The notes under the pieces: generated by a model | What the model saw: only the letters and a program-made list of their open reading frames with translations | The model's database searches: none | Told to the model about the DNA's origin: nothing | Program-made: the position numbers and the translations under genes | Part shown: one piece after another, positions 1 to 64,000 of the stretch | Layout of the letters: every line of letters starts with the position of its first letter | How positions within the stretch are numbered: the stretch's first letter is position 1 | Assembly: GCA_020724465.1 (NCBI GenBank) | Contig: DYGX01000013.1 | Location: forward strand, 30,901-94,900 | Reading direction: 5' to 3' | From: Thermoflexus sp. | Lineage (GTDB): Bacteria; Chloroflexota; Anaerolineae; Aggregatilineales; Aggregatilineaceae | Length of the DNA stretch: 64,000 nucleotides

Positions 1-353
1 GCAGCCAAGGGCAGCTAACAGCAGCTAACAACAGCTAAAGACAGCCAAAAGCAGCCAAGGGCAGCTAACAGCAGCTAACAACAGCTAAAGACAGCCAAAA
101 GCAGCACAAAAGCCGCCAGGACATGTGATGTAACCCGCTGCGGCTGCGCCAAACGCGGGATGGTTTGGCAGCGGGCCCAAGCCCGGCCCCTGCACATGGC
201 ACCAGATTTCCCCGCGCTCCGGTCTGCAAAACTCATCGCGTCTTCTATAGCAGCACAAAAGCAGCCAGGGCGCGTGGCGGCTCCTCGCTGCTTTTTGCTG
301 TTCATCGCTGTTTTTAGCTGCTTCTTGCTGCTTCTTGCTATTCCTCGCTGCCC
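1..353. repeat. Decamer inverted-array element, locus A (may continue left of the window)
   Basis: This gene-free stretch is an ordered array. Positions 1-110 are eleven 10-bp units of the form RCAGCYAARR, and 51-100 is an exact copy of 1-50, so five decamers form a 50-bp higher-order unit. Positions 281-350 hold seven units in the opposite orientation (YTYYTNGCTG), ending three bases before the stop codon of the minus-strand gene at 354. A 20-bp sequence at 101-120 recurs at 250-269 with one mismatch and brackets 129 bp of unrelated sequence. That inner segment has an 8-bp hairpin stem (CCCGCTGC at 134-141, GCAGCGGG at 168-175). A unit of ten bases cannot be a coding repeat. Related elements lie at 33243-33360 and 42717-42884. 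Confidence 0.9.
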
Positions 354-941
354 TCAGGGCGAGATGGCGCCGTACATCCACCAGAACTCGTCGCGCGGGT
401 AGACCTCTTGCAGCAGCGGATCGGTGATGAACGGCCCATCCGTCAGCAGGCGGCGAAGCTGCGTGTCAAGCTGGCGCAGCCGGGTCTGATGCTCGGGACT
501 GAGCACGTCGAGCCTGGCCGCCTCGCGGCTCAGGTGCTCGATAATCAGACGCTTCTCCGCTTGAACCGGGTACTCTTCGGCGCAGGACGCCCGTTTTTCG
601 CGGCAGTCTTCAAGATAGCGTTGGAGCGCGTTGAGACGGGCTTCGAGTTCCTGCTGGAGCTTCATCTCGTAATGCACGCTCCATTCGGACTGCTCGGCCT
701 CGAAGTTGATGCGCGCGTCCTGCACCATGTTCTGCTGTTCGGGCGAGAGATGGTCGCGCAGGCGCTCCAGGCGATACAGGCGCATCAGCAGCCCGCCGAC
801 CGTCAGGCGCGGGAGATCGCCGGAGAGATAGCCGTACAGCTCTTTTTCGTAGAGATACGGCGTCAGGTTGGCGGCCATCGCGCCCAGCGCACGCACATCG
901 CGCGCCAGGTCGTACGCCAGCGCCGGCGACTTGTCCGTCAT
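354..941 (-). CDS. Hypothetical protein with coiled-coil character
   Basis: A 195-residue protein that I do not recognise. The start chosen is the ATG at 941 (MTDKSPALAY), preceded by AAAGGT. An upstream in-frame start at 1055 would overlap the neighbouring gene and add a low-complexity arginine-rich leader. The sequence has no signal peptide or membrane segment. Residues from about 70 to 170 are rich in E, R, Q and L with heptad-like spacing, suggesting helical or coiled-coil structure. The C-terminus is aromatic (EFWWMYGAISP). It lies 37 bp downstream of another hypothetical gene (979-1383) and is probably co-transcribed with it. Its stop codon touches decamer element A. Confidence 0.6.
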   Translation of the reverse strand: MTDKSPALAYDLARDVRALGAMAANLTPYLYEKELYGYLSGDLPRLTVGGLLMRLYRLERLRDHLSPEQQNMVQDARINFEAEQSEWSVHYEMKLQQELEARLNALQRYLEDCREKRASCAEEYPVQAEKRLIIEHLSREAARLDVLSPEHQTRLRQLDTQLRRLLTDGPFITDPLLQEVYPRDEFWWMYGAISP

Positions 942-978
942 CGGCTGCGACCTTTCGCTGACCCGGTCCCGCTCTCGT

Positions 979-1383
979 TCATTTGGTGTACCGCCTGATG
1001 CTCTGGTAATTCGGGTTACCCTGAATCGCCTGCAGGCGCTCGTGCACATTGGCAAAATACCAGTGCGTCACCTGCTGGCCGTCCGGCTGGATGTACGACA
1101 CCGCCGGCAAAAAGCCGAGGATTTCCTGAATGCCCACCAGCAACTGGTCGGTGTTGGGGCCGGGCGTCGTTGTCAGCGTGAAGTAATCTTGGGGAACCCA
1201 CTCAATCGTCAGTGGCTGGCCGCGCCAGACACCAACCATTTTGAAGGGCGGCTCCGCGCTGACACAGTCAAAATATACATCCGCGATGCGGTGCGCCCAG
1301 AAGGTGTGGTTGACACGCTCTTCCAACAGGTACGCGCTGTGCTCCGGCTCTGCGTAAAACCAGGTCGTCGCATTAGTCGCCAT
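979..1383 (-). CDS. Hypothetical protein
   Basis: A 134-residue soluble protein of unknown function. The ATG at 1383 has a strong ribosome-binding site (AGGAGG) eight to ten bases upstream. The sequence is rich in aromatic residues and mixes beta-prone and helical stretches. No catalytic or metal-binding motif is visible and there is no signal peptide. It is the first gene of a probable two-gene minus-strand unit with the hypothetical gene at 354-941. It is divergent from the membrane-protein gene at 1577, so the 193-bp gap between them should hold both promoters. Confidence 0.6.
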   Translation of the reverse strand: MATNATTWFYAEPEHSAYLLEERVNHTFWAHRIADVYFDCVSAEPPFKMVGVWRGQPLTIEWVPQDYFTLTTTPGPNTDQLLVGIQEILGFLPAVSYIQPDGQQVTHWYFANVHERLQAIQGNPNYQSIRRYTK

Positions 1384-1503
1384 TCTTAGAAGATTTCGCC
1401 TCCTGCCATACCTGCCGCACGCGCTCCATCATACCACCAAACCGGGCAGCGCGGCTACTGCCGCGCTCGCAGCAGGGGCCAATTCGAACACTTTGGCGGG
1501 CTG

Positions 1504-1520
1504 CCGTGTATACTACACGG
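1504..1520 (+). promoter_or_regulatory. Palindrome over a -10 box (candidate operator)
   Basis: CCGTGTA-TAC-TACACGG is a perfect 7-bp inverted repeat. It overlaps TATACT (1509-1514), a good -10 box for the membrane-protein gene at 1577. No convincing -35 lies 17 bp upstream. The symmetry over a -10 box suggests a repressor site, but no regulator gene is adjacent. Confidence 0.5.
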
Positions 1521-1576
1521 ACTCGCCGCGCCCCCCAACCAAGCGGGAGCGCATCAGAACAGAAAGCGCACTCGAC

Positions 1577-1999
1577 ATGAGCGGATTCGCCTGGCTGGGG
1601 GTGACCATCAGCGCCTTCATCAGCACCCTGGCCGTCGGCTCGTGGCTGGTGATGGCCGTGCCCTATTTTGACGACGCGCCGTTCCTCACCGACCTGCGCC
1701 GCCGCGCCGGCTGCGCGCTGCAGCTTGGCCTGCTGATCTTCGGCGCCTTTTTCGCCCTCTTCTACGTCGCCGCGCAGACCCTCAACGAGCGCACCGCCGG
1801 CCCGCTGATCGCCCTGTCGGGGCTGGTCGTCGTGCTGCCGATCAGCATGCTGCTGGGCACCGAAACCTGGGACCGCTACAACGGGCACGGCATGAACAAA
1901 GTGCCGGGCTTGCAGGCCGTTGCGGTGGCGACCGGGATCGGCCTGGCCGAGCTGGGCGCTTTTGGCGCGCTCTTTGTCCTGCTGTTCAAGCTCGGCTAG
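1577..1999 (+). CDS. Small integral membrane protein, four predicted segments
   Basis: A 140-residue protein with four hydrophobic segments at roughly residues 5-28, 46-68, 76-96 and 112-138, so it is probably a polytopic membrane protein. The ATG at 1577 (MSGFAWLGVT) is preferred because the upstream in-frame extension is charged and covers the palindromic promoter at 1504-1520. The loop between segments 3 and 4 contains WDRYNGHG. I do not recognise the family and see no catalytic motif. It is transcribed alone and converges on the tail-tube-like gene that ends at 2019. Confidence 0.55.
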   Translation: MSGFAWLGVTISAFISTLAVGSWLVMAVPYFDDAPFLTDLRRRAGCALQLGLLIFGAFFALFYVAAQTLNERTAGPLIALSGLVVVLPISMLLGTETWDRYNGHGMNKVPGLQAVAVATGIGLAELGAFGALFVLLFKLG

Positions 2000-2018
2000 C
2001 GGCGCCGGACGCGCTCCC

Positions 2019-2444
2019 TCAGGCGTCCGCCCAGATCTCCTCGACACTGCCATACTGGATCGTCCAGCGTTCCTCGATCAGCACCTCGCTGGCGCTGTCG
2101 AAGTCCGAATAGCTGATCTGGCTGAGCCAGGCGTCGCGGTAGACCCAGCGGCGGGTTTCCTCGCCTTCGTCCAGCGCCACAACCGCCAGCGTGCGTGTGG
2201 CGCGCCCGCCGGGGTCCGCCAGCGTCTCGCGCACCCAACGATTGGCCGGCAGGTTCGGATCGCGCTGAACCATCTTGCTGATCACCAGCGGAGGGTGGGT
2301 CCGCTGGCCGTCCGCGCCGAGCGCCAGGCTGCACAAGCCGCTCACGCCGAAAACCCCGCTCACCACCTCGCCTTCCAGCTCTACCGCGAACTCGTTCGCC
2401 GAGAGGCTGTCTACGGCCCGGATACTCGACTGCTCGTCGGTCAT
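2019..2444 (-). CDS. Phage tail-tube (gp19-like) family protein, orphan
   Basis: A 141-residue protein resembling the T4 gp19 / contractile-injection tube family. The family pattern is a strand ending in a V.GL motif, a central region, then a W..AW-type segment and a C-terminal E..I..YG strand. Here these read EFAVELEGEVVSGVFGVSGL near the N-terminus, then RRWVYRDAWLSQISYSDFD and IQYGSVEEIW. The ATG at 2444 follows GGAG; the longer frame from 2495 lacks a ribosome-binding site. Tube proteins of this family stack as hexamers in phage tails and injection systems. No sheath, baseplate, spike or ATPase gene lies nearby, so the role is open. The assignment rests on motif recall and is moderate. 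Confidence 0.5.
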   Translation of the reverse strand: MTDEQSSIRAVDSLSANEFAVELEGEVVSGVFGVSGLCSLALGADGQRTHPPLVISKMVQRDPNLPANRWVRETLADPGGRATRTLAVVALDEGEETRRWVYRDAWLSQISYSDFDSASEVLIEERWTIQYGSVEEIWADA

Positions 2445-2480
2445 GGTGGTCGCTCCTCGTGTGTAACCTGTCCTAGGCTG

Positions 2481-2509
2481 AGTATACCCTGGCAAGGGAG
2501 CTGGCCCAA
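2481..2509 (-). promoter_or_regulatory. Promoter for the gp19-like gene
   Basis: On the minus strand, TTGGGC (2504-2509) and TATACT (2481-2486) are separated by 17 bp. The start codon is at 2444. The site lies in the short gap after the aspS stop codon, so the orphan gene can be expressed independently of aspS. Confidence 0.6.
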
Positions 2510-2525
2510 TTCAGGCGGCGGGCCG

Positions 2526-4307
2526 CTAGCCGCCGGTGCTGTCAACGACGCGAATGTGCAGCTCGGCAAGTTGTTGCGGATCGACCTCGGACGGCGCCCC
2601 GGCCATCAGGTCGGCGGCCTGCTGCGTCTTCGGGAAGGCGATCACCTCGCGGATGTTCGGCTCGCCCGCCAGGAGCATCACTAGGCGGTCGATGCCGGGC
2701 GCAATGCCCCCATGCGGCGGCGTGCCATACTCGAACGCTTCCAGCATGTGGCCGAAGCGCTGCTTGGCGTCTTCGACGTCCAGCCCGATCAGCCCAAAGA
2801 TCTTCTCCTGGATGGCGCGGTCGTGGATTCGGATGCTGCCCCCCGCGATCTCGTAGCCGTTACACGCCAGGTCGTACTGCTGGCCGCGCGCCTTGCCGGG
2901 ATCGGTGTCCAGCAGCGGCACGTCTTCCCACATCGGCGCGGTGAACAGATGATGGCTGGGGTCCCAACGCTGCTCCTCGGCGTTCCACTCGAACAGCGGG
3001 AAGTCGACAATCCAGCAGAACGCGATCTTCTTGGGGTCGGCCAGCCCCAGGCGGCTCGCCAGCGTCCGGCGCAGCGTGTCGAGCGCGGCGCAGACCACCG
3101 GCGCCGTATCCGCTACGATCAGGATCAGGTCGCCGGGCGCGGCGCCCATGCGCTCGACGATCGCCTGAAGCTGTTCCGCGCTGAAGTACTTGGCGATGGG
3201 CGAGCGGACCGGCCCTTCCTCGCCCGGTTCGACGGCCATCCACGCCAGCCCCTTGGCGCCCTCGGCCTGCGCCAGCACCCCAAGCTCGTCGATCTGCTTG
3301 CGGCTGTAGCTGGCACAGCCCGGCGCGGCAAGGGCGCGGACTGTGTTCCCCGCCGCGACTGCGTCCGCGAACACGCGGAACGACGACGCCCCGGCGATGT
3401 CGCTCAGGTCTACAATCTCCATCCCATACCGCAGATCGGGCTTGTCGGTCCCGAAACGGCGCAACACCTCGTCGTGGCTCAGACGCGGGAAAGGCTTGGT
3501 CACCAGCTCGAGGTCGGTCAGCTCTTCGACGATGCGGATCATCATGTCCTCGATCAGGTTCATGACATCCTCGCGCTCGACGAAGCTCATCTCCAGGTCA
3601 AGCTGGGTGAATTCCGGCTGGCGATCGCCGCGCTGGTCTTCGTCGCGGAAGCAGCGCGCGATCTGGAAGTAGCGCTCGTAGCCCGCCACCATCAGAAGCT
3701 GCTTGAGCTGCTGGGGGCTTTGCGGCAGCGCGAAAAACTTGCCGGGATGGATGCGGCTGGGCACCAGATAGTCGCGCGCGCCTTCGGGCGTGGTCTTGAA
3801 CAGGATCGGCGTCTCGATCTCGATGAAGCCGCGATCCGACAGATAGTTGCGAATAAAGCGGATCACATTGTGACGCAGGATCAGGTTGCGCTGCATCGAC
3901 GGGCGGCGCAGGTCCAGATAGCGGTAGCGCATGCGCAGCGCCTCGTCGACATTTTCGTCCTTGTTGATGTAGAAGGGGGGTGTCTTGGCCCGGTTGAGGA
4001 CGGTCAGCGTGCTGACTTCCAGCTCGACTTCGCCGGTCGGCAGGTCAGGGTTAACCATGCCTGCGGGCCGGGCCACGACCGTGCCCGTCACCTGGATCAC
4101 CCACTCGGAGCGCACGTCGCGCGCCAGGGCGTGCGCCTCGGGCGCGGATGCCTGATCGACTTTCAACTGCATGATCCCGGAGCGGTCGCGCAGGTCCAGG
4201 AAGACCAGACCGGCGTGGTCGCGCCAGCGGTGCACCCATCCCGCGAGGGTGACCTGCTGGCCGGCGTGTTCGAGACGCAGCTCGCCACACTGATGTGTCT
4301 TCAACAT
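2526..4307 (-). CDS. aspS: Aspartyl-tRNA synthetase, probably non-discriminating
   Basis: A 593-residue class II synthetase of the bacterial type. It has an N-terminal OB-fold anticodon-binding domain (about 1-110), a catalytic domain with motif 2 (FRDED) and motif 3 ([13 protein letters not shown]), and the inserted GAD domain that gives bacterial AspRS its roughly 590-residue length. It charges tRNA-Asp with aspartate in the cytosol. His31 (RDHAG) and Gly83 (RPAGM) are the residues reported for the relaxed Pseudomonas aeruginosa enzyme. Enzymes of that kind also make Asp-tRNA-Asn for GatCAB amidation, so this one is predicted to be non-discriminating. The ATG at 4307 follows a GGGGT site. 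The gene is probably transcribed alone, 190 bp from the DUF4870 gene upstream. Confidence 0.95.
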
Positions 4308-4334
4308 ACGGGCAACCCCCTATGTGGTATCAGT

Positions 4335-4358
4335 GCAGGCGCGGTGGTCCGCGCCTGC
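4335..4358 (-). promoter_or_regulatory. Perfect hairpin in the aspS leader
   Basis: GCAGGCGCGG and CCGCGCCTGC form a perfect 10-bp stem with a TGGT/ACCA loop, 28 bases upstream of the aspS start codon. No T-box motif or T-run accompanies it. It could be a leader attenuation or stability hairpin, or part of a terminator. Confidence 0.45.
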
Positions 4359-4433
4359 GAAGCTGTTGGTTCGGGAACGTGGATTAGCGTGCGGAAAAGA
4401 GTAACACACACCCGATGGTTCCGGCAAGACAAC

Positions 4434-4462
4434 GCGCCCCCGATCGCAAAAATCGAGGGCGC
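4434..4462 (-). terminator. Possible terminator hairpin after the DUF4870 gene
   Basis: GCGCCC...GGGCGC continues, after one mismatch, into CGAT...ATCG around a short A/T-rich loop. It lies 37 bp past the stop codon at 4499 in the minus direction. There is no T-tract after the stem, so an intrinsic terminator is uncertain. Confidence 0.4.
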
Positions 4463-4498
4463 GGCAGGGATGCGCAATCAGGGGTGCGCGGCGGGCAA

Positions 4499-5227
4499 TC
4501 AGGCAGCGCCGACGAGCTGGCGCTCGACCCAGCGCGCGATGTACGGGTAGCGGTAGTCGTGACCGTTCCACGTCTCGATGGTGGCGATCAGTGAGTAGAT
4601 GATCATGCCCAGCGGCAGCGCGAACGACGCCACAAATGCCAGCGCGCCCAGCAGCAAGATCATCGGGAACAGCACCGCCCCCACCACCAGCAGAATCAGC
4701 ACCAGCGACACCAGCAGCATCAGCCCCCAGGCGATGCCGCCGACCAGCAGCAGGGTGAACCAGCCCACCGTGCCGACAAGCTGGATCGTGAACGCCTGGA
4801 GCGCGTGAAACGCCACATAGTCCGAGCGGTTGCGGAAGGCCAGGTAGATTAGCAGCGGGATGAAGATGGTCACCAGCGTGCCCGCGCCAAAGCTTGGCAG
4901 CGCGACCGCCGCCGTCAGCAGCGTGCTGGCGTGGGCCAGCGCCGCCCAGCGCCGCTCGTTGGAATCCACATCCCACCGCTTGGCCTTGGCCGGCTTGCGC
5001 GCCGGGGCCGGCGCTTCGATCACCGGCTCCTCGCGCGTCCCGGAATAGCGCTGCTCATATTCGCGCACGACAGCGTCGACTTCGTCGACCCGCTGCTCAA
5101 GCTGCTCCATAGCCGCGCGCAGGCGCGACGGCACCGGGACGGCTTCGTTGCTCGCGCTGCTGTCCGCCGGGGCTGCGGAATCGGTGGCGTCGAGTTCGTC
5201 TGGCGTGCGATTCAAGTCATCCATCAT
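4499..5227 (-). CDS. DUF4870 domain membrane protein with N-terminal coiled coil
   Basis: A 242-residue protein. Residues 1-85 are acidic and low-complexity, with a helical E/R-rich stretch (about 34-62) likely to form a coiled coil. A lysine/alanine linker follows. Residues 92-240 match the DUF4870 (Tic20-like) pattern, with ERRWAALAHAS leading into the first membrane segment, FRNRSDYVAFHALQAF between segments, and three to four long hydrophobic helices. The family is of unknown function in the cytoplasmic membrane. AGGAG precedes tandem ATG codons at 5227 and 5224, and either could be used. It is separate from the divergent plus-strand genes that begin at 5383. Confidence 0.75.
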   Translation of the reverse strand: MMDDLNRTPDELDATDSAAPADSSASNEAVPVPSRLRAAMEQLEQRVDEVDAVVREYEQRYSGTREEPVIEAPAPARKPAKAKRWDVDSNERRWAALAHASTLLTAAVALPSFGAGTLVTIFIPLLIYLAFRNRSDYVAFHALQAFTIQLVGTVGWFTLLLVGGIAWGLMLLVSLVLILLVVGAVLFPMILLLGALAFVASFALPLGMIIYSLIATIETWNGHDYRYPYIARWVERQLVGAA

Positions 5228-5382
5228 GGCGCTCCTGCACGAACTGGATTGGCTGCAAACCCTGGGCTGACCAGGGCGTCATCTGCCGGGTTACTCACTA
5301 TGCTATACGCACAACGCGGCGTGGGGGTTGCAAGGCGGGCGCGCGCGGGTTACCGTATACTGGCGCAGGGAGGGCACAGGCT

Positions 5383-5604
5383 ATGTGGCGCTGGCTGGAC
5401 AACGACTTCACCTTCACCAAGCGGCTGCTGGGGGCGCTGCTGATCCTCGCCGGGCTGGTGGCCATCGCGGCCATGCTGGCCGCCGAAGTGCTGGACGCGG
5501 ACTCGGGCGGGTTTGGTCTGGTGCAGCAAGCCGGGGTTGCGCTGGGCGCGCTGAGCGCCCTGCTTGGGCTGACGCTGCTGCCCCTGGGCGACCGCCCCGC
5601 GTAG
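5383..5604 (+). CDS. Small two-segment membrane protein
   Basis: A 73-residue protein with two hydrophobic segments (about 13-34 and 46-67) joined by an acidic loop (EVLDADSGG). The ATG at 5383 follows a GGGAGGG site about twelve bases upstream. It ends 13 bp before the glycosyltransferase gene at 5618 and is probably co-transcribed with it, which suggests a membrane or envelope role. I do not recognise the family. Its size and context make it a plausible real gene, not a certain one. Confidence 0.55.
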   Translation: MWRWLDNDFTFTKRLLGALLILAGLVAIAAMLAAEVLDADSGGFGLVQQAGVALGALSALLGLTLLPLGDRPA

Positions 5605-5617
5605 CCTGTCGCGCGCC

Positions 5618-7537
5618 ATGATCGAGACACACACGCAGCCCGCCCCGCCGCCTCGCCCGCGCGCCCTGCTCGCCGGGCGCGCGCTGCTCGCGCTGGCGCT
5701 GGCGGTCATGATCGCGTACTTCCTGGTCTACATCGCCTATGCCGCCGGGCTGCTGCGCTTCCCCTTCGACTACGACCAGGGCGAGGGCTTCGAGCTGGTC
5801 GATACGGTCATGCTCAGCGAGGGGCGCTGGCCGTACCGCGACGCCGAAGTGTATCCCTTCTACGCCAGCAACTACCCGCCGCTCTACCACGTTCTGCTGA
5901 TCCCGTTCGCCTGGCTGTTCGGCCCGGCCTACTGGTACGGGCGGCTGGTGGGCTTTCTGGGCACGCTGGTCACCGCGGGCGCGATCGGCTATGCCGTCTG
6001 GCGGGCAGAGCGCCACCGGGCGATCGCGGTGCTGGCCGGGCTGGCGTTCCTGGCGTCGAACACGGTCTACCACGTGGGGCCGCTGTTCCGCCAGCACATG
6101 ACGATGGTGATGTTCGAGACTCTGGCGGTCGTCGCCCTGGCGGGCCTGCCGGAGCACCGCTACCCCACCCGGCGGCGGATGGTGATCGGGCTGGCGCTGC
6201 TGCTGGCAGCAGGCTACACCAAGCAGCTCGCCGTGGCGACCTGCGTCGCCGTCTTCGCCTGGCTGATGCTGCGCAGCCCGCGCCGCGCCCTGGCCTGGGG
6301 CGCGGCCTTCGCGGCGGTGGCGGGCGCGATCTTCATCTGGATCGACCGGGCGACCGGCGGGCAGTGGACGCTGCACATCATCGCGGCCAACGTCAACGAG
6401 TTTATGCCGCAGCAGGCGCTCGACCTGTACCGCCAGTGGTTCCGCCTGCACGCCCCGCTGATCCTGCTGGCGGCGCTGCTGGCGCTCTACGAGCTGTATT
6501 TCGCGCGGCTCTCGCTCTACAGCGTGTGGTGGGTGCTGGCGGTGGCGAACGGCGCGCTTTCTGGCAAATGGGGCGCGGGCGACAGTTACTTTGCCACGGC
6601 TATCGCGGCGACCTGCGTGCTGAGCGGGATCGCGGCGGCGCGCACCCTGCGCGGCGGCTGGACAATCCCCGGCGATCACCCCTTCGCGGCGCGGCTGGCC
6701 CGGCTGCGGGCATGGATCGAGGCGCGGCGCGCGGCGCGGCTGGCTGCGGCAGCCGTCGCCGTCCCCCTGCTGTACCTGTGGTACGGCGTGTCCGTGCTGC
6801 ACCTGCCGACCGAAGGGCCGGTCTTCGGACCCGTCGCCCGTGCGCTGGGCCTGGAGTCGTCCTACGGCGACCGCTACGCGTTCTACGATTCGGCGGGGTG
6901 GGTGCCCGGCTACGCGACCATCGGGCACATCCCCACCCAGCGCGACATCGACGCAGGCAAACAGATCGCCGCAATCGTGGCCGAGGGAGATCGCCCGGCC
7001 CTGAGCGAAGAAGCGGGCTTCAGCCTATACGCCGGCAAGGACGTGATCACCAACCCGACGCAGCTCAAGAATCTGTACGAGAACGGCCGCTACGACCCCT
7101 CGACCCTGATCGACGCCATCCGGGCGCACGCCTTCAACGTCGTTGTCTTCCGCGCCCAGTTCTACCCACCGCCCGTGCTGGACGCGATCTACGATGCCTA
7201 TTACCCCGACGAAGCGATCTGGATGAACGGCTTCAACTATGAGATCTGGCGGCCCGCGCCCGCGCAGGTGCCGGACGGCGCGTTTGACACTGCGCTGCGC
7301 GCGCTGGCGCCGGGCGAATCGGCCTCGGCGGCGGTCGCCGCGTCGCCCGCGGCGGCCGCCCGCTGGCTGACCCATGGCCTGAGCCGCCACGGCTGGGAGC
7401 GCGTGAGCGAGCCGGGCGCCGGGGACGGGGACGGCTGTCGCGCGGATGCGTATGCCCGCGCGGGCGAGCGCCTGTCGGCGACGCTATGCCCGGCGGGGAA
7501 GGTCATGACGATCACGCTGACGCTCGAAACGGATTGA
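5618..7537 (+). CDS. GT-C fold membrane glycosyltransferase (GT39/PMT-like)
   Basis: A 639-residue polytopic protein. The N-terminal segment is followed by an external loop with acidic residues (FPFDYDQGEGFELVD) in the position of the catalytic aspartate loop of GT-C enzymes. About ten hydrophobic helices run to residue 400. A C-terminal soluble domain of about 220 residues follows. Such enzymes move sugars from polyprenyl-phosphate carriers onto lipid or protein acceptors on the outer face of the membrane. Donor and acceptor cannot be told from sequence. The gene is followed after three bases by a second GT-C gene, so the two are surely one operon. The extreme C-terminus is alanine-rich and less conserved-looking. 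Confidence 0.7.
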   Translation: MIETHTQPAPPPRPRALLAGRALLALALAVMIAYFLVYIAYAAGLLRFPFDYDQGEGFELVDTVMLSEGRWPYRDAEVYPFYASNYPPLYHVLLIPFAWLFGPAYWYGRLVGFLGTLVTAGAIGYAVWRAERHRAIAVLAGLAFLASNTVYHVGPLFRQHMTMVMFETLAVVALAGLPEHRYPTRRRMVIGLALLLAAGYTKQLAVATCVAVFAWLMLRSPRRALAWGAAFAAVAGAIFIWIDRATGGQWTLHIIAANVNEFMPQQALDLYRQWFRLHAPLILLAALLALYELYFARLSLYSVWWVLAVANGALSGKWGAGDSYFATAIAATCVLSGIAAARTLRGGWTIPGDHPFAARLARLRAWIEARRAARLAAAAVAVPLLYLWYGVSVLHLPTEGPVFGPVARALGLESSYGDRYAFYDSAGWVPGYATIGHIPTQRDIDAGKQIAAIVAEGDRPALSEEAGFSLYAGKDVITNPTQLKNLYENGRYDPSTLIDAIRAHAFNVVVFRAQFYPPPVLDAIYDAYYPDEAIWMNGFNYEIWRPAPAQVPDGAFDTALRALAPGESASAAVAASPAAAARWLTHGLSRHGWERVSEPGAGDGDGCRADAYARAGERLSATLCPAGKVMTITLTLETD

Positions 7538-7540
7538 CAC

Positions 7541-9475
7541 ATGTCCCGCCGCCCTGCCCGCCCTCTCTGGATCTCGGTGTTCGTCCTGTTGATCGCCGCT
7601 GCCAGCCTGGCGGCGCGCTGGCCCGATCGCGGGCTGTGGTACGACGAGACGGTCAACGCGCACTTCGCCAGCCAGACCTGGACGGCGATCTGGGAGTGGA
7701 CGGCGCGCATCGACAATCAGGTGCCGCTCCACTTCGTGCTGCTCAAGCTGTGGGCGAGCGCGGCGGGCACCAGCGAGTTCGCGCTGCGGGCCTTCTCGTT
7801 CTTATGCGCGTTGCTGCTCGCCGCCGGGCTGATCGCGCTGGGCCGCCGCGCCGGGGGACGCCCTGGCGCCGGGTGGTGGGCGGCGCTGGCGTTTGTCCCC
7901 ATGCAGAGCTTCGTCTATGCCGCGTTTGAGGTGCGCCCCTATGGACTGGCGCTGGCGCTGTTCGCCTGGTCGAGCGCGCTGCTGTGGCGCGTGTGGACGA
8001 CCTGCGGCACGCGGCACGGCCCGCCGGGGCATCGCTGCGCGACGTTGTTCGGCGCCTACGTGCTGACCGCGCTGGCCCTGCTCTACACGCACTACACCGG
8101 CTTCCTGGCGCTCGGCGCGCAGGCGGTCTATTTCGGCTGGCGGACGCTGCGCGCGCCCACCCGCCGCCGGATCGTGCTGCTGGCGCTGGCGGGCGGCGCG
8201 CTGGTGCTCGGCTATTTGCCCTGGATCGTGGCGCTGGCCGGGCGCGACGTGCGGGCCGGGACGGCCTACGCCGGACACATCCCACCCACCGATGCGCTGC
8301 GCACCTATGTCGAGTTCTTCGCCTACGGGCAGCACACGCTGGCCGAGCCTGGCGGCCCGCGCTATGCCTGGAGCATCGCCGCGCTGGTCGCCGCCGCGAT
8401 CCCGCTGTGGTGGGCGGGCTATCCGCGCAGCGAGCGCGCCTGGAAACGCGCGCTGTTCGCCGTGCTGGCGTTGCTGATTCCACTGGTCAGCCTGCTGGCA
8501 ATGGTCTACGGCGTGCAGGGCAAGCTCTCCGGGCGGCACGCCTGGCCCGCCTGGCTGGGCGCGGCGCTGCTGCTGGGGCTGGGGCTGGACGCGCTGCGCC
8601 GGCTCGGCTGGCTGCGCTGGCCGGTCCGCGCCGCGTTCCTGCTGGTGATTGCCCTGCCGGGCACCGCGAACCTGCACCCCATCTACAACAGCTATCTGCG
8701 CGAGGCGTTCGCCTCTGTCGCGCAGCAGGCCGAACCAGGCGACGTGCTGATCCTGCGCGACGGGACGCTGTTCACCGCCGCGTCCTATTACCGGGCCGCC
8801 GTTCCCTGGATCGGCCTGCCGTCCGAGCCGATCACCAACGTCAACCGTTTCCTGTTCCTGCCCGAGGCGCTCGACGAGCTGACGCCCTTTCTGGCCCAGC
8901 ACCACGCACGCCGCGCCTGGGTGCTGAGCTGGCAGGGACACATCATGGATCCGCAGAACCTGATCGAAGGGCTGCTGGAATTGATCGGAACCCGCCAGCC
9001 GCTTGGGCGGGGCTATGGGGATGTGGCACTGGCGCTCTACACGCTCAACGCCGTGCCCGCCGACGCCGCCGCGCGCGTGGCCGCGCTCGACCCAATCGCG
9101 CAGGTTCCCGGCGGCGGGCCGCTGCTGCTCGGCGGCTACGCGCTCAATCCGGAGCCGGTCCCGCGCGGCGCCCCGCTGCTGATTCACACCTGGTGGGAGC
9201 GCGGCGCGCAGATCGTGCCAGGCCTGCGCGTCAGCCTGCGGCTCTACGCGGCGGACGGGCACTTTTACGCCCAGTGGGATCAGCCGCCGGTCAGCCCGAC
9301 CTTCGGGCAGGAACTGTGGCCGGTGGGGGTGCCGCTGCTCAGCCGCTTCGACCAGCTTGCCGTGCCGGCCGATATGCCGCCCGGCCCCGCCGAGATCCGG
9401 CTGGTGATCTACGACGTCGGCGGGGCCTTCGAGCCGTTCAGCGTGACAATCGCCCCGCTGCTGGTCGCGGAGTGA
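7541..9475 (+). CDS. GT-C fold glycosyltransferase, ArnT/PMT-like (GT39)
   Basis: A 644-residue membrane protein. A leading helix (about 9-27) precedes the first external loop, which carries LWYDETVNAHFA. This D-E pair matches the catalytic motif of ArnT, PMT and related polyprenyl-phosphate-sugar transferases. The following LHFVLLKLW and SEFALRAFSF motifs are also typical of the family. About ten further hydrophobic segments run to residue 370. The C-terminal 260 residues form a soluble domain rich in beta strands. It is the second of two paralogous GT-C genes, the first ending three bases upstream. Together they suggest glycosylation of an envelope component. The substrate is unknown. Confidence 0.75.
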   Translation: MSRRPARPLWISVFVLLIAAASLAARWPDRGLWYDETVNAHFASQTWTAIWEWTARIDNQVPLHFVLLKLWASAAGTSEFALRAFSFLCALLLAAGLIALGRRAGGRPGAGWWAALAFVPMQSFVYAAFEVRPYGLALALFAWSSALLWRVWTTCGTRHGPPGHRCATLFGAYVLTALALLYTHYTGFLALGAQAVYFGWRTLRAPTRRRIVLLALAGGALVLGYLPWIVALAGRDVRAGTAYAGHIPPTDALRTYVEFFAYGQHTLAEPGGPRYAWSIAALVAAAIPLWWAGYPRSERAWKRALFAVLALLIPLVSLLAMVYGVQGKLSGRHAWPAWLGAALLLGLGLDALRRLGWLRWPVRAAFLLVIALPGTANLHPIYNSYLREAFASVAQQAEPGDVLILRDGTLFTAASYYRAAVPWIGLPSEPITNVNRFLFLPEALDELTPFLAQHHARRAWVLSWQGHIMDPQNLIEGLLELIGTRQPLGRGYGDVALALYTLNAVPADAAARVAALDPIAQVPGGGPLLLGGYALNPEPVPRGAPLLIHTWWERGAQIVPGLRVSLRLYAADGHFYAQWDQPPVSPTFGQELWPVGVPLLSRFDQLAVPADMPPGPAEIRLVIYDVGGAFEPFSVTIAPLLVAE

Positions 9476-9487
9476 GCAGCGCCGTGC

Positions 9488-9526
9488 AAAAAAGGGGCGG
9501 CGTCAGCCGCATTGCCGCGCCGCCCC
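9488..9526 (-). terminator. Rho-independent terminator of the DUF3068 gene
   Basis: On the minus strand GGGGCGGCG (9518-9526) pairs with CGCCGCCCC (9494-9502) and is followed directly by six T residues (9488-9493). It lies 21 bp past the DUF3068 stop codon. The GC stem may also help stop transcription arriving from the glycosyltransferase genes on the other strand. Confidence 0.85.
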
Positions 9527-9546
9527 AGAGGGTCTATCTGCTCCGC

Positions 9547-10593
9547 TCACCCGAAGATGATGCGCACCAGCCCGATCAGCGCCAAGAGAATGCCCACCAC
9601 GATCGCCCCGATCGGCAGGTAGGTGCCGTAGAGGTTGATGCGGTTGATGTTGTCCTCGGCGTCGGCTTTGGCGTCCTGCACCGACTGGTCGGTTGCCTGA
9701 TAGGTCAGATCGAAGACAGGCACGCGCAGTGCAGCGCGCTGTTCTTCCGGCAGGTTCGCCAGCGGCGAGCCTTCGAGCAGCTCGGCGCCCAGGCCGACCG
9801 AGCGCACCTCGTGCTTGCGGGTGTCGATCAAAACTCCTGTTTTCGGTTCCACCCAATACTCAGCCTCATAAGCGTAATAATATTCGAGCGGCACATCGCC
9901 TTCCCAGCGCTCGAGCAGCGCGGGCAGCGCGGTCTGGACAATCGCCGGGAGATCGGTCTGGCCGATGAGCGTCACCAGGGTATCCTGCGGCAACGCGAGA
10001 GGCAGCCCCATCGCCTCGACCGCTTCCGGCACGATCGGGCGGGCCTCGCTGCTGGCCGTGTAGTAGTAGGTGGTGATGTCGCCCCGGTCATGCGTTACCT
10101 CGCTGTTGTACACCAGCGTTACCACCTCGCGGAAGTCGTCGCTCCAGCCCAGATAGTCCTTGGCCTCGGTGTCGATCGGCCAGCCGATGACCAGGCCCTC
10201 GCGCGGCCAGAAACCCGGCTCGTTGGCCCACGCGTCCGGATAGCCCGAGGGCACGGCTTCCATGGTCTTGCGGTCGATGGCATAGGATTTGGTCTGGCTT
10301 TGCAGGGTTTGGTCCCCGCTGCGCATCACCTGCTCTTCGCGCACCAACGCCAGATCGCCGTCGGTGGCCTGCGTGGTAATGTGTCGTTCGAGCACAACAG
10401 GAAGGTCATTCAGAAACGAGAAATCTGCGGGATTGAGCAGCACGGCCAGCGTGCCATCGTAGTTCCGGGTGACGTCGACATCGTCCGGAAAGCGTTTCAT
10501 CCCCGGCACGATGTAGAACATCACGACGACCCCTGCCACGATCAGCAGGATGCCGATCAAGAGAAGCAAACTGCCCAGCGTTCGACGCCTCAT
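9547..10593 (-). CDS. DUF3068 / PorA-family membrane-anchored protein
   Basis: A 348-residue protein with one hydrophobic helix at each end (about 6-28 and 322-345) and a large external domain between them. This is the layout of the DUF3068/PorA family, known mainly from actinobacteria and Chloroflexi. Inside are NYDGTLAVLLNP, a duplicated-looking beta domain and the family's closing KTGVLIDTRKHE block. The family's role is not established. The ATG at 10593 has an AGGAGG site eight bases upstream; the in-frame extension to 10704 crosses a promoter-like AT-rich palindrome and is rejected. A clear terminator follows at 9488-9526, so the gene is monocistronic. Confidence 0.75.
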   Translation of the reverse strand: MRRRTLGSLLLLIGILLIVAGVVVMFYIVPGMKRFPDDVDVTRNYDGTLAVLLNPADFSFLNDLPVVLERHITTQATDGDLALVREEQVMRSGDQTLQSQTKSYAIDRKTMEAVPSGYPDAWANEPGFWPREGLVIGWPIDTEAKDYLGWSDDFREVVTLVYNSEVTHDRGDITTYYYTASSEARPIVPEAVEAMGLPLALPQDTLVTLIGQTDLPAIVQTALPALLERWEGDVPLEYYYAYEAEYWVEPKTGVLIDTRKHEVRSVGLGAELLEGSPLANLPEEQRAALRVPVFDLTYQATDQSVQDAKADAEDNINRINLYGTYLPIGAIVVGILLALIGLVRIIFG

Positions 10594-10623
10594 GGGATTC
10601 CCTCCTCGTAGCCCACATGGATC

Positions 10624-10640
10624 GGTATATTTACTATACC
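10624..10640 (-). promoter_or_regulatory. AT-rich palindrome in the DUF3068 promoter
   Basis: GGTATA-5 bp-TATACC is a perfect 6-bp inverted repeat 31 bp upstream of the start codon. It contains TATAGT, a usable -10 box on the minus strand, with a weak TTTTGT 17 bp further upstream. It is a candidate operator overlapping a promoter. Confidence 0.5.
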
Positions 10641-10760
10641 TGCAAATAAGGGTGGACAAAAGCCTGTTCTTAAACGCATATTGACCGTTTGTGATACAAA
10701 GCACAATCGCACGGCGTGAGACCAGCGCAGGGACTTTTCCTGCGCCCGTAGATACGGTGC

Positions 10761-10988
10761 CCCCTCAACCCCCGGCCCCCTCAGCCCTCGCACGCGGGGA
10801 GAAGGGGAGCGCGCGCGGCACAAAAAGCCCCTCAGCCCCGCGACGCAGTCGCAAGAGGGAGAGGGGTTTGGGGTGAGGGGAAGAACGCCCCTCAACCCCC
10901 GACCCGCACGCGGGGAGCGCGCGGCACAAAAGCCCCTCGCCCCGCGACGCAGTCGCAAGAGGGCTGAGGGGTTTGGGGTGAGGGAAAA
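10761..10988. repeat. GC-rich tandem repeat, two copies
   Basis: The 406-bp gap between the DUF3068 gene and the next gene is filled here by two copies of one element (10761-10887 and about 10888-10988). Both open with CCCCTCAACCCCC and share CACGCGGGGAG, a CGGCACAAAA(A)GCCCC block, the small hairpin GCGAC-GCA-GTCGC, and close with GAGGGGTTTGGGGTGAGGG. The second copy is shorter, lacking about 25 bp near its start. The second copy ends 13 bp before the stop codon at 11001. The style resembles dispersed REP-like repeats seen in Chloroflexi genomes. A diverged relative lies at 52482-52543. No reading frame is evident. Confidence 0.85.
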
Positions 10989-11000
10989 CACAGGCGCGCC

Positions 11001-12323
11001 TCAGGCGGTGAAGAACTCGGCCAGCAGCGGCGCGAGTGCCTGCGGGGACACATTGTGGTCCTGGCCCGCCAGCACCGCATGGCGCGCGTTGGGGAGCTGC
11101 TCGACGAGGTGCTTTGCGCCGATGGCGAAGAAAGGCGCGCTGTTCCCGCCGGTGACGACCAGCACCGGCATCGTGGCGGACGCCCACTGGGCGGCGTTCA
11201 GCGGCTTGCCGGACATCCCATCGCCCAGAATCAGCGCATCGTAGACCAGCGTGTGCGCGATCTTCTCCATCTCGGCCCACGCCGGAGGAACCGTGCCCCC
11301 TTCCCCGGCGCTGGCCTCGCTGACCGGCGCGGACCGCATCTGCGCGACCAGCTCCGCCGGGATGCCGACCGCCTCGGTCATGAACAACGCGACCGCGTCG
11401 CCCCGGCGCCCCTGCGCGATCAGTTCTTGCAGGCGCGGAACGTAGTCGGCGGGCGCGGGCGGGCGGCTGTCGTCGGTGATGAACGGTGGCTCGTACATCG
11501 CCAGCTTGATCACCTTCTCCGGCAGGCGGCTGGCCGCCTCAAGCGCCAGCACCGCGCCCGATGACATGCCATACAGGTACGCGGCACCGCCAAACGCATC
11601 AATCAGCGCCTCGATGTCTTCCACCTCGCGCTGGACCTCGTAGGGCGTCAGGTTCAGGCTGTCGCCGCGCCCGCGCCGGTCGTACCCGATCACCGTGAAG
11701 CGCGACGCCAGAGGCCGGGCCAGCTCGGCCACAGACGGATGCGAGCGAAAGCTGAGCGCGCCGCCGACCAGGATGAGCGGCGGCCCATCGCCGTAGGTAT
11801 CGTAAGCGATCGGCGTGCGATCCCACGAGTTGACCCACTGCACGCCCTTGAGCGTCGCCGCCAGCTTGTCGAAGCTCTCGCTCCAACCCTGCTCCATCCC
11901 GGCCAGCGCTTCCAGCGTTTCCGGCGCCGCCTTGAGCACCCGCGCGCGCAACGTCATCGCCGTTCTGCCGCCGAGATCGTCAAACGTGATGGTGTGGTGC
12001 ACCTGAAGCTGCGCCTCGCCGCGCTCGTCCTCAAACGCGACGCTGGTGAAGACCAGCCGCTCCGGGCGCACGATCTCGTGGAAGATCGCCTTGTCGGGAT
12101 AGATCTGGCCGTCCGGCCCGCGCATGTGGATCAGCATCATCCCGCCGGGACGCAGGTCGATCTCGACGAGCGGGTTGGTGAAGCCGTGCGGACTCCACCA
12201 CTGGGTGACGTGTTCGGGGTTGGTCCACGCCTCGAAGACCAGCTCGCGCGGCGCGTCGAAGGTGCGGGTGATGACAACTTCCTGCTGAACGGACGGGCTG
12301 GCAGAACTATTCGGTGAGGTCAT
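11001..12323 (-). CDS. SRPBCC (AHSA1-type) domain fused to an alpha/beta hydrolase
   Basis: A 440-residue two-domain protein. Residues 13-160 are an SRPBCC domain of the AHSA1 type, starting ITRTFDAPRELVFEAW and including the characteristic WWSPHGF. Residues 165-440 are an alpha/beta hydrolase with nucleophile Ser254 in GMSSG and probable catalytic His423 (GQDHNV). The usual acid after strand 6 is not obvious, because the expected position reads GGNS. AHSA1-like proteins are commonly encoded beside an ArsR regulator, and here the ArsR gene overlaps the start by 17 bp. The function is probably binding or turnover of a small hydrophobic molecule, but the substrate is unknown. The fusion is the unusual part. 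Confidence 0.8.
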   Translation of the reverse strand: MTSPNSSASPSVQQEVVITRTFDAPRELVFEAWTNPEHVTQWWSPHGFTNPLVEIDLRPGGMMLIHMRGPDGQIYPDKAIFHEIVRPERLVFTSVAFEDERGEAQLQVHHTITFDDLGGRTAMTLRARVLKAAPETLEALAGMEQGWSESFDKLAATLKGVQWVNSWDRTPIAYDTYGDGPPLILVGGALSFRSHPSVAELARPLASRFTVIGYDRRGRGDSLNLTPYEVQREVEDIEALIDAFGGAAYLYGMSSGAVLALEAASRLPEKVIKLAMYEPPFITDDSRPPAPADYVPRLQELIAQGRRGDAVALFMTEAVGIPAELVAQMRSAPVSEASAGEGGTVPPAWAEMEKIAHTLVYDALILGDGMSGKPLNAAQWASATMPVLVVTGGNSAPFFAIGAKHLVEQLPNARHAVLAGQDHNVSPQALAPLLAEFFTA

Positions 12324-12657
12324 CGGAGTGCTCCTTTGCTTGTAGTTCCTTCAGATAGTCGTCCAGGCGATCGAGCCGCGCTTCCCACAGGTGGCGGTAC
12401 TGCGCCAGCCAGGCGTCCACCTCTTTCAACGGGCTGACCTCGATCCGGCTGGGACGCCACTGCGCGGCGCGCCCCCGCGTGATTAGCCCGGCCTGCTCCA
12501 GCACCTTCAGATGCTTGGAGATTGCCGGCAGGCTGATGTCGAACGGTTCGGCCAGCTCGCTGACCGTGGCCTCGCCCTCGGCCAGCCGCGCCAGGATCGC
12601 GCGCCGGGTCGGGTCGGCCAGCGCGGCGAAGGTGAGACTCAAGGTATCCGTCGCCAT
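12307..12657 (-). CDS. ArsR-family winged-helix repressor
   Basis: A 116-residue transcription regulator. The ArsR fold is clear: ALADPTRRAILARLAEGEATVSELAEPF, then the recognition helix DISLPAISKHLKVLEQAGLI and a wing with RGRAAQWRP. The metal-site cysteine motif (ELCVCDL) of arsenic or cadmium sensors is absent, as is usual for ArsR proteins paired with AHSA1 domains. It overlaps the SRPBCC-hydrolase gene by 17 bp, so the two are translated from one message. The promoter immediately upstream carries a palindrome that fits autorepression. The ATG at 12657 is preceded by AAAAGG. Confidence 0.9.
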   Translation of the reverse strand: MATDTLSLTFAALADPTRRAILARLAEGEATVSELAEPFDISLPAISKHLKVLEQAGLITRGRAAQWRPSRIEVSPLKEVDAWLAQYRHLWEARLDRLDDYLKELQAKEHSDDLTE

Positions 12658-12664
12658 CTTATTT

Positions 12665-12720
12665 AACCTTTTAGTTAATTAACCTAATGGTAAAATAAAC
12701 CATTTTGCGCGATTTGTCAA
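12665..12720 (-). promoter_or_regulatory. Promoter and likely operator of the arsR-hydrolase operon
   Basis: On the minus strand TTGACA (12715-12720) and TATTTT (12692-12697) are 17 bp apart, near consensus. Downstream of the -10 box lies the near-perfect palindrome AGGTTAATTAACT (12673-12685), then a half-site copy AAGGTT (12665-12670). Placement over the start region fits autorepression by the ArsR protein. Confidence 0.8.
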
Positions 12721-12751
12721 GAGGGGTGCTGTGGGGAACTGCCGCGCAGGC

Positions 12752-12794
12752 CGCGGGGCCGGTTCCTAGATAGGCCCCGAAACCGCGCCCCGCG
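12752..12794 (-). terminator. Strong hairpin after the RibD_C reductase gene
   Basis: CGCGGGGC (12752-12759) pairs with GCCCCGCG (12787-12794), and GGTT (12761-12764) with AACC (12781-12784). It begins 12 bp past the stop codon at 12806. No T-run follows, so it may act as a weak or Rho-assisted terminator. It separates the long upstream operon from the arsR promoter. Confidence 0.5.
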
Positions 12795-12805
12795 TGCTCG
12801 ACGGC

Positions 12806-13375
12806 TCAGCCGCCGGCGAGGGCATAGCACAAGAAGATCACCCCGGATCCAAACCGGTGCGTGTCCACCAGCCGCAGGTTGCTGGTGCGCTCCACTTCGG
12901 CGAACATGCGCTTGCCGCGTCCCAGGATGACCGGGTGGATATAGAGGTGATACTCGTCGATCAGGCCGAGCCGGGCGAAGCTCGCGGCTAGCTCGGATCC
13001 CGCCACGGCGAGGTCCCCGCCCGGCTGTTCTTTCAGCCGGCGGACTTCCCCGGCGAGGTCATCCCGGACCAGCCGCGTGTTTCCCTCGACTTTGTCCAGC
13101 GTGCGCGAGAAGACGACTTTCGGCATTTCGCGCCAGATGTGCGCGTAGTCGCGGATGTAGTCGGGCGCCGAGGGATCATCCACCGCCGGGCTGGCCCAGA
13201 AATCGGCCATCACTTCATAGGTGCGCCGGCCGTACAGGTGCCCGCCCAACACGCGATCCTGATCGTTGACGAAGCGGTGCAGCTCTTCGTCCACGATGCC
13301 CCATTCCAGACTGTCGTCCGGCCCGGCGATATAGCCATCGACCGTCACCATCATCGCGTAGATCACCTTGCGCAT
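12806..13375 (-). CDS. Dihydrofolate reductase-like protein (RibD_C fold)
   Basis: A 189-residue protein of the RibD C-terminal / YwjB-YyaP group within the DHFR fold. Diagnostic blocks are MMVTVDGYIAGPDDSLEW at the N-terminus, LYGRRTYEVM, VVFSRTL and a nucleotide-binding region GGDLAVAGSELAASF followed by DEYHLYIHPVILGRGKRMF. The family uses NADPH and its physiological substrates are mostly unknown. It is the last gene of a probable six-gene minus-strand operon, 30 bp after a dienelactone hydrolase gene, and is followed by a GC-rich hairpin. A second RibD_C paralogue lies in the same operon (15014-15631). Confidence 0.85.
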   Translation of the reverse strand: MRKVIYAMMVTVDGYIAGPDDSLEWGIVDEELHRFVNDQDRVLGGHLYGRRTYEVMADFWASPAVDDPSAPDYIRDYAHIWREMPKVVFSRTLDKVEGNTRLVRDDLAGEVRRLKEQPGGDLAVAGSELAASFARLGLIDEYHLYIHPVILGRGKRMFAEVERTSNLRLVDTHRFGSGVIFLCYALAGG

Positions 13376-13405
13376 AGGATTCTCCAGTGCTCCAGACAGA
13401 CAGGC

Positions 13406-14059
13406 TCAGGCGGTAATGGGGCGCTTCAGGAAGGCGAGCGTTCGCTCCCAGGCCAGGCTGGCCGCGGCCGGGTCGTAGGCGTCCGGGCGGTCCGGCTCGA
13501 AGAACCAGTGCCCCGTGCCGCTGTAGCGATAGAACGTGACCGGGCGGCCCGCCTGCTTCAGCGCTTCTTCCAGCGCGTCGACACCGGCCTGCGGCTCATA
13601 CGGATCGTTCTCGGCGAAGTGCCCCAGATAGGCGGCGCGGGCGCGGCTGAAATCCCCGTCTCCGGCCCCATAGAACAGCACCACCGAATGAACGAGTTCG
13701 GGCGCGGACACCGAGAGATCCAGCGCGTAAAAGGCGCCCAGCGAGAAACCGATCACCGCCAGGCCGCGGCTCGACTGATCGACGCGCTCGCTGAGGAACG
13801 CGGCGGCGTCGGCGACCTCGACCCTGGCTTGCGGGTAGCGGGCGTCCAGCGCCTGGGCGAGGGCTTCGGCGTCCGGGATGGTCCGCGCAACCTGGCCGTG
13901 ATACAGATCGGGCGCAAACGCCGTGAAACCGGCGTCCGCCAGCCGGGTGCAGACCGCCTTGATCGTGTCGTTAAGCCCCCACCATGCGTGGAGAACCAAC
14001 ACCCCGCCGCCGCCCGCCGGGGGCTGCGCGAGGAAACCGTCGGGCTGGGTGTGCGCCAT
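13406..14059 (-). CDS. Dienelactone hydrolase family protein with serine nucleophile
   Basis: A 217-residue alpha/beta hydrolase of the dienelactone hydrolase family. The triad is Ser106 (GFSLG), Asp152 (ENDPY) and His184 (GTGHW). Classic dienelactone hydrolase uses cysteine at the nucleophile position, so this is a serine variant. The N-terminal VLVLHAWWGLN oxyanion region is typical. It is a cytosolic esterase or lactonase with unknown substrate. The ATG at 14059 follows AGGAGAG. It is preceded by a 99-bp gap containing a duplicated CCAGATATA motif, so it may also have its own promoter. Confidence 0.85.
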   Translation of the reverse strand: MAHTQPDGFLAQPPAGGGGVLVLHAWWGLNDTIKAVCTRLADAGFTAFAPDLYHGQVARTIPDAEALAQALDARYPQARVEVADAAAFLSERVDQSSRGLAVIGFSLGAFYALDLSVSAPELVHSVVLFYGAGDGDFSRARAAYLGHFAENDPYEPQAGVDALEEALKQAGRPVTFYRYSGTGHWFFEPDRPDAYDPAAASLAWERTLAFLKRPITA

Positions 14060-14080
14060 GAGTCTCTCCTCAATTCGCGG

Positions 14081-14100
14081 CCAGATATAACCCAGATATA
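14081..14100 (-). promoter_or_regulatory. Duplicated CCAGATATA motif upstream of the dienelactone hydrolase gene
   Basis: CCAGATATA occurs at 14081-14089 and again at 14092-14100, an 11-bp period. On the minus strand this gives two TATATC-like -10 candidates 22-42 bp before the start codon. It could be an internal promoter with two phased binding sites. Confidence 0.45.
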
Positions 14101-14158
14101 TCGCTGTCCCTCGGCGGTCGAGAACGCAACGATGTAAATGCCGCCGAGCTTCGATCCA

Positions 14159-15004
14159 TCAATCCGCGGCCACAGGCGCGTCGAGAAACTCGTCGATCAT
14201 AGGGACCAGCCACGCGGCGCGCTGCATCACCGTCACGTGCGTGGAGCCGGGCAGGATCGCGAGGCGCGCGTCCGGCAGGCCGGCGAGGTCTCCCATCACA
14301 CCACCGCCCAGCAGCCGGAACATCTCGACCGCGTGCTCCGGCTGGACGATATCCGCATCTCCGATGGCGAGCATCGTCGGCGCCTGGATGCTGCGGATAG
14401 CGTCCGCCGGGAAGTCTTCGAGCGTGCGGTCGAAGTCCTTCACCTTCTCCACCAGCGCCGGGAATGCGTCGGGGTCCGGGGCGAGCGCCATGTACTCGTC
14501 GTGAAAGGGCGAGCCGTGCAGCATCTCTGGCTGGAGCTGATCCATCCCTTCCAGCAAGCCGGGGTGCAGGCCCGCCAGCCTGTACGAGGCGGAGACCAGC
14601 ACCTGCTTGCGGACCCGCGCCGGATATTTGAGCGCGAGATGCAGCGCCACATCCGACCCCAGGCTGTATCCCAGGATGTCGGCCTGTGCGAAGCCGAGAT
14701 GATCGAGCAGCCCAACGACGTCGTCCGCCAGAAGCGCCGAGCGCAGCGGGCGGTCGATGTCGGCGGTGCGCGCGTGCCCTTGCAGCTCGACCCCGATCAC
14801 CTGCCGCGTGAGGGACAGCCCAGGCAGGCACGGCCCAAACGACGTCCCGATGCCCGAAAACGCACCGTGAATCAGCACCAGCGGCGGGGCGTCGTCGCGA
14901 GGAGCGCCGTGAAGCTCGTAGTACATCTGCAGGCCGTTGACCGGAGCGTAGCCGGTGCGCGTGGCGTATTCGGCGGTGCTGGAGCTGGCGGCACTGGTGG
15001 TCAT
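14159..15004 (-). CDS. Alpha/beta hydrolase
   Basis: A 281-residue alpha/beta hydrolase. The oxyanion motif is LIHGAFSG, the nucleophile is Ser114 (LGYSLGSD), the acid is Asp216 or Asp218 (AIGDADIV) and the histidine is His256 (PGSTHVT). The overall pattern is of small-molecule esterases, lactonases or C-C hydrolases. No signal peptide is seen, so it is cytosolic. It starts nine bases after the stop codon of the RibD_C gene and is surely co-transcribed with it. The substrate cannot be inferred. Confidence 0.85.
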   Translation of the reverse strand: MTTSAASSSTAEYATRTGYAPVNGLQMYYELHGAPRDDAPPLVLIHGAFSGIGTSFGPCLPGLSLTRQVIGVELQGHARTADIDRPLRSALLADDVVGLLDHLGFAQADILGYSLGSDVALHLALKYPARVRKQVLVSASYRLAGLHPGLLEGMDQLQPEMLHGSPFHDEYMALAPDPDAFPALVEKVKDFDRTLEDFPADAIRSIQAPTMLAIGDADIVQPEHAVEMFRLLGGGVMGDLAGLPDARLAILPGSTHVTVMQRAAWLVPMIDEFLDAPVAAD

Positions 15005-15013
15005 GAAGATCTC

Positions 15014-15631
15014 CTATCGAGTCGGCTGGAAGGAAAGATGGATCACGCCGGGCGACTGAGCGACGCGGGTGATCTCGAACTCCATGTACGGCGGGCTATC
15101 CGGCTCGAACAGGCGGCGACCGCCCCCTAACAGCACCGGCACGAGATGGATATGCAGCTCGTCGAGCAGGCCCCGCACCAGAAACTGCTGGATCACGCTG
15201 GCGCCGCCGCCCACCCCGACATTCTTCTCCCCGGCGGCGGCGCGTGCCTGCGCCAGCGTGCTGTCGATCCCGTCCGTCACAAAGTAGAAGGTCGTGCCGC
15301 CCTGCTTGGCAAGCGGCCCGCGCGCCCGGTGCGTCACGACGAACACCGGCATGTGGAACGGCGGCTCGTCGCCCCATGGCCCCTCGGCGATGTCGAACAT
15401 CCGCCGCCCGATGATCGTCGCGCCCGTGTTCTTGTACGCCTCGTCCATTTGCTCGTTTATGGAGCCGGTCGTTCCACCAGGCAGGCCATGACGCGAGCGC
15501 CACGCCGCCAACTCGTAGACCCACTCGTGCAGCCGCTCGCCCCGCTCGCCCAACCCCTGTTCGAGCGTGTCGTTCGGCCCGGCGATGTAGCCGTCCAGCG
15601 ACATCGAAATATCCGCGGCGACGATGCCCAT
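15014..15631 (-). CDS. Dihydrofolate reductase-like protein (RibD_C fold), second paralogue
   Basis: A 205-residue RibD_C/DHFR-fold protein. It begins with ISMSLDGYIAGPNDTLEQGL and contains ATIIGRRMFD, a GGGASVIQQFLVRGLLDELH block that binds the nucleotide, and IHLVPVLLGGGRRLF. It is larger than the paralogue at 12806 because of an insertion with GGTTGSINEQMDEAY around residues 50-70. The reaction is unknown; the fold uses NADPH. It lies 13 bp after the helix-hairpin-helix gene and nine bases before the hydrolase gene. Confidence 0.85.
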   Translation of the reverse strand: MGIVAADISMSLDGYIAGPNDTLEQGLGERGERLHEWVYELAAWRSRHGLPGGTTGSINEQMDEAYKNTGATIIGRRMFDIAEGPWGDEPPFHMPVFVVTHRARGPLAKQGGTTFYFVTDGIDSTLAQARAAAGEKNVGVGGGASVIQQFLVRGLLDELHIHLVPVLLGGGRRLFEPDSPPYMEFEITRVAQSPGVIHLSFQPTR

Positions 15632-15644
15632 GGTGCGCTCCTGC

Positions 15645-15863
15645 CTACTTACCGTCTTGATCCGATCCTACGAACGATAGCCCCTTCGCGGCCAGCAGAG
15701 GGCGAAGCTGCCGGATCGTCTTGGGTCCGACGCCGTGCAGCGCCAGCAGCCCGGCGTCGGTCCAGCGGGCGACGTCTGCCAAGCGCGTGACTCCGGCTTG
15801 CGCCAACGCGCGCCGCGCCGGTCGGGAGAGGTTGTCCGGCAGATCGGATTTGGAGGATGGCAT
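15645..15863 (-). CDS. Small helix-hairpin-helix protein
   Basis: A 72-residue protein. Residues 18-66 form two helix-hairpin-helix-like motifs (LAQAGVTRLADVARW and LLALHGVGPKTIRQLRPLL), the arrangement found in RNA polymerase alpha C-terminal-like and other non-specific DNA-binding modules. The GVGPK loop is the hairpin that contacts the DNA backbone. Stand-alone copies are common in bacteria and not assigned a role. It is sandwiched between the DUF2277 gene and a RibD_C gene, with 13-bp gaps on both sides. Confidence 0.75.
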   Translation of the reverse strand: MPSSKSDLPDNLSRPARRALAQAGVTRLADVARWTDAGLLALHGVGPKTIRQLRPLLAAKGLSFVGSDQDGK

Positions 15864-15876
15864 GGGAATCTCCGAT

Positions 15877-16146
15877 CTAGCGCGCGAAACGCTCAGCGGC
15901 GCGGGCGCGGGCCTTGGCCGCTTCCACGTCGCGATTCTTAGGTGGGGCGCCCGTTTCCAGCGAGTCCAGCAGGGCGCGGGTGACGCCGGCGATCGCGTCC
16001 ACAGCGGCGTTGAAGGCGGCTTCGTTGGCTTTCGAGGGCCGCGTGTAGCCGCTGATTTTGCGCACGTACTGCAGCGCGGCGGCGCGGATCTCGTCGTCGG
16101 TGGCAGGGGGATCGAAGTTAAACAGCGTGTGGATGCTCCGGCACAT
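15877..16146 (-). CDS. DUF2277 family protein
   Basis: An 89-residue protein matching DUF2277 along its full length. It opens MCRSIHTLFNFDPPATDDEI, continues with YVRKISGYTRPSKANEAAF and ends with a lysine/arginine/alanine-rich helix. The function is unknown. It is the promoter-proximal gene of the operon running to 12806, with a near-consensus promoter and inverted half-sites directly upstream. Confidence 0.9.
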   Translation of the reverse strand: MCRSIHTLFNFDPPATDDEIRAAALQYVRKISGYTRPSKANEAAFNAAVDAIAGVTRALLDSLETGAPPKNRDVEAAKARARAAERFAR

Positions 16147-16186
16147 CTTGGGTTCCCTGATATCTGCGATGGTGTGGCCCGGCAGC

Positions 16187-16255
16187 GTACTATCTACTGT
16201 AGTTTATAAGCGTTCGACGGAAATAAGAATAGTACATTTGTTCTAATCTTGTCAA
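16187..16255 (-). promoter_or_regulatory. Promoter of the DUF2277 operon with paired inverted half-sites
   Basis: On the minus strand TTGACA (16250-16255) and TATTCT (16226-16231) are 18 bp apart. GTACTAT (16187-16193) and ATAGTAC (16229-16235) form an inverted pair with 35 bp between them, the second overlapping the -10 box. CTACTGTAG (16194-16202) is a further small palindrome. This suggests regulated expression. Confidence 0.65.
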
Positions 16256-16342
16256 GTTCTGGGGGTGCGCTGTCGTTTTGGCGGCGTGGTGCTAGAATAA
16301 CCGGCCAAGAGTATTTGCGCTCAAGTGTTAGGAGAACCCGAA

Positions 16343-18007
<1,665 letters not shown>

Positions 18008-18075
18008 TCAACGGACAGCGGACAGGCTATACTGACGCCTGTTGAGCGAACCCGGCTCAGGGGGGAGACGCGGCG

Positions 18076-18477
18076 ATGGCGAGAGAATATCGCAGCCAGG
18101 TTCTGGAGCGCACGCTGCGCACGCTGCACCGCGCCGTGCCCGGCATCATCGCCTCGGTCATCGTCAACAACGACGGGCTGCTGGTGTCCGCCTATCCAAC
18201 CGGCAACGACGACACCTATACCGAGAACCCGACCGGTAGCCCTCAGGTGGCCGCCATGGCCGCGTCCCTGATCGGCCTGGCCGAGCGCACGATGGGCCGC
18301 CTGGCGCAGGGCGAGCTGCAACGCCTGCTGATCGAGGGTGAAGACGGCGTGCTGGTGGTTTACCCGGCAGGGCGGGCTGCGCTGGCGGTGCTGGTCGGGC
18401 GCGATGTCCAGCCGGGGCGCGTGCTCTACGCGGCGTCGCGCGCCTGCCGGGACATCATCACCATCCTGGAGTCCTGA
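18076..18477 (+). CDS. Roadblock/LC7 domain protein
   Basis: A 133-residue protein made almost entirely of one Roadblock/LC7 fold. Typical are the N-terminal helix, VPGIIASVIVNNDGLLVSAY, an AAMAASLIGLAERTM helix and the closing strand-helix pair. Proteins of this type (for example MglB) act as dimers on small GTPases or as scaffolds. No GTPase gene is adjacent. A strong purine-rich site (GGGGGGAG) precedes the ATG at 18076. It is 68 bp downstream of hutU and converges on the zinc-ribbon/FHA gene. Confidence 0.85.
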   Translation: MAREYRSQVLERTLRTLHRAVPGIIASVIVNNDGLLVSAYPTGNDDTYTENPTGSPQVAAMAASLIGLAERTMGRLAQGELQRLLIEGEDGVLVVYPAGRAALAVLVGRDVQPGRVLYAASRACRDIITILES

Positions 18478-18536
18478 CGCGCCTGTGGATGCACACAAAC
18501 GAATCCGGCGGCGGATCGCAGCCAGGCGGGCTGGGG

Positions 18537-19607
18537 TCAGCCGCTTTTCTTGTCGTCGGGCGGGGGCGGCTCGTCCGGCTTCTCAGACGGTTTGTCTTCC
18601 GCCGGTGCCGCGGGCTTCTCGGACGCCTGCGCGGACGGCTCGGCCGCCGGTTTGGGCGCGGCTTCCTTCCCAGGCTCACCGTTCGGCTGCCCGGCCTGGA
18701 CTGCGGCAGAGGGGGTTTCGGGTGCTGCCGGCTCAGGTCTGGCCTCTGTGGGTGCTGCTTCGGCAGGCGCCTCTGCAGCGGGTGGTTCCGCAGCCGGCGC
18801 TTCAGGAGCCTGCGCCTCGGGCGGCTTAGTTTCAGGTGCCTGCGCGTCAGCCGCCTCTTGAGGCGCCGGGCGCGGACGCGGCGGGATCGGATCGGTCGGG
18901 CGCTCGGCGGCAGCGGGAGCAGGCTGAGGCGCTTCCGCCTGCGCAGGTTCCGTGGATGGCTGCTCCGCGCCGCTCGCGGGCGCTGCCGCTTCGGCCTGGC
19001 GCGGCTCCGGTTCGCCAACACCCGGCGCCGGGACCGGTGTGCGCGAGGCTTCGCGCAGTTCGGCCACCGGCGCGGCCTCGCGCTCGAAGTAAATGCGGAT
19101 CACCATCTGCCCCAGGCGGATCTCGTCCCCATCGCGCAGGCGATAGGGGCGGTGCGCGCTCAGGCGCTGGCCGTTCAGAAACGTCCCGTTGCTGCTGCCC
19201 AGATCCCACAGGTCGAGGCCGTTCTCGTCACCAGGGCGGATCGCCGCGTGACGGCGGCTGACGCCCATCCGGTATCCGGCAAAGGGAGTCAGGTCGATGT
19301 CGGGTTTATCGCCGGTAGCCGGGTCGCGCCGCCCGAAGATCGTCTCGGGTTTGGGGACGAAGCGCAGCGGGTCCGGGCTGCCTTCGATCTCCAGGCGCAG
19401 CGCCATCCCCTGTTCGAACGTGGCGCTGCCCTGCACCGTGACATCGGTCACGATGCTCGCGTCCACGCCAATCGCGGCCTGTTCGGTATCGGTCGAGTCC
19501 AGCGTTCTGGTACTCAGCGGCAGCTTTCCGATCAGGCTGGCGCCGCAGTTTTCGCAGAAAATCACGCCTGGCCGGTTCTGCTGGCCGCAGTTGGGACACT
19601 TTTGCAT
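18537..19607 (-). CDS. Zinc-ribbon plus FHA domain protein with a long Pro/Ala/Glu tail
   Basis: A 356-residue protein. Residues 1-25 are a zinc ribbon (CPNCG and CENCG). Residues 70-175 form an FHA phosphothreonine-binding domain, with FGRRDP, VSRRHAAI and LGSSNGTFLNGQRL carrying the canonical binding residues. The remaining 165 residues are a low-complexity Pro/Ala/Glu-rich tail ending in KKSG, probably disordered. FHA domains read Ser/Thr-kinase signals. No kinase gene is in the window. The ATG at 19607 follows GGGGGT; the frame upstream of it is not protein-like. It converges on the Roadblock gene, and both may belong to membrane or envelope signalling. Confidence 0.85.
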   Translation of the reverse strand: MQKCPNCGQQNRPGVIFCENCGASLIGKLPLSTRTLDSTDTEQAAIGVDASIVTDVTVQGSATFEQGMALRLEIEGSPDPLRFVPKPETIFGRRDPATGDKPDIDLTPFAGYRMGVSRRHAAIRPGDENGLDLWDLGSSNGTFLNGQRLSAHRPYRLRDGDEIRLGQMVIRIYFEREAAPVAELREASRTPVPAPGVGEPEPRQAEAAAPASGAEQPSTEPAQAEAPQPAPAAAERPTDPIPPRPRPAPQEAADAQAPETKPPEAQAPEAPAAEPPAAEAPAEAAPTEARPEPAAPETPSAAVQAGQPNGEPGKEAAPKPAAEPSAQASEKPAAPAEDKPSEKPDEPPPPDDKKSG

Positions 19608-19698
19608 TGCACACCCCCTGCCGATGCGGGCGGCGCACGAGCCGTAGCCCGTCCGTAAGAGCCGCGAACGCCAGCGGCGTATCGACGGCGTACCGTGT

Positions 19699-19728
19699 AT
19701 CTTAAAGTACAATGCGCCGCCGCGCCAA
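19699..19728 (-). promoter_or_regulatory. Promoter for the zinc-ribbon/FHA gene
   Basis: TTGGCG (19723-19728) and TAAGAT (19699-19704) lie on the minus strand with 18 bp between them, 92 bp before the start codon. In the same 273-bp divergent gap, TATAAT at 19831-19836 is the likely -10 box of the HAD gene on the plus strand, with no clear -35. Confidence 0.45.
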
Positions 19729-19880
19729 TCCGGGCGCACGTCTCTGCCGGGTTGCGCGTTACTCGCATTATATCCGGAAATGCGCCCGCCGCAGAAACAC
19801 CCCGGCCATGCCACACGTGGTCCGGAATGCTATAATCGACAGCGCGTCACTGTGTGCCAAACCTGATTCCGAAGGCTGTC

Positions 19881-20693
19881 ATGACACTCGATTTTCGCTC
19901 GATTCGCGGCGTGGTGCTCGACATGGACGGGGTGCTGTGGCGCGGTGGCCAGCCGCTGCCAGGCGTCGAAGCCTTCTTCGCCTTCCTGCGACAGAACGCG
20001 ATCCGCTACGCGCTGGCGACCAACAACAGCACCAAATCCGTCGAGATGTACGTCCAGCAGCTTGCCCAGGCGGGCGTGCCCGCCGCGCCGGAGCAGATCA
20101 TCACCTCGGCGGTGGCGACCGCCGAATATATCAGCCGCCGCTATCCGCCCGGCACGCCCGTGTACGTCGTGGGCGAGGACGGACTGCGCCAGGCGCTCGC
20201 CGAGCGAGGTTTCCCCTTCGAACCGGACGCGGCGCGCCTGGTGGTCGCCGGGCTGGACCGCCAGCTCACCTACGAGAAGCTCAAGATCGCGGCTATGCGC
20301 ATCCGCGAAGGGGCAGATTTCATCGGCACCAATCCGGACCGCACCTTCCCCGTGCCCGAAGGGCTGATCCCCGGCGCGGGGACGATCCTGGCCGCCATCC
20401 AGGCCGCGACCGACATCGCGCCGCATGTAATCGGCAAGCCCGAGACAACCATGTTTGAAGTCGCGGTTGATCACCTGGGGACGCGACCGGAAGAAACCTT
20501 GATGATCGGGGACCGGCTCGATACGGATATCCTGGGGGCGCAACGGGCCGGGCTGCGCGCCGCTCTGGTGCTGACCGGGATCACCACCGCCGAGCAGGCC
20601 GAGGCGGCGGATATCCGCGCCGACGCAGTTTTCGACGATCTGCCGGCGCTGCATGCCGCGTGGCGCGCCGCCCTGGCGGAGCGAGTACGCTAG
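19881..20693 (+). CDS. HAD-IIA family phosphatase (NagD/phosphoglycolate type)
   Basis: A 270-residue HAD hydrolase of subfamily IIA. Motif I is VLDMDGVLW, motif II is ATNNSTKS, and the C-terminal motifs are GKPETTMF and MIGDRLDTDILGA. These enzymes remove phosphate from small metabolites such as phosphoglycolate, glycerol phosphate or nucleotides using a phospho-aspartate intermediate and Mg2+. The exact substrate is not clear. The ATG at 19881 follows GAAGG; the in-frame start at 19854 has no ribosome-binding site. It is followed 87 bp later by a secreted peptidase gene. Confidence 0.9.
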   Translation: MTLDFRSIRGVVLDMDGVLWRGGQPLPGVEAFFAFLRQNAIRYALATNNSTKSVEMYVQQLAQAGVPAAPEQIITSAVATAEYISRRYPPGTPVYVVGEDGLRQALAERGFPFEPDAARLVVAGLDRQLTYEKLKIAAMRIREGADFIGTNPDRTFPVPEGLIPGAGTILAAIQAATDIAPHVIGKPETTMFEVAVDHLGTRPEETLMIGDRLDTDILGAQRAGLRAALVLTGITTAEQAEAADIRADAVFDDLPALHAAWRAALAERVR

Positions 20694-20780
20694 CGCCCAA
20701 GCGTTCGCGCCGCACGCGCGGCCAGAACCGGCACGGACGCCGATACAAATGAATAACCGTAGACACCTGGAGTAATCGTA

Positions 20781-22040
20781 ATGAAACGGATGACCACCTC
20801 GCCCCGTTGGGTGCTGATCGTGCTGGGCGCGGCCCTCGCCGCCGCCGTCTTCAGCGGCGCCGCGCTCGACGCGCTCGCCCAGAGCCAGCCGACCCAGACG
20901 CCTTACCCCACCCAGACGCCTTACCCGACCAGCACGCCCTATCCGACGCCGTCCGGCGACGCCGAACCCGGCGCGGAGTGGACCATCGCGGACAACACGT
21001 TCACCAGCCAGTACCCGGCGGGCTTCCGCTTCAGCGCGCAGATCACCAGCAGCGCGGGCGATGTGGCGCGGGCAAGGGTCGTCTGGTCGCACGCGCCGGG
21101 CACGCAGCGCAGCCGCCCCGCGCAGTATGACGCGGAGACGGATCGCTGGGTTGCGACGTGGGAAGCCAGCGGCGCGGACGCCGTCCCGCCGTGGCTGGGC
21201 GTCACCTACACCTGGCAGGCAACCGACACCGCCGGGAACACCTTCGTCTCCGAGCCGGTTTCGGTTGAGTACGAGGACACCACGCGCGAGTGGATCCGCA
21301 CCGAGAGCGAAGACATCATCGTTTTCACCGAGAGCCTGCCGGCCGAAGTCGGCGAGATGGTGGTCGATGCCATGGCGCAGCAGCGCGAGCTGTTCCGCCA
21401 AGCGTGGGGTAGCCTGCTACCCTACAAGCCGCGCGCCATCCTCTTTGGCGACCTCGAAGCCTGGGAAGAGTGGCAGATCACCGTCGTCAACCCGCGCGTT
21501 CTCGGCACGACCAGCTCGGACTGGGGCGCGACCGTCCAGCGTGTTAGCGGAACCGATTACCACGATCTGGCCTATGGCACCGTTCCGCACGAGATCGCGC
21601 ACATCTACCAGGATGAATTCGTCGGCTTCCTGCCGGTGAGCTGGTTCAACGAGGGCAACGCTACCTTCTTCGAGGCCAACCAGCAGTACGATTACCTGGC
21701 GCGCGTGCGCGAGATCGCGCGTAGCGGCCGCCTGCCGAATCTGCTCGAAGATGCCGGCCCGTCGATTCGCGGGACCAACGCGCGCGACGGCTACGACATC
21801 GGCTATACCTTCTTCCTGTGGCTGACCGAGACCTATGGGCTTGAGGCGCACCGCGAGCTGATGCAGCTTATCCGCAGCGGGGCCGGGCGCAATGCCGCGC
21901 TGGAGCAGGTCACCGGCCTGAGCCTGCGCGAAATCGAGAGCCGCTGGCGTGTGTGGCTTGGCGCCTCAGAAACTGCGCCGACGCTTGTCCCGACGCCGAC
22001 GCTCTTCACCTTCCCGACGGTCACGCCGTTCGGGCGCTGA
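20781..22040 (+). CDS. Secreted gluzincin peptidase (peptidase MA-like)
   Basis: A 419-residue exported protein. Residues 1-33 are a signal peptide (hydrophobic core, ALAQS end). Residues 35-57 repeat TQTPYPT, a short extracellular linker. A beta-sandwich-like domain (65-165) precedes the catalytic region. The zinc site is HEIAH (His270, Glu271, His274) with the third ligand Glu291 in WFNEG, the gluzincin pattern of peptidase MA-like domains. The C-terminus ends in another Thr/Pro tract with no sortase or membrane anchor. It is followed by an intrinsic terminator. The next gene (22184) is a paralogue that has lost the zinc ligands. Confidence 0.85.
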   Translation: MKRMTTSPRWVLIVLGAALAAAVFSGAALDALAQSQPTQTPYPTQTPYPTSTPYPTPSGDAEPGAEWTIADNTFTSQYPAGFRFSAQITSSAGDVARARVVWSHAPGTQRSRPAQYDAETDRWVATWEASGADAVPPWLGVTYTWQATDTAGNTFVSEPVSVEYEDTTREWIRTESEDIIVFTESLPAEVGEMVVDAMAQQRELFRQAWGSLLPYKPRAILFGDLEAWEEWQITVVNPRVLGTTSSDWGATVQRVSGTDYHDLAYGTVPHEIAHIYQDEFVGFLPVSWFNEGNATFFEANQQYDYLARVREIARSGRLPNLLEDAGPSIRGTNARDGYDIGYTFFLWLTETYGLEAHRELMQLIRSGAGRNAALEQVTGLSLREIESRWRVWLGASETAPTLVPTPTLFTFPTVTPFGR

Positions 22041-22074
22041 GGCATGCTGCCTCGTCGCTGCGGCGTGCGGACAG

Positions 22075-22103
22075 GGTCGCTCCCCGGTGAGCGGCCTTTT
22101 TTT
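22075..22103 (+). terminator. Rho-independent terminator after the peptidase gene
   Basis: GGTCGCT pairs with AGCGGCC (one G-U pair) around CCCCGGTG, and seven T residues follow. It lies 35 bp past the stop codon at 22040. Confidence 0.85.
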
Positions 22104-22183
22104 CATCCCCCGCCGCGCGGATGACAGCGCGCGGAGATGATGCTAGGATTCAGGGCGCAACGGCCGCAGACAGGATCAGGAAG

Positions 22184-23761
22184 ATGCCGAGAGTCGAACG
22201 CCCGCGGGGCACGGGTGCGCTTATGCTGATAGCGCTGGTGAGCAGCCTGCTGCTGGCGCCCCCCGCCTGGGTCGCCGCCCAGGACGGCACGCCAGAGCCG
22301 GAAACCGGCGCGATCGCCTTCACCAGCATGACGGTGATCTTCCCGGCTGCGATCCAGTTCGTGGCCGGGGTCGAGGCGCCGCCGGACGCCATCGCTCGTG
22401 TCGAGCTGGTTGTCAGCCAGCGGGGGGACGTGCTGCGCACCTTCTCCGCCGCCGATATCGAGCCGTATCTGCTGCGCCGCGGCGAGACATCCGCCGATCT
22501 GCTCGTCACCTGGATGCTGGACGAGCCGCCCTATCCGCGACCGTTCGAGCCGCTCGCGTACACCTGGACCGTCGAGACCCAGGGCGGCGCGCCGTCGGTG
22601 GCCGGCGGCGAGGCCCCCTACCAGGATCCGCGCTTTGCCTGGCACGCCGCCGGGGAGCCGCCGCTGACGCTTCACTGGCACAACGATCGCCTGAACGGCG
22701 CGGGGATTCGCGCTGAGCTGGAGCCGGTCCTGGCCGCGCTGCGCGAGCATACCGGTCGGGCGCCGTCTTTCGAGTTCGCGATCTACGATCCGGACGCGCC
22801 GCTCTGCCTGACGATCACCGATCCGGGGACCGGCGCGCGCGCGCCCGGCATCCTCTCGCCGGTCAACGGGCGGCTGTTCCCCTGCCCCGTCGAGCAGCAC
22901 GAGCGCGTCTATAGCGGGGCCGGGTTGATCTTTGTGCAGCGGGCGTCGTTTGGCTTCAGCGACCTGCGCGACCGGCTGGCCGTCGAGATGGCGCAGCAGA
23001 CGTATGATGCGCTGTGGCAGGCGTCCGGGGTCGAGGTCCCGGCCTGGTTCGCTGCCGGGTTGGCCGCGCTCTACCGCCCGCGAGGTGATCTCGCCGCGCT
23101 GGAAATGGCGCGTGCTGCCCTGAAAGTCGGCGCGCTGCTGCCCGCCGCCGCGCTGGACGATCACCCTGCCGCGAGCGCCTCGCGCTACGAGCGCGAGCTG
23201 TGGCAGGCGCAGAGCGTGCTGCTCGTGCGCTACCTGGCCGATCGCAACGGTCTCGCCGCGCCGTTTGAGGTTGCGCGGGCGGTGGCAGACGGGGTGCCGT
23301 TTGACCAGGCGCTAGCGGCGCTGGACGACACGCTTCGCGCCGCGCTGTGGGACACATGGCAGCAGTGGATCGGGTCCGACGAGGCCCGGCAGGCAGCCAG
23401 CCGGACGCTCTACCAGGCTCCGGTGCCCGGCCCCACCCTGGCGCCGACCGCGACGCCGGTCCCGCCCAGCCCAACGCCGAGCCACACGCCAACGCCCGCG
23501 CCGTCGCCGACGCCGACTCTGCTCGGCAACGTGGCTCCGCCTGTGATCGAGATGCGGGCGCTGCCCACCAACGCCCGTCCCCCGACCAACACGCCGCTGC
23601 CACCCGGCAGCCTGCCGACTCTGGCTCCACGCCCCACCCCGGCAGCGCCCGCCGCACGCGCGGCGCGCCTGGACGAAACCGGGATGCTGGGCGCGGCTTT
23701 TGTGGCGGCGGGGTCGGCGCTGGTGCTGATCGGGGTGGGGTTGCTGCTGCGGCGGCGCTAG
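22184..23761 (+). CDS. Degenerate peptidase MA-like paralogue, membrane anchored
   Basis: A 525-residue protein related to the upstream peptidase. It shares the same order of parts: signal peptide (about 10-32), beta domain and helical domain. Where the active paralogue has HEIAH and WFNEG, this protein has VEMAQ (267-271) and WFAAG (288-292), so all three zinc ligands are lost. A Thr/Pro-rich linker (about 410-490) leads to a single C-terminal membrane helix and RRR stop-transfer end. It is therefore probably an anchored, non-catalytic homologue. The ATG at 22184 follows AGGA. The rlmN gene starts nine bases after its stop codon, so they may be co-transcribed. Confidence 0.75.
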   Translation: MPRVERPRGTGALMLIALVSSLLLAPPAWVAAQDGTPEPETGAIAFTSMTVIFPAAIQFVAGVEAPPDAIARVELVVSQRGDVLRTFSAADIEPYLLRRGETSADLLVTWMLDEPPYPRPFEPLAYTWTVETQGGAPSVAGGEAPYQDPRFAWHAAGEPPLTLHWHNDRLNGAGIRAELEPVLAALREHTGRAPSFEFAIYDPDAPLCLTITDPGTGARAPGILSPVNGRLFPCPVEQHERVYSGAGLIFVQRASFGFSDLRDRLAVEMAQQTYDALWQASGVEVPAWFAAGLAALYRPRGDLAALEMARAALKVGALLPAAALDDHPAASASRYERELWQAQSVLLVRYLADRNGLAAPFEVARAVADGVPFDQALAALDDTLRAALWDTWQQWIGSDEARQAASRTLYQAPVPGPTLAPTATPVPPSPTPSHTPTPAPSPTPTLLGNVAPPVIEMRALPTNARPPTNTPLPPGSLPTLAPRPTPAAPAARAARLDETGMLGAAFVAAGSALVLIGVGLLLRRR

Positions 23762-23770
23762 CTGAACGGA

Positions 23771-24880
23771 GTGAGGATTGAGGTGAAGAACGCGATCTAC
23801 GATTTCTCGCTGGACGAGCTGACCGGGCTGCTGGCCGTATGGGGCCAGCCCGCCTACCGCGCGCGGCAGCTTTGGGAGTGGCTTTATCACCGCAAGGTGA
23901 CCGAGTTCGCCGCCATGACCAACCTGCCCGCCGACCTGCGCGCGCGCCTGGCCGGGGAGTTCACCATCACCCGGCTGGAACCGGTCGCCGAACTGCGCTC
24001 CAGCGACGGGCAGACGGTCAAGCTTTTGCTGCGCCTGCCGGACGGCCAGATGATCGAGAGCGTGCTGATGGAGTACGACGACGAGCGCCGGACGGCCTGC
24101 ATCAGCACCCAGGCCGGGTGCGCGATGGGCTGCGTCTTCTGTGCCACCGGCCAGATGGGCTTCGCCCGGCACCTGACGGCGGGCGAGATCGTCGAACAGG
24201 CGCTGATCTTCGCGCGCCAGCTTGAGGCCGAAGGCGAGCGCCTGAGCAACGTCGTGCTGATGGGTATGGGCGAGCCGTTCCACAACTACGACGCCACGCT
24301 CGACGCCATCCGGCGGCTCAACGACGAGCGCGGCCTGAACATCGGCCAGCGCCACATCACCGTCAGCACGGTGGGGTTGGTCCCGGCCATTCGCCGCTTC
24401 GCGGACGAGGGCTTGCAGGTCAAGCTGGCGATCAGCCTGCACGCGGCCACCGACGAGGAGCGCAGCAAGCTGCTGCCGATCAACCGGCGCTGGCCCCTGC
24501 GCGAGCTAATGGACGCAGTCCGCGAGTACATCGCGCGCACCGGGCGGCGCGTCACGTTTGAGTGGGCGCTCATCGCGGGCGAGAACGACACGCCGGAGCA
24601 GGCCGAGCGGCTCGGCGCGCTGCTGGAAGGGATCAAGGCGCACGTCAACCTGATCCCGCTCAACCCCACCCAGGAGTATGGCGGGCGCCCCTCGGATCCG
24701 CAGCGCGTCGCCGCGTTCCAGCGCATTCTGACGCGCCACGGCATCACCAGCACGGTGCGCGTCCGGCGCGGGATCGACATTCAGGCCGGGTGCGGGCAGC
24801 TCAAGGCTGAGGTACAACGTGCCGCCCGCCGCCGCGCCAACGCTGAACCCGCCGGCGAGGAGAGCACAGACAGCCGATGA
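23771..24880 (+). CDS. rlmN: Dual-specificity RNA methyltransferase RlmN
   Basis: A 369-residue radical SAM enzyme that methylates C2 of A2503 in 23S rRNA and A37 in some tRNAs. The cluster-binding motif is CAMGCVFC (Cys117, 121, 124). ISTQAGC, GMGEPFHNYD, ISLHA and the C-terminal catalytic cysteine in IQAGCGQL (Cys341) are all present. Start choice is uncertain: GTG at 23771 or GTG at 23783, both in a GAGGATTGAG context. The stop codon overlaps the next start (ATGA), so it is translationally coupled to the MoaD-like gene. Confidence 0.95.
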   Translation: MRIEVKNAIYDFSLDELTGLLAVWGQPAYRARQLWEWLYHRKVTEFAAMTNLPADLRARLAGEFTITRLEPVAELRSSDGQTVKLLLRLPDGQMIESVLMEYDDERRTACISTQAGCAMGCVFCATGQMGFARHLTAGEIVEQALIFARQLEAEGERLSNVVLMGMGEPFHNYDATLDAIRRLNDERGLNIGQRHITVSTVGLVPAIRRFADEGLQVKLAISLHAATDEERSKLLPINRRWPLRELMDAVREYIARTGRRVTFEWALIAGENDTPEQAERLGALLEGIKAHVNLIPLNPTQEYGGRPSDPQRVAAFQRILTRHGITSTVRVRRGIDIQAGCGQLKAEVQRAARRRANAEPAGEESTDSR

Positions 24881-25122
24881 ACGTTGAAGTGCGTTTTCTG
24901 GCAAGCCTGAGAACAACCGCGGGCCAGCCCGGCGTGACGCTGGACCTGCCCGCCGGCGCAACGCTCGGCCAGGCCGTCGAGCGGCTGCTGGCCGAGATCC
25001 CCGCGCTGCACGATCACGTCCCGGTCTGGCATCTGGCGGTCAACGGCGTGCAGGCCGAGCCGGAGACCGTCCTGCACGACGGCGACCAGATCTCGATCTT
25101 TCCGTACATTGCGGGCGGTTGA
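24877..25122 (+). CDS. MoaD/ThiS-family sulfur-carrier protein
   Basis: An 81-residue beta-grasp protein ending in Gly-Gly (YIAGG), the feature needed for adenylation and thiocarboxylate formation. It could supply sulfur for molybdopterin, thiamine or another pathway. No MoaE, ThiF/MoeB or cofactor gene lies beside it, so the pathway is unclear. It overlaps rlmN by four bases and precedes the AhpD-like gene by 18 bp. Confidence 0.85.
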   Translation: MNVEVRFLASLRTTAGQPGVTLDLPAGATLGQAVERLLAEIPALHDHVPVWHLAVNGVQAEPETVLHDGDQISIFPYIAGG

Positions 25123-25140
25123 CAGGAGAGAGCACACCCT

Positions 25141-25536
25141 ATGAACGACGAACGGCGCGCGCGGCTGGAGAGATTCCGGCAGGAGCGCGAGCGCCAGAAC
25201 GCGCGCATCCTCAGCGCCGACCATCTCGGCATCAAGCGGTTCTTCAACCTGGACGCGTCCGCCTACCATGACGGGGCGCTCGACGCGCGCACCAAGGAGT
25301 TGTTGGGGCTGGTTGCGTCGCTGGTGCTGCGCTGCGACGACTGCGTGGACTATCACCTGATCCAGTGTGTCGCGCTTGGCCTGAGCGAAGAGGAACTGAT
25401 CGAGGCGCTGAATGTGGGCCTGATCGTGGGCGGGTCGATCGTGATCCCGCACCTGCGGCACGCTTTCGACACGATGGACGTGCTGCTCGCCGAGCGCGCC
25501 GCGGGGTCTGGTGATGCCTCACCCGGCGCAGGCTAA
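25141..25536 (+). CDS. Carboxymuconolactone decarboxylase/AhpD-like protein
   Basis: A 131-residue all-helical protein of the AhpD-like group. The CxxC-H motif is present (RCDDCVDYHLIQC), giving a potential thiol-disulfide or peroxide-reducing site. The LDARTKELLGLVASL and EELIEALNVGLIVGGSIVIPHL segments are typical of the family. The ATG at 25141 follows a GGAGAG site. Its stop codon TAA shares bases with the stop of the convergent histidine kinase gene (25533-25536), so the two transcripts overlap end to end. Confidence 0.85.
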   Translation: MNDERRARLERFRQERERQNARILSADHLGIKRFFNLDASAYHDGALDARTKELLGLVASLVLRCDDCVDYHLIQCVALGLSEEELIEALNVGLIVGGSIVIPHLRHAFDTMDVLLAERAAGSGDASPGAG

Positions 25537-28500
25537 ACCGGGATCCAGAAGCCGAACAGGCTGCCTTTGCCCGGCTCGCTGTCCACGTAGACGTTGCCGT
25601 TGTGATAGACAACCGCCGCCTTGACGACCGACAGCCCCAACCCCAGGCCGGGGATGTCTGCGGCGGCGTCCTGCTCGACACGGTAGAACGGCTCGAACAG
25701 CCGGGCCTGCCGGTCCAGGGGAATCCCGATCCCGGTGTCTTCGATCTCAAGCGCCACGCAGGGCGTGTCGCCATAGGGCTTGACGCGCCCGCGCACGGTG
25801 ATCCGGCCCCCGGCGGGGGTGTACTTGATTGCGTTGGCGATCAGGTTGTAGATCGCGCGCTCCAGGCGCACCGGGTCACCGCGTCCAACCGGCAAATCAG
25901 CCGGGCACTCGACCACCAGCTCGTGATGCTTTTCAGCCAGCTCCGCCCGGGCAGTCTCAAGCGCACGCGCGACCAGGTCCGCCCAGACGAGCGGCTGCGC
26001 CATGCGGTGCTGCTTCTCGATCCGCTCCAGCGAGAGCAGATCGGAGACGATCTGCTGCATCTGGTTCGCCGTCTCGCGCGCCTGACGCAGATACATCTGC
26101 CGCCGCTCGGGGGGCAGGTGCTCGAACTGGTCGGCGAAGATTTCCAGATATGCCTGCAGCCGCGTCAGCGGCCCGCGCAGGTCGTGCGAGGCCAGGCGGA
26201 TCATTTCGGACTTGACGCGCTCCAGCTCGCGAATATCGCTGAACAGCAGCGCCTGTTCGAACGCGATCGCGGCCTGGCTCGCCAGCGCGCGGCAGGTCTG
26301 CAGGTCGTCCTCGCTAAAGGCATGCGTCGGGTCATAATCGCGCAGTAGCGCCACGCCCAGCGTGCGCGTGTGGCTGAACACCGGCACGACCACCAGCTCG
26401 TGGATCCGCTCCAGGAAGCGCCTGCCGGGGAACGCCTGGCACGCCTCGTCGGCGGTGAGGCGCACGAGCTGATGCTCGTCGATCACGGGCCGCAGCAGCG
26501 CTGAGCCGAAATCCACGCGGTCGCCGCGCTTGCAGGCTCGATCATCTTCGGGCCAGATCGCCTGCACGACACCGGAACGCGTCTCGACGTGGAAATCGCA
26601 GATCGTCGTGCTGGCCGAGCGCGTCAGGTGGGTCATCTGCTCGGCGAAGCGCGAGAGGATCACGTCCAGGTCCAGCGTCGAGAGGATCGACTGGCTGGCG
26701 CTGTGGAGCGCGTCGAGCTGCTCAAGCCGCGCGGTCAGCTCGGCAGCCTGGGCGCGCTGCTGCTCATAGAGCCGGGCGTTTTCGAACGCGACCGCGGCCT
26801 GCTGCGCAAAGGGCAACAGCATGCGAATATGTTCGTCGTTGAAGTACTCTGGCGTGGCCGAGTCCAGCGCGAACAGCCCCACCACCTCGCCCCGCACCAG
26901 GATCGGCATCCCCAGCCAGCAGCGGATGTGCGCGGTCCCTGGCGTGTGCTTCCAGACCGGGCTGCGCCTGACATCCGGCACCAGCAGCGGCGTGCCGCGC
27001 CGGACAATCTGCCCGATGTACGGCGAGCCATCCAGCGAGAACCGCACCTGGCGGACCAACTCCAAGGGGGTGCCAAAGGCATCGTGCCCGATGCAGTGCA
27101 CAATCCGCGCCTCATTGTCGCGGATCAGCATTACGTTGGCCGAGTCATACGGGACGATCCGGCGCGCCTGATCCAGCAGCCGGGCGAGCATCTCGTCCAG
27201 GTCGAGCGTCGAGGTCAGCACCGTGCCGATCTCGCGCAACGTGTCGGCGATCTCGCGCTCGCGGCGCAGCCGGGTCTCGACCTGCTCGCGCTGTTTGGCC
27301 GCGCCGATGCTGGCGGCCATCGTCTGCAGCGCGCTGGCTTCCTGCCGGGACCACTCGCGGGCCTCGCAGCGGTCGTGCAGCCCGACAAACCCCCACAGGA
27401 GCGCGTCAATGAAGATCGGCGCGGCCAGCAGCGAGCGGATCCCCCACCGTTCCAGGAACGGCGTGCGCAGCGCGGCCAGGGTCTCGGTGCTGCCGCTGAT
27501 GATCTCATGCCGTTCCAGCAAAGCGTAGAGGTTTTCCAGGCCGTTAGCGCGCACCAGAATCGGATCAGGCCAGCCTGCCCCGGCCTCGCCGTCGCCGTGG
27601 CGAGACCACAGGTTCTGCTGCACAAGCTGGATATCGCTGCCATCTGGCAGCGGGATGATCTGGAAAATATACGCGTAATCGGTATCGGATGCCTGCCCCA
27701 AGATCTGCAGGGCTTCGCTCACCACACGCTCGTGATCGCCCGGCTGCATCAGGCGCTGAGTGGCGCGCGCAACGCCCTGCAGAAACATATCCTGGCGCCG
27801 CATGGCGTCTTCGGCATGCTTCTGATCGGTCATGTCGCGGGCAAAGATCGCGACCCGATCAACCTGCTGCTGCCAGGTGTTGCGCAGAGGGTACATGGCG
27901 ATCTCGAAAATGTGGCCGTCGCGCTCGTCCTCGAAGTGCTGTGGCTCGCCCGTTTCAAAGGCGCGCCGCAGCCGCACAGATCGTTCGTTGACGCCGTCGT
28001 CGGGCAGCAGAAGCGGGAACGAGCGCCCGGTCAGCTCGGCGGATGTTGTATTCAGGTAGTGCGCAGCGGTTGCGTTGGCGACCAGAACTTTCCCCTCGCG
28101 ATCCACCAGCACCGCCGCGTACATCGGCGCGTTGAGCAGCGCGCGTACCATCTCATCGAACTCACTCCGGGCCGCTTCGCCGAGCTTTTCGCCGGTCACA
28201 TCGCGCCCGAAGAAGTGGACCTCCGTCATGTCACCCGCGTCATTCTGCACGGGGAGGCTCTCCCAGCGCAGCCAGCGCCACCCGTGTACGGTCAGAACAC
28301 GCAGTTCAACCTCGACATGCTGGTTGCCGGCGCGCAGGGCGCGGCGCGCGCTCATCGCAGCGGGGATATCGTCCGGGTGAACGAACGATAGCGCATTGCT
28401 CCCGGCCAGTTCCTCGCGCGTGCGACCAAACAGCCGGCAACAGGCGTCGTTGGCCGAAATAAAGCAGCCCTGCGGATCGACGCGCACAACCAGGTCGCGG

Positions 28501-28913
28501 CCCCGCTCATCCCGGCCGCGGCCTCGCGTGCCACGCGCGCGGGTGTGGCGCTCGCTGTCGTCCTGGCCACCAACAGCGTGGACGACGACCAGCAGCACGC
28601 GCTCGCCGCCCAGCGAGGCCGTACTGATGCTCCATTCGGCGGTCATCTGCCGCGCGTGGCCCACCCGCAACGCCTCGCGTAGGTGGAGCTGCTGCCCGTC
28701 TTGCAGCGCTCGCAGCGCTCGCGTCACGCGCGACCGCCCGCCCGGAAAACACAGCTCTGGCAGGGTGCGCCGCTCCAGCACATCGTGGGTTTGGTCGAAA
28801 AGCGCCTCGGCTGCGGCGTTGGCAAAGACGATCCGCAGCGTCTCGCTGTTGACGACCAGCAGCGGGGCAGGAAGCGCCCTCAAAAGCTCATCACCGACCC
28901 GCGCCTTAACCAT
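25533..28913 (-). CDS. Multi-PAS/GAF sensor histidine kinase
   Basis: A 1126-residue soluble hybrid-free kinase. In order it has a short PAS (about 10-75), PAS (about 155-235, ANDACCRLFGRTREELAG), PAS (about 270-385), three GAF domains (roughly 400-545, 560-715, 735-880), HisKA with the phospho-acceptor His910 (ASHDLRGPL), and HATPase_c with the N-box near Asn1023 (NLIANAIKYTP) and G-boxes DTGIGI and GLGLGLSVVK. No membrane segment or receiver domain is seen, so it should sense cytosolic ligands, light or redox and signal to a response regulator encoded elsewhere. It starts one base after the CPBP gene. Confidence 0.9.
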   Translation of the reverse strand: MVKARVGDELLRALPAPLLVVNSETLRIVFANAAAEALFDQTHDVLERRTLPELCFPGGRSRVTRALRALQDGQQLHLREALRVGHARQMTAEWSISTASLGGERVLLVVVHAVGGQDDSERHTRARGTRGRGRDERGRDLVVRVDPQGCFISANDACCRLFGRTREELAGSNALSFVHPDDIPAAMSARRALRAGNQHVEVELRVLTVHGWRWLRWESLPVQNDAGDMTEVHFFGRDVTGEKLGEAARSEFDEMVRALLNAPMYAAVLVDREGKVLVANATAAHYLNTTSAELTGRSFPLLLPDDGVNERSVRLRRAFETGEPQHFEDERDGHIFEIAMYPLRNTWQQQVDRVAIFARDMTDQKHAEDAMRRQDMFLQGVARATQRLMQPGDHERVVSEALQILGQASDTDYAYIFQIIPLPDGSDIQLVQQNLWSRHGDGEAGAGWPDPILVRANGLENLYALLERHEIISGSTETLAALRTPFLERWGIRSLLAAPIFIDALLWGFVGLHDRCEAREWSRQEASALQTMAASIGAAKQREQVETRLRREREIADTLREIGTVLTSTLDLDEMLARLLDQARRIVPYDSANVMLIRDNEARIVHCIGHDAFGTPLELVRQVRFSLDGSPYIGQIVRRGTPLLVPDVRRSPVWKHTPGTAHIRCWLGMPILVRGEVVGLFALDSATPEYFNDEHIRMLLPFAQQAAVAFENARLYEQQRAQAAELTARLEQLDALHSASQSILSTLDLDVILSRFAEQMTHLTRSASTTICDFHVETRSGVVQAIWPEDDRACKRGDRVDFGSALLRPVIDEHQLVRLTADEACQAFPGRRFLERIHELVVVPVFSHTRTLGVALLRDYDPTHAFSEDDLQTCRALASQAAIAFEQALLFSDIRELERVKSEMIRLASHDLRGPLTRLQAYLEIFADQFEHLPPERRQMYLRQARETANQMQQIVSDLLSLERIEKQHRMAQPLVWADLVARALETARAELAEKHHELVVECPADLPVGRGDPVRLERAIYNLIANAIKYTPAGGRITVRGRVKPYGDTPCVALEIEDTGIGIPLDRQARLFEPFYRVEQDAAADIPGLGLGLSVVKAAVVYHNGNVYVDSEPGKGSLFGFWIPV

Positions 28914-28914
28914 T

Positions 28915-29709
28915 TTACCGCCCCCACTCCGCAGCCCTGGCCGCGGGCTTGCCAGCGGGCCGCGCCGTCAGCACCCAGACCAGCCCGCCCACCAGGGCCA
29001 GCCCGACCAGGCTCGCCAGACCGGACTCGGGGAACCATTCCGGGCGGCCCGCCAGCCAGGCCGGGCCGCTCAGGCGCAGCCCCAGCCCGTCTTCCAGGCT
29101 ATAGGCGGCGATGTTCCACCCGGCATGCAGCGCCACCGGAAACGCCAGCCGGCGATCGCTGCGCTCATACGCCGCGCCGAACACCACGCCCATCGCCGTC
29201 AGCGCGATCAATGCTATGGGGATCAGACCGGCCGGCACGCCCTGATATAACAGATTCGGCAGATGGAACGCCCCGAAGAGCGCCGCAGCGCCCCCCAGGC
29301 CACGCGCGCCCCCCAGACGGTCCACCAGCAGCGACTGGACGACCCCGCGGAAGGCGAGTTCCTCGACCCCGGCGACCAGCAACTGCTGCCCGGCCAGCAG
29401 GATCAAGAACCGGCCCACAGCCCGCTCCGGCCCGGCCAGCGACGCCCACCCCGCCGCCGCCAGCAGGGCGTATACGGCTCCGGCGGCCGCTGCCGCCCCC
29501 ACCATCCCCGCCGCACTCTGACGCAGCATCCCGCGATAGGGGGCCGCTCCAAGCGCCGCGAGCGGCCTGCGGTTGAGCCACCAGACCGCCAGCGCGCCCA
29601 GGGGCATCCCGGCAAAATAGACCAGAAACGCCACCCACCCCAGCCCGTCGATCAGCATCACGGCAAGGCCGCTGAGCAGCAGCGCATAATAAGCGAAGAG
29701 CCAGATCAT
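28915..29709 (-). CDS. CPBP family intramembrane protease
   Basis: A 264-residue membrane protein with about seven hydrophobic helices. The CPBP/Abi active-site motifs are present: EELAFRG (motif 1), FGAFHLPN (motif 2) and HAGWN (motif 3). Related proteins cleave membrane peptides or CAAX proteins, or confer bacteriocin self-immunity. The ATG at 29709 has no clear ribosome-binding site; a TTG two codons upstream is the alternative. A -10 box TATACT at 29778-29783 lies about 60 bp upstream. The histidine kinase follows after one base, so the pair forms one unit. Confidence 0.85.
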   Translation of the reverse strand: MIWLFAYYALLLSGLAVMLIDGLGWVAFLVYFAGMPLGALAVWWLNRRPLAALGAAPYRGMLRQSAAGMVGAAAAAGAVYALLAAAGWASLAGPERAVGRFLILLAGQQLLVAGVEELAFRGVVQSLLVDRLGGARGLGGAAALFGAFHLPNLLYQGVPAGLIPIALIALTAMGVVFGAAYERSDRRLAFPVALHAGWNIAAYSLEDGLGLRLSGPAWLAGRPEWFPESGLASLVGLALVGGLVWVLTARPAGKPAARAAEWGR

Positions 29710-29848
29710 GGACAAATGCTGGGCGATGACTAAATGGCGGTCGAGAAAAACTGCGGTGCTCCGGTCCCGATATCATCAGTATACCCCGATTGGCGGCCAT
29801 CACCACTGGTACAGCCTTCCCAACGGGCCGATCGGGGGCTTGTAGTCG

Positions 29849-29877
29849 TTGGACTCCCTGGCTGTTCGCGCTATATT
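29849..29877 (+). promoter_or_regulatory. Promoter for the thioredoxin-fold genes
   Basis: TTGGAC (29849-29854) and TATATT (29872-29877) are 17 bp apart on the plus strand, 88 bp before the start at 29965. The same divergent gap holds the -10 box of the CPBP gene on the minus strand. Confidence 0.7.
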
Positions 29878-29964
29878 CATAGGAAGGAAAGATTCATCGT
29901 GGCATCGCAGTTCCCCGTTAAGCTTTGCTGTCATCGCCACGCAGATCCAGATGGAAGGCGCCAC

Positions 29965-30285
29965 ATGAAAATCCAGTTCCTGTTCTGGGAAGAATGCCCA
30001 TCACACCCCGACGCCTGGCGCCGCCTGCACGAGGTTCTCGATCAACTGGGAGTCCAGGCCGAGATTGAACGCATCGAAATCACCAGCGAGGACGACGCGC
30101 AGCGCTGGCGTTTTCCCGGCTCGCCGACCATTCTGGTCAACGGGCAGGACATCGATCCCCGGCCTCAGAGCGATGCCCGCCTGACGTGCCGGCTGTACAT
30201 TCACGAGGACGGGCGCCCATCGCCGCTGCCATCGCACGCCGCCATCCGCCGCGCGATCGAGGCCGCCCGCGCCAGCGAGGAATAG
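29965..30285 (+). CDS. Small thioredoxin-fold protein
   Basis: A 106-residue protein beginning MKIQFLFWEECPSHPDAW, a beta strand followed by a single-cysteine active-site position, and containing a FPGSPTILVNGQDI cis-proline loop like those of thioredoxin-fold proteins. Only one cysteine of the usual CxxC is present (C-P-S-H), so disulfide exchange would need a different mechanism. The ATG at 29965 follows GGAAGG. It precedes a second redoxin gene by 24 bp and is probably co-transcribed with it. Confidence 0.65.
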   Translation: MKIQFLFWEECPSHPDAWRRLHEVLDQLGVQAEIERIEITSEDDAQRWRFPGSPTILVNGQDIDPRPQSDARLTCRLYIHEDGRPSPLPSHAAIRRAIEAARASEE

Positions 30286-30309
30286 ATTGCATCAGGAAAG
30301 GACAGTTCC

Positions 30310-30843
30310 ATGCTTGAGATCGGACAGACCGCACCGGACTTCACCCTGCCCGGCATCGACGGCCGGACTTATCGCCTGCAAGATTTGCTGCACAGCCACC
30401 GCGCCGTGGCCGTGATCTTTAGCTGCAACCACTGCCCATACGTCCAGGCGTGGGAAGACCGGATGATCGCTCTGCAGCGCGAGTACGGCCAGCGCGGTGT
30501 GGTACTGGTGGCGATCAACCCCAACGACGCGACCCGCTATCCCGAAGACAGCTTCGAGGGCATGCAGCGCCGCGCCCAGGAAAGGGGCTTTAACTTCCTC
30601 TATCTGCACGACGAAAGCCAGGACGTCGCCCATGCCTACGGGGCCGAGCGCACGCCGCACGTCTATCTGCTCGACAGCCAGGGCGTGCTGCGCTATCGCG
30701 GCGCGATCGACGACAATTACGAGCATCCCGAAGCGGTCCGGCACACCTACCTGCGCGACGCGATCGAGGCGGTGCTGTCGGGCGCGACGCCGCCGGTCGA
30801 GACGACCCCGGCCGTCGGTTGTACGATAAAATGGCGGGGCTAG
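30310..30843 (+). CDS. Redoxin/thioredoxin-like protein
   Basis: A 177-residue AhpC/TSA-type redoxin. The active-site motif is SCNHCPYV, with [11 protein letters not shown] at the N-terminus and a TPHVYLLD cis-proline loop. The C-terminal [11 protein letters not shown] with a third cysteine is characteristic of this thioredoxin subgroup. It probably reduces disulfides or peroxides in the cytosol, as no signal peptide is present. A perfect hairpin follows the stop codon immediately. Confidence 0.85.
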
Positions 30844-30863
30844 CCGGCGAGCGGCCTCGCCGG
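30844..30863 (+). terminator. Perfect GC hairpin at the redoxin stop codon
   Basis: CCGGCGAG-CGGC-CTCGCCGG begins at the base after the TAG stop. No T-run follows, so it may stabilise the message end or give weak termination before the isocitrate dehydrogenase gene. Confidence 0.5.
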
Positions 30864-30934
30864 GCGGCGCGCACCGCCGTACAATTAACGTCTGCCTGTC
30901 CCAATCTGTCACACCGAGAAGGAGCATTCCCAGC

Positions 30935-32185
30935 ATGAGCTACCAACATATTGTCGTGCCGGCTGAGGGGGAGAAGATCACCTGCCTGGGCGACCCGAAA
31001 TGCGTGCCCGATCACCCGATCATCGCCTTCATCGAAGGCGACGGCATCGGGCGCGATATCATGAACGCGTCCCGGCGCATCTGGGACGCCGCCGTCGAGA
31101 AAGCCTACGGCGGCCAGCGCAAGATCGCCTGGATGGAGATCTACGCGGGCGAGAAAGCCGCCAGGCTGTACGATGGCGACTATATGCCGTCGGAGACGTT
31201 CGACGCCCTGCGCGAGTTCCTGGTCGGGATCAAAGGCCCGCTGACGACACCCGTCGGCGGCGGCTTTCGCAGCCTGAATGTCACGCTGCGCCAGGAGCTT
31301 GACCTCTACGCCTGCGTTCGCCCGGTCAAGTGGTACAAGGGCGTCCCCAGCCCCCTGCGCCACCCCGAGGATATCGACGTGGTGATCTTCCGCGAAAACA
31401 CGGAGGACGTGTACGCGGGGATCGAGTACGCTGCCGGAACGCCCGAAAACGAAAAGCTGGCGCGCTTTCTGCGCGAGGAGCTGGGTGCGCAGTTCTTCGA
31501 AGGCAGCGGCCTGGGCGTCAAGCCCATCAGCGCCTTCGGGACCAAGCGCCTGATGCGCTTTGCCCTGCGCTATGCGCTGGAGCGTGGCCGCTCCAGCATC
31601 ACGATCGTCCACAAAGGCAACATCCAGAAGTTCACCGAAGGCGCCTTCCGCAACTGGTGCTATGAGGTCGCCCGCGAGGAATTCCCCGAGCAGACCATCA
31701 CCGAAGACGAGTTGTGGGATCAATATGGCGGCCAGGCGCCCGAAGGCAAGATCGTCATCAAGGACCGCATCGCGGACATCATGTTCCAGCATATGCTGCT
31801 GCGCCCCAAGGAGTTCGACGTGATCGTCACGCCAAACCTGAACGGCGACTATCTGAGCGACGCCGTCGCGGCCGAGGTTGGCGGCGTGGGCATCGCGCCC
31901 GGCGGCAACATCGGCGACCACGTCGCGCTGTTCGAGGCGACCCACGGCACCGCGCCCAAATACACCGATCTCGACAAAGTCAACCCCGGCTCGCTGATGT
32001 TCAGCGGTGTCACCATGCTGGAATTCCTCGGCTGGAACGAAGCCGCCGAGCTGATCACCGCCGCCTACGAGAAGACGCTGGCGCAGAAGATCGTGACCTA
32101 TGACTTCGCGCGGCAGATGCCGGACGCGACCGAGGTCAGCACCAGCATGTTCGCCTCGACGGTGATCCAGAATATGGATGCCTGA
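30935..32185 (+). CDS. icd: Isocitrate dehydrogenase (NADP+)
   Basis: A 416-residue enzyme, the same length as the Escherichia coli form. It converts isocitrate to 2-oxoglutarate and CO2 with NADP+. Ser113 lies in FRSLN, the position phosphorylated in E. coli; no kinase/phosphatase gene (aceK) is in the window. GTAPKY supplies the Lys-Tyr pair that selects NADP+ over NAD+. The metal and substrate residues are in [10 protein letters not shown] and [14 protein letters not shown]. The ATG at 30935 follows AAGGAG. It feeds the KorAB and SucCD enzymes encoded at 40.6-45.8 kb. Confidence 0.95.
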
Positions 32186-32270
32186 GCGCGGCGCCGCTCT
32201 GTCACGCCGCGCACATGTTCGTGCCGGATCAGGCAAGCGGTGAGATACGCACAATAAGGAGCGAGCAACG

Positions 32271-33242
32271 ATGGAATACACCTATCTTGGACGCACGGGC
32301 TTGCAGGTCAGCCGCCTGTGCCTGGGGACGATGAACTTCGGCCCTTACACCACCGAGCCAGATTCGTACGCCATCATGGACAAAGCTCTCGATCTGGGCA
32401 TCAACTTCTTCGATACGGCCAACGTCTACGGGCGCAAACAGGGCGAGGGCATCACCGAGCAGATCATCGGGCGTTGGTGGGCGCAGGGCGGCGGCCGGCG
32501 CGAAAAGGTCGTGCTGGCGACCAAGGTCTACGGCAAGATGGGCGACTGGCCCAACGAGTCAAAGCTCTCCGCCCGGCACATCAAGCAGGCCTGCGAAGGC
32601 AGCCTCAAGCGCCTGCAAACCGACTACATCGACCTCTACCAGATGCACCACATCGACCGCGACACGCCCTGGGAAGAGATCTGGCAGGCGATGGAACAGC
32701 TCGTGCAGGAAGGCAAGGTCATCTACGTTGGCAGCAGCAACTTCGCGGGCTGGCATATCGTCCAGGCCAACGAGCTTGCCAAACAGCGCCATTTCATGGG
32801 GCTGGTGTCCGAGCAGAGCCTCTACAACCTCACTGCCCGCACCATCGAGCTGGAAGTGATCCCCGCCTGCCAGGCCTACGGCGTGGGCATCATCCCCTGG
32901 AGTCCGCTGGCGGGCGGGGTGCTGGCCGGCGCGCTGGCGAAAGCATCCGAAGGCCGCCGCACCGAAGGCTGGGTCCAGGAGCGCATCGAGAAGCTGCGCC
33001 CGCAGCTTGAGAAGTGGGAGGCGTGGTGCAAGGAGCGGGGCGAGCATCCCGCGGACGTCGCGCTGGCCTGGCTGCTGCACCAGCCGGCAGTCACCGCGCC
33101 GATCATCGGCCCGCGCACGATGGAGCAGCTCACCGGCAGTCTGCGCGCGCTTGAGATCAAGCTGAGCGACGACGATCTCAAGGCCCTCGACGAGATCTGG
33201 CCTGGCCCCGGCGGCCCGGCGCCCGAAGCCTACGCCTGGTAA
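32271..33242 (+). CDS. Aldo/keto reductase
   Basis: A 323-residue (alpha/beta)8-barrel oxidoreductase. Catalytic residues are in place: Asp and Tyr in FFDTANVYG, Lys in LATKVYGK and His in LYQMHHID. The NADPH-binding end is SPLAGG and PIIGPRTMEQL. Substrate is unknown; the sequence resembles the YajO/oxidoreductase group. The ATG at 32271 has AAGGAG eleven bases upstream. Its stop codon abuts decamer element B, beyond which lspA converges. Confidence 0.9.
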   Translation: MEYTYLGRTGLQVSRLCLGTMNFGPYTTEPDSYAIMDKALDLGINFFDTANVYGRKQGEGITEQIIGRWWAQGGGRREKVVLATKVYGKMGDWPNESKLSARHIKQACEGSLKRLQTDYIDLYQMHHIDRDTPWEEIWQAMEQLVQEGKVIYVGSSNFAGWHIVQANELAKQRHFMGLVSEQSLYNLTARTIELEVIPACQAYGVGIIPWSPLAGGVLAGALAKASEGRRTEGWVQERIEKLRPQLEKWEAWCKERGEHPADVALAWLLHQPAVTAPIIGPRTMEQLTGSLRALEIKLSDDDLKALDEIWPGPGGPAPEAYAW

Positions 33243-33360
33243 GCTAAAGGCAGCAAAGGACAGCTAGAAACAGCGAAGAACAGCAAAAAGCAGCGGGGAA
33301 GCAATACACTTCAACCGCTGCTTTTTTGCTGTCTTTAGCTGCTTTTTGCTGCTTTTTGCT
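33243..33360. repeat. Decamer inverted-array element, locus B (bidirectional terminator-like)
   Basis: The whole gap between the convergent aldo/keto reductase and lspA genes is this element. The left arm has five 10-bp units starting CAGC (33251-33300). The right arm has four units in reverse orientation, one of them 11 bp. The core is AAAAAGCAGCGG (33285-33296) pairing with CCGCTGC (33315-33321), followed by six T residues. An equivalent A/T-flanked stem is read from the minus strand. GAAG...CTTC forms a small inner stem. Both stop codons lie at the very edges of the element. Confidence 0.9.
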
Positions 33361-33936
33361 TCAACCCACCGGCGTGTTTTCCTGGGAGCCGCCGTGCGCC
33401 GACTCGCCGCCGGCGCGTGCCGCGCGGCGCGCGCGCCATTCTTCGCGCAGCATCACCACCGCCAGCAGCGCCACCCCAATCGAAATGCAGCTATCGGCCA
33501 CGTTGAACACCGGAAAGCCCGGCACGTGCAGAAAGTCGATCACGGCGAAATCGAGCCGCAGCCGGTCGATGACGTTGCCCAGCGCCCCGCCCAACTGCAA
33601 TCCCAGGGCGGTCCGCACCAGCCAGGCCCCGCGTGGAAGCTGGCGATAGAAGTACAGGATCAGCAGCGAGATGACGGCGGCGATCGCCAGGAAGACCTGG
33701 CCGCCGCCCGGGAAGATCCCGAACGCCGCGCCGGTGTTGCGCACGTGGGTGATGCGGAAATAGGGCGCGATGACGTCCACCGGCATCCACGACTCGCCGC
33801 GTGCCAGATGCGCCACGACATACGCCTTGGTGGCCTGATCGACGGCGATCGTCAGACCGGCGACCCCGGCCAGAAACAGCCAGTGACGCAGCGACGTTCC
33901 GGGGGCTGTCGGTTGGATGAGCCGGGCGTCACTCAC
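33361..33936 (-). CDS. lspA: Lipoprotein signal peptidase (signal peptidase II)
   Basis: A 191-residue membrane aspartic protease that cleaves prolipoprotein signal peptides after lipidation. Four membrane helices are evident. The catalytic aspartates are in GGALGNVIDRL and FNVADSCISIG, and VRNTGAAFGIF is the third family block. The C-terminal extension after residue 165 (EWRARRAARAGGESAHG...) is charged and likely cytosolic. It starts two bases after the stop of the DksA-like gene and is the last gene of the T-box-led unit. Its stop codon touches decamer element B. Confidence 0.95.
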   Translation of the reverse strand: MSDARLIQPTAPGTSLRHWLFLAGVAGLTIAVDQATKAYVVAHLARGESWMPVDVIAPYFRITHVRNTGAAFGIFPGGGQVFLAIAAVISLLILYFYRQLPRGAWLVRTALGLQLGGALGNVIDRLRLDFAVIDFLHVPGFPVFNVADSCISIGVALLAVVMLREEWRARRAARAGGESAHGGSQENTPVG

Positions 33937-33938
33937 CG

Positions 33939-34298
33939 CTACATCCCGGCGATATAATCCCGCTGCTCGGCGCAGCGCAGGCAGAAGGGCGTATAGGGGA
34001 TGGCTTCCAGGCGGGCGATGTCGATTTCGCGCCCGCAGTTCTCGCAGATCCCGTACGTGCCCGCTTCATAGCGCGCCAGCGCGTCGTGTACCTGACGCAG
34101 CCGGTCGCGGGCCGCCTGCAGCGCAGAGCGGTTGGCGGTCTGATCGAAGACGGCGGTGGCATCATCGGCCTGGTGGTTGGTATACCCCGTCCCCGGCTCG
34201 TCCATCTCGTCCGCGCTTTCCATCTCGATTACTTGCGCCTGCAGGTCGTCGCGCAGCGCGATGAGTTCGCTGTACAACTCATCCTTTGTGGTTACCAT
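33939..34298 (-). CDS. TraR/DksA-type C4 zinc-finger protein
   Basis: A 119-residue protein with an N-terminal helical hairpin and a C-terminal DksA zinc finger made by Cys85, Cys88, Cys106 and Cys109 (CENC and CLRC). DksA-type proteins enter the RNA polymerase secondary channel and adjust transcription during starvation. Relatives in lspA operons are common and often uncharacterised. It lies between ileS and lspA, with a strong hairpin in the 120-bp gap upstream. Confidence 0.85.
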   Translation of the reverse strand: MVTTKDELYSELIALRDDLQAQVIEMESADEMDEPGTGYTNHQADDATAVFDQTANRSALQAARDRLRQVHDALARYEAGTYGICENCGREIDIARLEAIPYTPFCLRCAEQRDYIAGM

Positions 34299-34358
34299 GG
34301 GTCGTCAACCTCGTCTAACGTAGCTGCGCCGTGATCCCACGGCACAACGACGATTGTA

Positions 34359-34409
34359 CCGGACTCGCGCGCGGGGAGCCACTTCTGGCTATTCCGGGCG
34401 CGAGTCCGG
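34359..34409 (-). terminator. Long perfect hairpin after ileS
   Basis: CCGGACTCGCGC (34359-34370) pairs with GCGCGAGTCCGG (34398-34409), a perfect 12-bp stem with further inner pairing (AGCCA-CTTC-TGGCT). It begins ten bases past the ileS stop codon at 34419. No T-run follows, so partial termination or RNA processing between ileS and the DksA-like/lspA genes is more likely than full termination. Confidence 0.65.
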
Positions 34410-34418
34410 CCAGGGTTG

Positions 34419-37400
34419 TCAGACCCGGCGCACGCCGATCGTGACCGTCTCGCCGTCGAACTCGAAGGTGTCGCCGTGCGCACCGTCCGCGGGTGCCCCC
34501 TCGACCAGCACATCGGCCAGCGTCTCGGCCTGGATATAGTCGCGGTGCGCCTGGACCGCCGCGCGCAGGCGGTCGGTGGCCTGGTACGTCACACTGATGC
34601 GGTCGCTGATCTCGAAATCGGCGTCTTTGCGCAGCGTCTGGACGCGGCGCACAAACTCGCGGGCCAGCCCTTCGCGCACCAGCTCGTCGGTGAGCCGGGT
34701 GGACAGAGCGGCCAGATAGCCGTAGTCTTCTGCCACGGCATAGCCTGGCGCCGCTTCCTGTTGCACCTCGACCTGATCGGGCGTGACGGTGTACGTCTGC
34801 CCGTCCACCTCGACGCTGATCGACTCGCCGGCCAGCAGCGCTTTCGCCCAGCGATCAACCTCTTCGGGCGCGCCCTCGCGCAGCGCCTTCTGCACCTTCG
34901 GGAAATCGCCCTTCAGCGCGCGCCCGAGCACCTGCGGCAGCGGGTTAAGCTTGTAGCTCACCATCTCCGCCCCCGACGCGGCGACGCGCACCTGTTTGAC
35001 GTTCAATTCCTCGGCGATGGTGCCCCGCAGCGCCTCGACCACCGGCCGCTCGGACTCGGCGCGCAGCACGAACACGGCTTCGGCCAGCGGCTGGCGCACC
35101 TTGAGGTTGGCGCTGTTGCGCGCGGCGTGCCCCAGGCTGACCAGCTTCTGCGCCAGGCGCATATCGTCCATCAGCTTGCGGTCGATCAGCGCCTCGTCCC
35201 ATTGCGGCCACGTCGCCAGATGCACGCTTTCCGGCGCGCCGGAGTCAACGCGGGCAACCAGGTTGCGATACATCGCCTCGGCCAGGAACGGCATGGCCGG
35301 CGCCAGCAGTTTGCTGACCATCACCAGGCACTCGTACAACGTCTGGTAGGCGGCCAGCTTATCGGTGTCGCTCTCGCTCTTCCAGAAGCGCCGGCGCGAG
35401 CGGCGCAGATACCAGTTGCTCAGCCGATCCACGAATTGCTCGACGGGGCGCGTGGCGGCGGGCACGTCGTATTCGTCGTAGGCCTGCGTCACCTCGCGGA
35501 CGAGCGTATGCAGCTCGCTGAGGATCCAGCGGTCGAGCAGATCGCGCCCGGCAACCGGCACGCGCGGCGCCGCCGGGTCGAAGCGGTCGAGGTTGGCGTA
35601 GGTGACGAAGAAGCTGTAGACGTTCCACAGCGTCAGGTAGAAGTTGCGCACCACATCGCCGACCAGCTCCACCGAGAACCGGCGCGGCTCGCCGGGCGGC
35701 CCGGCGGTGTACATGTACCAGCGGAACGCGTCCGCCCCGTACTTGTCCAGCACGCTCCACGGCTCGACGATGTTGCCCAGGCTCTTGGACATCTTGCGCC
35801 CCTGCTCGTCGAGGATATGCCCCAGACAGATCACGTTCTTGAAGTCGGTCTGCCCGAAGAGCATTGTGCTGATGGCGTGCTGGCTGTAGAACCAGCCGCG
35901 CGTCTGGTCCACCGCCTCGCAGATGAAGTCCGCCGGGAACTGGTCCCTGAACATCTCCTGGTTCTGGAACGGATAGCCCCACTGGGCAACCGGCATCGCG
36001 CCGCTGTCGAACCAGACGTCGATCAGCTCCGGCACGCGGCGCATTGTCCCGCCGCACTGCGGGCAGGGGAAGGTCACCTCGTCCACATACGGGCGGTGCA
36101 GGTCCAGGTTGGACTGGTCCGCGCCCGACAGCTCGCTGAGTTCGGCCACGCTGCCGACACAGTGGCGGTGGTCACAGTCCGGATTGTCGCAGACCCACAC
36201 GGGCAGCGGCGTGCCCCAATAGCGCTCGCGGCCCAAGGCCCAGTCGCGCAGCTCGTCGAGGAAGTTGCCAAAGCGCCCATCGCGGATGTGCGCCGGAACC
36301 CAATTGATCGTCTTGTTCTGCTCGATCATTGCATCGCGGTAGCGCGTGGTGGCGATGTACCACGTCGAGCGGGCGTAGTAGAGCAGCGGCGTATTGCAGC
36401 GCCAGCAGAACGGGTAGTTGTGGACGTACTTCTCGACCTTATATAGCAGGCCGCGCCCCTTCAGCTCGTCCGTGATCAGCGGATCGGCGTCTTTGACCCA
36501 CATCCCCGCCCAGGGCGCCACGTCCGCGACAAACGCGCCCGTCTCATCGACGGTCAGCAGGACCGGCAGCCCATGCTCGCGGCCCACGTCCATGTCGTCC
36601 GCGCCGAACGCGGGCGCGATGTGGACAATGCCGGAGCCGTCTTCCATGCTGACGAAGTCGCCGTGCACCACGTAGGCATAATCCTGCTCGACCGGCAGAA
36701 AACGATAGAGCGGCTCGTAGTGCAGCCCCAGCAGATCTTCGCCGCGCAGCGTCTCGACAACGCGGTACTGCTCGCGGTTGACCAGCGCCTTGTCCAGCAG
36801 CGCCTCGGCCAGGATCAGCCGCTCGGTGCCCTCGCCGCTCGCCGCCGGCCCCTCGACGGTCACATACGTCGCGCGGCGGTTGACGGCCAGAGCCACGTTG
36901 CCGGGCAGGGTCCACGGCGTGGTCGTCCACACCAGGAAGAACGTGCCGGGCCGGTCCTTGAGCGGGAAGCGCACAAAGACGCTGGGATCGGCCACTTCCT
37001 CATAGCCCTGCGCGACCTCGTGGCTGCTCAGCGGCGTGCCGCAGCGCGCGCAGTAGGGCACGACTTTGAAGCCCTGGTAGAGCAAGCCTTTGTCCCAGAA
37101 CTGGCGCAGAATCCACCACACGCTCTGGATGTACTCGTTCTTGTAGGTCACATAGGCGTTTTCGAGATCCACCCAAAAGGCGATCCGCTCGGTGAGCTGC
37201 TCCCACTCGCGGATGTAGCGGAAGACGCTTTCGCGGCATTTTTCGTTAAAGCGCGCGATGCCAAATTCCTCGATCTGGCGCTTGTGGGTGAAGCCCAGCT
37301 CTTTCTCGACCTCGATCTCGACCGGCAGGCCGTGCGTATCCCATCCGCCCTTGCGCAGCACGTACTTGCCGCGCATGGTGTGATAGCGCGGGAACATATC

Positions 37401-37595
37401 TTTGAAGGCTCGCGCCAGGACATGATGCGTGCCCGGCCGGCCGTTGGCCGTGGGCGGACCCTCGTAGAACACCCAGCGCGGCGCGTCCTTGCGCTCGTCC
37501 ATCGTGCGCTGGAAGATGTCGCGCTCGCGCCAGAACTCAAGCTGGCGCTTTTCGAGCGCGTCGATATCTACTCGTGGCGTGACCGGTTCGAACAT
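34419..37595 (-). CDS. ileS: Isoleucyl-tRNA synthetase, type 2 (GTHH) class
   Basis: A 1058-residue class I synthetase. The HIGH-equivalent motif is GRPGTHH, the editing domain occupies roughly 190-390, and the KMSKS loop is GRKMSKSLGN. The length, the GTHH motif and the C-terminal domain place it with the eukaryote-like IleRS2 group also found in actinobacteria. Members of that group are generally poorly inhibited by mupirocin. It attaches isoleucine to tRNA-Ile in the cytosol. It lies 51 bp after a membrane-protein gene in the unit headed by the T-box leader at 40191-40457. Confidence 0.97.
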   Translation of the reverse strand: MFEPVTPRVDIDALEKRQLEFWRERDIFQRTMDERKDAPRWVFYEGPPTANGRPGTHHVLARAFKDMFPRYHTMRGKYVLRKGGWDTHGLPVEIEVEKELGFTHKRQIEEFGIARFNEKCRESVFRYIREWEQLTERIAFWVDLENAYVTYKNEYIQSVWWILRQFWDKGLLYQGFKVVPYCARCGTPLSSHEVAQGYEEVADPSVFVRFPLKDRPGTFFLVWTTTPWTLPGNVALAVNRRATYVTVEGPAASGEGTERLILAEALLDKALVNREQYRVVETLRGEDLLGLHYEPLYRFLPVEQDYAYVVHGDFVSMEDGSGIVHIAPAFGADDMDVGREHGLPVLLTVDETGAFVADVAPWAGMWVKDADPLITDELKGRGLLYKVEKYVHNYPFCWRCNTPLLYYARSTWYIATTRYRDAMIEQNKTINWVPAHIRDGRFGNFLDELRDWALGRERYWGTPLPVWVCDNPDCDHRHCVGSVAELSELSGADQSNLDLHRPYVDEVTFPCPQCGGTMRRVPELIDVWFDSGAMPVAQWGYPFQNQEMFRDQFPADFICEAVDQTRGWFYSQHAISTMLFGQTDFKNVICLGHILDEQGRKMSKSLGNIVEPWSVLDKYGADAFRWYMYTAGPPGEPRRFSVELVGDVVRNFYLTLWNVYSFFVTYANLDRFDPAAPRVPVAGRDLLDRWILSELHTLVREVTQAYDEYDVPAATRPVEQFVDRLSNWYLRRSRRRFWKSESDTDKLAAYQTLYECLVMVSKLLAPAMPFLAEAMYRNLVARVDSGAPESVHLATWPQWDEALIDRKLMDDMRLAQKLVSLGHAARNSANLKVRQPLAEAVFVLRAESERPVVEALRGTIAEELNVKQVRVAASGAEMVSYKLNPLPQVLGRALKGDFPKVQKALREGAPEEVDRWAKALLAGESISVEVDGQTYTVTPDQVEVQQEAAPGYAVAEDYGYLAALSTRLTDELVREGLAREFVRRVQTLRKDADFEISDRISVTYQATDRLRAAVQAHRDYIQAETLADVLVEGAPADGAHGDTFEFDGETVTIGVRRV

Positions 37596-37646
37596 CGTCC
37601 CTCCTTGCCTGGAAACGGTTCGCTATCGTGCGAAATTGTGGCTCGC

Positions 37647-38105
37647 TCAGTACTCGTACACGCGAAAGATAGTCGGCCCTTCGTCCGGGTCGTAGCCTTC
37701 GGCGATAAAGACTTCCCACCCGCTGCCGCGCGCGGCGTTATCGGGGCGCCCGCGGCAGCGCGCCACGCTGCGCGCCTGGTCCGGCTGGGCGGAATCCGCC
37801 AGATCGGGGTTGGCTGGCGCGACGCTGTAGACACACGTCCCGCCCGCCGCCTCGTAGAAGGCCGCAACCTGGCGCCCGGCCTGCTCGGTGCGGTAAATCC
37901 GGTACGCCGTGCCCTTGTCCGGTCTGACATGCTCGATCTCGACTGCGCCGTCCGGCACGGGGACGCCACTGCGGAACACCAGCCCGTACAGCGGCCCGGA
38001 GACCCGGCTGAGGATCAGCGCCGCGACCCCCAGCGCCGCGACCATACCCAACAGCCCGGCCCACAGCGGGACCCGCAGCCCGCGCGTTGTCGCCTCGGAA
38101 TCCAT
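37647..38105 (-). CDS. Membrane-anchored hypothetical protein, paralogue of the next gene upstream
   Basis: A 152-residue protein with one N-terminal membrane helix (about 14-33) and an external domain. The block QVAAFYEAAGGTCVYS matches AVDAFYHAREGIVCQRQ of the protein encoded at 38109-38597, and both open with the same helix-plus-beta layout, so they are paralogues. Two cysteines are shared in spacing and might pair outside the cell. No known family was recognised. It starts three bases after the upstream stop codon and precedes ileS by 51 bp. Confidence 0.6.
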   Translation of the reverse strand: MDSEATTRGLRVPLWAGLLGMVAALGVAALILSRVSGPLYGLVFRSGVPVPDGAVEIEHVRPDKGTAYRIYRTEQAGRQVAAFYEAAGGTCVYSVAPANPDLADSAQPDQARSVARCRGRPDNAARGSGWEVFIAEGYDPDEGPTIFRVYEY

Positions 38106-38108
38106 CGT

Positions 38109-38597
38109 CTAATCTCCCCAGACCTGCTCGATTTCGATCAGGGTCGCTTCTCCCGGCTCGCCGTCGTCCCCGGCCATCGGCCGGACCGTGACGATCGCGT
38201 ACTGCGTCAGGTTCAGCCAGGACCGGTCAAGCTGGCAGCGTGTGAACACATGCCCTTCGCGCAGCGGTTCCTGCCCTGGGCGCTCGCTCACGCGGGCGTA
38301 CTGGCGCTGGCAGACTATCCCCTCGCGGGCGTGGTAGAACGCATCCACCGCGTCGAGCGGCGCATCAACCACATACTGCACCCGCTGCAACCCGTCATAG
38401 ACGCGCTCGCGGCTGATCTCACGCGCGTCTGGATAGAGCGGGACGTCCAGCGGGCGGTTGCGGCTCGCACGGAGCGCCAGATACCCCGCCGCGATGATCA
38501 CGCCCAGCCCGATCAGCGCGGCCAGCGCGCCCAGCGCCCGGCGCCGTCTCCGCGCAGGACTCGCGCCAGGGCCGCCGGGGGCATCACGCGCGTCCAT
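38109..38597 (-). CDS. Membrane-anchored hypothetical protein
   Basis: A 162-residue protein. A basic N-terminus (ARRRRR) precedes a membrane helix at about 20-42. The external domain contains YPDAREISRERV, VDAFYHAREGIVCQRQYA and ends in IEIEQVWGD. It is a paralogue of the protein at 37647-38105. The start overlaps the end of the TPR gene by 14 bp, so the two are translationally coupled. Function is unknown. Confidence 0.65.
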   Translation of the reverse strand: MDARDAPGGPGASPARRRRRALGALAALIGLGVIIAAGYLALRASRNRPLDVPLYPDAREISRERVYDGLQRVQYVVDAPLDAVDAFYHAREGIVCQRQYARVSERPGQEPLREGHVFTRCQLDRSWLNLTQYAIVTVRPMAGDDGEPGEATLIEIEQVWGD

Positions 38598-39597
38598 CGG
38601 TCAGCTCCGTCTCGGCGAGCGACCCGGCGGTCGCCGCACCGTCGATCACCCGCTGCGCCAGCGCCAGATCGGCGTCCAGCAGCGCCCGCAGCGGCGCGGC
38701 CTGCTCGCTGGCAAGCACCACGCGCCAGGCTTCCAGCGCCCCGGCCTGCCCGCGCAGCGCCTCGACCTGCCCGATGGCAGCTGCGCTCTGCCCCGTCCGC
38801 GCGTAGGCGCGCGCCAGCCACAGATGCGCGAGCAGGCGATAGCGGGCGTCCGGAATGCCCGCGCGGTGCGCGCGTTCCAGCGCCTCAATCGCCGCCGGCC
38901 AGTCCCCCTGTCGGTCGGCGATCATGCCCAGCGTGTGCGCCGCCTGCCAGCCCGCCGGGTCGCGGTCGAGGGCTTGCACGGCATAGGCGCGCGCCCGGTC
39001 AAACTGCCCCTGCTGAAGATCCAGCTCCGCCAGCCCCAGATAGCCCGCCGGGGCATCCGGCGCCAGCCTGACCGCCTGCTCATAATCGCGCCGGGCACGC
39101 TCCAGCGAGCCGTTGAGGCGGTGCAGCTCGGCGCGGAAGCGCAGATGCTCGGCGTCGCCCGGCTGCCCCTCGATCAGCCGGTCCATGACGGCGATCGCTT
39201 GCGGCAGCTCGTTGCGGCGCAGGTGCCGCACGGCGGCCTGGTAGGTCATGCTGGTGGGGCCGCGCCAGACGATATAGCTGGCCGCGATCCAGCCCAGGCC
39301 GGCCCCGCCGAAAAACACACCGAGGTCCGGAGTCAGCACGCCGGCCGCCACCAGCGCCAGGCCCGGCCCGAACGCCAGCAGCACCCGTCCCCGCGCCGCG
39401 CGCGGCACGCGGCTCCACAGCGCCGCGCCGAGCCCCGCCAGCACCAGCCAGAAGAGGGCAAGCTGCGCGGCAGGCAGCCAGTACGCCCCGGCATAGGCCA
39501 TCTGAAGCGCCGCGCCGGCGGCCAGCGCCAGCACCACCAGCGCCACCAGCCCGGCGAACCGACGCGGGCCAAACCAGCGCACCAGCGATCGCACCAT
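38584..39597 (-). CDS. Membrane protein with TPR repeats
   Basis: A 337-residue protein. About four hydrophobic segments occupy residues 10-110. Residues 115-330 form several tetratricopeptide repeats, recognisable by blocks such as AIAVMDRLIEGQPGDAEHLR, LERARRDYEQAVRLAPDAP and YLGLAELDLQQGQFDRARAY. TPR domains mediate protein contacts; whether this one faces inside or outside is unclear. It begins six bases after the GNAT gene in the T-box-led unit. Confidence 0.75.
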   Translation of the reverse strand: MVRSLVRWFGPRRFAGLVALVVLALAAGAALQMAYAGAYWLPAAQLALFWLVLAGLGAALWSRVPRAARGRVLLAFGPGLALVAAGVLTPDLGVFFGGAGLGWIAASYIVWRGPTSMTYQAAVRHLRRNELPQAIAVMDRLIEGQPGDAEHLRFRAELHRLNGSLERARRDYEQAVRLAPDAPAGYLGLAELDLQQGQFDRARAYAVQALDRDPAGWQAAHTLGMIADRQGDWPAAIEALERAHRAGIPDARYRLLAHLWLARAYARTGQSAAAIGQVEALRGQAGALEAWRVVLASEQAAPLRALLDADLALAQRVIDGAATAGSLAETELTDGRA

Positions 39598-39603
39598 CCC
39601 CGC

Positions 39604-40152
39604 CTACTCCTCGCGACGCACACGGATCCGCCGCACGCGGCGCCACCCATCGTCCGCGGTCAGATCGATCCGCATCCGGACCATCAGCGGCTCGCCGCCC
39701 ATGGCTTCCCAGAAGCGCAGGCCGTCCGGGTTGCGCGTGGCGACCTGCAGCTCCACCCGGTCCACGCCGCGCCGCGCAAACCAACGGTTGAGCGTGGTGA
39801 CCAGCTCGCGCGCGATGCCGCGCCCCCGCCAGGCCGGATCGACGAAGATGTCCGCGATGAAGCCCGCATCCACCCGCTCGAAGAGATCCGGGTGCAGGTC
39901 GACGATCGCGCCGAGCACGTAGCCGACCACCTCGCCGTCCACCTCGGCGACCAGCGTCAGGGCCGACGGGTCGTTGCGCCGCTCGATCAGGCGCGCCGCG
40001 TACCGTTCCGCCGCGCCCTCGGTCGCGCCGGGCAGGCGCGGATCCAGCGCCACGTGATAATCGGTCAGCATCCGCCACAGCCGCGCGATCGCAGCGGCGT
40101 CTTGCGGCTCGACCGGGCGGATCAGCGCGGTCTGCGAGCGTTTGTGCCTCAT
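39604..40152 (-). CDS. GNAT family N-acetyltransferase
   Basis: A 182-residue acetyltransferase. The acetyl-CoA-binding motif A is DPAWRGRGIARELV, preceded by FIADIFV and followed by LQVATRNPDGLRFWEAMG, the usual C-terminal block. Substrate is unknown. AGGA lies eight bases before the ATG at 40152; the ATG at 40161 is too close to that site and is less likely. It is the first gene after the T-box terminator, so the T-box controls it directly. Confidence 0.85.
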   Translation of the reverse strand: MRHKRSQTALIRPVEPQDAAAIARLWRMLTDYHVALDPRLPGATEGAAERYAARLIERRNDPSALTLVAEVDGEVVGYVLGAIVDLHPDLFERVDAGFIADIFVDPAWRGRGIARELVTTLNRWFARRGVDRVELQVATRNPDGLRFWEAMGGEPLMVRMRIDLTADDGWRRVRRIRVRREE

Positions 40153-40190
40153 CGATCCCATCCTGCCGGGCGCACGCGCGCCCCAAAATC

Positions 40191-40457
40191 AAAACGCTCC
40201 CATCCACACAAGGGACGGGAGCGCACGCTCTCGCGGTACCACCCTATTTCCCCGCCCGTGCGGGCAGGGCGCTCTGTGGCCACAAACATGGCCCGGTCCG
40301 GATAACGGGGACCAATCCGGCACAGCTTACTGGCGCGGCGCGCGTTCAGCCTGCGGCTCAGGAAGGATTTTCCGCTTGGCCGCCGGACCTGGCTCGCACC
40401 GCATCCAGGCTCGCTGACCGCCGGAACAAGCGTACTCGTTTCCGTCGTCGCCGTTAT
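40191..40457 (-). promoter_or_regulatory. T-box leader, probably responding to tRNA-Ile
   Basis: Read on the minus strand, the leader has all the main T-box parts. Stem I carries AGTA (near 40434), the CAGCGAGCCTGG AG-bulge region (about 40405-40418) and the GGTGCGAG distal loop. The T-box motif AGGGTGGTACCGCG is at 40232-40245. The terminator is an 11-bp stem (40195-40205 with 40213-40223) followed by TTTTGATTTT. The base after TGG is T, which pairs with an A discriminator base. GGAAAATCC on the 3' side of stem I offers ATC (40366-40368) as the specifier codon, which fits isoleucine and the ileS gene downstream. The specifier choice is inference; the T-box itself is clear. Confidence 0.92.
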
Positions 40458-40463
40458 GCCGAG

Positions 40464-40492
40464 AGCATACCACAGCGGCGGGGCAGGGTCAA
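40464..40492 (-). promoter_or_regulatory. Promoter of the T-box-led operon
   Basis: TTGACC (40487-40492) and TATGCT (40464-40469) are 17 bp apart on the minus strand, placing the transcript start just before T-box stem I. Confidence 0.8.
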
Positions 40493-40539
40493 GGGTGCCA
40501 AGGCGAGATCGGGGCCTGCCGGACCGGTGGGAAACCAGC

Positions 40540-40559
40540 GGGCGGAGCAAGCTCCGCCC
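40540..40559. repeat. Short palindromic repeat between sucD and the T-box operon
   Basis: GGGCGGAG-CAAG-CTCCGCCC is a perfect 8-bp hairpin. On the minus strand the phrase GTAGGGGCG precedes it and also occurs, as TAGGGGCGC, right at the sucD stop codon at 40599. This GTAGGGGCG-plus-palindrome form is of the REP type. It could end the sucCD message, though no T-run follows. Confidence 0.6.
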
Positions 40560-40598
40560 CTACTTTTCGATGCTCCACAACGCGAAAGAGCAGCGCCC

Positions 40599-41453
40599 CT
40601 ACAGCAGCTCCGGGATCTGCTCCGGGTGCTCGGCGACCCGCACCCCGGCCTCGGCCAGGGCCTTGATCTTGTCCTCGGCGGTGCCGCTGCCACCCTCGAC
40701 GATCGCCCCGGCGTGGCCCATGCGCCGGCCAGGGGGCGCCGTCCGCCCGGCGACGAATGCGACGACCGGCTTGGTCATCGACTGCGCGATGAAGGTCGCC
40801 GCCTTTTCCTCGTCGGTGCCGCCGATCTCGCCAATGAGCACTACTTTCTCGGTCGCCGGGTCGTCCTCGAACATCTGCAGCACGTCGATGAAGCTCGTGC
40901 CGTTGATCGGGTCGCCCCCGATGCCGACGCAGGTCGTCTGGCCGATGCCCGCCTGCGTCAGCGCGTAGACCACTTCGTAGGTCAGCGTGCCGCTGCGCGA
41001 GACCACGCCCACGTTGCCCGGGGTGGCGATGTGGCCGGGCATGATGCCGACCTTCGCCTGGCCGGGCGTCAGCAGGCCGGGGCAGTTTGGACCAACCAGC
41101 CGGCTACTGCTCTGATCCAGCCGGGCGCGAACCTTCATCATATCCAGCACAGGGATCCCCTCGGTAATGCACACGATCAGCTCGATCCCCGCGTCGATCG
41201 CCTCGAAGATCGCATCGGCGGCGAATGCGGCAGGGACGTAGATGACGCTGGCGTTGGCATCGGTCGCGTCGCGCGCGGCCTTGACCGTATCGAACACGGG
41301 CTTGCCCAGCACCCACTCGCCGCCTTTGCCGGGGGTCACGCCGCCGACCACGTTGGTCCCATACTCGATCATCTGCTCGGTGTGAAACAGCCCTTCGCGT
41401 CCCGTGATGCCCTGCACCAGCAGCCGGGTATTGCTATCCACCAGAATCGCCAT
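40599..41453 (-). CDS. sucD: Succinyl-CoA synthetase alpha subunit
   Basis: A 284-residue subunit that binds CoA and carries the phosphohistidine. The active-site His is in [19 protein letters not shown] and GGVTPGKGG form the CoA-binding N-terminus, and ITEGIP and GPNCPGLL are typical. With SucC it interconverts succinyl-CoA and succinate with ATP or GTP formation. It starts twelve bases after the sucC stop codon. Confidence 0.96.
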
Positions 41454-41465
41454 GCTCTCGTCCCC

Positions 41466-42611
41466 TTACATTCCGCGCGCGGCAGCAACCGCTTTCTGCG
41501 CCGCATCCGCCAGACTCGTCGCGCTGACCATGTTGGGCAGTGCCGCGTCAGCCATGATCTGGTGCGCCTCTTCCTCGTTTGTCCCCACCAGCCGGACTAC
41601 CAGCGGCAAATCGATCTTGACCGTTTCCAGCGCCTCAAGGATGCCGCGGGCGACCTCGTCGGCGCGCGTGATGCCGCCAAAGATGTTGACCAGAATCGCT
41701 TTCACGTTCGGATCGCTGACGATGATCCGCAGCGCAGCGGCGACCTTGTCCGCCCGCGCGCCGCCGCCAATATCGAGGAAGTTCGCCGGCGAGCCGCCGA
41801 AAAGCTGCGTCATGTCCATCGTCGCCATCGCCAGCCCGGCGCCGTTGACCATGCACCCGATCTCGCCGTCCAGCTTGACATAGCTCAGGCCCGCCGCGCG
41901 AGCCTCGGTCTCGGCGGGCGGCTCGGCGCTGGTGTCGCGCATCTCGGCCAGGTCCGGATGGCGGAAGAGTGCGTTGTCGTCAATCGACATCTTGCCATCG
42001 ACCGCCAGCAGATTGCCTTCGCCGTCGATGATCAGCGGGTTGATCTCGGCCAGTGTGGCGTCGCTTTCCACATAGCAGCGATACAGCGCCCGCGCGATGT
42101 GCATGAACTGCTTCCACAGATCGCGCGGCAGGTCTATTCCGTAGGCCAGGTTGCGAATCTGATAGTCACGCAAGCCGAGAAATGGGTCCACATGCGCGCG
42201 GATGATCTTCTCCGGCGAGATGCGGTTGACCTCTTCGATATCCATCCCACCCTCGGCGCTCGCCATGATCACCGGCTTGCGGGCGGCGCGGTCGTTGGTC
42301 ACTCCCAGATAGAGCTCGGCCTTGATCTCGGCAGCCGGATCGACCAGGACCTTGAGCACCTTATGCCCCCGGATCGTCATGCCCAGGATCTCGTCGGCGC
42401 GGGCCTGGGCCTCTTCGGGCGTCTGGGCCAGCTTGACCCCGCCGGCTTTGCCGCGCCCGCCGGTCAGCACCTGGGCCTTGACCACCACCGGCCGGCCGAG
42501 GTCTTTGGCGATTTCATAGACTTGCTGTGGATCGTGGGCGACTTTGCCCTGCGGAATGGGGATGCCGAATTCGGCGAAGCGTAATTTCGACTGATATTCG
42601 TGTAGGTTCAC
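41466..42611 (-). CDS. sucC: Succinyl-CoA synthetase beta subunit
   Basis: A 381-residue ATP-grasp subunit starting with GTG at 42611 (NLHEYQSK follows), nine to twelve bases after GGAGG. Diagnostic parts are [25 protein letters not shown] and the C-terminal [13 protein letters not shown]. The long in-frame extension to 42767 runs through the promoter region and is rejected. It has its own promoter, so sucCD can be expressed separately from korAB. Confidence 0.96.
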
Positions 42612-42678
42612 TGAGTAGCCTCCGGAACGGACCACAATTCTAGTACAGGGGAGTTGGGCCTCGCGTGACCCATTGTGA

Positions 42679-42706
42679 AGTATAGCACCGCGCCAGGGCC
42701 GGACAA
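42679..42706 (-). promoter_or_regulatory. Promoter of sucCD
   Basis: TTGTCC (42701-42706) and TATACT (42679-42684) are 16 bp apart on the minus strand, about 60 bp before the GTG start. It lies just beyond decamer element C. Confidence 0.65.
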
Positions 42707-42716
42707 AACGCGGGCG

Positions 42717-42884
42717 GGGAACGGCGAAGAACGGCAGAGAGCAGCAAAGAACAGCGACGAGCAGCAAGGAACAATAAAAAAAGCAGCGGCGCGAGCTGTG
42801 CTCACTTCCCCGCTGCTTTTCACTGTTTTGTCGCTGTTGCTAGCTGTTTCTAGCTGCTTTGCGCTGCCTTTAGCTGCTCTTCGC
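42717..42884. repeat. Decamer inverted-array element, locus C (terminator-like)
   Basis: Between korB and the sucC promoter. The left arm (42717-42782) has about six 10-bp units such as GCAGCAAAGA and ACAGCGACGA. The right arm (42810-42884) has about seven in reverse orientation and ends at the korB stop codon. The core stem is GCAGCGG (42783-42789) with CCGCTGC (42810-42816); an inner GAGC-TGT-GCTC stem fills the loop. On the minus strand the stem is followed by seven T residues, fitting an intrinsic terminator for korAB. Confidence 0.9.
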
Positions 42885-43928
42885 TCAGTTGCAGCACGTC
42901 AGGCGGCGGTTGATCTCGTCCAGCACCTCGCGCGGCGGGCGCAGCTTTTCGGGCGGCAGATGGACCAGCGGCGTGTCGACCAGACGGCTGATCTCCGGCA
43001 GGGTGGCACGGTTCTCGTCCACATAGATCAGGCCGGTGATGAAAAGCTGCTGCTCGCGCGCCTCTTCCAGCAGGCGGAAGGCCGCCATCCGGTCGGTTGG
43101 ATCGTGCTTGGTGGGATCGAGCGCCTTCAGCATCAGATGCGAGCCGTCGTAGAGCTTCACCGCACGCACCTGCCCCGGCTCCTGATCCTCAATCTCGATC
43201 GGCTCATAGAACGGGATGAAGGTGATGTCGTGCAGTGGCTCTTCTTTGGCCTTGCCGTACGCATAGCTCTTGGTCGAATCCTCGTGGTTGTTGAACGTCA
43301 CGCACGGGCTGATGATGTCCAGCACAGCCGTGCCCCGGTGGGCGATCGCGGCCTTGAGCAGCTCGCGGACCTGCTTGGAATCGCCCGCGAACGAGCGCGC
43401 CACAAACGACGCGTCCGCTGCCAGCGCTTCCAGGCAGATATCGATCGGCGGCAGCTCGTTGACGCCGGCGTATTTCAGTTCCTGGCCGTAGTCCGCCGTG
43501 GCGGAGAACTGCCCTTTGGTCAGGCCGTAGACGCCGTTGTTCTCCACGATATAGACGATCGGCACGTTGCGGCGGACCATATGCTTGAACTGCCCCAGGC
43601 CGATGCTGCCGGTGTCGCCGTCGCCGCTGACCCCGATCGCGATCAGGCTGCGGTTGACGGTCGTCGCGCCCGTCGCCAGGGCCGGCATACGCCCGTGCAG
43701 CCCGTTGAAGCCGTGCGAGCGGTTGAGGAAATAGGCCGGCGACTTGCTGGAGCAGCCGATCCCGCTCAGCTTGATGACCTGGTGCGGATCAAGCGACATC
43801 TCGTAGGCAACGGCGATGATCTGGTTGGCGATGGAGTTGTGGCCGCAGCCCTGGCACAGGGTCGAGACCCCGCCCTTGTAATCATTGCGGCTGAGGCCGA
43901 TTTCGTTGACGCGAGCGTTTGCTGCCAT
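42885..43928 (-). CDS. korB: 2-oxoacid:ferredoxin oxidoreductase, beta subunit (KorB-like)
   Basis: A 347-residue thiamine-diphosphate subunit. CQGCGHNS and IGCSSKSPAYF contain cluster-ligand cysteines, and SGDGDTGSIG with a later ENNGVYGLT forms the ThDP/Mg2+ site. Together with the alpha subunit it oxidises a 2-oxoacid, most likely 2-oxoglutarate given the adjacent sucCD, to the acyl-CoA and reduces ferredoxin. The ATG at 43928 follows GGAAGG and overlaps nothing; the longer frame upstream is a shadow of korA. It is two bases from the korA stop codon. Confidence 0.93.
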   Translation of the reverse strand: MAANARVNEIGLSRNDYKGGVSTLCQGCGHNSIANQIIAVAYEMSLDPHQVIKLSGIGCSSKSPAYFLNRSHGFNGLHGRMPALATGATTVNRSLIAIGVSGDGDTGSIGLGQFKHMVRRNVPIVYIVENNGVYGLTKGQFSATADYGQELKYAGVNELPPIDICLEALAADASFVARSFAGDSKQVRELLKAAIAHRGTAVLDIISPCVTFNNHEDSTKSYAYGKAKEEPLHDITFIPFYEPIEIEDQEPGQVRAVKLYDGSHLMLKALDPTKHDPTDRMAAFRLLEEAREQQLFITGLIYVDENRATLPEISRLVDTPLVHLPPEKLRPPREVLDEINRRLTCCN

Positions 43929-43930
43929 GA

Positions 43931-45763
43931 CTAGCGACCTTCCTGTTCTAGAACGGCGGCCGTCAGCCAGCGCGGCGAAAGCGGCAGGCCGTCGGAATAT
44001 GCGATCGAGTGAATGCGCGGGGCCAGATCCGGGTATTCCATGTGCAGGATGCTTGCCATCTGGCCGTCGGTGTTGTTCTCCACCACGTAGACACGTTCGT
44101 GGCTTTCGATGAAGCGGCGCGTGGTGTCTTCCAGCGGCAGCGCGCGCAGACGCAGATAGCTGGTCATGACCCCGCGCGCGCTCAACTGGTCGCGCGCTTC
44201 GACCACGCAAGGGTCTGTCGAGCCAAACGCGATTAGCCCGATCTCCGCGCCGCTCACCTGGTCGACGACCGGCTTAGGCACCAGCGTGCGAGCCGTCTCC
44301 CACTTGCGCCGCAGCCGGGCCATGTTCTCGACCCAGTCGTCCGGGCGCTCGCTGTAGACGGCGCGGGCGTTGTGGCCGGTCCCACGGGCGAAGTACGCGC
44401 CGAGCGGGTGATCGATCCCCGGCAGCGTGCGATAGCCGATCCCGTCGCCATCCACATCCTCATAGCGCGCGAAGCGACCCGCCCGCTCGATGTCCTCAGC
44501 TGTCAGCACCTTGCCGCGGTCCATCGGCGCGTCCGGATACTCGAACGGATCGCTCATCCACAGGTTCATGCCCAGGTCCAGATCGGACAGGACGAAGACG
44601 AGCGTTTGCAGGCGCTCGGCCAGGTCAAAGGCGCGCCAGCCGTACTCGAAGATCTCGTTGATTGTGCCGGGCAGCAGCACGACATGGCGCGTGTCGCCGT
44701 GGCCGAGCAGATAGCAGGTCAGCACGTCGCCCTGCGAGGTGCGCGTCGGCAGCCCGGTGCTGGGACCCATACGCTGCACGTCCCAGATCACCGCTGGGAC
44801 CTCGGCGTAGTAGGCCAGGCCCGCGAACTCGGTCATCAGCGAAATGCCAGGGCCAGAGGTGGCGGTCATCGCCCGCGCGCCGGCCCACCCCGCGCCGACC
44901 ACCATGCCGATCGCGCCGATCTCGTCCTCGGCCTGGATCACGGCGAAGGTCGCCTTGCCCGTCTCCGGGTCGATGCGATACTTCGCCAGGTCTTCGCGCA
45001 GCGCGTCGATCAGGCTGGTCGAGGGGGTGATCGGATACCACGCGGCGAACGTCACGCCGCCGAAGACCGCGCCGAGCGCCGCCGCCGAGTTGCCGTCCAT
45101 CAACAGCCGGCCCTCGGTGGCGTTCATCGGCTCAACGGCATACGGATCGCGCTTGGCGAGGTGATCCTGCGCCCAGTCGTAGGCCGCCTGCACGACCTTC
45201 ATGTTCATCTGAACCGGCTTGGCCTTGCCGTTGAAGTGATAGTCGAGCGCGCCCTCGATGTACGACAGCTCGATGTTGAGCATGGTCGCCAGCACGCCCA
45301 CATAGACCATGTTGGCGATGTACGACGACAGGTTGGCCGGCACGTCGCTGGCGTCGGTCAGCGCCTTGACCGGCATGGGATAGTACACGATGTCGTCGCG
45401 CTCGTGCTTAAGGTTCCACTCTTCGGGGTAATAGCAGGCGCCGCCGGGCGCGAGATTGGCGATGTCGTCGGCGGCGGTTTGCTGGTTCATGGCGACCAGG
45501 ACGTGATAGTCCTCAAGCCGCGCCGTGTAACCATTTTTGCTCAGGCGGATGGTGTACCAGGTGGGGAGTCCCTGAATATTCGATGGAAAGATATTCTTCC
45601 CGCTCACCGGAATGCCCATGCGAAACATGGCGCGCAGCAGGACGGTGTTGGCCGTCTGGCTGCCCGAGCCGTTCACGGTGGCGATCATGATCTGGAAGTC
45701 GTTGACCACGGCTGGTTTTTCGGCCAGCACGTCTTCCAGCGGAAGATCCTGGATTGTGCTCAT
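43931..45763 (-). CDS. korA: 2-oxoacid:ferredoxin oxidoreductase, fused gamma-alpha subunit (KorA-like)
   Basis: A 610-residue fusion of gamma (about 20-190, starting MIATVNGSGSQTANTVLLRA) and alpha parts (about 215-600, with AWYPITPSTSL and QAEDEIGAIGMVVGAGWAG). It forms the 2-oxoglutarate-type two-subunit enzyme with KorB. No ferredoxin-like delta gene is present, as is usual for the KorAB layout. The ATG at 45763 follows AGGAG. A GntR regulator gene ends 168 bp upstream. Confidence 0.93.
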   Translation of the reverse strand: MSTIQDLPLEDVLAEKPAVVNDFQIMIATVNGSGSQTANTVLLRAMFRMGIPVSGKNIFPSNIQGLPTWYTIRLSKNGYTARLEDYHVLVAMNQQTAADDIANLAPGGACYYPEEWNLKHERDDIVYYPMPVKALTDASDVPANLSSYIANMVYVGVLATMLNIELSYIEGALDYHFNGKAKPVQMNMKVVQAAYDWAQDHLAKRDPYAVEPMNATEGRLLMDGNSAAALGAVFGGVTFAAWYPITPSTSLIDALREDLAKYRIDPETGKATFAVIQAEDEIGAIGMVVGAGWAGARAMTATSGPGISLMTEFAGLAYYAEVPAVIWDVQRMGPSTGLPTRTSQGDVLTCYLLGHGDTRHVVLLPGTINEIFEYGWRAFDLAERLQTLVFVLSDLDLGMNLWMSDPFEYPDAPMDRGKVLTAEDIERAGRFARYEDVDGDGIGYRTLPGIDHPLGAYFARGTGHNARAVYSERPDDWVENMARLRRKWETARTLVPKPVVDQVSGAEIGLIAFGSTDPCVVEARDQLSARGVMTSYLRLRALPLEDTTRRFIESHERVYVVENNTDGQMASILHMEYPDLAPRIHSIAYSDGLPLSPRWLTAAVLEQEGR

Positions 45764-45799
45764 GCGTGCTATCGCTCCTGCTCAGTGTTTCGTTCTGGC

Positions 45800-45874
45800 T
45801 GCCGCACCTCAACGTCTCCTGATGCGGCATCCAGTCATCCGGCAAATGGGGGAAAGTTGGGGCGCTGTGCCCCA
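45800..45874 (-). other. Two hairpins in the korA leader
   Basis: TGCCGCA (45800-45806) pairs with TGCGGCA (45823-45829), and TGGGGC (45858-45863) with GCCCCA (45869-45874). They lie between the GntR stop codon and korA. No T-tract follows either, and no -10/-35 pair was found in this gap, so korA may be read through from gntR. Confidence 0.35.
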
Positions 45875-45931
45875 CGGGTGATCATCCTTCGATACGCGCC
45901 ACCTTTTTTTGCCTAATCTTTTGGCCTGCAC

Positions 45932-46672
45932 TCACTCGAAAATACTGAAGGTATAGCTGGTGGGGCTGGCTGCCTGCTCAGTCTCGCGCTCCGCGGACTC
46001 GTCAGCCGTCGGCGTGGCATAGCGCAGCAGCGCCATATGCTCCTGAAGCAGACGTCGCCCGCCTTCATAGTCTCCGCGCGCCACACAGTCCACCATCCGC
46101 TCGTGATAGGCCCACACCGCGCGGTGATAGCTCAGCGGTGCGTGGAGCGCGATCCCAAATGTCTTGTAGGCCGTCCAGTAGGCCGCCAGCAGCCCCTGCA
46201 CAAACGGGTTGGCCAGATGCCGGAAGAACAGCAGATGCAGCTGGCAGTGTTCCTCGACAGGCACCTCAATCGGGACGTGCGTCAGCTTTTCGGCGGCGCG
46301 GTCGAGGATCTGGCGCAGGGCCAGCACGTCGTCGGGGGTCAGGCAGGCGACGGCTTCCGTCCAATAGCTCAATTCCAGGTGTTTGCGCAGATCGGCGAAG
46401 TGATGGAAATGGGCAGGGTCCTGGCCGATGGCGTACAGGACGCTGAGCGTCGCCGCCGGGGTGAAGTCATACGCCTGCACCAGCGAGCCGGTGCGCGGCT
46501 TGACCTGAACCAGGCCGAGCGTGCGGGCGACCTCCAGCTCCTCGCGGACCTTGCTGACACTGACGTTCAACTCGGCGCTCAGCTCGGTCAATGTCGGAAG
46601 GCGATCGCCGGGCTGCACCTGGCGGTCAACGATGTACTGCAACAGATCTGAATCCAGCTTGACAGCGGGCAT
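45932..46672 (-). CDS. GntR-family regulator with FCD-type ligand domain
   Basis: A 246-residue regulator. The N-terminal winged helix contains QPGDRLPTLTELSAELNVSV and SKVREELEVARTLGLV, the GntR signature. The C-terminal all-helical domain (about 85-220, with DLRKHLELSYWTEAVACL and HCQLHLLFFRHLANPF) is of the FCD type, which often binds organic acids through a metal. Its position just upstream of korAB suggests control of 2-oxoacid metabolism. Repeated GATCAATC motifs lie between its promoter and start codon. Confidence 0.85.
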   Translation of the reverse strand: MPAVKLDSDLLQYIVDRQVQPGDRLPTLTELSAELNVSVSKVREELEVARTLGLVQVKPRTGSLVQAYDFTPAATLSVLYAIGQDPAHFHHFADLRKHLELSYWTEAVACLTPDDVLALRQILDRAAEKLTHVPIEVPVEEHCQLHLLFFRHLANPFVQGLLAAYWTAYKTFGIALHAPLSYHRAVWAYHERMVDCVARGDYEGGRRLLQEHMALLRYATPTADESAERETEQAASPTSYTFSIFE

Positions 46673-46700
46673 ATGAGCCGATCCACCACGCGCCCGGTCC

Positions 46701-46772
46701 GATCAATCATCTGATCAATCGGATCAATCTGATCGTTGTCGATAGTATAGGCCAACGCGCGACACAGGGCAA
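46701..46772 (-). promoter_or_regulatory. GntR promoter with a run of GATCAATC operators
   Basis: TTGCCC (46767-46772) and TATACT (46744-46749) are 17 bp apart on the minus strand. Immediately downstream, three copies of GATCAATC start at 46701, 46713 and 46722, with a partial fourth at 46731, a period of about 9-12 bp. The arrangement suggests several dimers bound in tandem and autoregulation. Confidence 0.7.
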
Positions 46773-46840
46773 GGGGAAAAGGACATTTGTCGCCAAAAGA
46801 GGGAAGAACGTCAGTTTTGTCAGTTTTCCGGGACCATCGC

Positions 46841-47296
46841 TCAGCGGTCGGCGTTGGGGGGGCGCCAGGCGCGATAGCGATCGTTGCTGTGTTCGGCGGC
46901 TGCCGTGGCAGGCGGCTCCGGCGCGCTGGCGGGCGCGGGGTAGTTCTCCCCGTCCGCCGCGGCGGCAGGCTTGCGGGCCGGGGATAGCTCGTCGTCGCGC
47001 GCCAGTGACTCGACAAAGCGCGCCGAATCGGCCACCAGGCGACGCGGCGAGGTCGCCCGGCGGAACTCCGACGCGCCCTGGCCCAGCTCGCGCGTGACAT
47101 CCATCAGCTCTTTGCCCTCTGGCCCCAGCTCCGTCTCGATGTCCTTGACGAACTCGGCCCACATTTCGCGCATCTGCCGGACGTAGCGTCCCGCCTGACG
47201 CGCCCACTTGGCTGTGTTCTCCGGCCCGCCGATGATGAACAGCACCAGCGCGATGATGATCATCTCCGCGACGCCGACACCGAAGATCCCGTCCAT
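46841..47296 (-). CDS. TatA/TatB-like protein
   Basis: A 151-residue protein. Residues 5-24 are a membrane helix with a conserved glycine-containing end (FIIGGPEN), followed by an amphipathic helix (AKWARQAGRYVRQMREMW) and a long disordered Pro/Ala-rich tail. This is the TatA/B layout; length and the longer helical region (to about 100) favour TatB. Normally the FGP motif follows the helix; here it reads IGGPE. It may take part in Sec-independent export. No tatC is present. Confidence 0.75.
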   Translation of the reverse strand: MDGIFGVGVAEMIIIALVLFIIGGPENTAKWARQAGRYVRQMREMWAEFVKDIETELGPEGKELMDVTRELGQGASEFRRATSPRRLVADSARFVESLARDDELSPARKPAAAADGENYPAPASAPEPPATAAAEHSNDRYRAWRPPNADR

Positions 47297-47332
47297 CCCT
47301 GCCTCGATCTAGTCAACCGCCCGCTGTCTACT

Positions 47333-48283
47333 TTAGCGCGTGGCAGGCTTTTTTTCCACCGGTCGCTCCAGCGTTGCCAACGCGATCCCGGCCAGCACCA
47401 GCGCCGTCCCCGCCAGTTGGAGCGGGACCGGCCACTCGCCCAGGAAGGCGATCGCCAGCAGGCCGCTGCCGATCGGCTCGCCGAGCACCACCAGGCTGAC
47501 ATACGCCGCCGGGAAATAGCCCAGCGCGAAATTGAGCGACGAGTGCCCGATAAGCTGCGGGACCAGCCCCAGCAACACCATCCACACATACGTTTCGGGC
47601 GGGAATCCGGCGAGGGGCAGGCCGGCCGCCACGACCGTGACGACCAGCAAAATCGCGGCGGTGCTGTAGACCAGCCAGATGTAGAGCACCACGCTCAGCC
47701 GGGCGCGCAGCCGCCGCCCCAGGATGAAATAGATCGCTGCCGCCCACGCCCCGACCAGCGCCAGCGCGTTGCCCAGCAGCGGGTCATGGCGCGTCGGCGG
47801 AGCGCCCGCCTCGCCGCTCAGGCCGACGATCACGCCGCCGGCCAGTGCGACCGCGATGCCCAGCGCCGTCTGCCGCCCGATCGCCTCGCGCAGCACCAGC
47901 GGCGATGCCAGCGCCACCCACAGCGGCGCGGTTGTCACGATGGTCACGCTGTTGACCACCGCCGTGTATTCCAGCGACGAGATCCAGGTCGCAAAATGGA
48001 TGCCTAGAACCAGCCCGGCCACCAGCGCCCATTTCAGATCGCTCAGGGCGATGCGGCGCAGCTCGTCGCGGTGGCGTGCCAGCACAACCGGCGTCAGCAC
48101 CAGCGCGGCGACGCTCATGCGCACCGCCGCCAGCACCAGCGAAGGCGCGTCCGCCCCCTGCGCCAGCCGGATGAAAATCGCGGCGGTGGAAACGGCGAAC
48201 ACACCGAGCACCAGCGCCGCGTAGGGCCGCCAGGCCGGGATCGCCGCGCGAGAAGGCTGCACCTGTGCCTGTTCAGTCGTCAT
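47333..48283 (-). CDS. EamA-family (DMT) transporter
   Basis: A 316-residue membrane protein with ten predicted helices in two EamA repeats (about 25-155 and 175-310). FIRLAQGADAPSLVLAAVR and SSLEYTAVVNSVTIVTTAP are typical of the first repeat, and GHSSLNFALGYFPAAYVSLV of the second. The family exports metabolites or amino acids; the substrate is unknown. The ATG at 48283 follows GAGG; the in-frame start at 48310 is less well placed. Confidence 0.85.
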   Translation of the reverse strand: MTTEQAQVQPSRAAIPAWRPYAALVLGVFAVSTAAIFIRLAQGADAPSLVLAAVRMSVAALVLTPVVLARHRDELRRIALSDLKWALVAGLVLGIHFATWISSLEYTAVVNSVTIVTTAPLWVALASPLVLREAIGRQTALGIAVALAGGVIVGLSGEAGAPPTRHDPLLGNALALVGAWAAAIYFILGRRLRARLSVVLYIWLVYSTAAILLVVTVVAAGLPLAGFPPETYVWMVLLGLVPQLIGHSSLNFALGYFPAAYVSLVVLGEPIGSGLLAIAFLGEWPVPLQLAGTALVLAGIALATLERPVEKKPATR

Positions 48284-48478
48284 GTGGCAAGCCTCGGATG
48301 TCTCACCCAACGGGTCAGCAGGATCGCCGGGCAGAATCTGGCCCCCGGCCTCTCGCCGCGCGCGGCAAGGGAAACAAGGCGGACGCCAGAGGGTCAGGCT
48401 GCTGGGCGCGGCAAACGCCTGCGACGAATACAGGCGATTGTCTCACGTTCGGCGCGGACGATCAAGAAGGGGCCGCGG

Positions 48479-49291
48479 TCAGAACACGCGAACGTGGTGT
48501 TCGTGGCTGTTGGCGCCGTTGGTACGGCGCGGCATCACCGCCCGCGCGACGCGGTCCGCGTTGTAGATGACTTCGACCGGCATGTCGTAGGCGTGCGAGA
48601 GCGTGTCCTCGGTCAGCACCGACGCGGGCGAGCCGTCTGCCACGACCCGCCCGCCCTTCATCACAATCACCTGCTGCGCGTAGAGCAGCGCGCTGTTGGG
48701 GTTGTGCGACGAGATCACGAACGAGACGCTCTGCTCGGCCAGCGCGACGACCGTTTCCAGCACCAGCCGCTGGTTGCGCGGGTCGAGGTGCGCGGTTGGC
48801 TCGTCCAGCAGCAGGACGTCGGTCTGTTGGGCCAGCCCGCGCGCGATCATCGCCAGTTGCCGCTCGCCGCCCGACAGGTCGGTATACGCGCGGTGGCGCA
48901 AGTGCGACAGGCCGACCTGCTCGATCGCCTCGTCCGCGATCTCATAATCGGCGCGGCCCGGCGTGCCGAGCAGCTTGAGGTACGGCGTGCGGCCCATCAG
49001 CACCAGCTCGCGCACGGTGTAGGCAAAGACGGGTATGTGAAGCTGAGGCACCAGCCCGACGCGCTGCGCCCGCTGGTGCGAGGGGAGATGGTGCACGTTC
49101 TGCCCATCCAGCCGCACCTCGCCACGCTGCGGGGCGCGCACCCCGCCCAGGATTTCGAGCAGCGTGGTCTTGCCGCAGCCGTTGTGCCCCAACAGGTAAA
49201 CGACCGTCTTGCCGGGCACGGTCAGGCTGACGCCCTGCAACACGGGCTGATCCGCAACGTACGCGTAGTGGATATTCCTCGCCTCGAGCAT
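48479..49291 (-). CDS. ABC transporter ATP-binding protein (iron/siderophore or cobalamin type)
   Basis: A 270-residue ATPase. Walker A is GHNGCGKTT, the signature is LSGGERQ, and Walker B is VLLLDEPTAHLD, followed by the H-loop SHNPN. The family (FepC/BtuD type) powers uptake of ferric siderophores, haem or cobalamin. The start is taken as ATG 49291, whose TGATG context overlaps the permease stop codon; ATG at 49300 is the alternative. It ends the PadR-binding protein-permease-ATPase unit. The C-terminal NSHEHHVRVF tail contains three histidines. Confidence 0.9.
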   Translation of the reverse strand: MLEARNIHYAYVADQPVLQGVSLTVPGKTVVYLLGHNGCGKTTLLEILGGVRAPQRGEVRLDGQNVHHLPSHQRAQRVGLVPQLHIPVFAYTVRELVLMGRTPYLKLLGTPGRADYEIADEAIEQVGLSHLRHRAYTDLSGGERQLAMIARGLAQQTDVLLLDEPTAHLDPRNQRLVLETVVALAEQSVSFVISSHNPNSALLYAQQVIVMKGGRVVADGSPASVLTEDTLSHAYDMPVEVIYNADRVARAVMPRRTNGANSHEHHVRVF

Positions 49292-50355
49292 CACTTCCAT
49301 CCCGTCTTGTTGATGCGCAGGATCACGAGCAGCAGCGGCACACCCACCAGCCCGGTGAAAACCCCCAGCGGGACTTCCGTCGCCCACAGCGTGCGCGAGA
49401 GCGTATCGATCACCAGCAGAAACGACGCGCCCATCGCCATCGTGGCCGGGATCAGGCGCTGGTGATCGGGGCCGACCAGCGTCCGTGCCGCGTGCGGGAT
49501 CACCAGCCCGACCCACCCGATCACGCCGCCGACCGAGACCGCGACCGAGGTCATCAGCGTGCTGAACAGGATGATCAGCAGCTTGAGGCGCGCGGGGTTC
49601 AGGCCCAGCGCCAACGCCTCGTGATCGCCCAGCGACAGCACGTTCAGCCGCCAGCGCATGGCCCACATAAACACCATCCCGGCCAGGCTGATGATGGCCA
49701 GGAGCGGCACATCCGCCAGTGTGACATCCGTCAGCCCGCCGAGCAGCCAATAGGTGATCGCGGGCAGGCTGTCCAGCGGGTCGGCGATGTACTTGAGGAC
49801 AGACGTCAGCGACCCGAAGAACGAGCCGATCAGAATGCCGACCAGCGTCAGCACCAGCAGCGGCGCGCTGTAGTACAGCCGGCTGATGCTATAGGCCAGC
49901 AGCACGGCCAGCAGCCCAAACCCAAACGCCGAGAGCTGCACAATCCCCGCCCCGGCAGACAGCAGCAGCGCCAGCGCCGCGCCGAAACCCGCCCCACTGG
50001 TAACGCCGAGGATATTCGAGTCCACCAGCGGGTTGCGGAAGATGCCCTGGAACGCCACACCGGTCACGGCCAGGTTGGCGCCGATCAACAGCGCGGCGGT
50101 GATGCGCGGCAGCCGGATGCGCGTGACCACGTTGTAGACCAGGTCCGGCTGCGCGCCCGCCTCAGGCGGATCGACCACGAAGCGCACCAGCGCGTCGATC
50201 ACCTCGCCCGGTGCGATCGGGTAGCGCCCCAGGCCGATGGTGTACACGGCCAGCGGGAGCGGGATCAGCAGCACCAGCCAATAGAGCAGAAGCTGGCGCT
50301 GCTGCACCGAAAACGGTAGGCGAACAGCCACGCGCTGGCTGAGCGTCCGGATCAT
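49291..50355 (-). CDS. FecCD-type ABC permease
   Basis: A 354-residue membrane protein with nine to ten helices. Family blocks RLPRITAALLIGANLAVTG, FRNPLVDSNILGVTSGAGFG and GWVGLVIPHAARTLVGPDHQ are clear. It forms the membrane channel with the adjacent ATPase. Its start overlaps the binding-protein stop codon by four bases (50352-50355) and its stop overlaps the ATPase start, so the three genes are translationally coupled. Confidence 0.93.
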   Translation of the reverse strand: MIRTLSQRVAVRLPFSVQQRQLLLYWLVLLIPLPLAVYTIGLGRYPIAPGEVIDALVRFVVDPPEAGAQPDLVYNVVTRIRLPRITAALLIGANLAVTGVAFQGIFRNPLVDSNILGVTSGAGFGAALALLLSAGAGIVQLSAFGFGLLAVLLAYSISRLYYSAPLLVLTLVGILIGSFFGSLTSVLKYIADPLDSLPAITYWLLGGLTDVTLADVPLLAIISLAGMVFMWAMRWRLNVLSLGDHEALALGLNPARLKLLIILFSTLMTSVAVSVGGVIGWVGLVIPHAARTLVGPDHQRLIPATMAMGASFLLVIDTLSRTLWATEVPLGVFTGLVGVPLLLVILRINKTGWK

Positions 50356-51794
50356 GAGCAGAGTGTGCTCGCTTCCTCTGCCGTGATGGCATACTCGTAA
50401 AAGCGGTTGTAGAACTCGGTCGTCAGCGCCTGGCAGTCGAGGTCAAGCTGGCCCGGATAGAGCTTGTTCGCCATCCAGATGATCCCGATGATCGAGTCCG
50501 GCGCGGGGATATCCAGCGGCCCGGTCAGGCGCGGGAGCTGGATCACGTTGCCTGATGCCACGGCCTGGATCGGCGCCCACTGCGGGTCTTCGGTGAAAGC
50601 TTCGACCGACGCGCCGCCGTAGGTCGGGACAAAGATCACGTCCGGGTTCCAGGTGTAGATCTGCTCCAGGTTGACGTTCTGCCAGCCGCTGCCGGGCGCG
50701 TCCTTGCTGACAGACACGCCGCCCGCCGCCTCGATCATCGCAGTCTGGTACATGCCGCCGCTGGCAACGCGCAGCGGCTCGGTGCCGGTGAACAGCACCC
50801 TGGTCGGGTTCTCCACGCCGGCCATCTGCGCGCGGATCGAACTCAACACCTCATCGTAGAACGCGTTGAACTGCGCGGCGCGATAGGCCGCGTCTGGGCC
50901 GAAGACCGCCCCGACCAGCGCCACCGCTTCCTTGAGCCGCTCCGGCGTCTCACCCTCGAAGCGCAGGATCGGCACCCCCAGCTCGCCCGCGGCATCCAGC
51001 CAGGCTGTGCGGGTGCTGGTCAGCAGCAGATCCGGTTCCACCGCTGCGATCTCTTCCAGGTTGCTCTCGCCCTGGCTCATGGAGCTGATCCGCTGCGAGA
51101 TCTCGTCGAAGCGCGGATCCAGGCGCGTCATGGCGGCGATGGATTGCGCGTCGCGGATGCCAATGTAGTTGGCGGCAACCAGCCGGTCGCCCGCCCCCAC
51201 GACGTAGACATAGAACGGGGCCACGCCATAAGCGGACACGACGCGCCGCACCGGCTGCGGCACGGTGACTGTCATCCCTGCCTGGTCGGTGACCGTTACC
51301 TCAGACGGCAGCAGCCCCAACTCGATCGCCACCTGCTGGCCGTCCGGCCCGGTTATCCACTTGAGGAAGTCGCGCGCGGCGGCAGCCGGCGCGGAGAGGT
51401 CGTCCCCGCAGTCCTCGCTGGACAGATAGCGCCCGGCCAGATCGGGTAGCAGCATGCGGACCGCGCCGATCGCGCCGCACTCGTACGCGACGGGCAGATC
51501 GTCGGGCATTTCGCCCGTTATCAGCAGGACGTTCTCGCCCAGCCGATCCAGCAACTCAGCGGTGGGGGCATAGGTGACGTCGAAGACCGCGCCGGGATGC
51601 TGCGCGCCATAGGCGGCCATCCAGGCGTCCACAATCTCGCGTGCGGACTCATCGGCCAGCGCGGTGACGACGATCTCTTGCCCCTGGGCGATTGAGGTGG
51701 CAGGCAGTGCCGCGCCCAGCAGCATTGCCCCGACCAGCAGGCTCAGCCAGACCGCTTTCAGAGTTCGCGTGTTGAACATCCGTGAGGGTACCAT
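50352..51794 (-). CDS. Iron/cobalamin-type binding protein with an N-terminal PstS-like segment
   Basis: A 480-residue exported protein. Residues 1-37 are a signal peptide ending near SIAQGQ; there is no lipobox cysteine. Residues 38-163 look like part of a PstS/PBP-type domain (IVVTALADESAREIVDAWM, and ARDFLKWITGPDGQQ near the end, normally the C-terminal part of such proteins). Residues 165-460 are a complete Peripla_BP_2 domain of the FepB/BtuF type, starting VTVTDQAGMTVTVP. The second domain fits the adjacent FecCD permease and ATPase. The metal or cofactor is unknown. The N-terminal segment is the unusual part. Confidence 0.8.
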   Translation of the reverse strand: MVPSRMFNTRTLKAVWLSLLVGAMLLGAALPATSIAQGQEIVVTALADESAREIVDAWMAAYGAQHPGAVFDVTYAPTAELLDRLGENVLLITGEMPDDLPVAYECGAIGAVRMLLPDLAGRYLSSEDCGDDLSAPAAAARDFLKWITGPDGQQVAIELGLLPSEVTVTDQAGMTVTVPQPVRRVVSAYGVAPFYVYVVGAGDRLVAANYIGIRDAQSIAAMTRLDPRFDEISQRISSMSQGESNLEEIAAVEPDLLLTSTRTAWLDAAGELGVPILRFEGETPERLKEAVALVGAVFGPDAAYRAAQFNAFYDEVLSSIRAQMAGVENPTRVLFTGTEPLRVASGGMYQTAMIEAAGGVSVSKDAPGSGWQNVNLEQIYTWNPDVIFVPTYGGASVEAFTEDPQWAPIQAVASGNVIQLPRLTGPLDIPAPDSIIGIIWMANKLYPGQLDLDCQALTTEFYNRFYEYAITAEEASTLCS

Positions 51795-51845
51795 GCGACA
51801 AAGAAGCCTCCGAAAAGTGTATAACCAGAAAGGAAAAAAACCGGA

Positions 51846-52379
51846 TCACTCCTGGAGCTGGAGCACCGCCTCGCACAGATCCAGCCACTCGACAATCGCC
51901 TCGAGCTGTGCGCGCACCATCTCCAGTGCCAGATCGCCGACACGCCGCGGCGGCTGCTCGCGCCTGGCGCGCAGACCGTCCAGGCGGCGCTGGCAGGCGG
52001 CCCGCTGGCGGGCGATGATCGGTCCTGCCGGGCGCCCCAGCAGCCCCGCAATATACAACCGGCTCAAAAACTCGACCCGGATGCGCCGCAGGCTGGGCGA
52101 CGGGCTTGGCTCGTCGAGCCAGGCGTCCAGCCGCGCCCGCCCCGCATCGGTCAGCGTGTACTCCGTGCGCGGAGGCGCGTCCGCACAGGCGATCTGCGTC
52201 CCGGCGATCAACCCCTGCTGTTCCAGCCGCTTCAGCACGGCGTAGAGCTGGCTGGTGCTGACATACCACACGTGCCCCAACTGGTCGGGGTCGCGGAACG
52301 CCTCGAGCAGTTGGTAGCCGTGCTGGCTGTGCGCGGCCAGCAAGCCGAGCAGGGTATCGTCCGGAGTCAGCTTGAGCAT
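51846..52379 (-). CDS. PadR-family transcriptional regulator
   Basis: A 177-residue regulator. The N-terminal winged helix contains LLGLLAAHSQHGYQLLEAF and STSQLYAVLKRLEQQGLI, with the wing TEYTLTDAGRARL. The C-terminal helices (about 95-175) give the PadR/Vir-like dimerisation domain. It is the first gene of the unit leading to the iron-type ABC importer, 51 bp upstream of the binding-protein gene, and probably controls that unit. A palindrome overlaps its own -10 box. Confidence 0.88.
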   Translation of the reverse strand: MLKLTPDDTLLGLLAAHSQHGYQLLEAFRDPDQLGHVWYVSTSQLYAVLKRLEQQGLIAGTQIACADAPPRTEYTLTDAGRARLDAWLDEPSPSPSLRRIRVEFLSRLYIAGLLGRPAGPIIARQRAACQRRLDGLRARREQPPRRVGDLALEMVRAQLEAIVEWLDLCEAVLQLQE

Positions 52380-52383
52380 GACC

Positions 52384-52414
52384 CTATTCTATGGTGGAAT
52401 AGCAGGGGTCGCAA
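52384..52414 (-). promoter_or_regulatory. PadR promoter with overlapping palindrome
   Basis: On the minus strand TTGCGA (52409-52414) and TAGAAT (52386-52391) are 17 bp apart. CTATTC-7 bp-GAATAG (52384-52402) covers the -10 box and half of the spacer, fitting autorepression. Confidence 0.7.
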
Positions 52415-52481
52415 TAAATTGTGACATTTTTCGCAAAGAGTCCGGCGCAATGTCAGAGCGGGCGCGCAGGTAAAGGCCAGT

Positions 52482-52543
52482 CCCCTCACCCTGGCCCCTC
52501 GCCCTCTGCGCTTCGCTTCGGGAGACGGAGCCGGGGCGAGGGA
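52482..52543. repeat. GC-rich repeat abutting the end of the GH13 gene
   Basis: CCCCTCACCCTGGCCCCTCGCC...GGGGCGAGGGA resembles the tandem repeat at 10761-10988 in base composition and in its CCCCTCA...GAGGG frame, but its centre differs (a CGCTTCGCTTCGGGAGACGG block). It ends one base before the stop codon of the glycoside hydrolase at 52545. Confidence 0.65.
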
Positions 52544-52544
52544 A

Positions 52545-54167
52545 TCAGGATCGCGTCGCGTGCCGCTCCTGAATCAGCGCGCGGTAAAACGCGAGCAGGT
52601 CGCGATCCTGGCGCTCATCCCAGATCATCGGCGCGCGGCTGGCTTCCAGCCCCCAGGCGTCGTGCCGGCTGGCGGTCTGGCTCAGGCCGATCTCGGTGCC
52701 GTAATAGATGATCGGCGGGCCGGGCAGGCGCATCTGAAACGCCGCCGCCCGGCGCAGGGCCGCTGCGTCGCCCCCGGCGATGAACAGGAAGCGGTCCATA
52801 TCGTGGTTGTCGAGGAAGGTCGGCAGCAGGAAGTCGTCCGGGAAGTAGGCCAGATGGCGCTCGACAAAACGCTCCAGATCGGCCTCGCTCCAGCGGCGCC
52901 AGGCAAAGGTCTTGCGCAGCGCATCGGCCAGATGGAAGTCGATGCATGCGTCCAGCCGCCCGGCGTAGCGGCGCTGGGCGTCCGGCGTGTCGACCACCTC
53001 GCCCATGCAGAAAGCGTCCGTTTTCTCCAGCCTGCACGCCGCCCGGAAGTCCGCCCAGAAGTCCGGGCCGGGTCCGCTGGCGTAGTCGAGCCGGAAGCCG
53101 TCTACATCGAACTCGCGCAGCCAGAAGCGCGCCGCGTCGATCAGGTAGTCGCGCACGGGGGGATGCGCCCCGTTGAGGCTCGGCATACTCGGCACGCCGA
53201 AAAACGCGCGATAGCCGACGGGCGAGTCGTCGAAGTGGAACCACGCGCGGTATGGGCTGGCCGGGTCGCGCCGGGCATCCTCGAAGAACGGATGTGTGTT
53301 CGAGACATGGCTGCACGCGAAGTCGAGCAGCACGCGAATGCCGCGCCTGTGCGCCGCCTCGACCACCGCGTGCAGCGCGTCGTCGCCGCCCAGCCGTGGC
53401 TCAACACACCGGTAATCGGTCGCGTCGTAGCCGTGCGGCGTCGGGCTGGGAAAGACCGGCGTCAGCCAGATACAGGTCGCGCCCAGCGCCGCGATGTAGT
53501 CCATTTTGTCGCGCACGCCCCACAGCGTCCCGCCGAAAAACCCGCGCAGATCGCCCGTCTGGAGCCACTCGCGCCCGTCGCCGGGATAGAAGCGGTCGAC
53601 AAAGATCTCATAGATCACCGCCCGGCGCGCCCAGTCCGGCGGCGCGAGGCGGTCCACATGCAGCGTGAAAGTTTGCGTGCCGGGCGGGTCGTCAGGGCGC
53701 AGTTCGGGCAGCGGCTTCTGGCGGAAGTAGGCGGCGGCGGCCTGCTCGGTCCGCCACTGCGGATCGGGCCAGTCGGCGAAGATCTCCGGCTCATCGCCAT
53801 GCCACGCCCCGATCCGGTAGCGGATCACCGTGCCTTCGGGCTGGGCGGGGATGGTCGCTTCCCACACCGCGACGTAGCCCCAGGCCAGCGTATCCCACTC
53901 CACCGCCACCTGCCGCAGCGGGATCGCCTGCCCAACCGTCGCCACGCCCCGCGATCCGTCGGGGATGCGCCCGTCGGTGGTGGTGTAGAGCGCGGCGTGC
54001 GTCACCGGGCGATCCACCCCGGCGCGGACGCGGATCGTGATCGCCTCGCCGGGGCGCGGATCGCCCGGCGTCAGATCGTGCGCGTGCTGCCAGCCCTGGC
54101 GCGCGGCGCGGTGATGAACCAGCTTCAATTCGTCGGTTGCCAGCGTCCCAAAGATGAAGTCTTCCAT
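52545..54167 (-). CDS. GH13 alpha-amylase-family enzyme, apparently lacking domain C
   Basis: A 540-residue enzyme. Residues 1-130 form an N-terminal beta domain like CBM34 of neopullulanases and cyclomaltodextrinases. The catalytic barrel has the nucleophile Asp361 (GFRLDY), acid/base Glu390 (MGEVVD) and Asp456 (FLDNHDMDRF). It would cleave alpha-glucans or small maltodextrins; no signal peptide suggests a cytosolic enzyme. The protein ends at LLAFYRALIQERHATRS, the point where related enzymes pass into the roughly 80-residue domain C. The stop codon lies next to a repeat element, which suggests truncation. The ATG at 54167 (MEDFIFG) is chosen because the upstream frame looks non-coding. Confidence 0.85.
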   Translation of the reverse strand: MEDFIFGTLATDELKLVHHRAARQGWQHAHDLTPGDPRPGEAITIRVRAGVDRPVTHAALYTTTDGRIPDGSRGVATVGQAIPLRQVAVEWDTLAWGYVAVWEATIPAQPEGTVIRYRIGAWHGDEPEIFADWPDPQWRTEQAAAAYFRQKPLPELRPDDPPGTQTFTLHVDRLAPPDWARRAVIYEIFVDRFYPGDGREWLQTGDLRGFFGGTLWGVRDKMDYIAALGATCIWLTPVFPSPTPHGYDATDYRCVEPRLGGDDALHAVVEAAHRRGIRVLLDFACSHVSNTHPFFEDARRDPASPYRAWFHFDDSPVGYRAFFGVPSMPSLNGAHPPVRDYLIDAARFWLREFDVDGFRLDYASGPGPDFWADFRAACRLEKTDAFCMGEVVDTPDAQRRYAGRLDACIDFHLADALRKTFAWRRWSEADLERFVERHLAYFPDDFLLPTFLDNHDMDRFLFIAGGDAAALRRAAAFQMRLPGPPIIYYGTEIGLSQTASRHDAWGLEASRAPMIWDERQDRDLLAFYRALIQERHATRS

Positions 54168-54409
54168 ATCGTCATGTCCTTCGGCTGCAATCGGCTGACC
54201 AGCGGCGCACAAGGAGCCAAGCCAGGATTTGTGGATGTGCCGCACCTCCGCACCTCCATCAACAGACGAGCGCGGCTTCACACCATCCGCTCGCAACGCG
54301 CCGCTCCAGGCTTACGAGCATACTGCAACCGCACGCTGTCGCCTATTTTTCTTTGGGCAGAGCGGTGCTACACTCTCTGCGCGGTCTGGATCGGAGGGAG
54401 CACGTCGCT

Positions 54410-55174
54410 TTGAGCAAGCTGAAACGCACCGCCCGCCGCCTGATGCCCCGCGCGCTGTGGGAGCGCCTGGCCGAGATCAAGCGCACCGTTCGCCGTCTGA
54501 CCGGCTATCCGGATACGGCGCGGGTCGGCGCGACGGACTACGATGAGTACTGGGACGCCAAAGCCTCGACCGGCATGGGCAAGCTCTCGACCTTCCGGCG
54601 GCGGCGCGCGGACGTTTTCGCCCGCGTGATCCGCCCCGGCGCGCGCGTGCTTGACCTGGGCGTCGGCGACGGCGCGATCCTCAAATACCTGATCGAGCAG
54701 CGCCAGATCGACGGCTACGGGCTGGACATCTCGCCCAAGGCGGTCGAGTTCTGCCGCGCGCAGGGGCTGAAGGTGGACCTTGCGGACATCAACCAGCCCA
54801 TCGAAGACGCGCTCGACGGGCACTTCGACGCCGTCATCCTGAGCGAGATCATCGAGCACATCCCCGACCCGGAGCGCCTGCTCAACGCGCTACGCCCGCA
54901 CACCGACCGGCTGATCGTGAGCATCCCCAACACCGGCTTTTACCAGCACCGCTTGCGGCTGCTGCTCGGCAAATTCCCGCTGCAGTGGGTCGTCTCGCCG
55001 GGCGAGCACCTGCGCTTCTGGACGCTGGCGGATTTCCGCTGGTGGGCGCGGCAGATGGGCTTCCGAATCGTGGTCGAGGAAGCGTACGAGGGCACGCCGT
55101 TCCTGCGCCGCGTGTGGCCCGCGCTCTTTGGGCAGGCGATGGTCTACGTGCTTGAGGATGCGTCCGCCCCATGA
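54410..55174 (+). CDS. MetW-like class I SAM methyltransferase
   Basis: A 254-residue protein. A basic N-terminal helix (about 1-40) precedes a Rossmann methyltransferase domain with motif I VLDLGVGDGAILKYL, DGYGLDISPKAVEFC and LSEIIEHIPDPERLL. The pattern, including VSIPNTGFYQHRLRLLLGKF, is close to MetW. The start is unclear: TTG at 54410 follows GGAGGGAG and is preferred over a weaker TTG at 54353. It overlaps the flippase gene by four bases, so the context is surface polysaccharide or lipid-linked sugar synthesis and not methionine biosynthesis. Confidence 0.75.
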   Translation: MSKLKRTARRLMPRALWERLAEIKRTVRRLTGYPDTARVGATDYDEYWDAKASTGMGKLSTFRRRRADVFARVIRPGARVLDLGVGDGAILKYLIEQRQIDGYGLDISPKAVEFCRAQGLKVDLADINQPIEDALDGHFDAVILSEIIEHIPDPERLLNALRPHTDRLIVSIPNTGFYQHRLRLLLGKFPLQWVVSPGEHLRFWTLADFRWWARQMGFRIVVEEAYEGTPFLRRVWPALFGQAMVYVLEDASAP

Positions 55175-56541
55175 GAAACGCCCTTCAGCGCGCGCGCCGG
55201 TGGCTTGGCCAGCTTCTCGCGATTAAATTCGTGCGCGACACGATCGCTTTGCAGGCCGGCAACCTGTTCGGGATTGCCGTCGGCGTGGTGGCGTCGATCA
55301 TCCTGGTGCGCGGGTTGGGCAGCGCCCAGTACGGGCTGTACAGCCTGATGCTGACTATGTATGGCCTGCTGATGACGCTCAACCTGACCGGGCTGGGACC
55401 CAGCGCCACCACGCAGATCAGCGAGGCCGTCGCCGCCGGGAACCGCGCCGAGACCGCGCGCGTGATGGCGTATTACCTGCAAATGTCCGCGGGTGTGGCG
55501 CTGGTCGCGACCGCGCTGGCGCTGCCCTTTGGGCCGGCGGTCGCCGCCCGCTCCTACGACGAGCGATCCATCGGCGTGTTGCTGCAAATCTACATCGTCA
55601 CGCTGTTCTTCACGCCCGTCCAGAATCTGGTGCTGACCATCCTGAAAAGCACGCGGTCGATGCAGGCATTCACCGTCTTCGAGAACGTGACCGCCGTGCT
55701 CGACGCGCTGCTGATCCTGGGCGCGATCCTGCTGGATGGCACGGCGTGGGGCGTGGTTATCGCGCGGGTGCTGGGTGCGGTCGCCGGCGCGTTGCTCAGC
55801 CTCGGCGTGTACGCCTGGCTCCAGCGGCGGCACCCGGTCACGCTGCCGGCGCTCGGCGAAGTCGCGCGCGCGCTGCGCACCACCTCGCCGCGGCCCTATT
55901 GGCGCTTCGGATTTCAGCTCGCGCTGGATAAGAACATCAGCCAGCTCTACACGCTGCTGCCGCTGCAAATGCTGGGCATGTGGGCCACGCCGCAGGCAGC
56001 GGGCTACCTGCGCATGGCGCTCAGCGCGCTGGAACGCCCCGCCCTGTTCTTCAGTGGCATCCTGGTCAACATGTCGGTGCAGGTTCCGGCAGATTACGGG
56101 CGGCGCGACTACGTCCGGCTGCGGGCCAATTTCCTGCGCGTCCTGCGCTGGATCATCCCGCTCTCAATTGCCGTCTTCGGGACGTTCAGCCTGCTGGCGC
56201 CGCTGCTCGTCCCGCTCGTCTATGGCGAAGATTACCGCCCGGCCGTCCCGGCGATCATTGTGCTCGGCGTCTACGGAACGGTGACGGGCATCGGCGGCAT
56301 CTTCGGGCCGCTATATCGCTCGCTGCGCATCATGCGCGAGATCCTGCTGGTCAAGGTAGCTGCGCTGGCAGTCGCATCCCTGCCCGCGATCGTCCTGATC
56401 CGCGCCTGGGACACGGTCGGCGGGGCGTGGAGCATCAACGTCTACTACATCGTCTCGGTCGCCCTGACAATCGCGGTCACCTGGCCGCGAGTGGGCGCGC
56501 TGGTCCGGCAGGCAGCGCAAGAAGCACCCGCTTCGCGCTAA
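55171..56541 (+). CDS. Polysaccharide flippase (Wzx/MOP family)
   Basis: A 456-residue membrane protein with about twelve to fourteen helices. The N-terminal block AGNLFGIAVGVVASIILVRG and LGSAQYGLYSLMLTMYGLLM, and the central LDKNISQLYTLLPLQMLGMW, are typical of the MOP flippases that move undecaprenyl-linked sugars across the membrane. The start overlaps the methyltransferase stop codon (ATGA), so the pair is one operon. No glycosyltransferase or polymerase gene is adjacent. Confidence 0.85.
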   Translation: MRNALQRARRWLGQLLAIKFVRDTIALQAGNLFGIAVGVVASIILVRGLGSAQYGLYSLMLTMYGLLMTLNLTGLGPSATTQISEAVAAGNRAETARVMAYYLQMSAGVALVATALALPFGPAVAARSYDERSIGVLLQIYIVTLFFTPVQNLVLTILKSTRSMQAFTVFENVTAVLDALLILGAILLDGTAWGVVIARVLGAVAGALLSLGVYAWLQRRHPVTLPALGEVARALRTTSPRPYWRFGFQLALDKNISQLYTLLPLQMLGMWATPQAAGYLRMALSALERPALFFSGILVNMSVQVPADYGRRDYVRLRANFLRVLRWIIPLSIAVFGTFSLLAPLLVPLVYGEDYRPAVPAIIVLGVYGTVTGIGGIFGPLYRSLRIMREILLVKVAALAVASLPAIVLIRAWDTVGGAWSINVYYIVSVALTIAVTWPRVGALVRQAAQEAPASR

Positions 56542-56639
56542 CACGCCGGGTAGACCGGCTAGAGGCTGGTATCAGCTTTTGCTGCGCAGTATCTGCCCGC
56601 GCTTGTGAGGGCTGAGGGCCGAAAAGCGTCCCCCACGCT

Positions 56640-58451
56640 CTAGGGCCGCATGAGCACCCCCCGCGCCACGCAGGCCAGCAGCGCGTTGGGCCAGGCGAAC
56701 CAGTGCCGCGAGACGACGCGCGCGCTGTCCGGCGCGGTGGCTTCGGGCAGCGCCCCGTCCCACTGCGCCGCGGCAGCCAGCCGCGCCTGGGCGCGCCGCG
56801 CCCGCCCTTCATCGCCCTGAAGCTGCGCGATGATCAACTCCTGAATATCGCCCAGTGGCCAGGGCGCGGGCGTGTGCACCGAGCCAAGTCGGCGCGCGTA
56901 ATGGCCGCCCTCGTTGGCCGGAGAGAAAGCGAACTCAACCGTCGCCAGCCAGACCGGGTCCTCGGCGGACACAAAGCCCCACGCGGGCGCCAGCGCCAGG
57001 GGCACGTCGTTGGCGTCGTGGTAGAAGTGATGGCGGCGCCCGCCGTCGGTGGCGTAGGCGTAGATCGGCGTTCCGTTGCGCGGCGCGATGAAGCTGCGCT
57101 GCACCTCGTCGCGCACGGCGGCGGCCATGCCTGCCCACGCGCCGTCCGGCTCGATCAGCGCCATGCGACGCAGCACGCGCCACAGCAGAATGTGGCTGGA
57201 GAGGTGATAGGGCATCGGCATCGGGTCGTCGGCGGGGGTCTCCTCGGTGGAGAAGAGCCAGCGATCGCCAGCGCGACGCGCCAGCAGCGCGTCGAACACC
57301 TGCCCCACCTGCGGCCGCAGACGCTCCCAGGTCCGCCAGTCGCCCGTCTCCTGCGCATACTCGGCCAGCTCCAGCACGGGGTAGAGCTGCTGGTCAAGCT
57401 GGTACGCCCGATCTTTGACGCGGCCATTCGCCAGATAGCAGCGCCCCCAGGCGCCGTCGACGCGCTCAGCCGTTTCGAACAGCCACAGCAGGTGACGCCG
57501 CACAAAGTCGTTGGCCTCGTCGCGCCAGCCGAGCAGCGCGCGCGCCACGTAATAGGCATCGCGGTTCCACGCCAGCGGCAGCAGCATGTGATCGGTCAGG
57601 ATGCACAGCGTCTCACCGACCGGCACGCCCATCATCCAGCCGTAGGCCAGGCCGCGCCAGGCCAGGTCATCGCCCACGCCGTCGCTGCGGCGCGCGTGCC
57701 AGACGGCGCGGGTTTGTTCCAGCAGGCGGTAGGGGTCTTCCGAGGCCAGCCGGAGCGCCGCCGCCCGCGCCGAAGCGCCATCCGGCCCAACTCCCCAGGT
57801 CAGCACGGTCGTATCGCTGAGGCCGGGCACATCCAGCGCCAGTGGCCCGTCGGCGGCCATCTCCCAGGCGTCATCCGGCGCAAACCCGGCGATCGCCGCC
57901 GCCCATTCCAGGGCAGGATTCTCTATCGTCAGCACACCGTTAGCCAGCGAGACGCGGGTCTTGAGAGGGGGCATGGGGATTGGCCCGCCCTCGGTGAGCT
58001 GGGTGTAGGCGCAGCGTTGCAGCGAGAGCCGCCCGCGCCAGTGTGGCGCCAGGCCGGGATGCTCCCAGATCTGCACGGCGCCGCCGTCCTGCGCCCAGGT
58101 CGTGACCTCGACCGTCTCGCCGCCGCCCAGGGTCAGCCGGACCTGCGGCAGCACGCCGTCGAGCAGGATCGCCTGGCGCTGCAAAACCGGCTGCCCAAAA
58201 TGCGGTCCAAAGCCGCGCAGCGCCGCCAGCTCTGCGCGGTAGGCCCGCACGGCAGTCTGTGTGTAATGCCGGGTTTCGTCGAAGGGATCGGCTGTGGTCA
58301 GCGTGACGTAGCCGTGCTGCGGGTGATAGGTGTTCAGTGCCACCACGCGCCCATTCGGATCGAGACTTCCGGTTGTGCCCTCCGCGCCAAAATCCAGCGG
58401 CTTAACCCCATCCGCCGGGTTCAGCAAACGGTCGTAATCGTGCGCAATCAC
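56640..58451 (-). CDS. Glycoside hydrolase with (alpha/alpha)6 barrel, GH125-like
   Basis: A 603-residue cytosolic protein. An N-terminal beta-rich domain (about 1-230, opening with FGAEGTTGSLDPNGRVVALN) precedes a helical-barrel domain (about 260-600). WNRDAYYVARALLG, LDQQLYPVLELAEYA and HDANDVPLALAPAWGF resemble substrate-binding loops of alpha/alpha-barrel glycosidases such as GH125 exo-mannosidases, and GH15-like folds are the alternative. Catalytic residues cannot be fixed from sequence alone. Its start overlaps the ABC ATPase gene by four bases (58448-58451), which ties it to the sugar importer: it probably hydrolyses the imported glycoside. Confidence 0.6.
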   Translation of the reverse strand: MIAHDYDRLLNPADGVKPLDFGAEGTTGSLDPNGRVVALNTYHPQHGYVTLTTADPFDETRHYTQTAVRAYRAELAALRGFGPHFGQPVLQRQAILLDGVLPQVRLTLGGGETVEVTTWAQDGGAVQIWEHPGLAPHWRGRLSLQRCAYTQLTEGGPIPMPPLKTRVSLANGVLTIENPALEWAAAIAGFAPDDAWEMAADGPLALDVPGLSDTTVLTWGVGPDGASARAAALRLASEDPYRLLEQTRAVWHARRSDGVGDDLAWRGLAYGWMMGVPVGETLCILTDHMLLPLAWNRDAYYVARALLGWRDEANDFVRRHLLWLFETAERVDGAWGRCYLANGRVKDRAYQLDQQLYPVLELAEYAQETGDWRTWERLRPQVGQVFDALLARRAGDRWLFSTEETPADDPMPMPYHLSSHILLWRVLRRMALIEPDGAWAGMAAAVRDEVQRSFIAPRNGTPIYAYATDGGRRHHFYHDANDVPLALAPAWGFVSAEDPVWLATVEFAFSPANEGGHYARRLGSVHTPAPWPLGDIQELIIAQLQGDEGRARRAQARLAAAAQWDGALPEATAPDSARVVSRHWFAWPNALLACVARGVLMRP

Positions 58452-59563
58452 GTCGATGCAAGTTTCTCCAGATCAGGGATGATCGTCCGCCCCGAATCAC
58501 GGTCAATCCAGCGTATTTTATCACCAGGAAAGCGAATCCAAATGTCCTGATTTGGTTCAACCGTGAAATCGGGATGAGTCGACGCTTTAATCACGTCTGA
58601 CCCGATCTGGATCGTCAGCAAATTCTGCGAGCCGAGCGGCTCGACGACAAGCACCTTGACGCGCAGCGCGTCCGGCGCGGGCTGGCCGAGCGTCTCCATA
58701 TTCTCGGCGCGGATTCCGACGATGATGCGCTCGCCATCACGCCGCGCAAGCTCTTCGCGCATCTCCGGGATCGGATCGAGCGCGAAGTCGCCGATGTACG
58801 CCCGCGGAGTGCCGTTCTCGCGGCGGATTTGCGCTTCCAGGAAGTTCATCGGCGGCGTGCCGATGAACCCCGCGACAAAGCGGTCGGCGGGAACATCGTA
58901 GACGCGAGACGGCGTGTCGAACTGGAGAATCTCGCCGTTGCGCATGACTGCGATCCGGTCGCCCATGCTCAGCGCTTCGATCTGATCGTGCGTGACGTAG
59001 ACCGTCGTGGCCTGGATCTCGTTTAGCAGGCGCTTTAGCTCAGCGCGCATTCGCAGGCGCAACAGCGCATCGAGGTTGCTCAGCGGCTCGTCCATCAGCA
59101 ATACGCTCGAATGCACCGCGATGGCCCGCGCGACGGCGACCCGCTGGCGCTGCCCCCCGCTGAGCTGCGAGGGGAAACGCTCCAGAAAGTCCTCGATGTG
59201 CAGCAGTTCGGCGGCCTCGCGCACGCGCCGGGCGATCTCCTCTTTGGGCACGCGCTTCATCCGCAGCCCAAAGGCAATGTTGTCGAACACGTTCATGTGC
59301 GGGAAGATGGCGTACCCCTGAAAGACCATCGAGATATCGCGGTCTTTGGGCGGCAGGTACGTCACATCGCGGCCCCCGATCAGGATCCGCCCGGAGTCCA
59401 CCATCCCTAGCCCGGCAATTGCCCGCAGCAGTGTGGTCTTGCCGCAGCCGCTCGGCCCCAGCAGCACCACAAACTCCCGATCATGCACGGTCAGACTCAC
59501 CCGGTTGACGGCGACGACCTTGCCGAAGGTTTTGACCGCATTCTCAATTCTGATTTCGGCCAT
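58448..59563 (-). CDS. Sugar ABC transporter ATPase (CUT1, MsmK/UgpC type)
   Basis: A 371-residue ATPase. Walker A is GPSGCGKTT, the signature LSGGQRQRVAVARAI, Walker B VLLMDEPLSNLD, and the H-loop is YVTHDQIEALSMGD. A C-terminal MOBE/TOBE regulatory domain follows from about residue 235. This type often serves several importers. It is encoded next to two MalF/MalG-type permeases and a binding protein in the same unit. Confidence 0.95.
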   Translation of the reverse strand: MAEIRIENAVKTFGKVVAVNRVSLTVHDREFVVLLGPSGCGKTTLLRAIAGLGMVDSGRILIGGRDVTYLPPKDRDISMVFQGYAIFPHMNVFDNIAFGLRMKRVPKEEIARRVREAAELLHIEDFLERFPSQLSGGQRQRVAVARAIAVHSSVLLMDEPLSNLDALLRLRMRAELKRLLNEIQATTVYVTHDQIEALSMGDRIAVMRNGEILQFDTPSRVYDVPADRFVAGFIGTPPMNFLEAQIRRENGTPRAYIGDFALDPIPEMREELARRDGERIIVGIRAENMETLGQPAPDALRVKVLVVEPLGSQNLLTIQIGSDVIKASTHPDFTVEPNQDIWIRFPGDKIRWIDRDSGRTIIPDLEKLAST

Positions 59564-59576
59564 GGGTCTTCTCCTC

Positions 59577-60476
59577 TTATTTGGTGATCTGGCCCCACAT
59601 ATTGAACAGGTAGCGACGGACGAAGAAGATGAAGATCAGCGACGGGATAAGCATGAAAAAGCCGCCCGCGAACTTGAATGGATCGCCCGACTTATCGAGG
59701 TTATAGAGGATCAGCGCGGGCAGCGTGCGGTTTTCGAGCGTCAGCAGCACGGCGGCAAACACCTCGTTCCACGACATGACGAAGGTGAAGATGGCCGACG
59801 CCGCGATGCCGGGCAGCGCCAGCGGCATCACCACCCGCAGGAAAGCCTGGAGCGGGTTGCAGCCGAAGACTTTGGCCGCCTCTTCCAGCTCGCGCGGGAC
59901 GCTGGCGAACACGCTCGACACCACCAGGATCGTCGTGGGCAGTGTCAGAGCGGTGTGCATCAGCGCCACGCTGTACACCCGGTCGTAGATCCCCCAGGTG
60001 CGGAAGGTCACGGCCAGCGGCACGGCCAGGATCACGATCGGGAAGGCGCGCACGGCCAGGATGCTGAGCCGGAACAGGTCGCGGCCCCGGAAGAAGTAGC
60101 GCGCAATCGCATAACCGGCCGGGGCGGAGATCACGGTCGACAGCGCCAGTGTCATCAGCGCGACGACAATGCTGTTGCGCGTCGCGGGCAGCACCCCCCG
60201 CGCGTTGAGGAAGAACTCCATCGTCTCAGTCGAGAACGGGATCGGCGCCGCCTGTTTCGGATAGGTCCGCACATCGAGTGGGGCGCTGAAGGCCAGCGTG
60301 CCGATCAGCCAGATCGGCAGCAGAATCCACAGGGCGATCAGCAGCGCGACGGTGTACGTCCCGGCACGGCGCAGGCGCGCGGCCAGCAGCGCGCGCCGCT
60401 GCTCGACAGGCAGATCGCGCAGGCGCACTTTCGTGACCAGGGGCGCAGCCTGGGTAGTCGATGAGGTGGTAGTCAT
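59577..60476 (-). CDS. Sugar ABC transporter permease (MalG type)
   Basis: A 299-residue permease with six helices. The cytoplasmic coupling motif is EAAKVFGCNPLQAFLRVVMP. N-terminal 45 residues are a charged cytosolic lead. The gene overlaps the upstream permease by four bases (60473-60476) and precedes the ATPase gene by 13 bp. Substrate specificity is set mainly by the partner permease and binding protein and is unknown. Confidence 0.93.
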   Translation of the reverse strand: MTTTSSTTQAAPLVTKVRLRDLPVEQRRALLAARLRRAGTYTVALLIALWILLPIWLIGTLAFSAPLDVRTYPKQAAPIPFSTETMEFFLNARGVLPATRNSIVVALMTLALSTVISAPAGYAIARYFFRGRDLFRLSILAVRAFPIVILAVPLAVTFRTWGIYDRVYSVALMHTALTLPTTILVVSSVFASVPRELEEAAKVFGCNPLQAFLRVVMPLALPGIAASAIFTFVMSWNEVFAAVLLTLENRTLPALILYNLDKSGDPFKFAGGFFMLIPSLIFIFFVRRYLFNMWGQITK

Positions 60477-61870
60477 GCGGCAGCCTCCTTCTCTTCTTGT
60501 GTGCGCACAGCACGCAGGTAGAAGATGGCGATACTCAGCGAAAGCAGCATGATGAAGCCCGCGTAAGCCGCCGCCACATTCTTGTTGTTGTAGGCGCCGA
60601 TGTCGTACCAGCGATAGGTCTCATTCGCCAGCACGGTGACGACGTCCCCACCTGAGATCGCAACCACCACCGCGAACACCTGAAACGCCAGGATCGTGCG
60701 CAGAATGAGCGCGACCTGCAGGCTGGGCTTCAGCAGCGGCAGGATAATGTGGCGCAGGCGCTGCCACAGGCTGGCGCCAAACAACTCGCCCGCTTCCAGA
60801 TAGTCGCGCGGGATGGCTTGCAGCCCTGAGACGACGATGACCATCACGATCGAGGTGGCGCGCCAGACTTCGGCCAGCACAATCGCCACGATGATCCACT
60901 CTTTGTTGGTGCTGGAGATGAAAATGAAGGGGCGCTCGATCAGCCCTAGAGACTGCAAGAAGGAATTGAGATAGCCGTTCTGTGTAAAGATCGTATACCA
61001 GACCAGGCCGGCGGCCAGGTCGGAGATTCCCAGCGGGATGGCGTAGATATAGAGGAACAGCGTGTTAAACTTGAGCTGCGACTGCAACACCAGCGCCATA
61101 ATGATCGCCAGCGTGAACTGGATCGGCAGGATGATCACGATCAGCAGCAGCGTGGTACGCAGCGCCTGCATAAATTTGGGATCGCGCAGCATGCGCTTGA
61201 CGTAGTCGAGCGTCCATTCCTTCGAGCCTTCGCCGCTCTGGACGCGCCCCTGCGCCGAGATCTTGGCATCTTCCAGGAACAGGGGAGCGCGGTTCACCCA
61301 CCCTTCAACGACTTCGCCGCTGGCCGTTTCGCCGCTCACCCGCAGCCAGTTCTGCGGTTTTTGCAGCAAACCGCCCGCGGCCACCTTGCTATCCACCTTG
61401 CCCCATTCCAGGATCGTCAGCGCCGTCCCTCGCGGCAGCTCACCGACTGGCTCGGCATCCGGGTGCGGCTCGGCACGCAGCGTCGCCGTGGCAGCACGCA
61501 CAGTGCCCCGATCCGAGCGGCTGGCGTCCTGCACGAACACGTTCCCGCGCAGCGCCCAGCCGGTCACCGTCTCGCCTTCGGGATTCGGCCCGGAGACTTC
61601 GAGCCAGAAGACCTTCTCGGTCAGCAGCCCGCCTGCTTTCTGCGTCTCAAACAACTGGACGTCAATCACCTCGACCGTTGTCCCCCGCTCCAGCTCGCCC
61701 ACAACCGGCGTCTCGGCCCCCGGCTCGGCGCGCAGCGGCAGGATCTGGCTGTCGCGTCGGAAAGCCAACTGCAACGACGCGATCATCGGCCAGCCGAAGA
61801 AGAGCAGCAGGTAGATGAACGACGGCAGAATGAGCAGGTAGGGAGCCCAGTTCATGTTTCGGAATCTCAT
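60473..61870 (-). CDS. Sugar ABC transporter permease (MalF type) with two inserted SH3-like domains
   Basis: A 465-residue permease. Helix 1 (about 10-33) is followed by two tandem SH3-like domains, about 42-113 and 126-199. Each has the bacterial SH3 pattern: LRAEP, a GEL-RGT turn, then W-L-VSG and GW near the end. The remaining helices (from about 238) carry the usual permease core, with the coupling motif EAGELFGASLWQRLRHIILP. Most CUT1 permeases have only a short loop here. The loop faces outward, so the insert probably meets the binding protein or cell wall. The ATG at 61870 follows GGGGG. Confidence 0.92.
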   Translation of the reverse strand: MRFRNMNWAPYLLILPSFIYLLLFFGWPMIASLQLAFRRDSQILPLRAEPGAETPVVGELERGTTVEVIDVQLFETQKAGGLLTEKVFWLEVSGPNPEGETVTGWALRGNVFVQDASRSDRGTVRAATATLRAEPHPDAEPVGELPRGTALTILEWGKVDSKVAAGGLLQKPQNWLRVSGETASGEVVEGWVNRAPLFLEDAKISAQGRVQSGEGSKEWTLDYVKRMLRDPKFMQALRTTLLLIVIILPIQFTLAIIMALVLQSQLKFNTLFLYIYAIPLGISDLAAGLVWYTIFTQNGYLNSFLQSLGLIERPFIFISSTNKEWIIVAIVLAEVWRATSIVMVIVVSGLQAIPRDYLEAGELFGASLWQRLRHIILPLLKPSLQVALILRTILAFQVFAVVVAISGGDVVTVLANETYRWYDIGAYNNKNVAAAYAGFIMLLSLSIAIFYLRAVRTQEEKEAAA

Positions 61871-61892
61871 CGCGGTCCCCCTGTCGGCTAAC

Positions 61893-61930
61893 AAAAAGGG
61901 GGAAACCAGACCACCGGGCTGATCTCCCCC
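61893..61930 (-). terminator. Hairpin plus T-run between the binding-protein and permease genes
   Basis: On the minus strand GGGGGA (61925-61930) pairs with TCCCCC (61898-61903), with extra pairing inside, and five T residues follow (61893-61897). It lies 40 bp past the binding-protein stop codon and just before the permease start, so it can lower permease expression relative to the binding protein. Confidence 0.8.
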
Positions 61931-61969
61931 TGCGGCATGGAAAGGTGCTAGCAGCCTGGCCGCACCGCC

Positions 61970-63271
61970 TTACTGGAGCGACTCGACCTGGCAGGTCCCT
62001 TCGCCCGCCGGATCCGGCGGCCAGCACGGCGCGCCGGTATCGTCCAGCAGCGCCTGGATGTGGGCCGCTTCCTGGTCCAGCACGGTCTGGATATCTTCAC
62101 CATCGAGCAGCACGCGGTTGGCCGCTGCCTTGAAGATCTCGTTCAGCTCGCCACCGCGCGCGCCCAGGCCAACCGGCAGCAGCGCCGGGAGCGCGTCGGG
62201 AGCCGAAGCCTGCGCGCTCACCGCGGCCTGCTCAATCGCGATCCCTTCCGGCAGGTCGGACGTGTCGACACCGGCCACCACCGGGAAGAAGCCCAGGTTT
62301 TGCAGCACAGCGCCCTGCGTCTCGGGCTGCAGCAGGAACTGGATCAGCGCCACCGCACCGTCAGGGTTCGGCGCGTTCGCCGGCACGCCCAGACCTACCA
62401 CCACCGGCATGAAGCCGCGCCCGGCCGGGCCAGCCGGAGCGGGGAAGGCAACAAACTGCTCAGGCTGCTCGTTGAAGGCTTCGATCAGGCGCGCGGTGTG
62501 ATCGAGCGCCACCCACACCTCGCCGGAGAGCAGCGGTTCCTGCATGAACTCGTAGGTGATCGACTGCGGGTGGACGTTGGGCCACAGCTCGTCGCGGACG
62601 AAGGTCATCATCTCGACCGCTTCGGGGCTGTTGAACTGGCTCACCATACCGCCCGTGTAGGACGGCCACAGATAGCCCTGCAGCACGCGATGCCACAGGC
62701 CCGCCACCGGGAAGCCCAGGCGTGCCTCGCCGGTCGCTTCCTTGATGTTCGCGCCCCACTCGGCAAGCTGCTCCCAGGTCAGCGCGTTGAGGTCGGCGCC
62801 TTCCGGCAGATACTCAAGCGCTTCCACGTTGGCAGCCATGATGTAGGTCGCCTGCATCCAGGGGATGTAGTACTGGTAGTCCGTGGTCCCCATCTTGCCC
62901 AGCTCGACAAAGGCGTCGGCGATGTCCACCTCGGCCTCGATCTGGGCCAGCAGGCCGCTCAGGTCAAACAGCACGTCGGCATCGACCAGCGTCGGGAAGG
63001 TGCCGTGCAGCGCACCCACCACATCGACCGAACCGACTTCCTGCCCGGCCTCACCCGTCAGCGTATCGAAGACCGGCTGCTCGTCACTGGGCAGATAGTC
63101 AACTTCCAGACCGGAATCCGCCAGAATCGCGCGGAACTTCTCGGCTTCTTCAACGATATTGAACTGAGTAGACATGAAGGTAACTTTGTTGTCCTGGGCC
63201 GAAACGCCCATGGCGCCGGCCAGCATCGCCACCACGGCGAGCAAGACGAGTGCGCGAAGTTTCTTGTTCAT
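61970..63271 (-). CDS. Extracellular sugar-binding protein (CUT1)
   Basis: A 433-residue exported protein. Residues 1-25 are a signal peptide ending VSAQ with no lipobox cysteine, so it should be released or held by another means. The body matches the family-1 solute-binding fold (IEEAEKF...VDVVGALHGTFPTL, MQATYIMAANVEAL, GFPVAGLWHRVL). The ligand is unknown; the downstream glycosidase suggests an oligosaccharide or glycoside. The ATG at 63271 follows AGGAG. A T-run hairpin separates it from the permease genes. Confidence 0.9.
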   Translation of the reverse strand: MNKKLRALVLLAVVAMLAGAMGVSAQDNKVTFMSTQFNIVEEAEKFRAILADSGLEVDYLPSDEQPVFDTLTGEAGQEVGSVDVVGALHGTFPTLVDADVLFDLSGLLAQIEAEVDIADAFVELGKMGTTDYQYYIPWMQATYIMAANVEALEYLPEGADLNALTWEQLAEWGANIKEATGEARLGFPVAGLWHRVLQGYLWPSYTGGMVSQFNSPEAVEMMTFVRDELWPNVHPQSITYEFMQEPLLSGEVWVALDHTARLIEAFNEQPEQFVAFPAPAGPAGRGFMPVVVGLGVPANAPNPDGAVALIQFLLQPETQGAVLQNLGFFPVVAGVDTSDLPEGIAIEQAAVSAQASAPDALPALLPVGLGARGGELNEIFKAAANRVLLDGEDIQTVLDQEAAHIQALLDDTGAPCWPPDPAGEGTCQVESLQ

Positions 63272-63367
63272 ACGAGTTCTCCTGTTAACTGAATCACGCC
63301 GATTGGGTTAGGTCGGTTCACTAGCCGGTGTGCGAGCAGTCCCTTTCGATACCTGTTCCCTCCTTTG

Positions 63368-64000
63368 TCATCCGGAGCGCGGCTCGCCACTGGAAGCGCG
63401 GATCACCAGCTCCGGCTCCAACAACACATGCAGGTTGTCAACAGTCTCGCCATGAATCAGGCGGATGAGGGTTTGCGCCAGACGCTGGCCGATCTGATAA
63501 ATCGGCTGGCGAATGGTCGTCAGAGGGGGTGAGGCGCTGGCCGCCGCGGGGATATCATCGAAGCCGGATACAGCCACATCCCGGCCCACGCGCAGCCCGC
63601 GCGTCGTGATTGCTGCCATCGCACCCAGCGCCATCTGGTCGTTGCATGCCATGATAGCCGTCGGCGGATCCGGCAGCGAGAGCAGGCGCTCGGCGGCAGC
63701 CGCGCCGCTATCCATGCTGAGATCGCCCGTGACCACCAGCGCCGGGTCGCGCGGCAGGCCCAGTTCCTCAAGCGCGGCCCAGTAGCCCGCCACACGCGGC
63801 GCGGCAAACGCCAGCTCATCTGGCGGGGCGATCAGCGCGATGCGGCGATGACCGTAGTCCGCGAAGTGGTGCACCATCTGGCGGATGCCCTTCTCGCCGT
63901 CGACGTCGATATACGGGTAGTCGTCGTCACCGGAGTGGCCGAAGACCACGTAGGGCTGCGCCGTGCCTTTGAGGTAATCGATGCGCGCGTCGTGGCGGCG
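63368..64000 (-). CDS. LacI-family regulator, cut by the window edge
   Basis: The C-terminal 210 residues of a LacI-type repressor are inside the window; the frame is open to base 64000 and the DNA-binding head is beyond it. Periplasmic-binding-fold blocks are clear: [41 protein letters not shown] and [16 protein letters not shown]. It ends 96 bp before the binding-protein gene and is likely to control the downstream sugar-uptake unit. The inducer is probably the transported sugar or a product of it. Confidence 0.9.

Follow-up and report, generated by a model that had tools for sequence, protein, structure and literature searches.

Gene-end repeats built from 10-bp CAGC units in opposed arms within one Anaerolineae genus

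The window analyzed here is a stretch of 64,000 nucleotides (contig C49, positions 30901–94900) from a 4.42-Mb Anaerolineae (Chloroflexota) genome (G000; ~67% GC), whose nearest named relative, with an IleS 97% identical, is the MAG Anaerolinea sp. Tomsk_5_66_7. Three gaps in the window, loci A, B, and C, share a design that the initial annotation had recognized and that inspection of the sequence bears out, with 10-bp units close to CAGCNAARRR in one arm facing their reverse complement in the opposite arm (Table 1). Locus B (33241–33361) fills a convergent gap, as had been reported, with the stop codon of an aldo-keto reductase gene (plus strand, 33242) at one edge and that of lspA (minus strand, 33361) at the other. 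The locus A gap, which had not been described in this way, is also convergent, and the locus C gap is co-directional, with the order por end, element, promoter-like site, and sucC. The GCAGCGG/CCGCTGC cores noted for two of the loci are present at 33290–33296/33315–33321 in locus B and 42783–42789/42810–42816 in locus C; locus A has no GC hairpin core flanked by runs of A and T, and a GC-rich core of this kind is missing from most elements genome-wide. Unit counts are uncertain in the left arm of locus A, which is interrupted to the left of window position 1 by an N run (assembly gap) next to the 50-bp duplication listed in Table 1. Elsewhere in the window, a T-box leader (RF00230) scored above the gathering score at 40208–40457 (minus strand), ~2.6 kb upstream of ileS on the same strand; it lies upstream of ORF 39080–40207, which had no Pfam or NCBIfam match.

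Table 1. Features of the three loci in window coordinates. G001 is a second genome of the same genus.
Feature	Position	Strand	Remarks
Locus A left arm	1..118	+	Extends left beyond the window, past the N run; 50-bp perfect tandem duplication
Locus A right arm	281..350	-	Seven units; end near stop of ORF 354-1055 (minus)
Aldo-keto reductase gene	32271..33242	+	Left flank of locus B
Locus B left arm	33241..33300	+	Six CAGC-type units; begins within aldo-keto reductase stop TAA 33240-33242
Locus B core hairpin, GCAGCGG ... CCGCTGC	33290..33321		T-runs outward; G001 keeps most of the loop
Locus B right arm	33322..33361	-	Four units (GCTG on + strand); ends at lspA stop 33361-33363
lspA (signal peptidase II)	33361..33936	-	Right flank of locus B
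Locus C left arm	42722..42781	+	Six units
Locus C core hairpin, GCAGCGG ... CCGCTGC, inner stem	42783..42816		Equivalent present in G001
Locus C right arm	42807..42886	-	Eight units; ends inside stop of 2-oxoacid:ferredoxin oxidoreductase beta (gene 42885-44210, minus)

We scored 10-bp units with a position weight matrix (PWM) and chained them across 1.21 Mb and then 1.95 Mb of G000 and across 0.46 Mb of G001; the second-batch G000 contigs and most G001 contigs were partly picked for carrying the pattern, which biases densities there. The PWM consensus was C86 A91 G97 C94 N A88 A70 R R R, and the unit can be summarized as (R)CAGCNAARR, in which CAGC is kept at 86–98%, the following base is free, and A and R follow. 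Spacing between units was exactly 10 bp in 691 of 739 steps. Elements were ~100–330 bp long, with runs of ~3–17 units and arms that point inward, the CAGC arm preceding the GCTG arm, such that the overall order is stop codon, CAGC arm, a turn or short hairpin core, GCTG arm, and the next stop codon or next ribosome-binding site. At 39 loci there was a single arm, which showed the identical unit pattern without a pairing partner. A-tracts of at least 4 occurred in just 24% of units, and U-tracts within units averaged ~3.5 T of 6, as calculated from PWM base frequencies. Both a CRISPR array and a coding origin had been discounted at the outset, and we agree, as the 10-bp units run head-to-tail with no spacers, the period is 10, and 0 arrays lay wholly inside genes.

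The three loci belong to a genome-wide family. A 27-base IUPAC pattern of CAGCNAARRR-like units matched the genome 524 times and the reversed control 0 times, and a PWM chain scan of 1.21 Mb found 59 arms (median 82 bits) compared to 3 in reversed sequence, all at the lowest scores, indicating that the arms are not a product of chance. At period 10 there were 156 CAGC triplets, compared to 1–2 for periods 7 and 8 and a single one each for periods 11 and 13. Three genomes of the genus (G000, G001, and G002) carry the family densely, with occurrences at well over a hundred gene ends, and ~850 others are at background level. When up to 3 mismatches were allowed, a 22-base probe gave 138, 83, and 34 matches, respectively, in these three genomes and 0 or 1 in 58 other relatives. 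The IUPAC probe found only control levels in 395 other genomes of the class, and a longer probe was missing from 398 of 399 other sampled genomes, the sole exception being a perfect repeat run elsewhere in the phylum. Gap B of MAG SJ484 (L056), with an LspA identity of 80%, also carries an element, and the family therefore covers several species. A viral origin was rejected, as the five viral-contig matches were perfect 10-mer runs in another context on contigs of 39–53% GC; those in L285–L287 (IMG/VR) were perfect CAGCCAAGAG runs at the ends of contigs with 39–41% GC and resembled unrelated microsatellite-type repeats. A plasmid search matched the reductase gene and nothing else. No Rfam 15 family matched the element at the gathering score, and the sub-threshold matches were microRNA families. 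The initial annotation knew of no described element of this form, and our literature searches likewise found no match.

Elements are concentrated where genes end. The 76 loci in 1.95 Mb of G000 were distributed over 33 convergent, 37 co-directional, and 6 divergent gaps, with 0 inside genes. Relative to all gaps of at least 60 bp, and with one locus counted as one gap, these correspond to 33 of 130 convergent, 37 of 624 co-directional, and 6 of 219 divergent gaps, counts that are approximate because genes were called by our own hexamer-based caller. The bias toward convergent over divergent gaps (P = 1.5e-10) was also seen in the first 1.21 Mb alone (37 loci). Outer edges were locked to a stop codon in 107 of the 125 arms adjoining a gene end: 61 of 125 start within 3 bp of the last stop-codon base, and 46 of 125 overlap it, with TAA or TAG lying within a unit. 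These results bear out the enrichment at gene 3′ ends that the initial annotation had proposed as a check. Two outcomes that it had named as refuting, a lack of further copies and a lack of any link to 3′ ends, did not occur. Its rule that each element ends at the stop codon of a minus-strand gene holds with respect to the stop codon but not the strand, as elements across the genome abut stop codons whichever gene ends there. Some arrays encode the final residues of a protein (tails such as AKSS, AKGS, and AESS); at G000:C24:113150 and G000:C29:59262, for example, array units give the stop codon and last residues (up to ~16 in such cases), and array-encoded C-terminal tails may differ between species. 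On the other side, ~21 of 55 start-facing arms halt 2–21 bp before the start codon (often 11–21 bp), leaving space for a ribosome-binding site and none for a promoter. In convergent two-arm gaps, a median of 7 bp remained beyond the arrays, and 30 bp or less remained in 29 of 34. Lone units that could be seeds followed the stops of other genes in 18 of 786 cases.

To follow the elements between species, we mapped locus flanks to G001 (~93% nucleotide identity). A G001 counterpart was present for 30 of 32 elements, the two exceptions being single arms of 3 and 7 units, and true hairpin cores, where present, were conserved. Unit number was equal between species in only 14–18% of arms. Exact words of at least 35 bp were common to different loci in 10 pairs compared to 0–2 in controls. 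Identical runs of ~five CAGCTAAGAA units occur in G000 at C29:37047, C22:233114, C24:113149, and C24:131938, which may reflect exchange among loci or a single unit that expanded repeatedly. Spread driven by a transposase was rejected because Y1/RAYT-type genes (Y1_Tnp) are not expanded, with 3 in G000, 1 in G001, 1 in G002, and similar numbers in relatives that lack the repeat.

The two arms of an element differ from each other more than arms drawn from different elements. Variable positions agreed in 0.42 of own-partner comparisons and 0.46 of comparisons swapped within genome and context (z about -6); this anti-similarity was seen in each species separately (z -5.4 and -3.5) and remained once arm class was matched (z -3.8). 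The longest exact inverted match averaged 10.2 bp for own arms compared to 12.1 bp between elements. A mixture model resolved two arm types, ~CAGC-T-AAA-R-R and ~CAGC-R-AAGA-R. Under a two-class model, 55 of 71 elements were mixed; under a three-class model, 41 elements were mixed between two sharp types and just 3 had one sharp type on both sides. The arm type scores of the two arms were correlated at -0.67, and the polarity of arm types was preserved between G000 and G001 in 14 of 17 clear cases. Setting of arm type by the replication strand was rejected, as the correlation with GC skew was weak (-0.22). The difference between arms would most likely arise because perfect palindromes are lost or selected against. 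An ancestor that was already mixed may have added to it, although such descent leaves the residual difference after class matching unexplained.

The usual hairpin was missing where elements were present. Local hairpins were strong in convergent gaps without an element (median best 45-nt dG -25.3), whereas the corresponding value was -19.2 for convergent gaps with a two-arm element and -20.5 for random genome sequence. Compact GC hairpins with T-runs exist at the cores of loci B and C, but the best local hairpin in two-arm gaps is in general no stronger than that of random genome. In other genera, the gap between lspA and the aldo-keto reductase gene carried a GC-rich terminator-type inverted repeat in most of six comparison loci (L032, L033, L036, L038, L040, and L055) and units in none. 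Either the element does the job of a terminator, or element-bearing genes end without a local hairpin. Loss of Rho was rejected as a cause, as Rho is encoded in the genome.

Several functions can be weighed against these observations. The initial annotation had suggested that the arms form long RNA hairpins at mRNA 3′ ends, which might stabilize transcripts or be cut by RNase III. Arms can indeed pair in register in predicted folds, with dG values from -30 to -179 kcal/mol, but five-unit arms folded less stably with their own partner (-46.2 kcal/mol) than with swapped partners (-49.4 and -50.4 kcal/mol), and pairing was weaker on both strands. Covariation would be expected if the arms paired in RNA, and the opposite was found: the free base showed no compensatory signal, and the last three positions matched less often. 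In co-directional loci, moreover, the sense strand was not stabler than the antisense strand (19 of 32, P 0.17). The lower similarity and lower predicted stability of own arms relative to swapped arms speak against selection for a long RNA hairpin, and we regard this role as very unlikely. The suggestion that phased A-rich tracts bend the DNA fared better in one respect, as predicted curvature was ~60 degrees per 60 bp compared to a genome mean of 18 (wedge model), but curvature does not explain a period of exactly 10 because an 11-bp period bends as much in this model (60.1 compared to 60.6). An element acting at the DNA level, in which helically phased CAGCNA sites in curved, A-rich DNA would bind a nucleoid or other protein in rows, is consistent with the predicted bend, the exact spacing and position-specific conservation of units, and the persistence of the pattern in single arms. 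However, no genus-specific protein was identified, longer A-tracts are confined to the minority of units noted above, and a purely DNA role would leave the link to stop codons unexplained; we consider such an element unlikely. The pause consensus G-10 Y-1 G+1 (PMC6062546) can recur along an array only when the period is exactly 10. In the GCTG direction this arrangement occupied 12.5% of positions, compared to 1.4% in the CAGC direction and 6.3% in the genome, an enrichment of just ~twofold over background, and it is a lead only, because the most conserved bases of the unit are not the pause bases. Duplication in steps of ten would also keep the period. A polar array at a gene-end boundary could be envisaged, in which each unit would be a pause-type site for polymerase entering the gene from its 3′ side and not for polymerase leaving it, and in which the arms would differ and so avoid a perfect DNA or RNA hairpin, but we think this quite unlikely.

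Our preferred reading, held tentatively and judged somewhat short of probable, is that of a lineage-specific gene-end element that stands in place of ordinary, mostly bidirectional terminators, gains and loses 10-bp units, and is prevented from turning into a perfect palindrome. It joins features that we observed (where elements lie, their phase, their locking to stop codons, the lack of the usual local hairpin, their turnover, and their unlike arms) and would involve termination or stalling, slippage, and palindrome instability. From either side, RNA polymerase would copy a purine-rich arm first and then encounter the GCTG/U-rich arm, which would in every 10 bp present a short U-tract, a pause-like G-10 Y-1 G+1, and a sequence able to pair with CAGC upstream; because these features repeat with every unit, transcripts would end or stall somewhere along the array and at no single point. 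The locus would stay put while units come and go ten bases at a time, with slippage or unequal exchange as the probable mechanism, and perfect palindromes may be unstable or harmful, so that only elements with unlike arms would persist, giving two arm types with a CAGCTAAARR-like arm facing a CAGCRAAGAR-like one. Arguing against a terminator are the weak U-tracts, the single-arm loci, the lower stability of own-arm hairpins, the modest pause enrichment, and the presence of Rho, which puts other termination at hand; in addition, a full terminator in start-facing arms without room for a promoter would silence the next gene. The main rival is a selfish or neutral repeat of the REP/BIME or BOX kind that fills dispensable gaps, which is possible but in our estimate doubtful. 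Such a repeat would grow by duplication in place and deletion of spacer until bounded only by coding sequence or ribosome-binding sites, and enrichment in convergent gaps would reflect an absence of constraint. Turnover of unit number between species, stop-codon locking, including arms that themselves supply the stop codon, extension up to ribosome-binding sites, higher-order internal repeats and long exact words shared between loci, and confinement to one genus are all consistent with it. Plain duplication, however, would not produce units with a conserved CAGC, a free next base, and purine-varying last four positions, and conservation of nearly all loci in G001 and the lack of transposase amplification alongside the family also argue against it. 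A clean insertion junction was not seen in the one comparison, of a candidate empty site in sampled G002 sequence with G000, but the two regions were too diverged for a junction to be read.

In distribution and dynamics, the element is most like REP/BIME or BOX, and in position it is like an expanded bidirectional terminator; those defining features of REP/BIME, BOX, and intrinsic terminators that we tested are absent or not clearly present. REP/BIME sequences are short inverted repeats that lie outside genes in high copy and are specific to a lineage; they have been proposed to act in termination, mRNA stability, and supercoiling (PMC3733652, PMC2817692). REPs are palindromic units of 20–40 bp whose palindromes are preserved; many bear a GTAG/CGTC tag, and a RAYT is associated with them. 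The 10-bp element is likewise extragenic, high in copy, and lineage-specific, but its units are non-palindromic 10-mers that do not fold on themselves, only opposite arms pair, these arms shun complementarity, and RAYT-type genes are not amplified. BOX of Streptococcus pneumoniae (~125 per genome) contains internal boxB modules whose number varies between strains (PMC3049150); it is similarly interspersed and variable in module number but has fixed boxA/boxC ends and longer modules, whereas here the units themselves form both arms and no common end sequence was found, the edges being a stop codon or ribosome-binding site. Bidirectional intrinsic terminators are also inverted and lie between convergent genes, and loci B and C share a GC core flanked by A/T runs; the present elements differ in being ~100–330 bp long and 10-bp periodic, often with no GC core and with weak U-tracts. 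What is new here is that an element's own arms resemble each other less, and form weaker predicted folds, than arms exchanged between elements, and this avoidance of self-complementarity provides a natural data set for how strongly a genome opposes perfect palindromes. Genus-confined repeats appear to have replaced terminators at conserved positions with their sequence rebuilt in 10-bp steps, and the exact period offers a testable link between repeat design and the behavior of RNA polymerase. The TAACTGA heptamers of Beggiatoaceae are intergenic direct repeats, some of which overlap stop codons and supply stops in all frames (PMC4679880); they too are short direct repeats in many intergenic gaps but have a 7-bp unit in one orientation, lie mostly before start codons, and lack opposed arms. 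Tandem heptamer arrays with differing units also occur in other Chloroflexota, with 14 runs of at least 3.5 copies at L051, L060, L068, L073, L080, L089, L092, L107, and L108, representing another short-repeat habit in the phylum.
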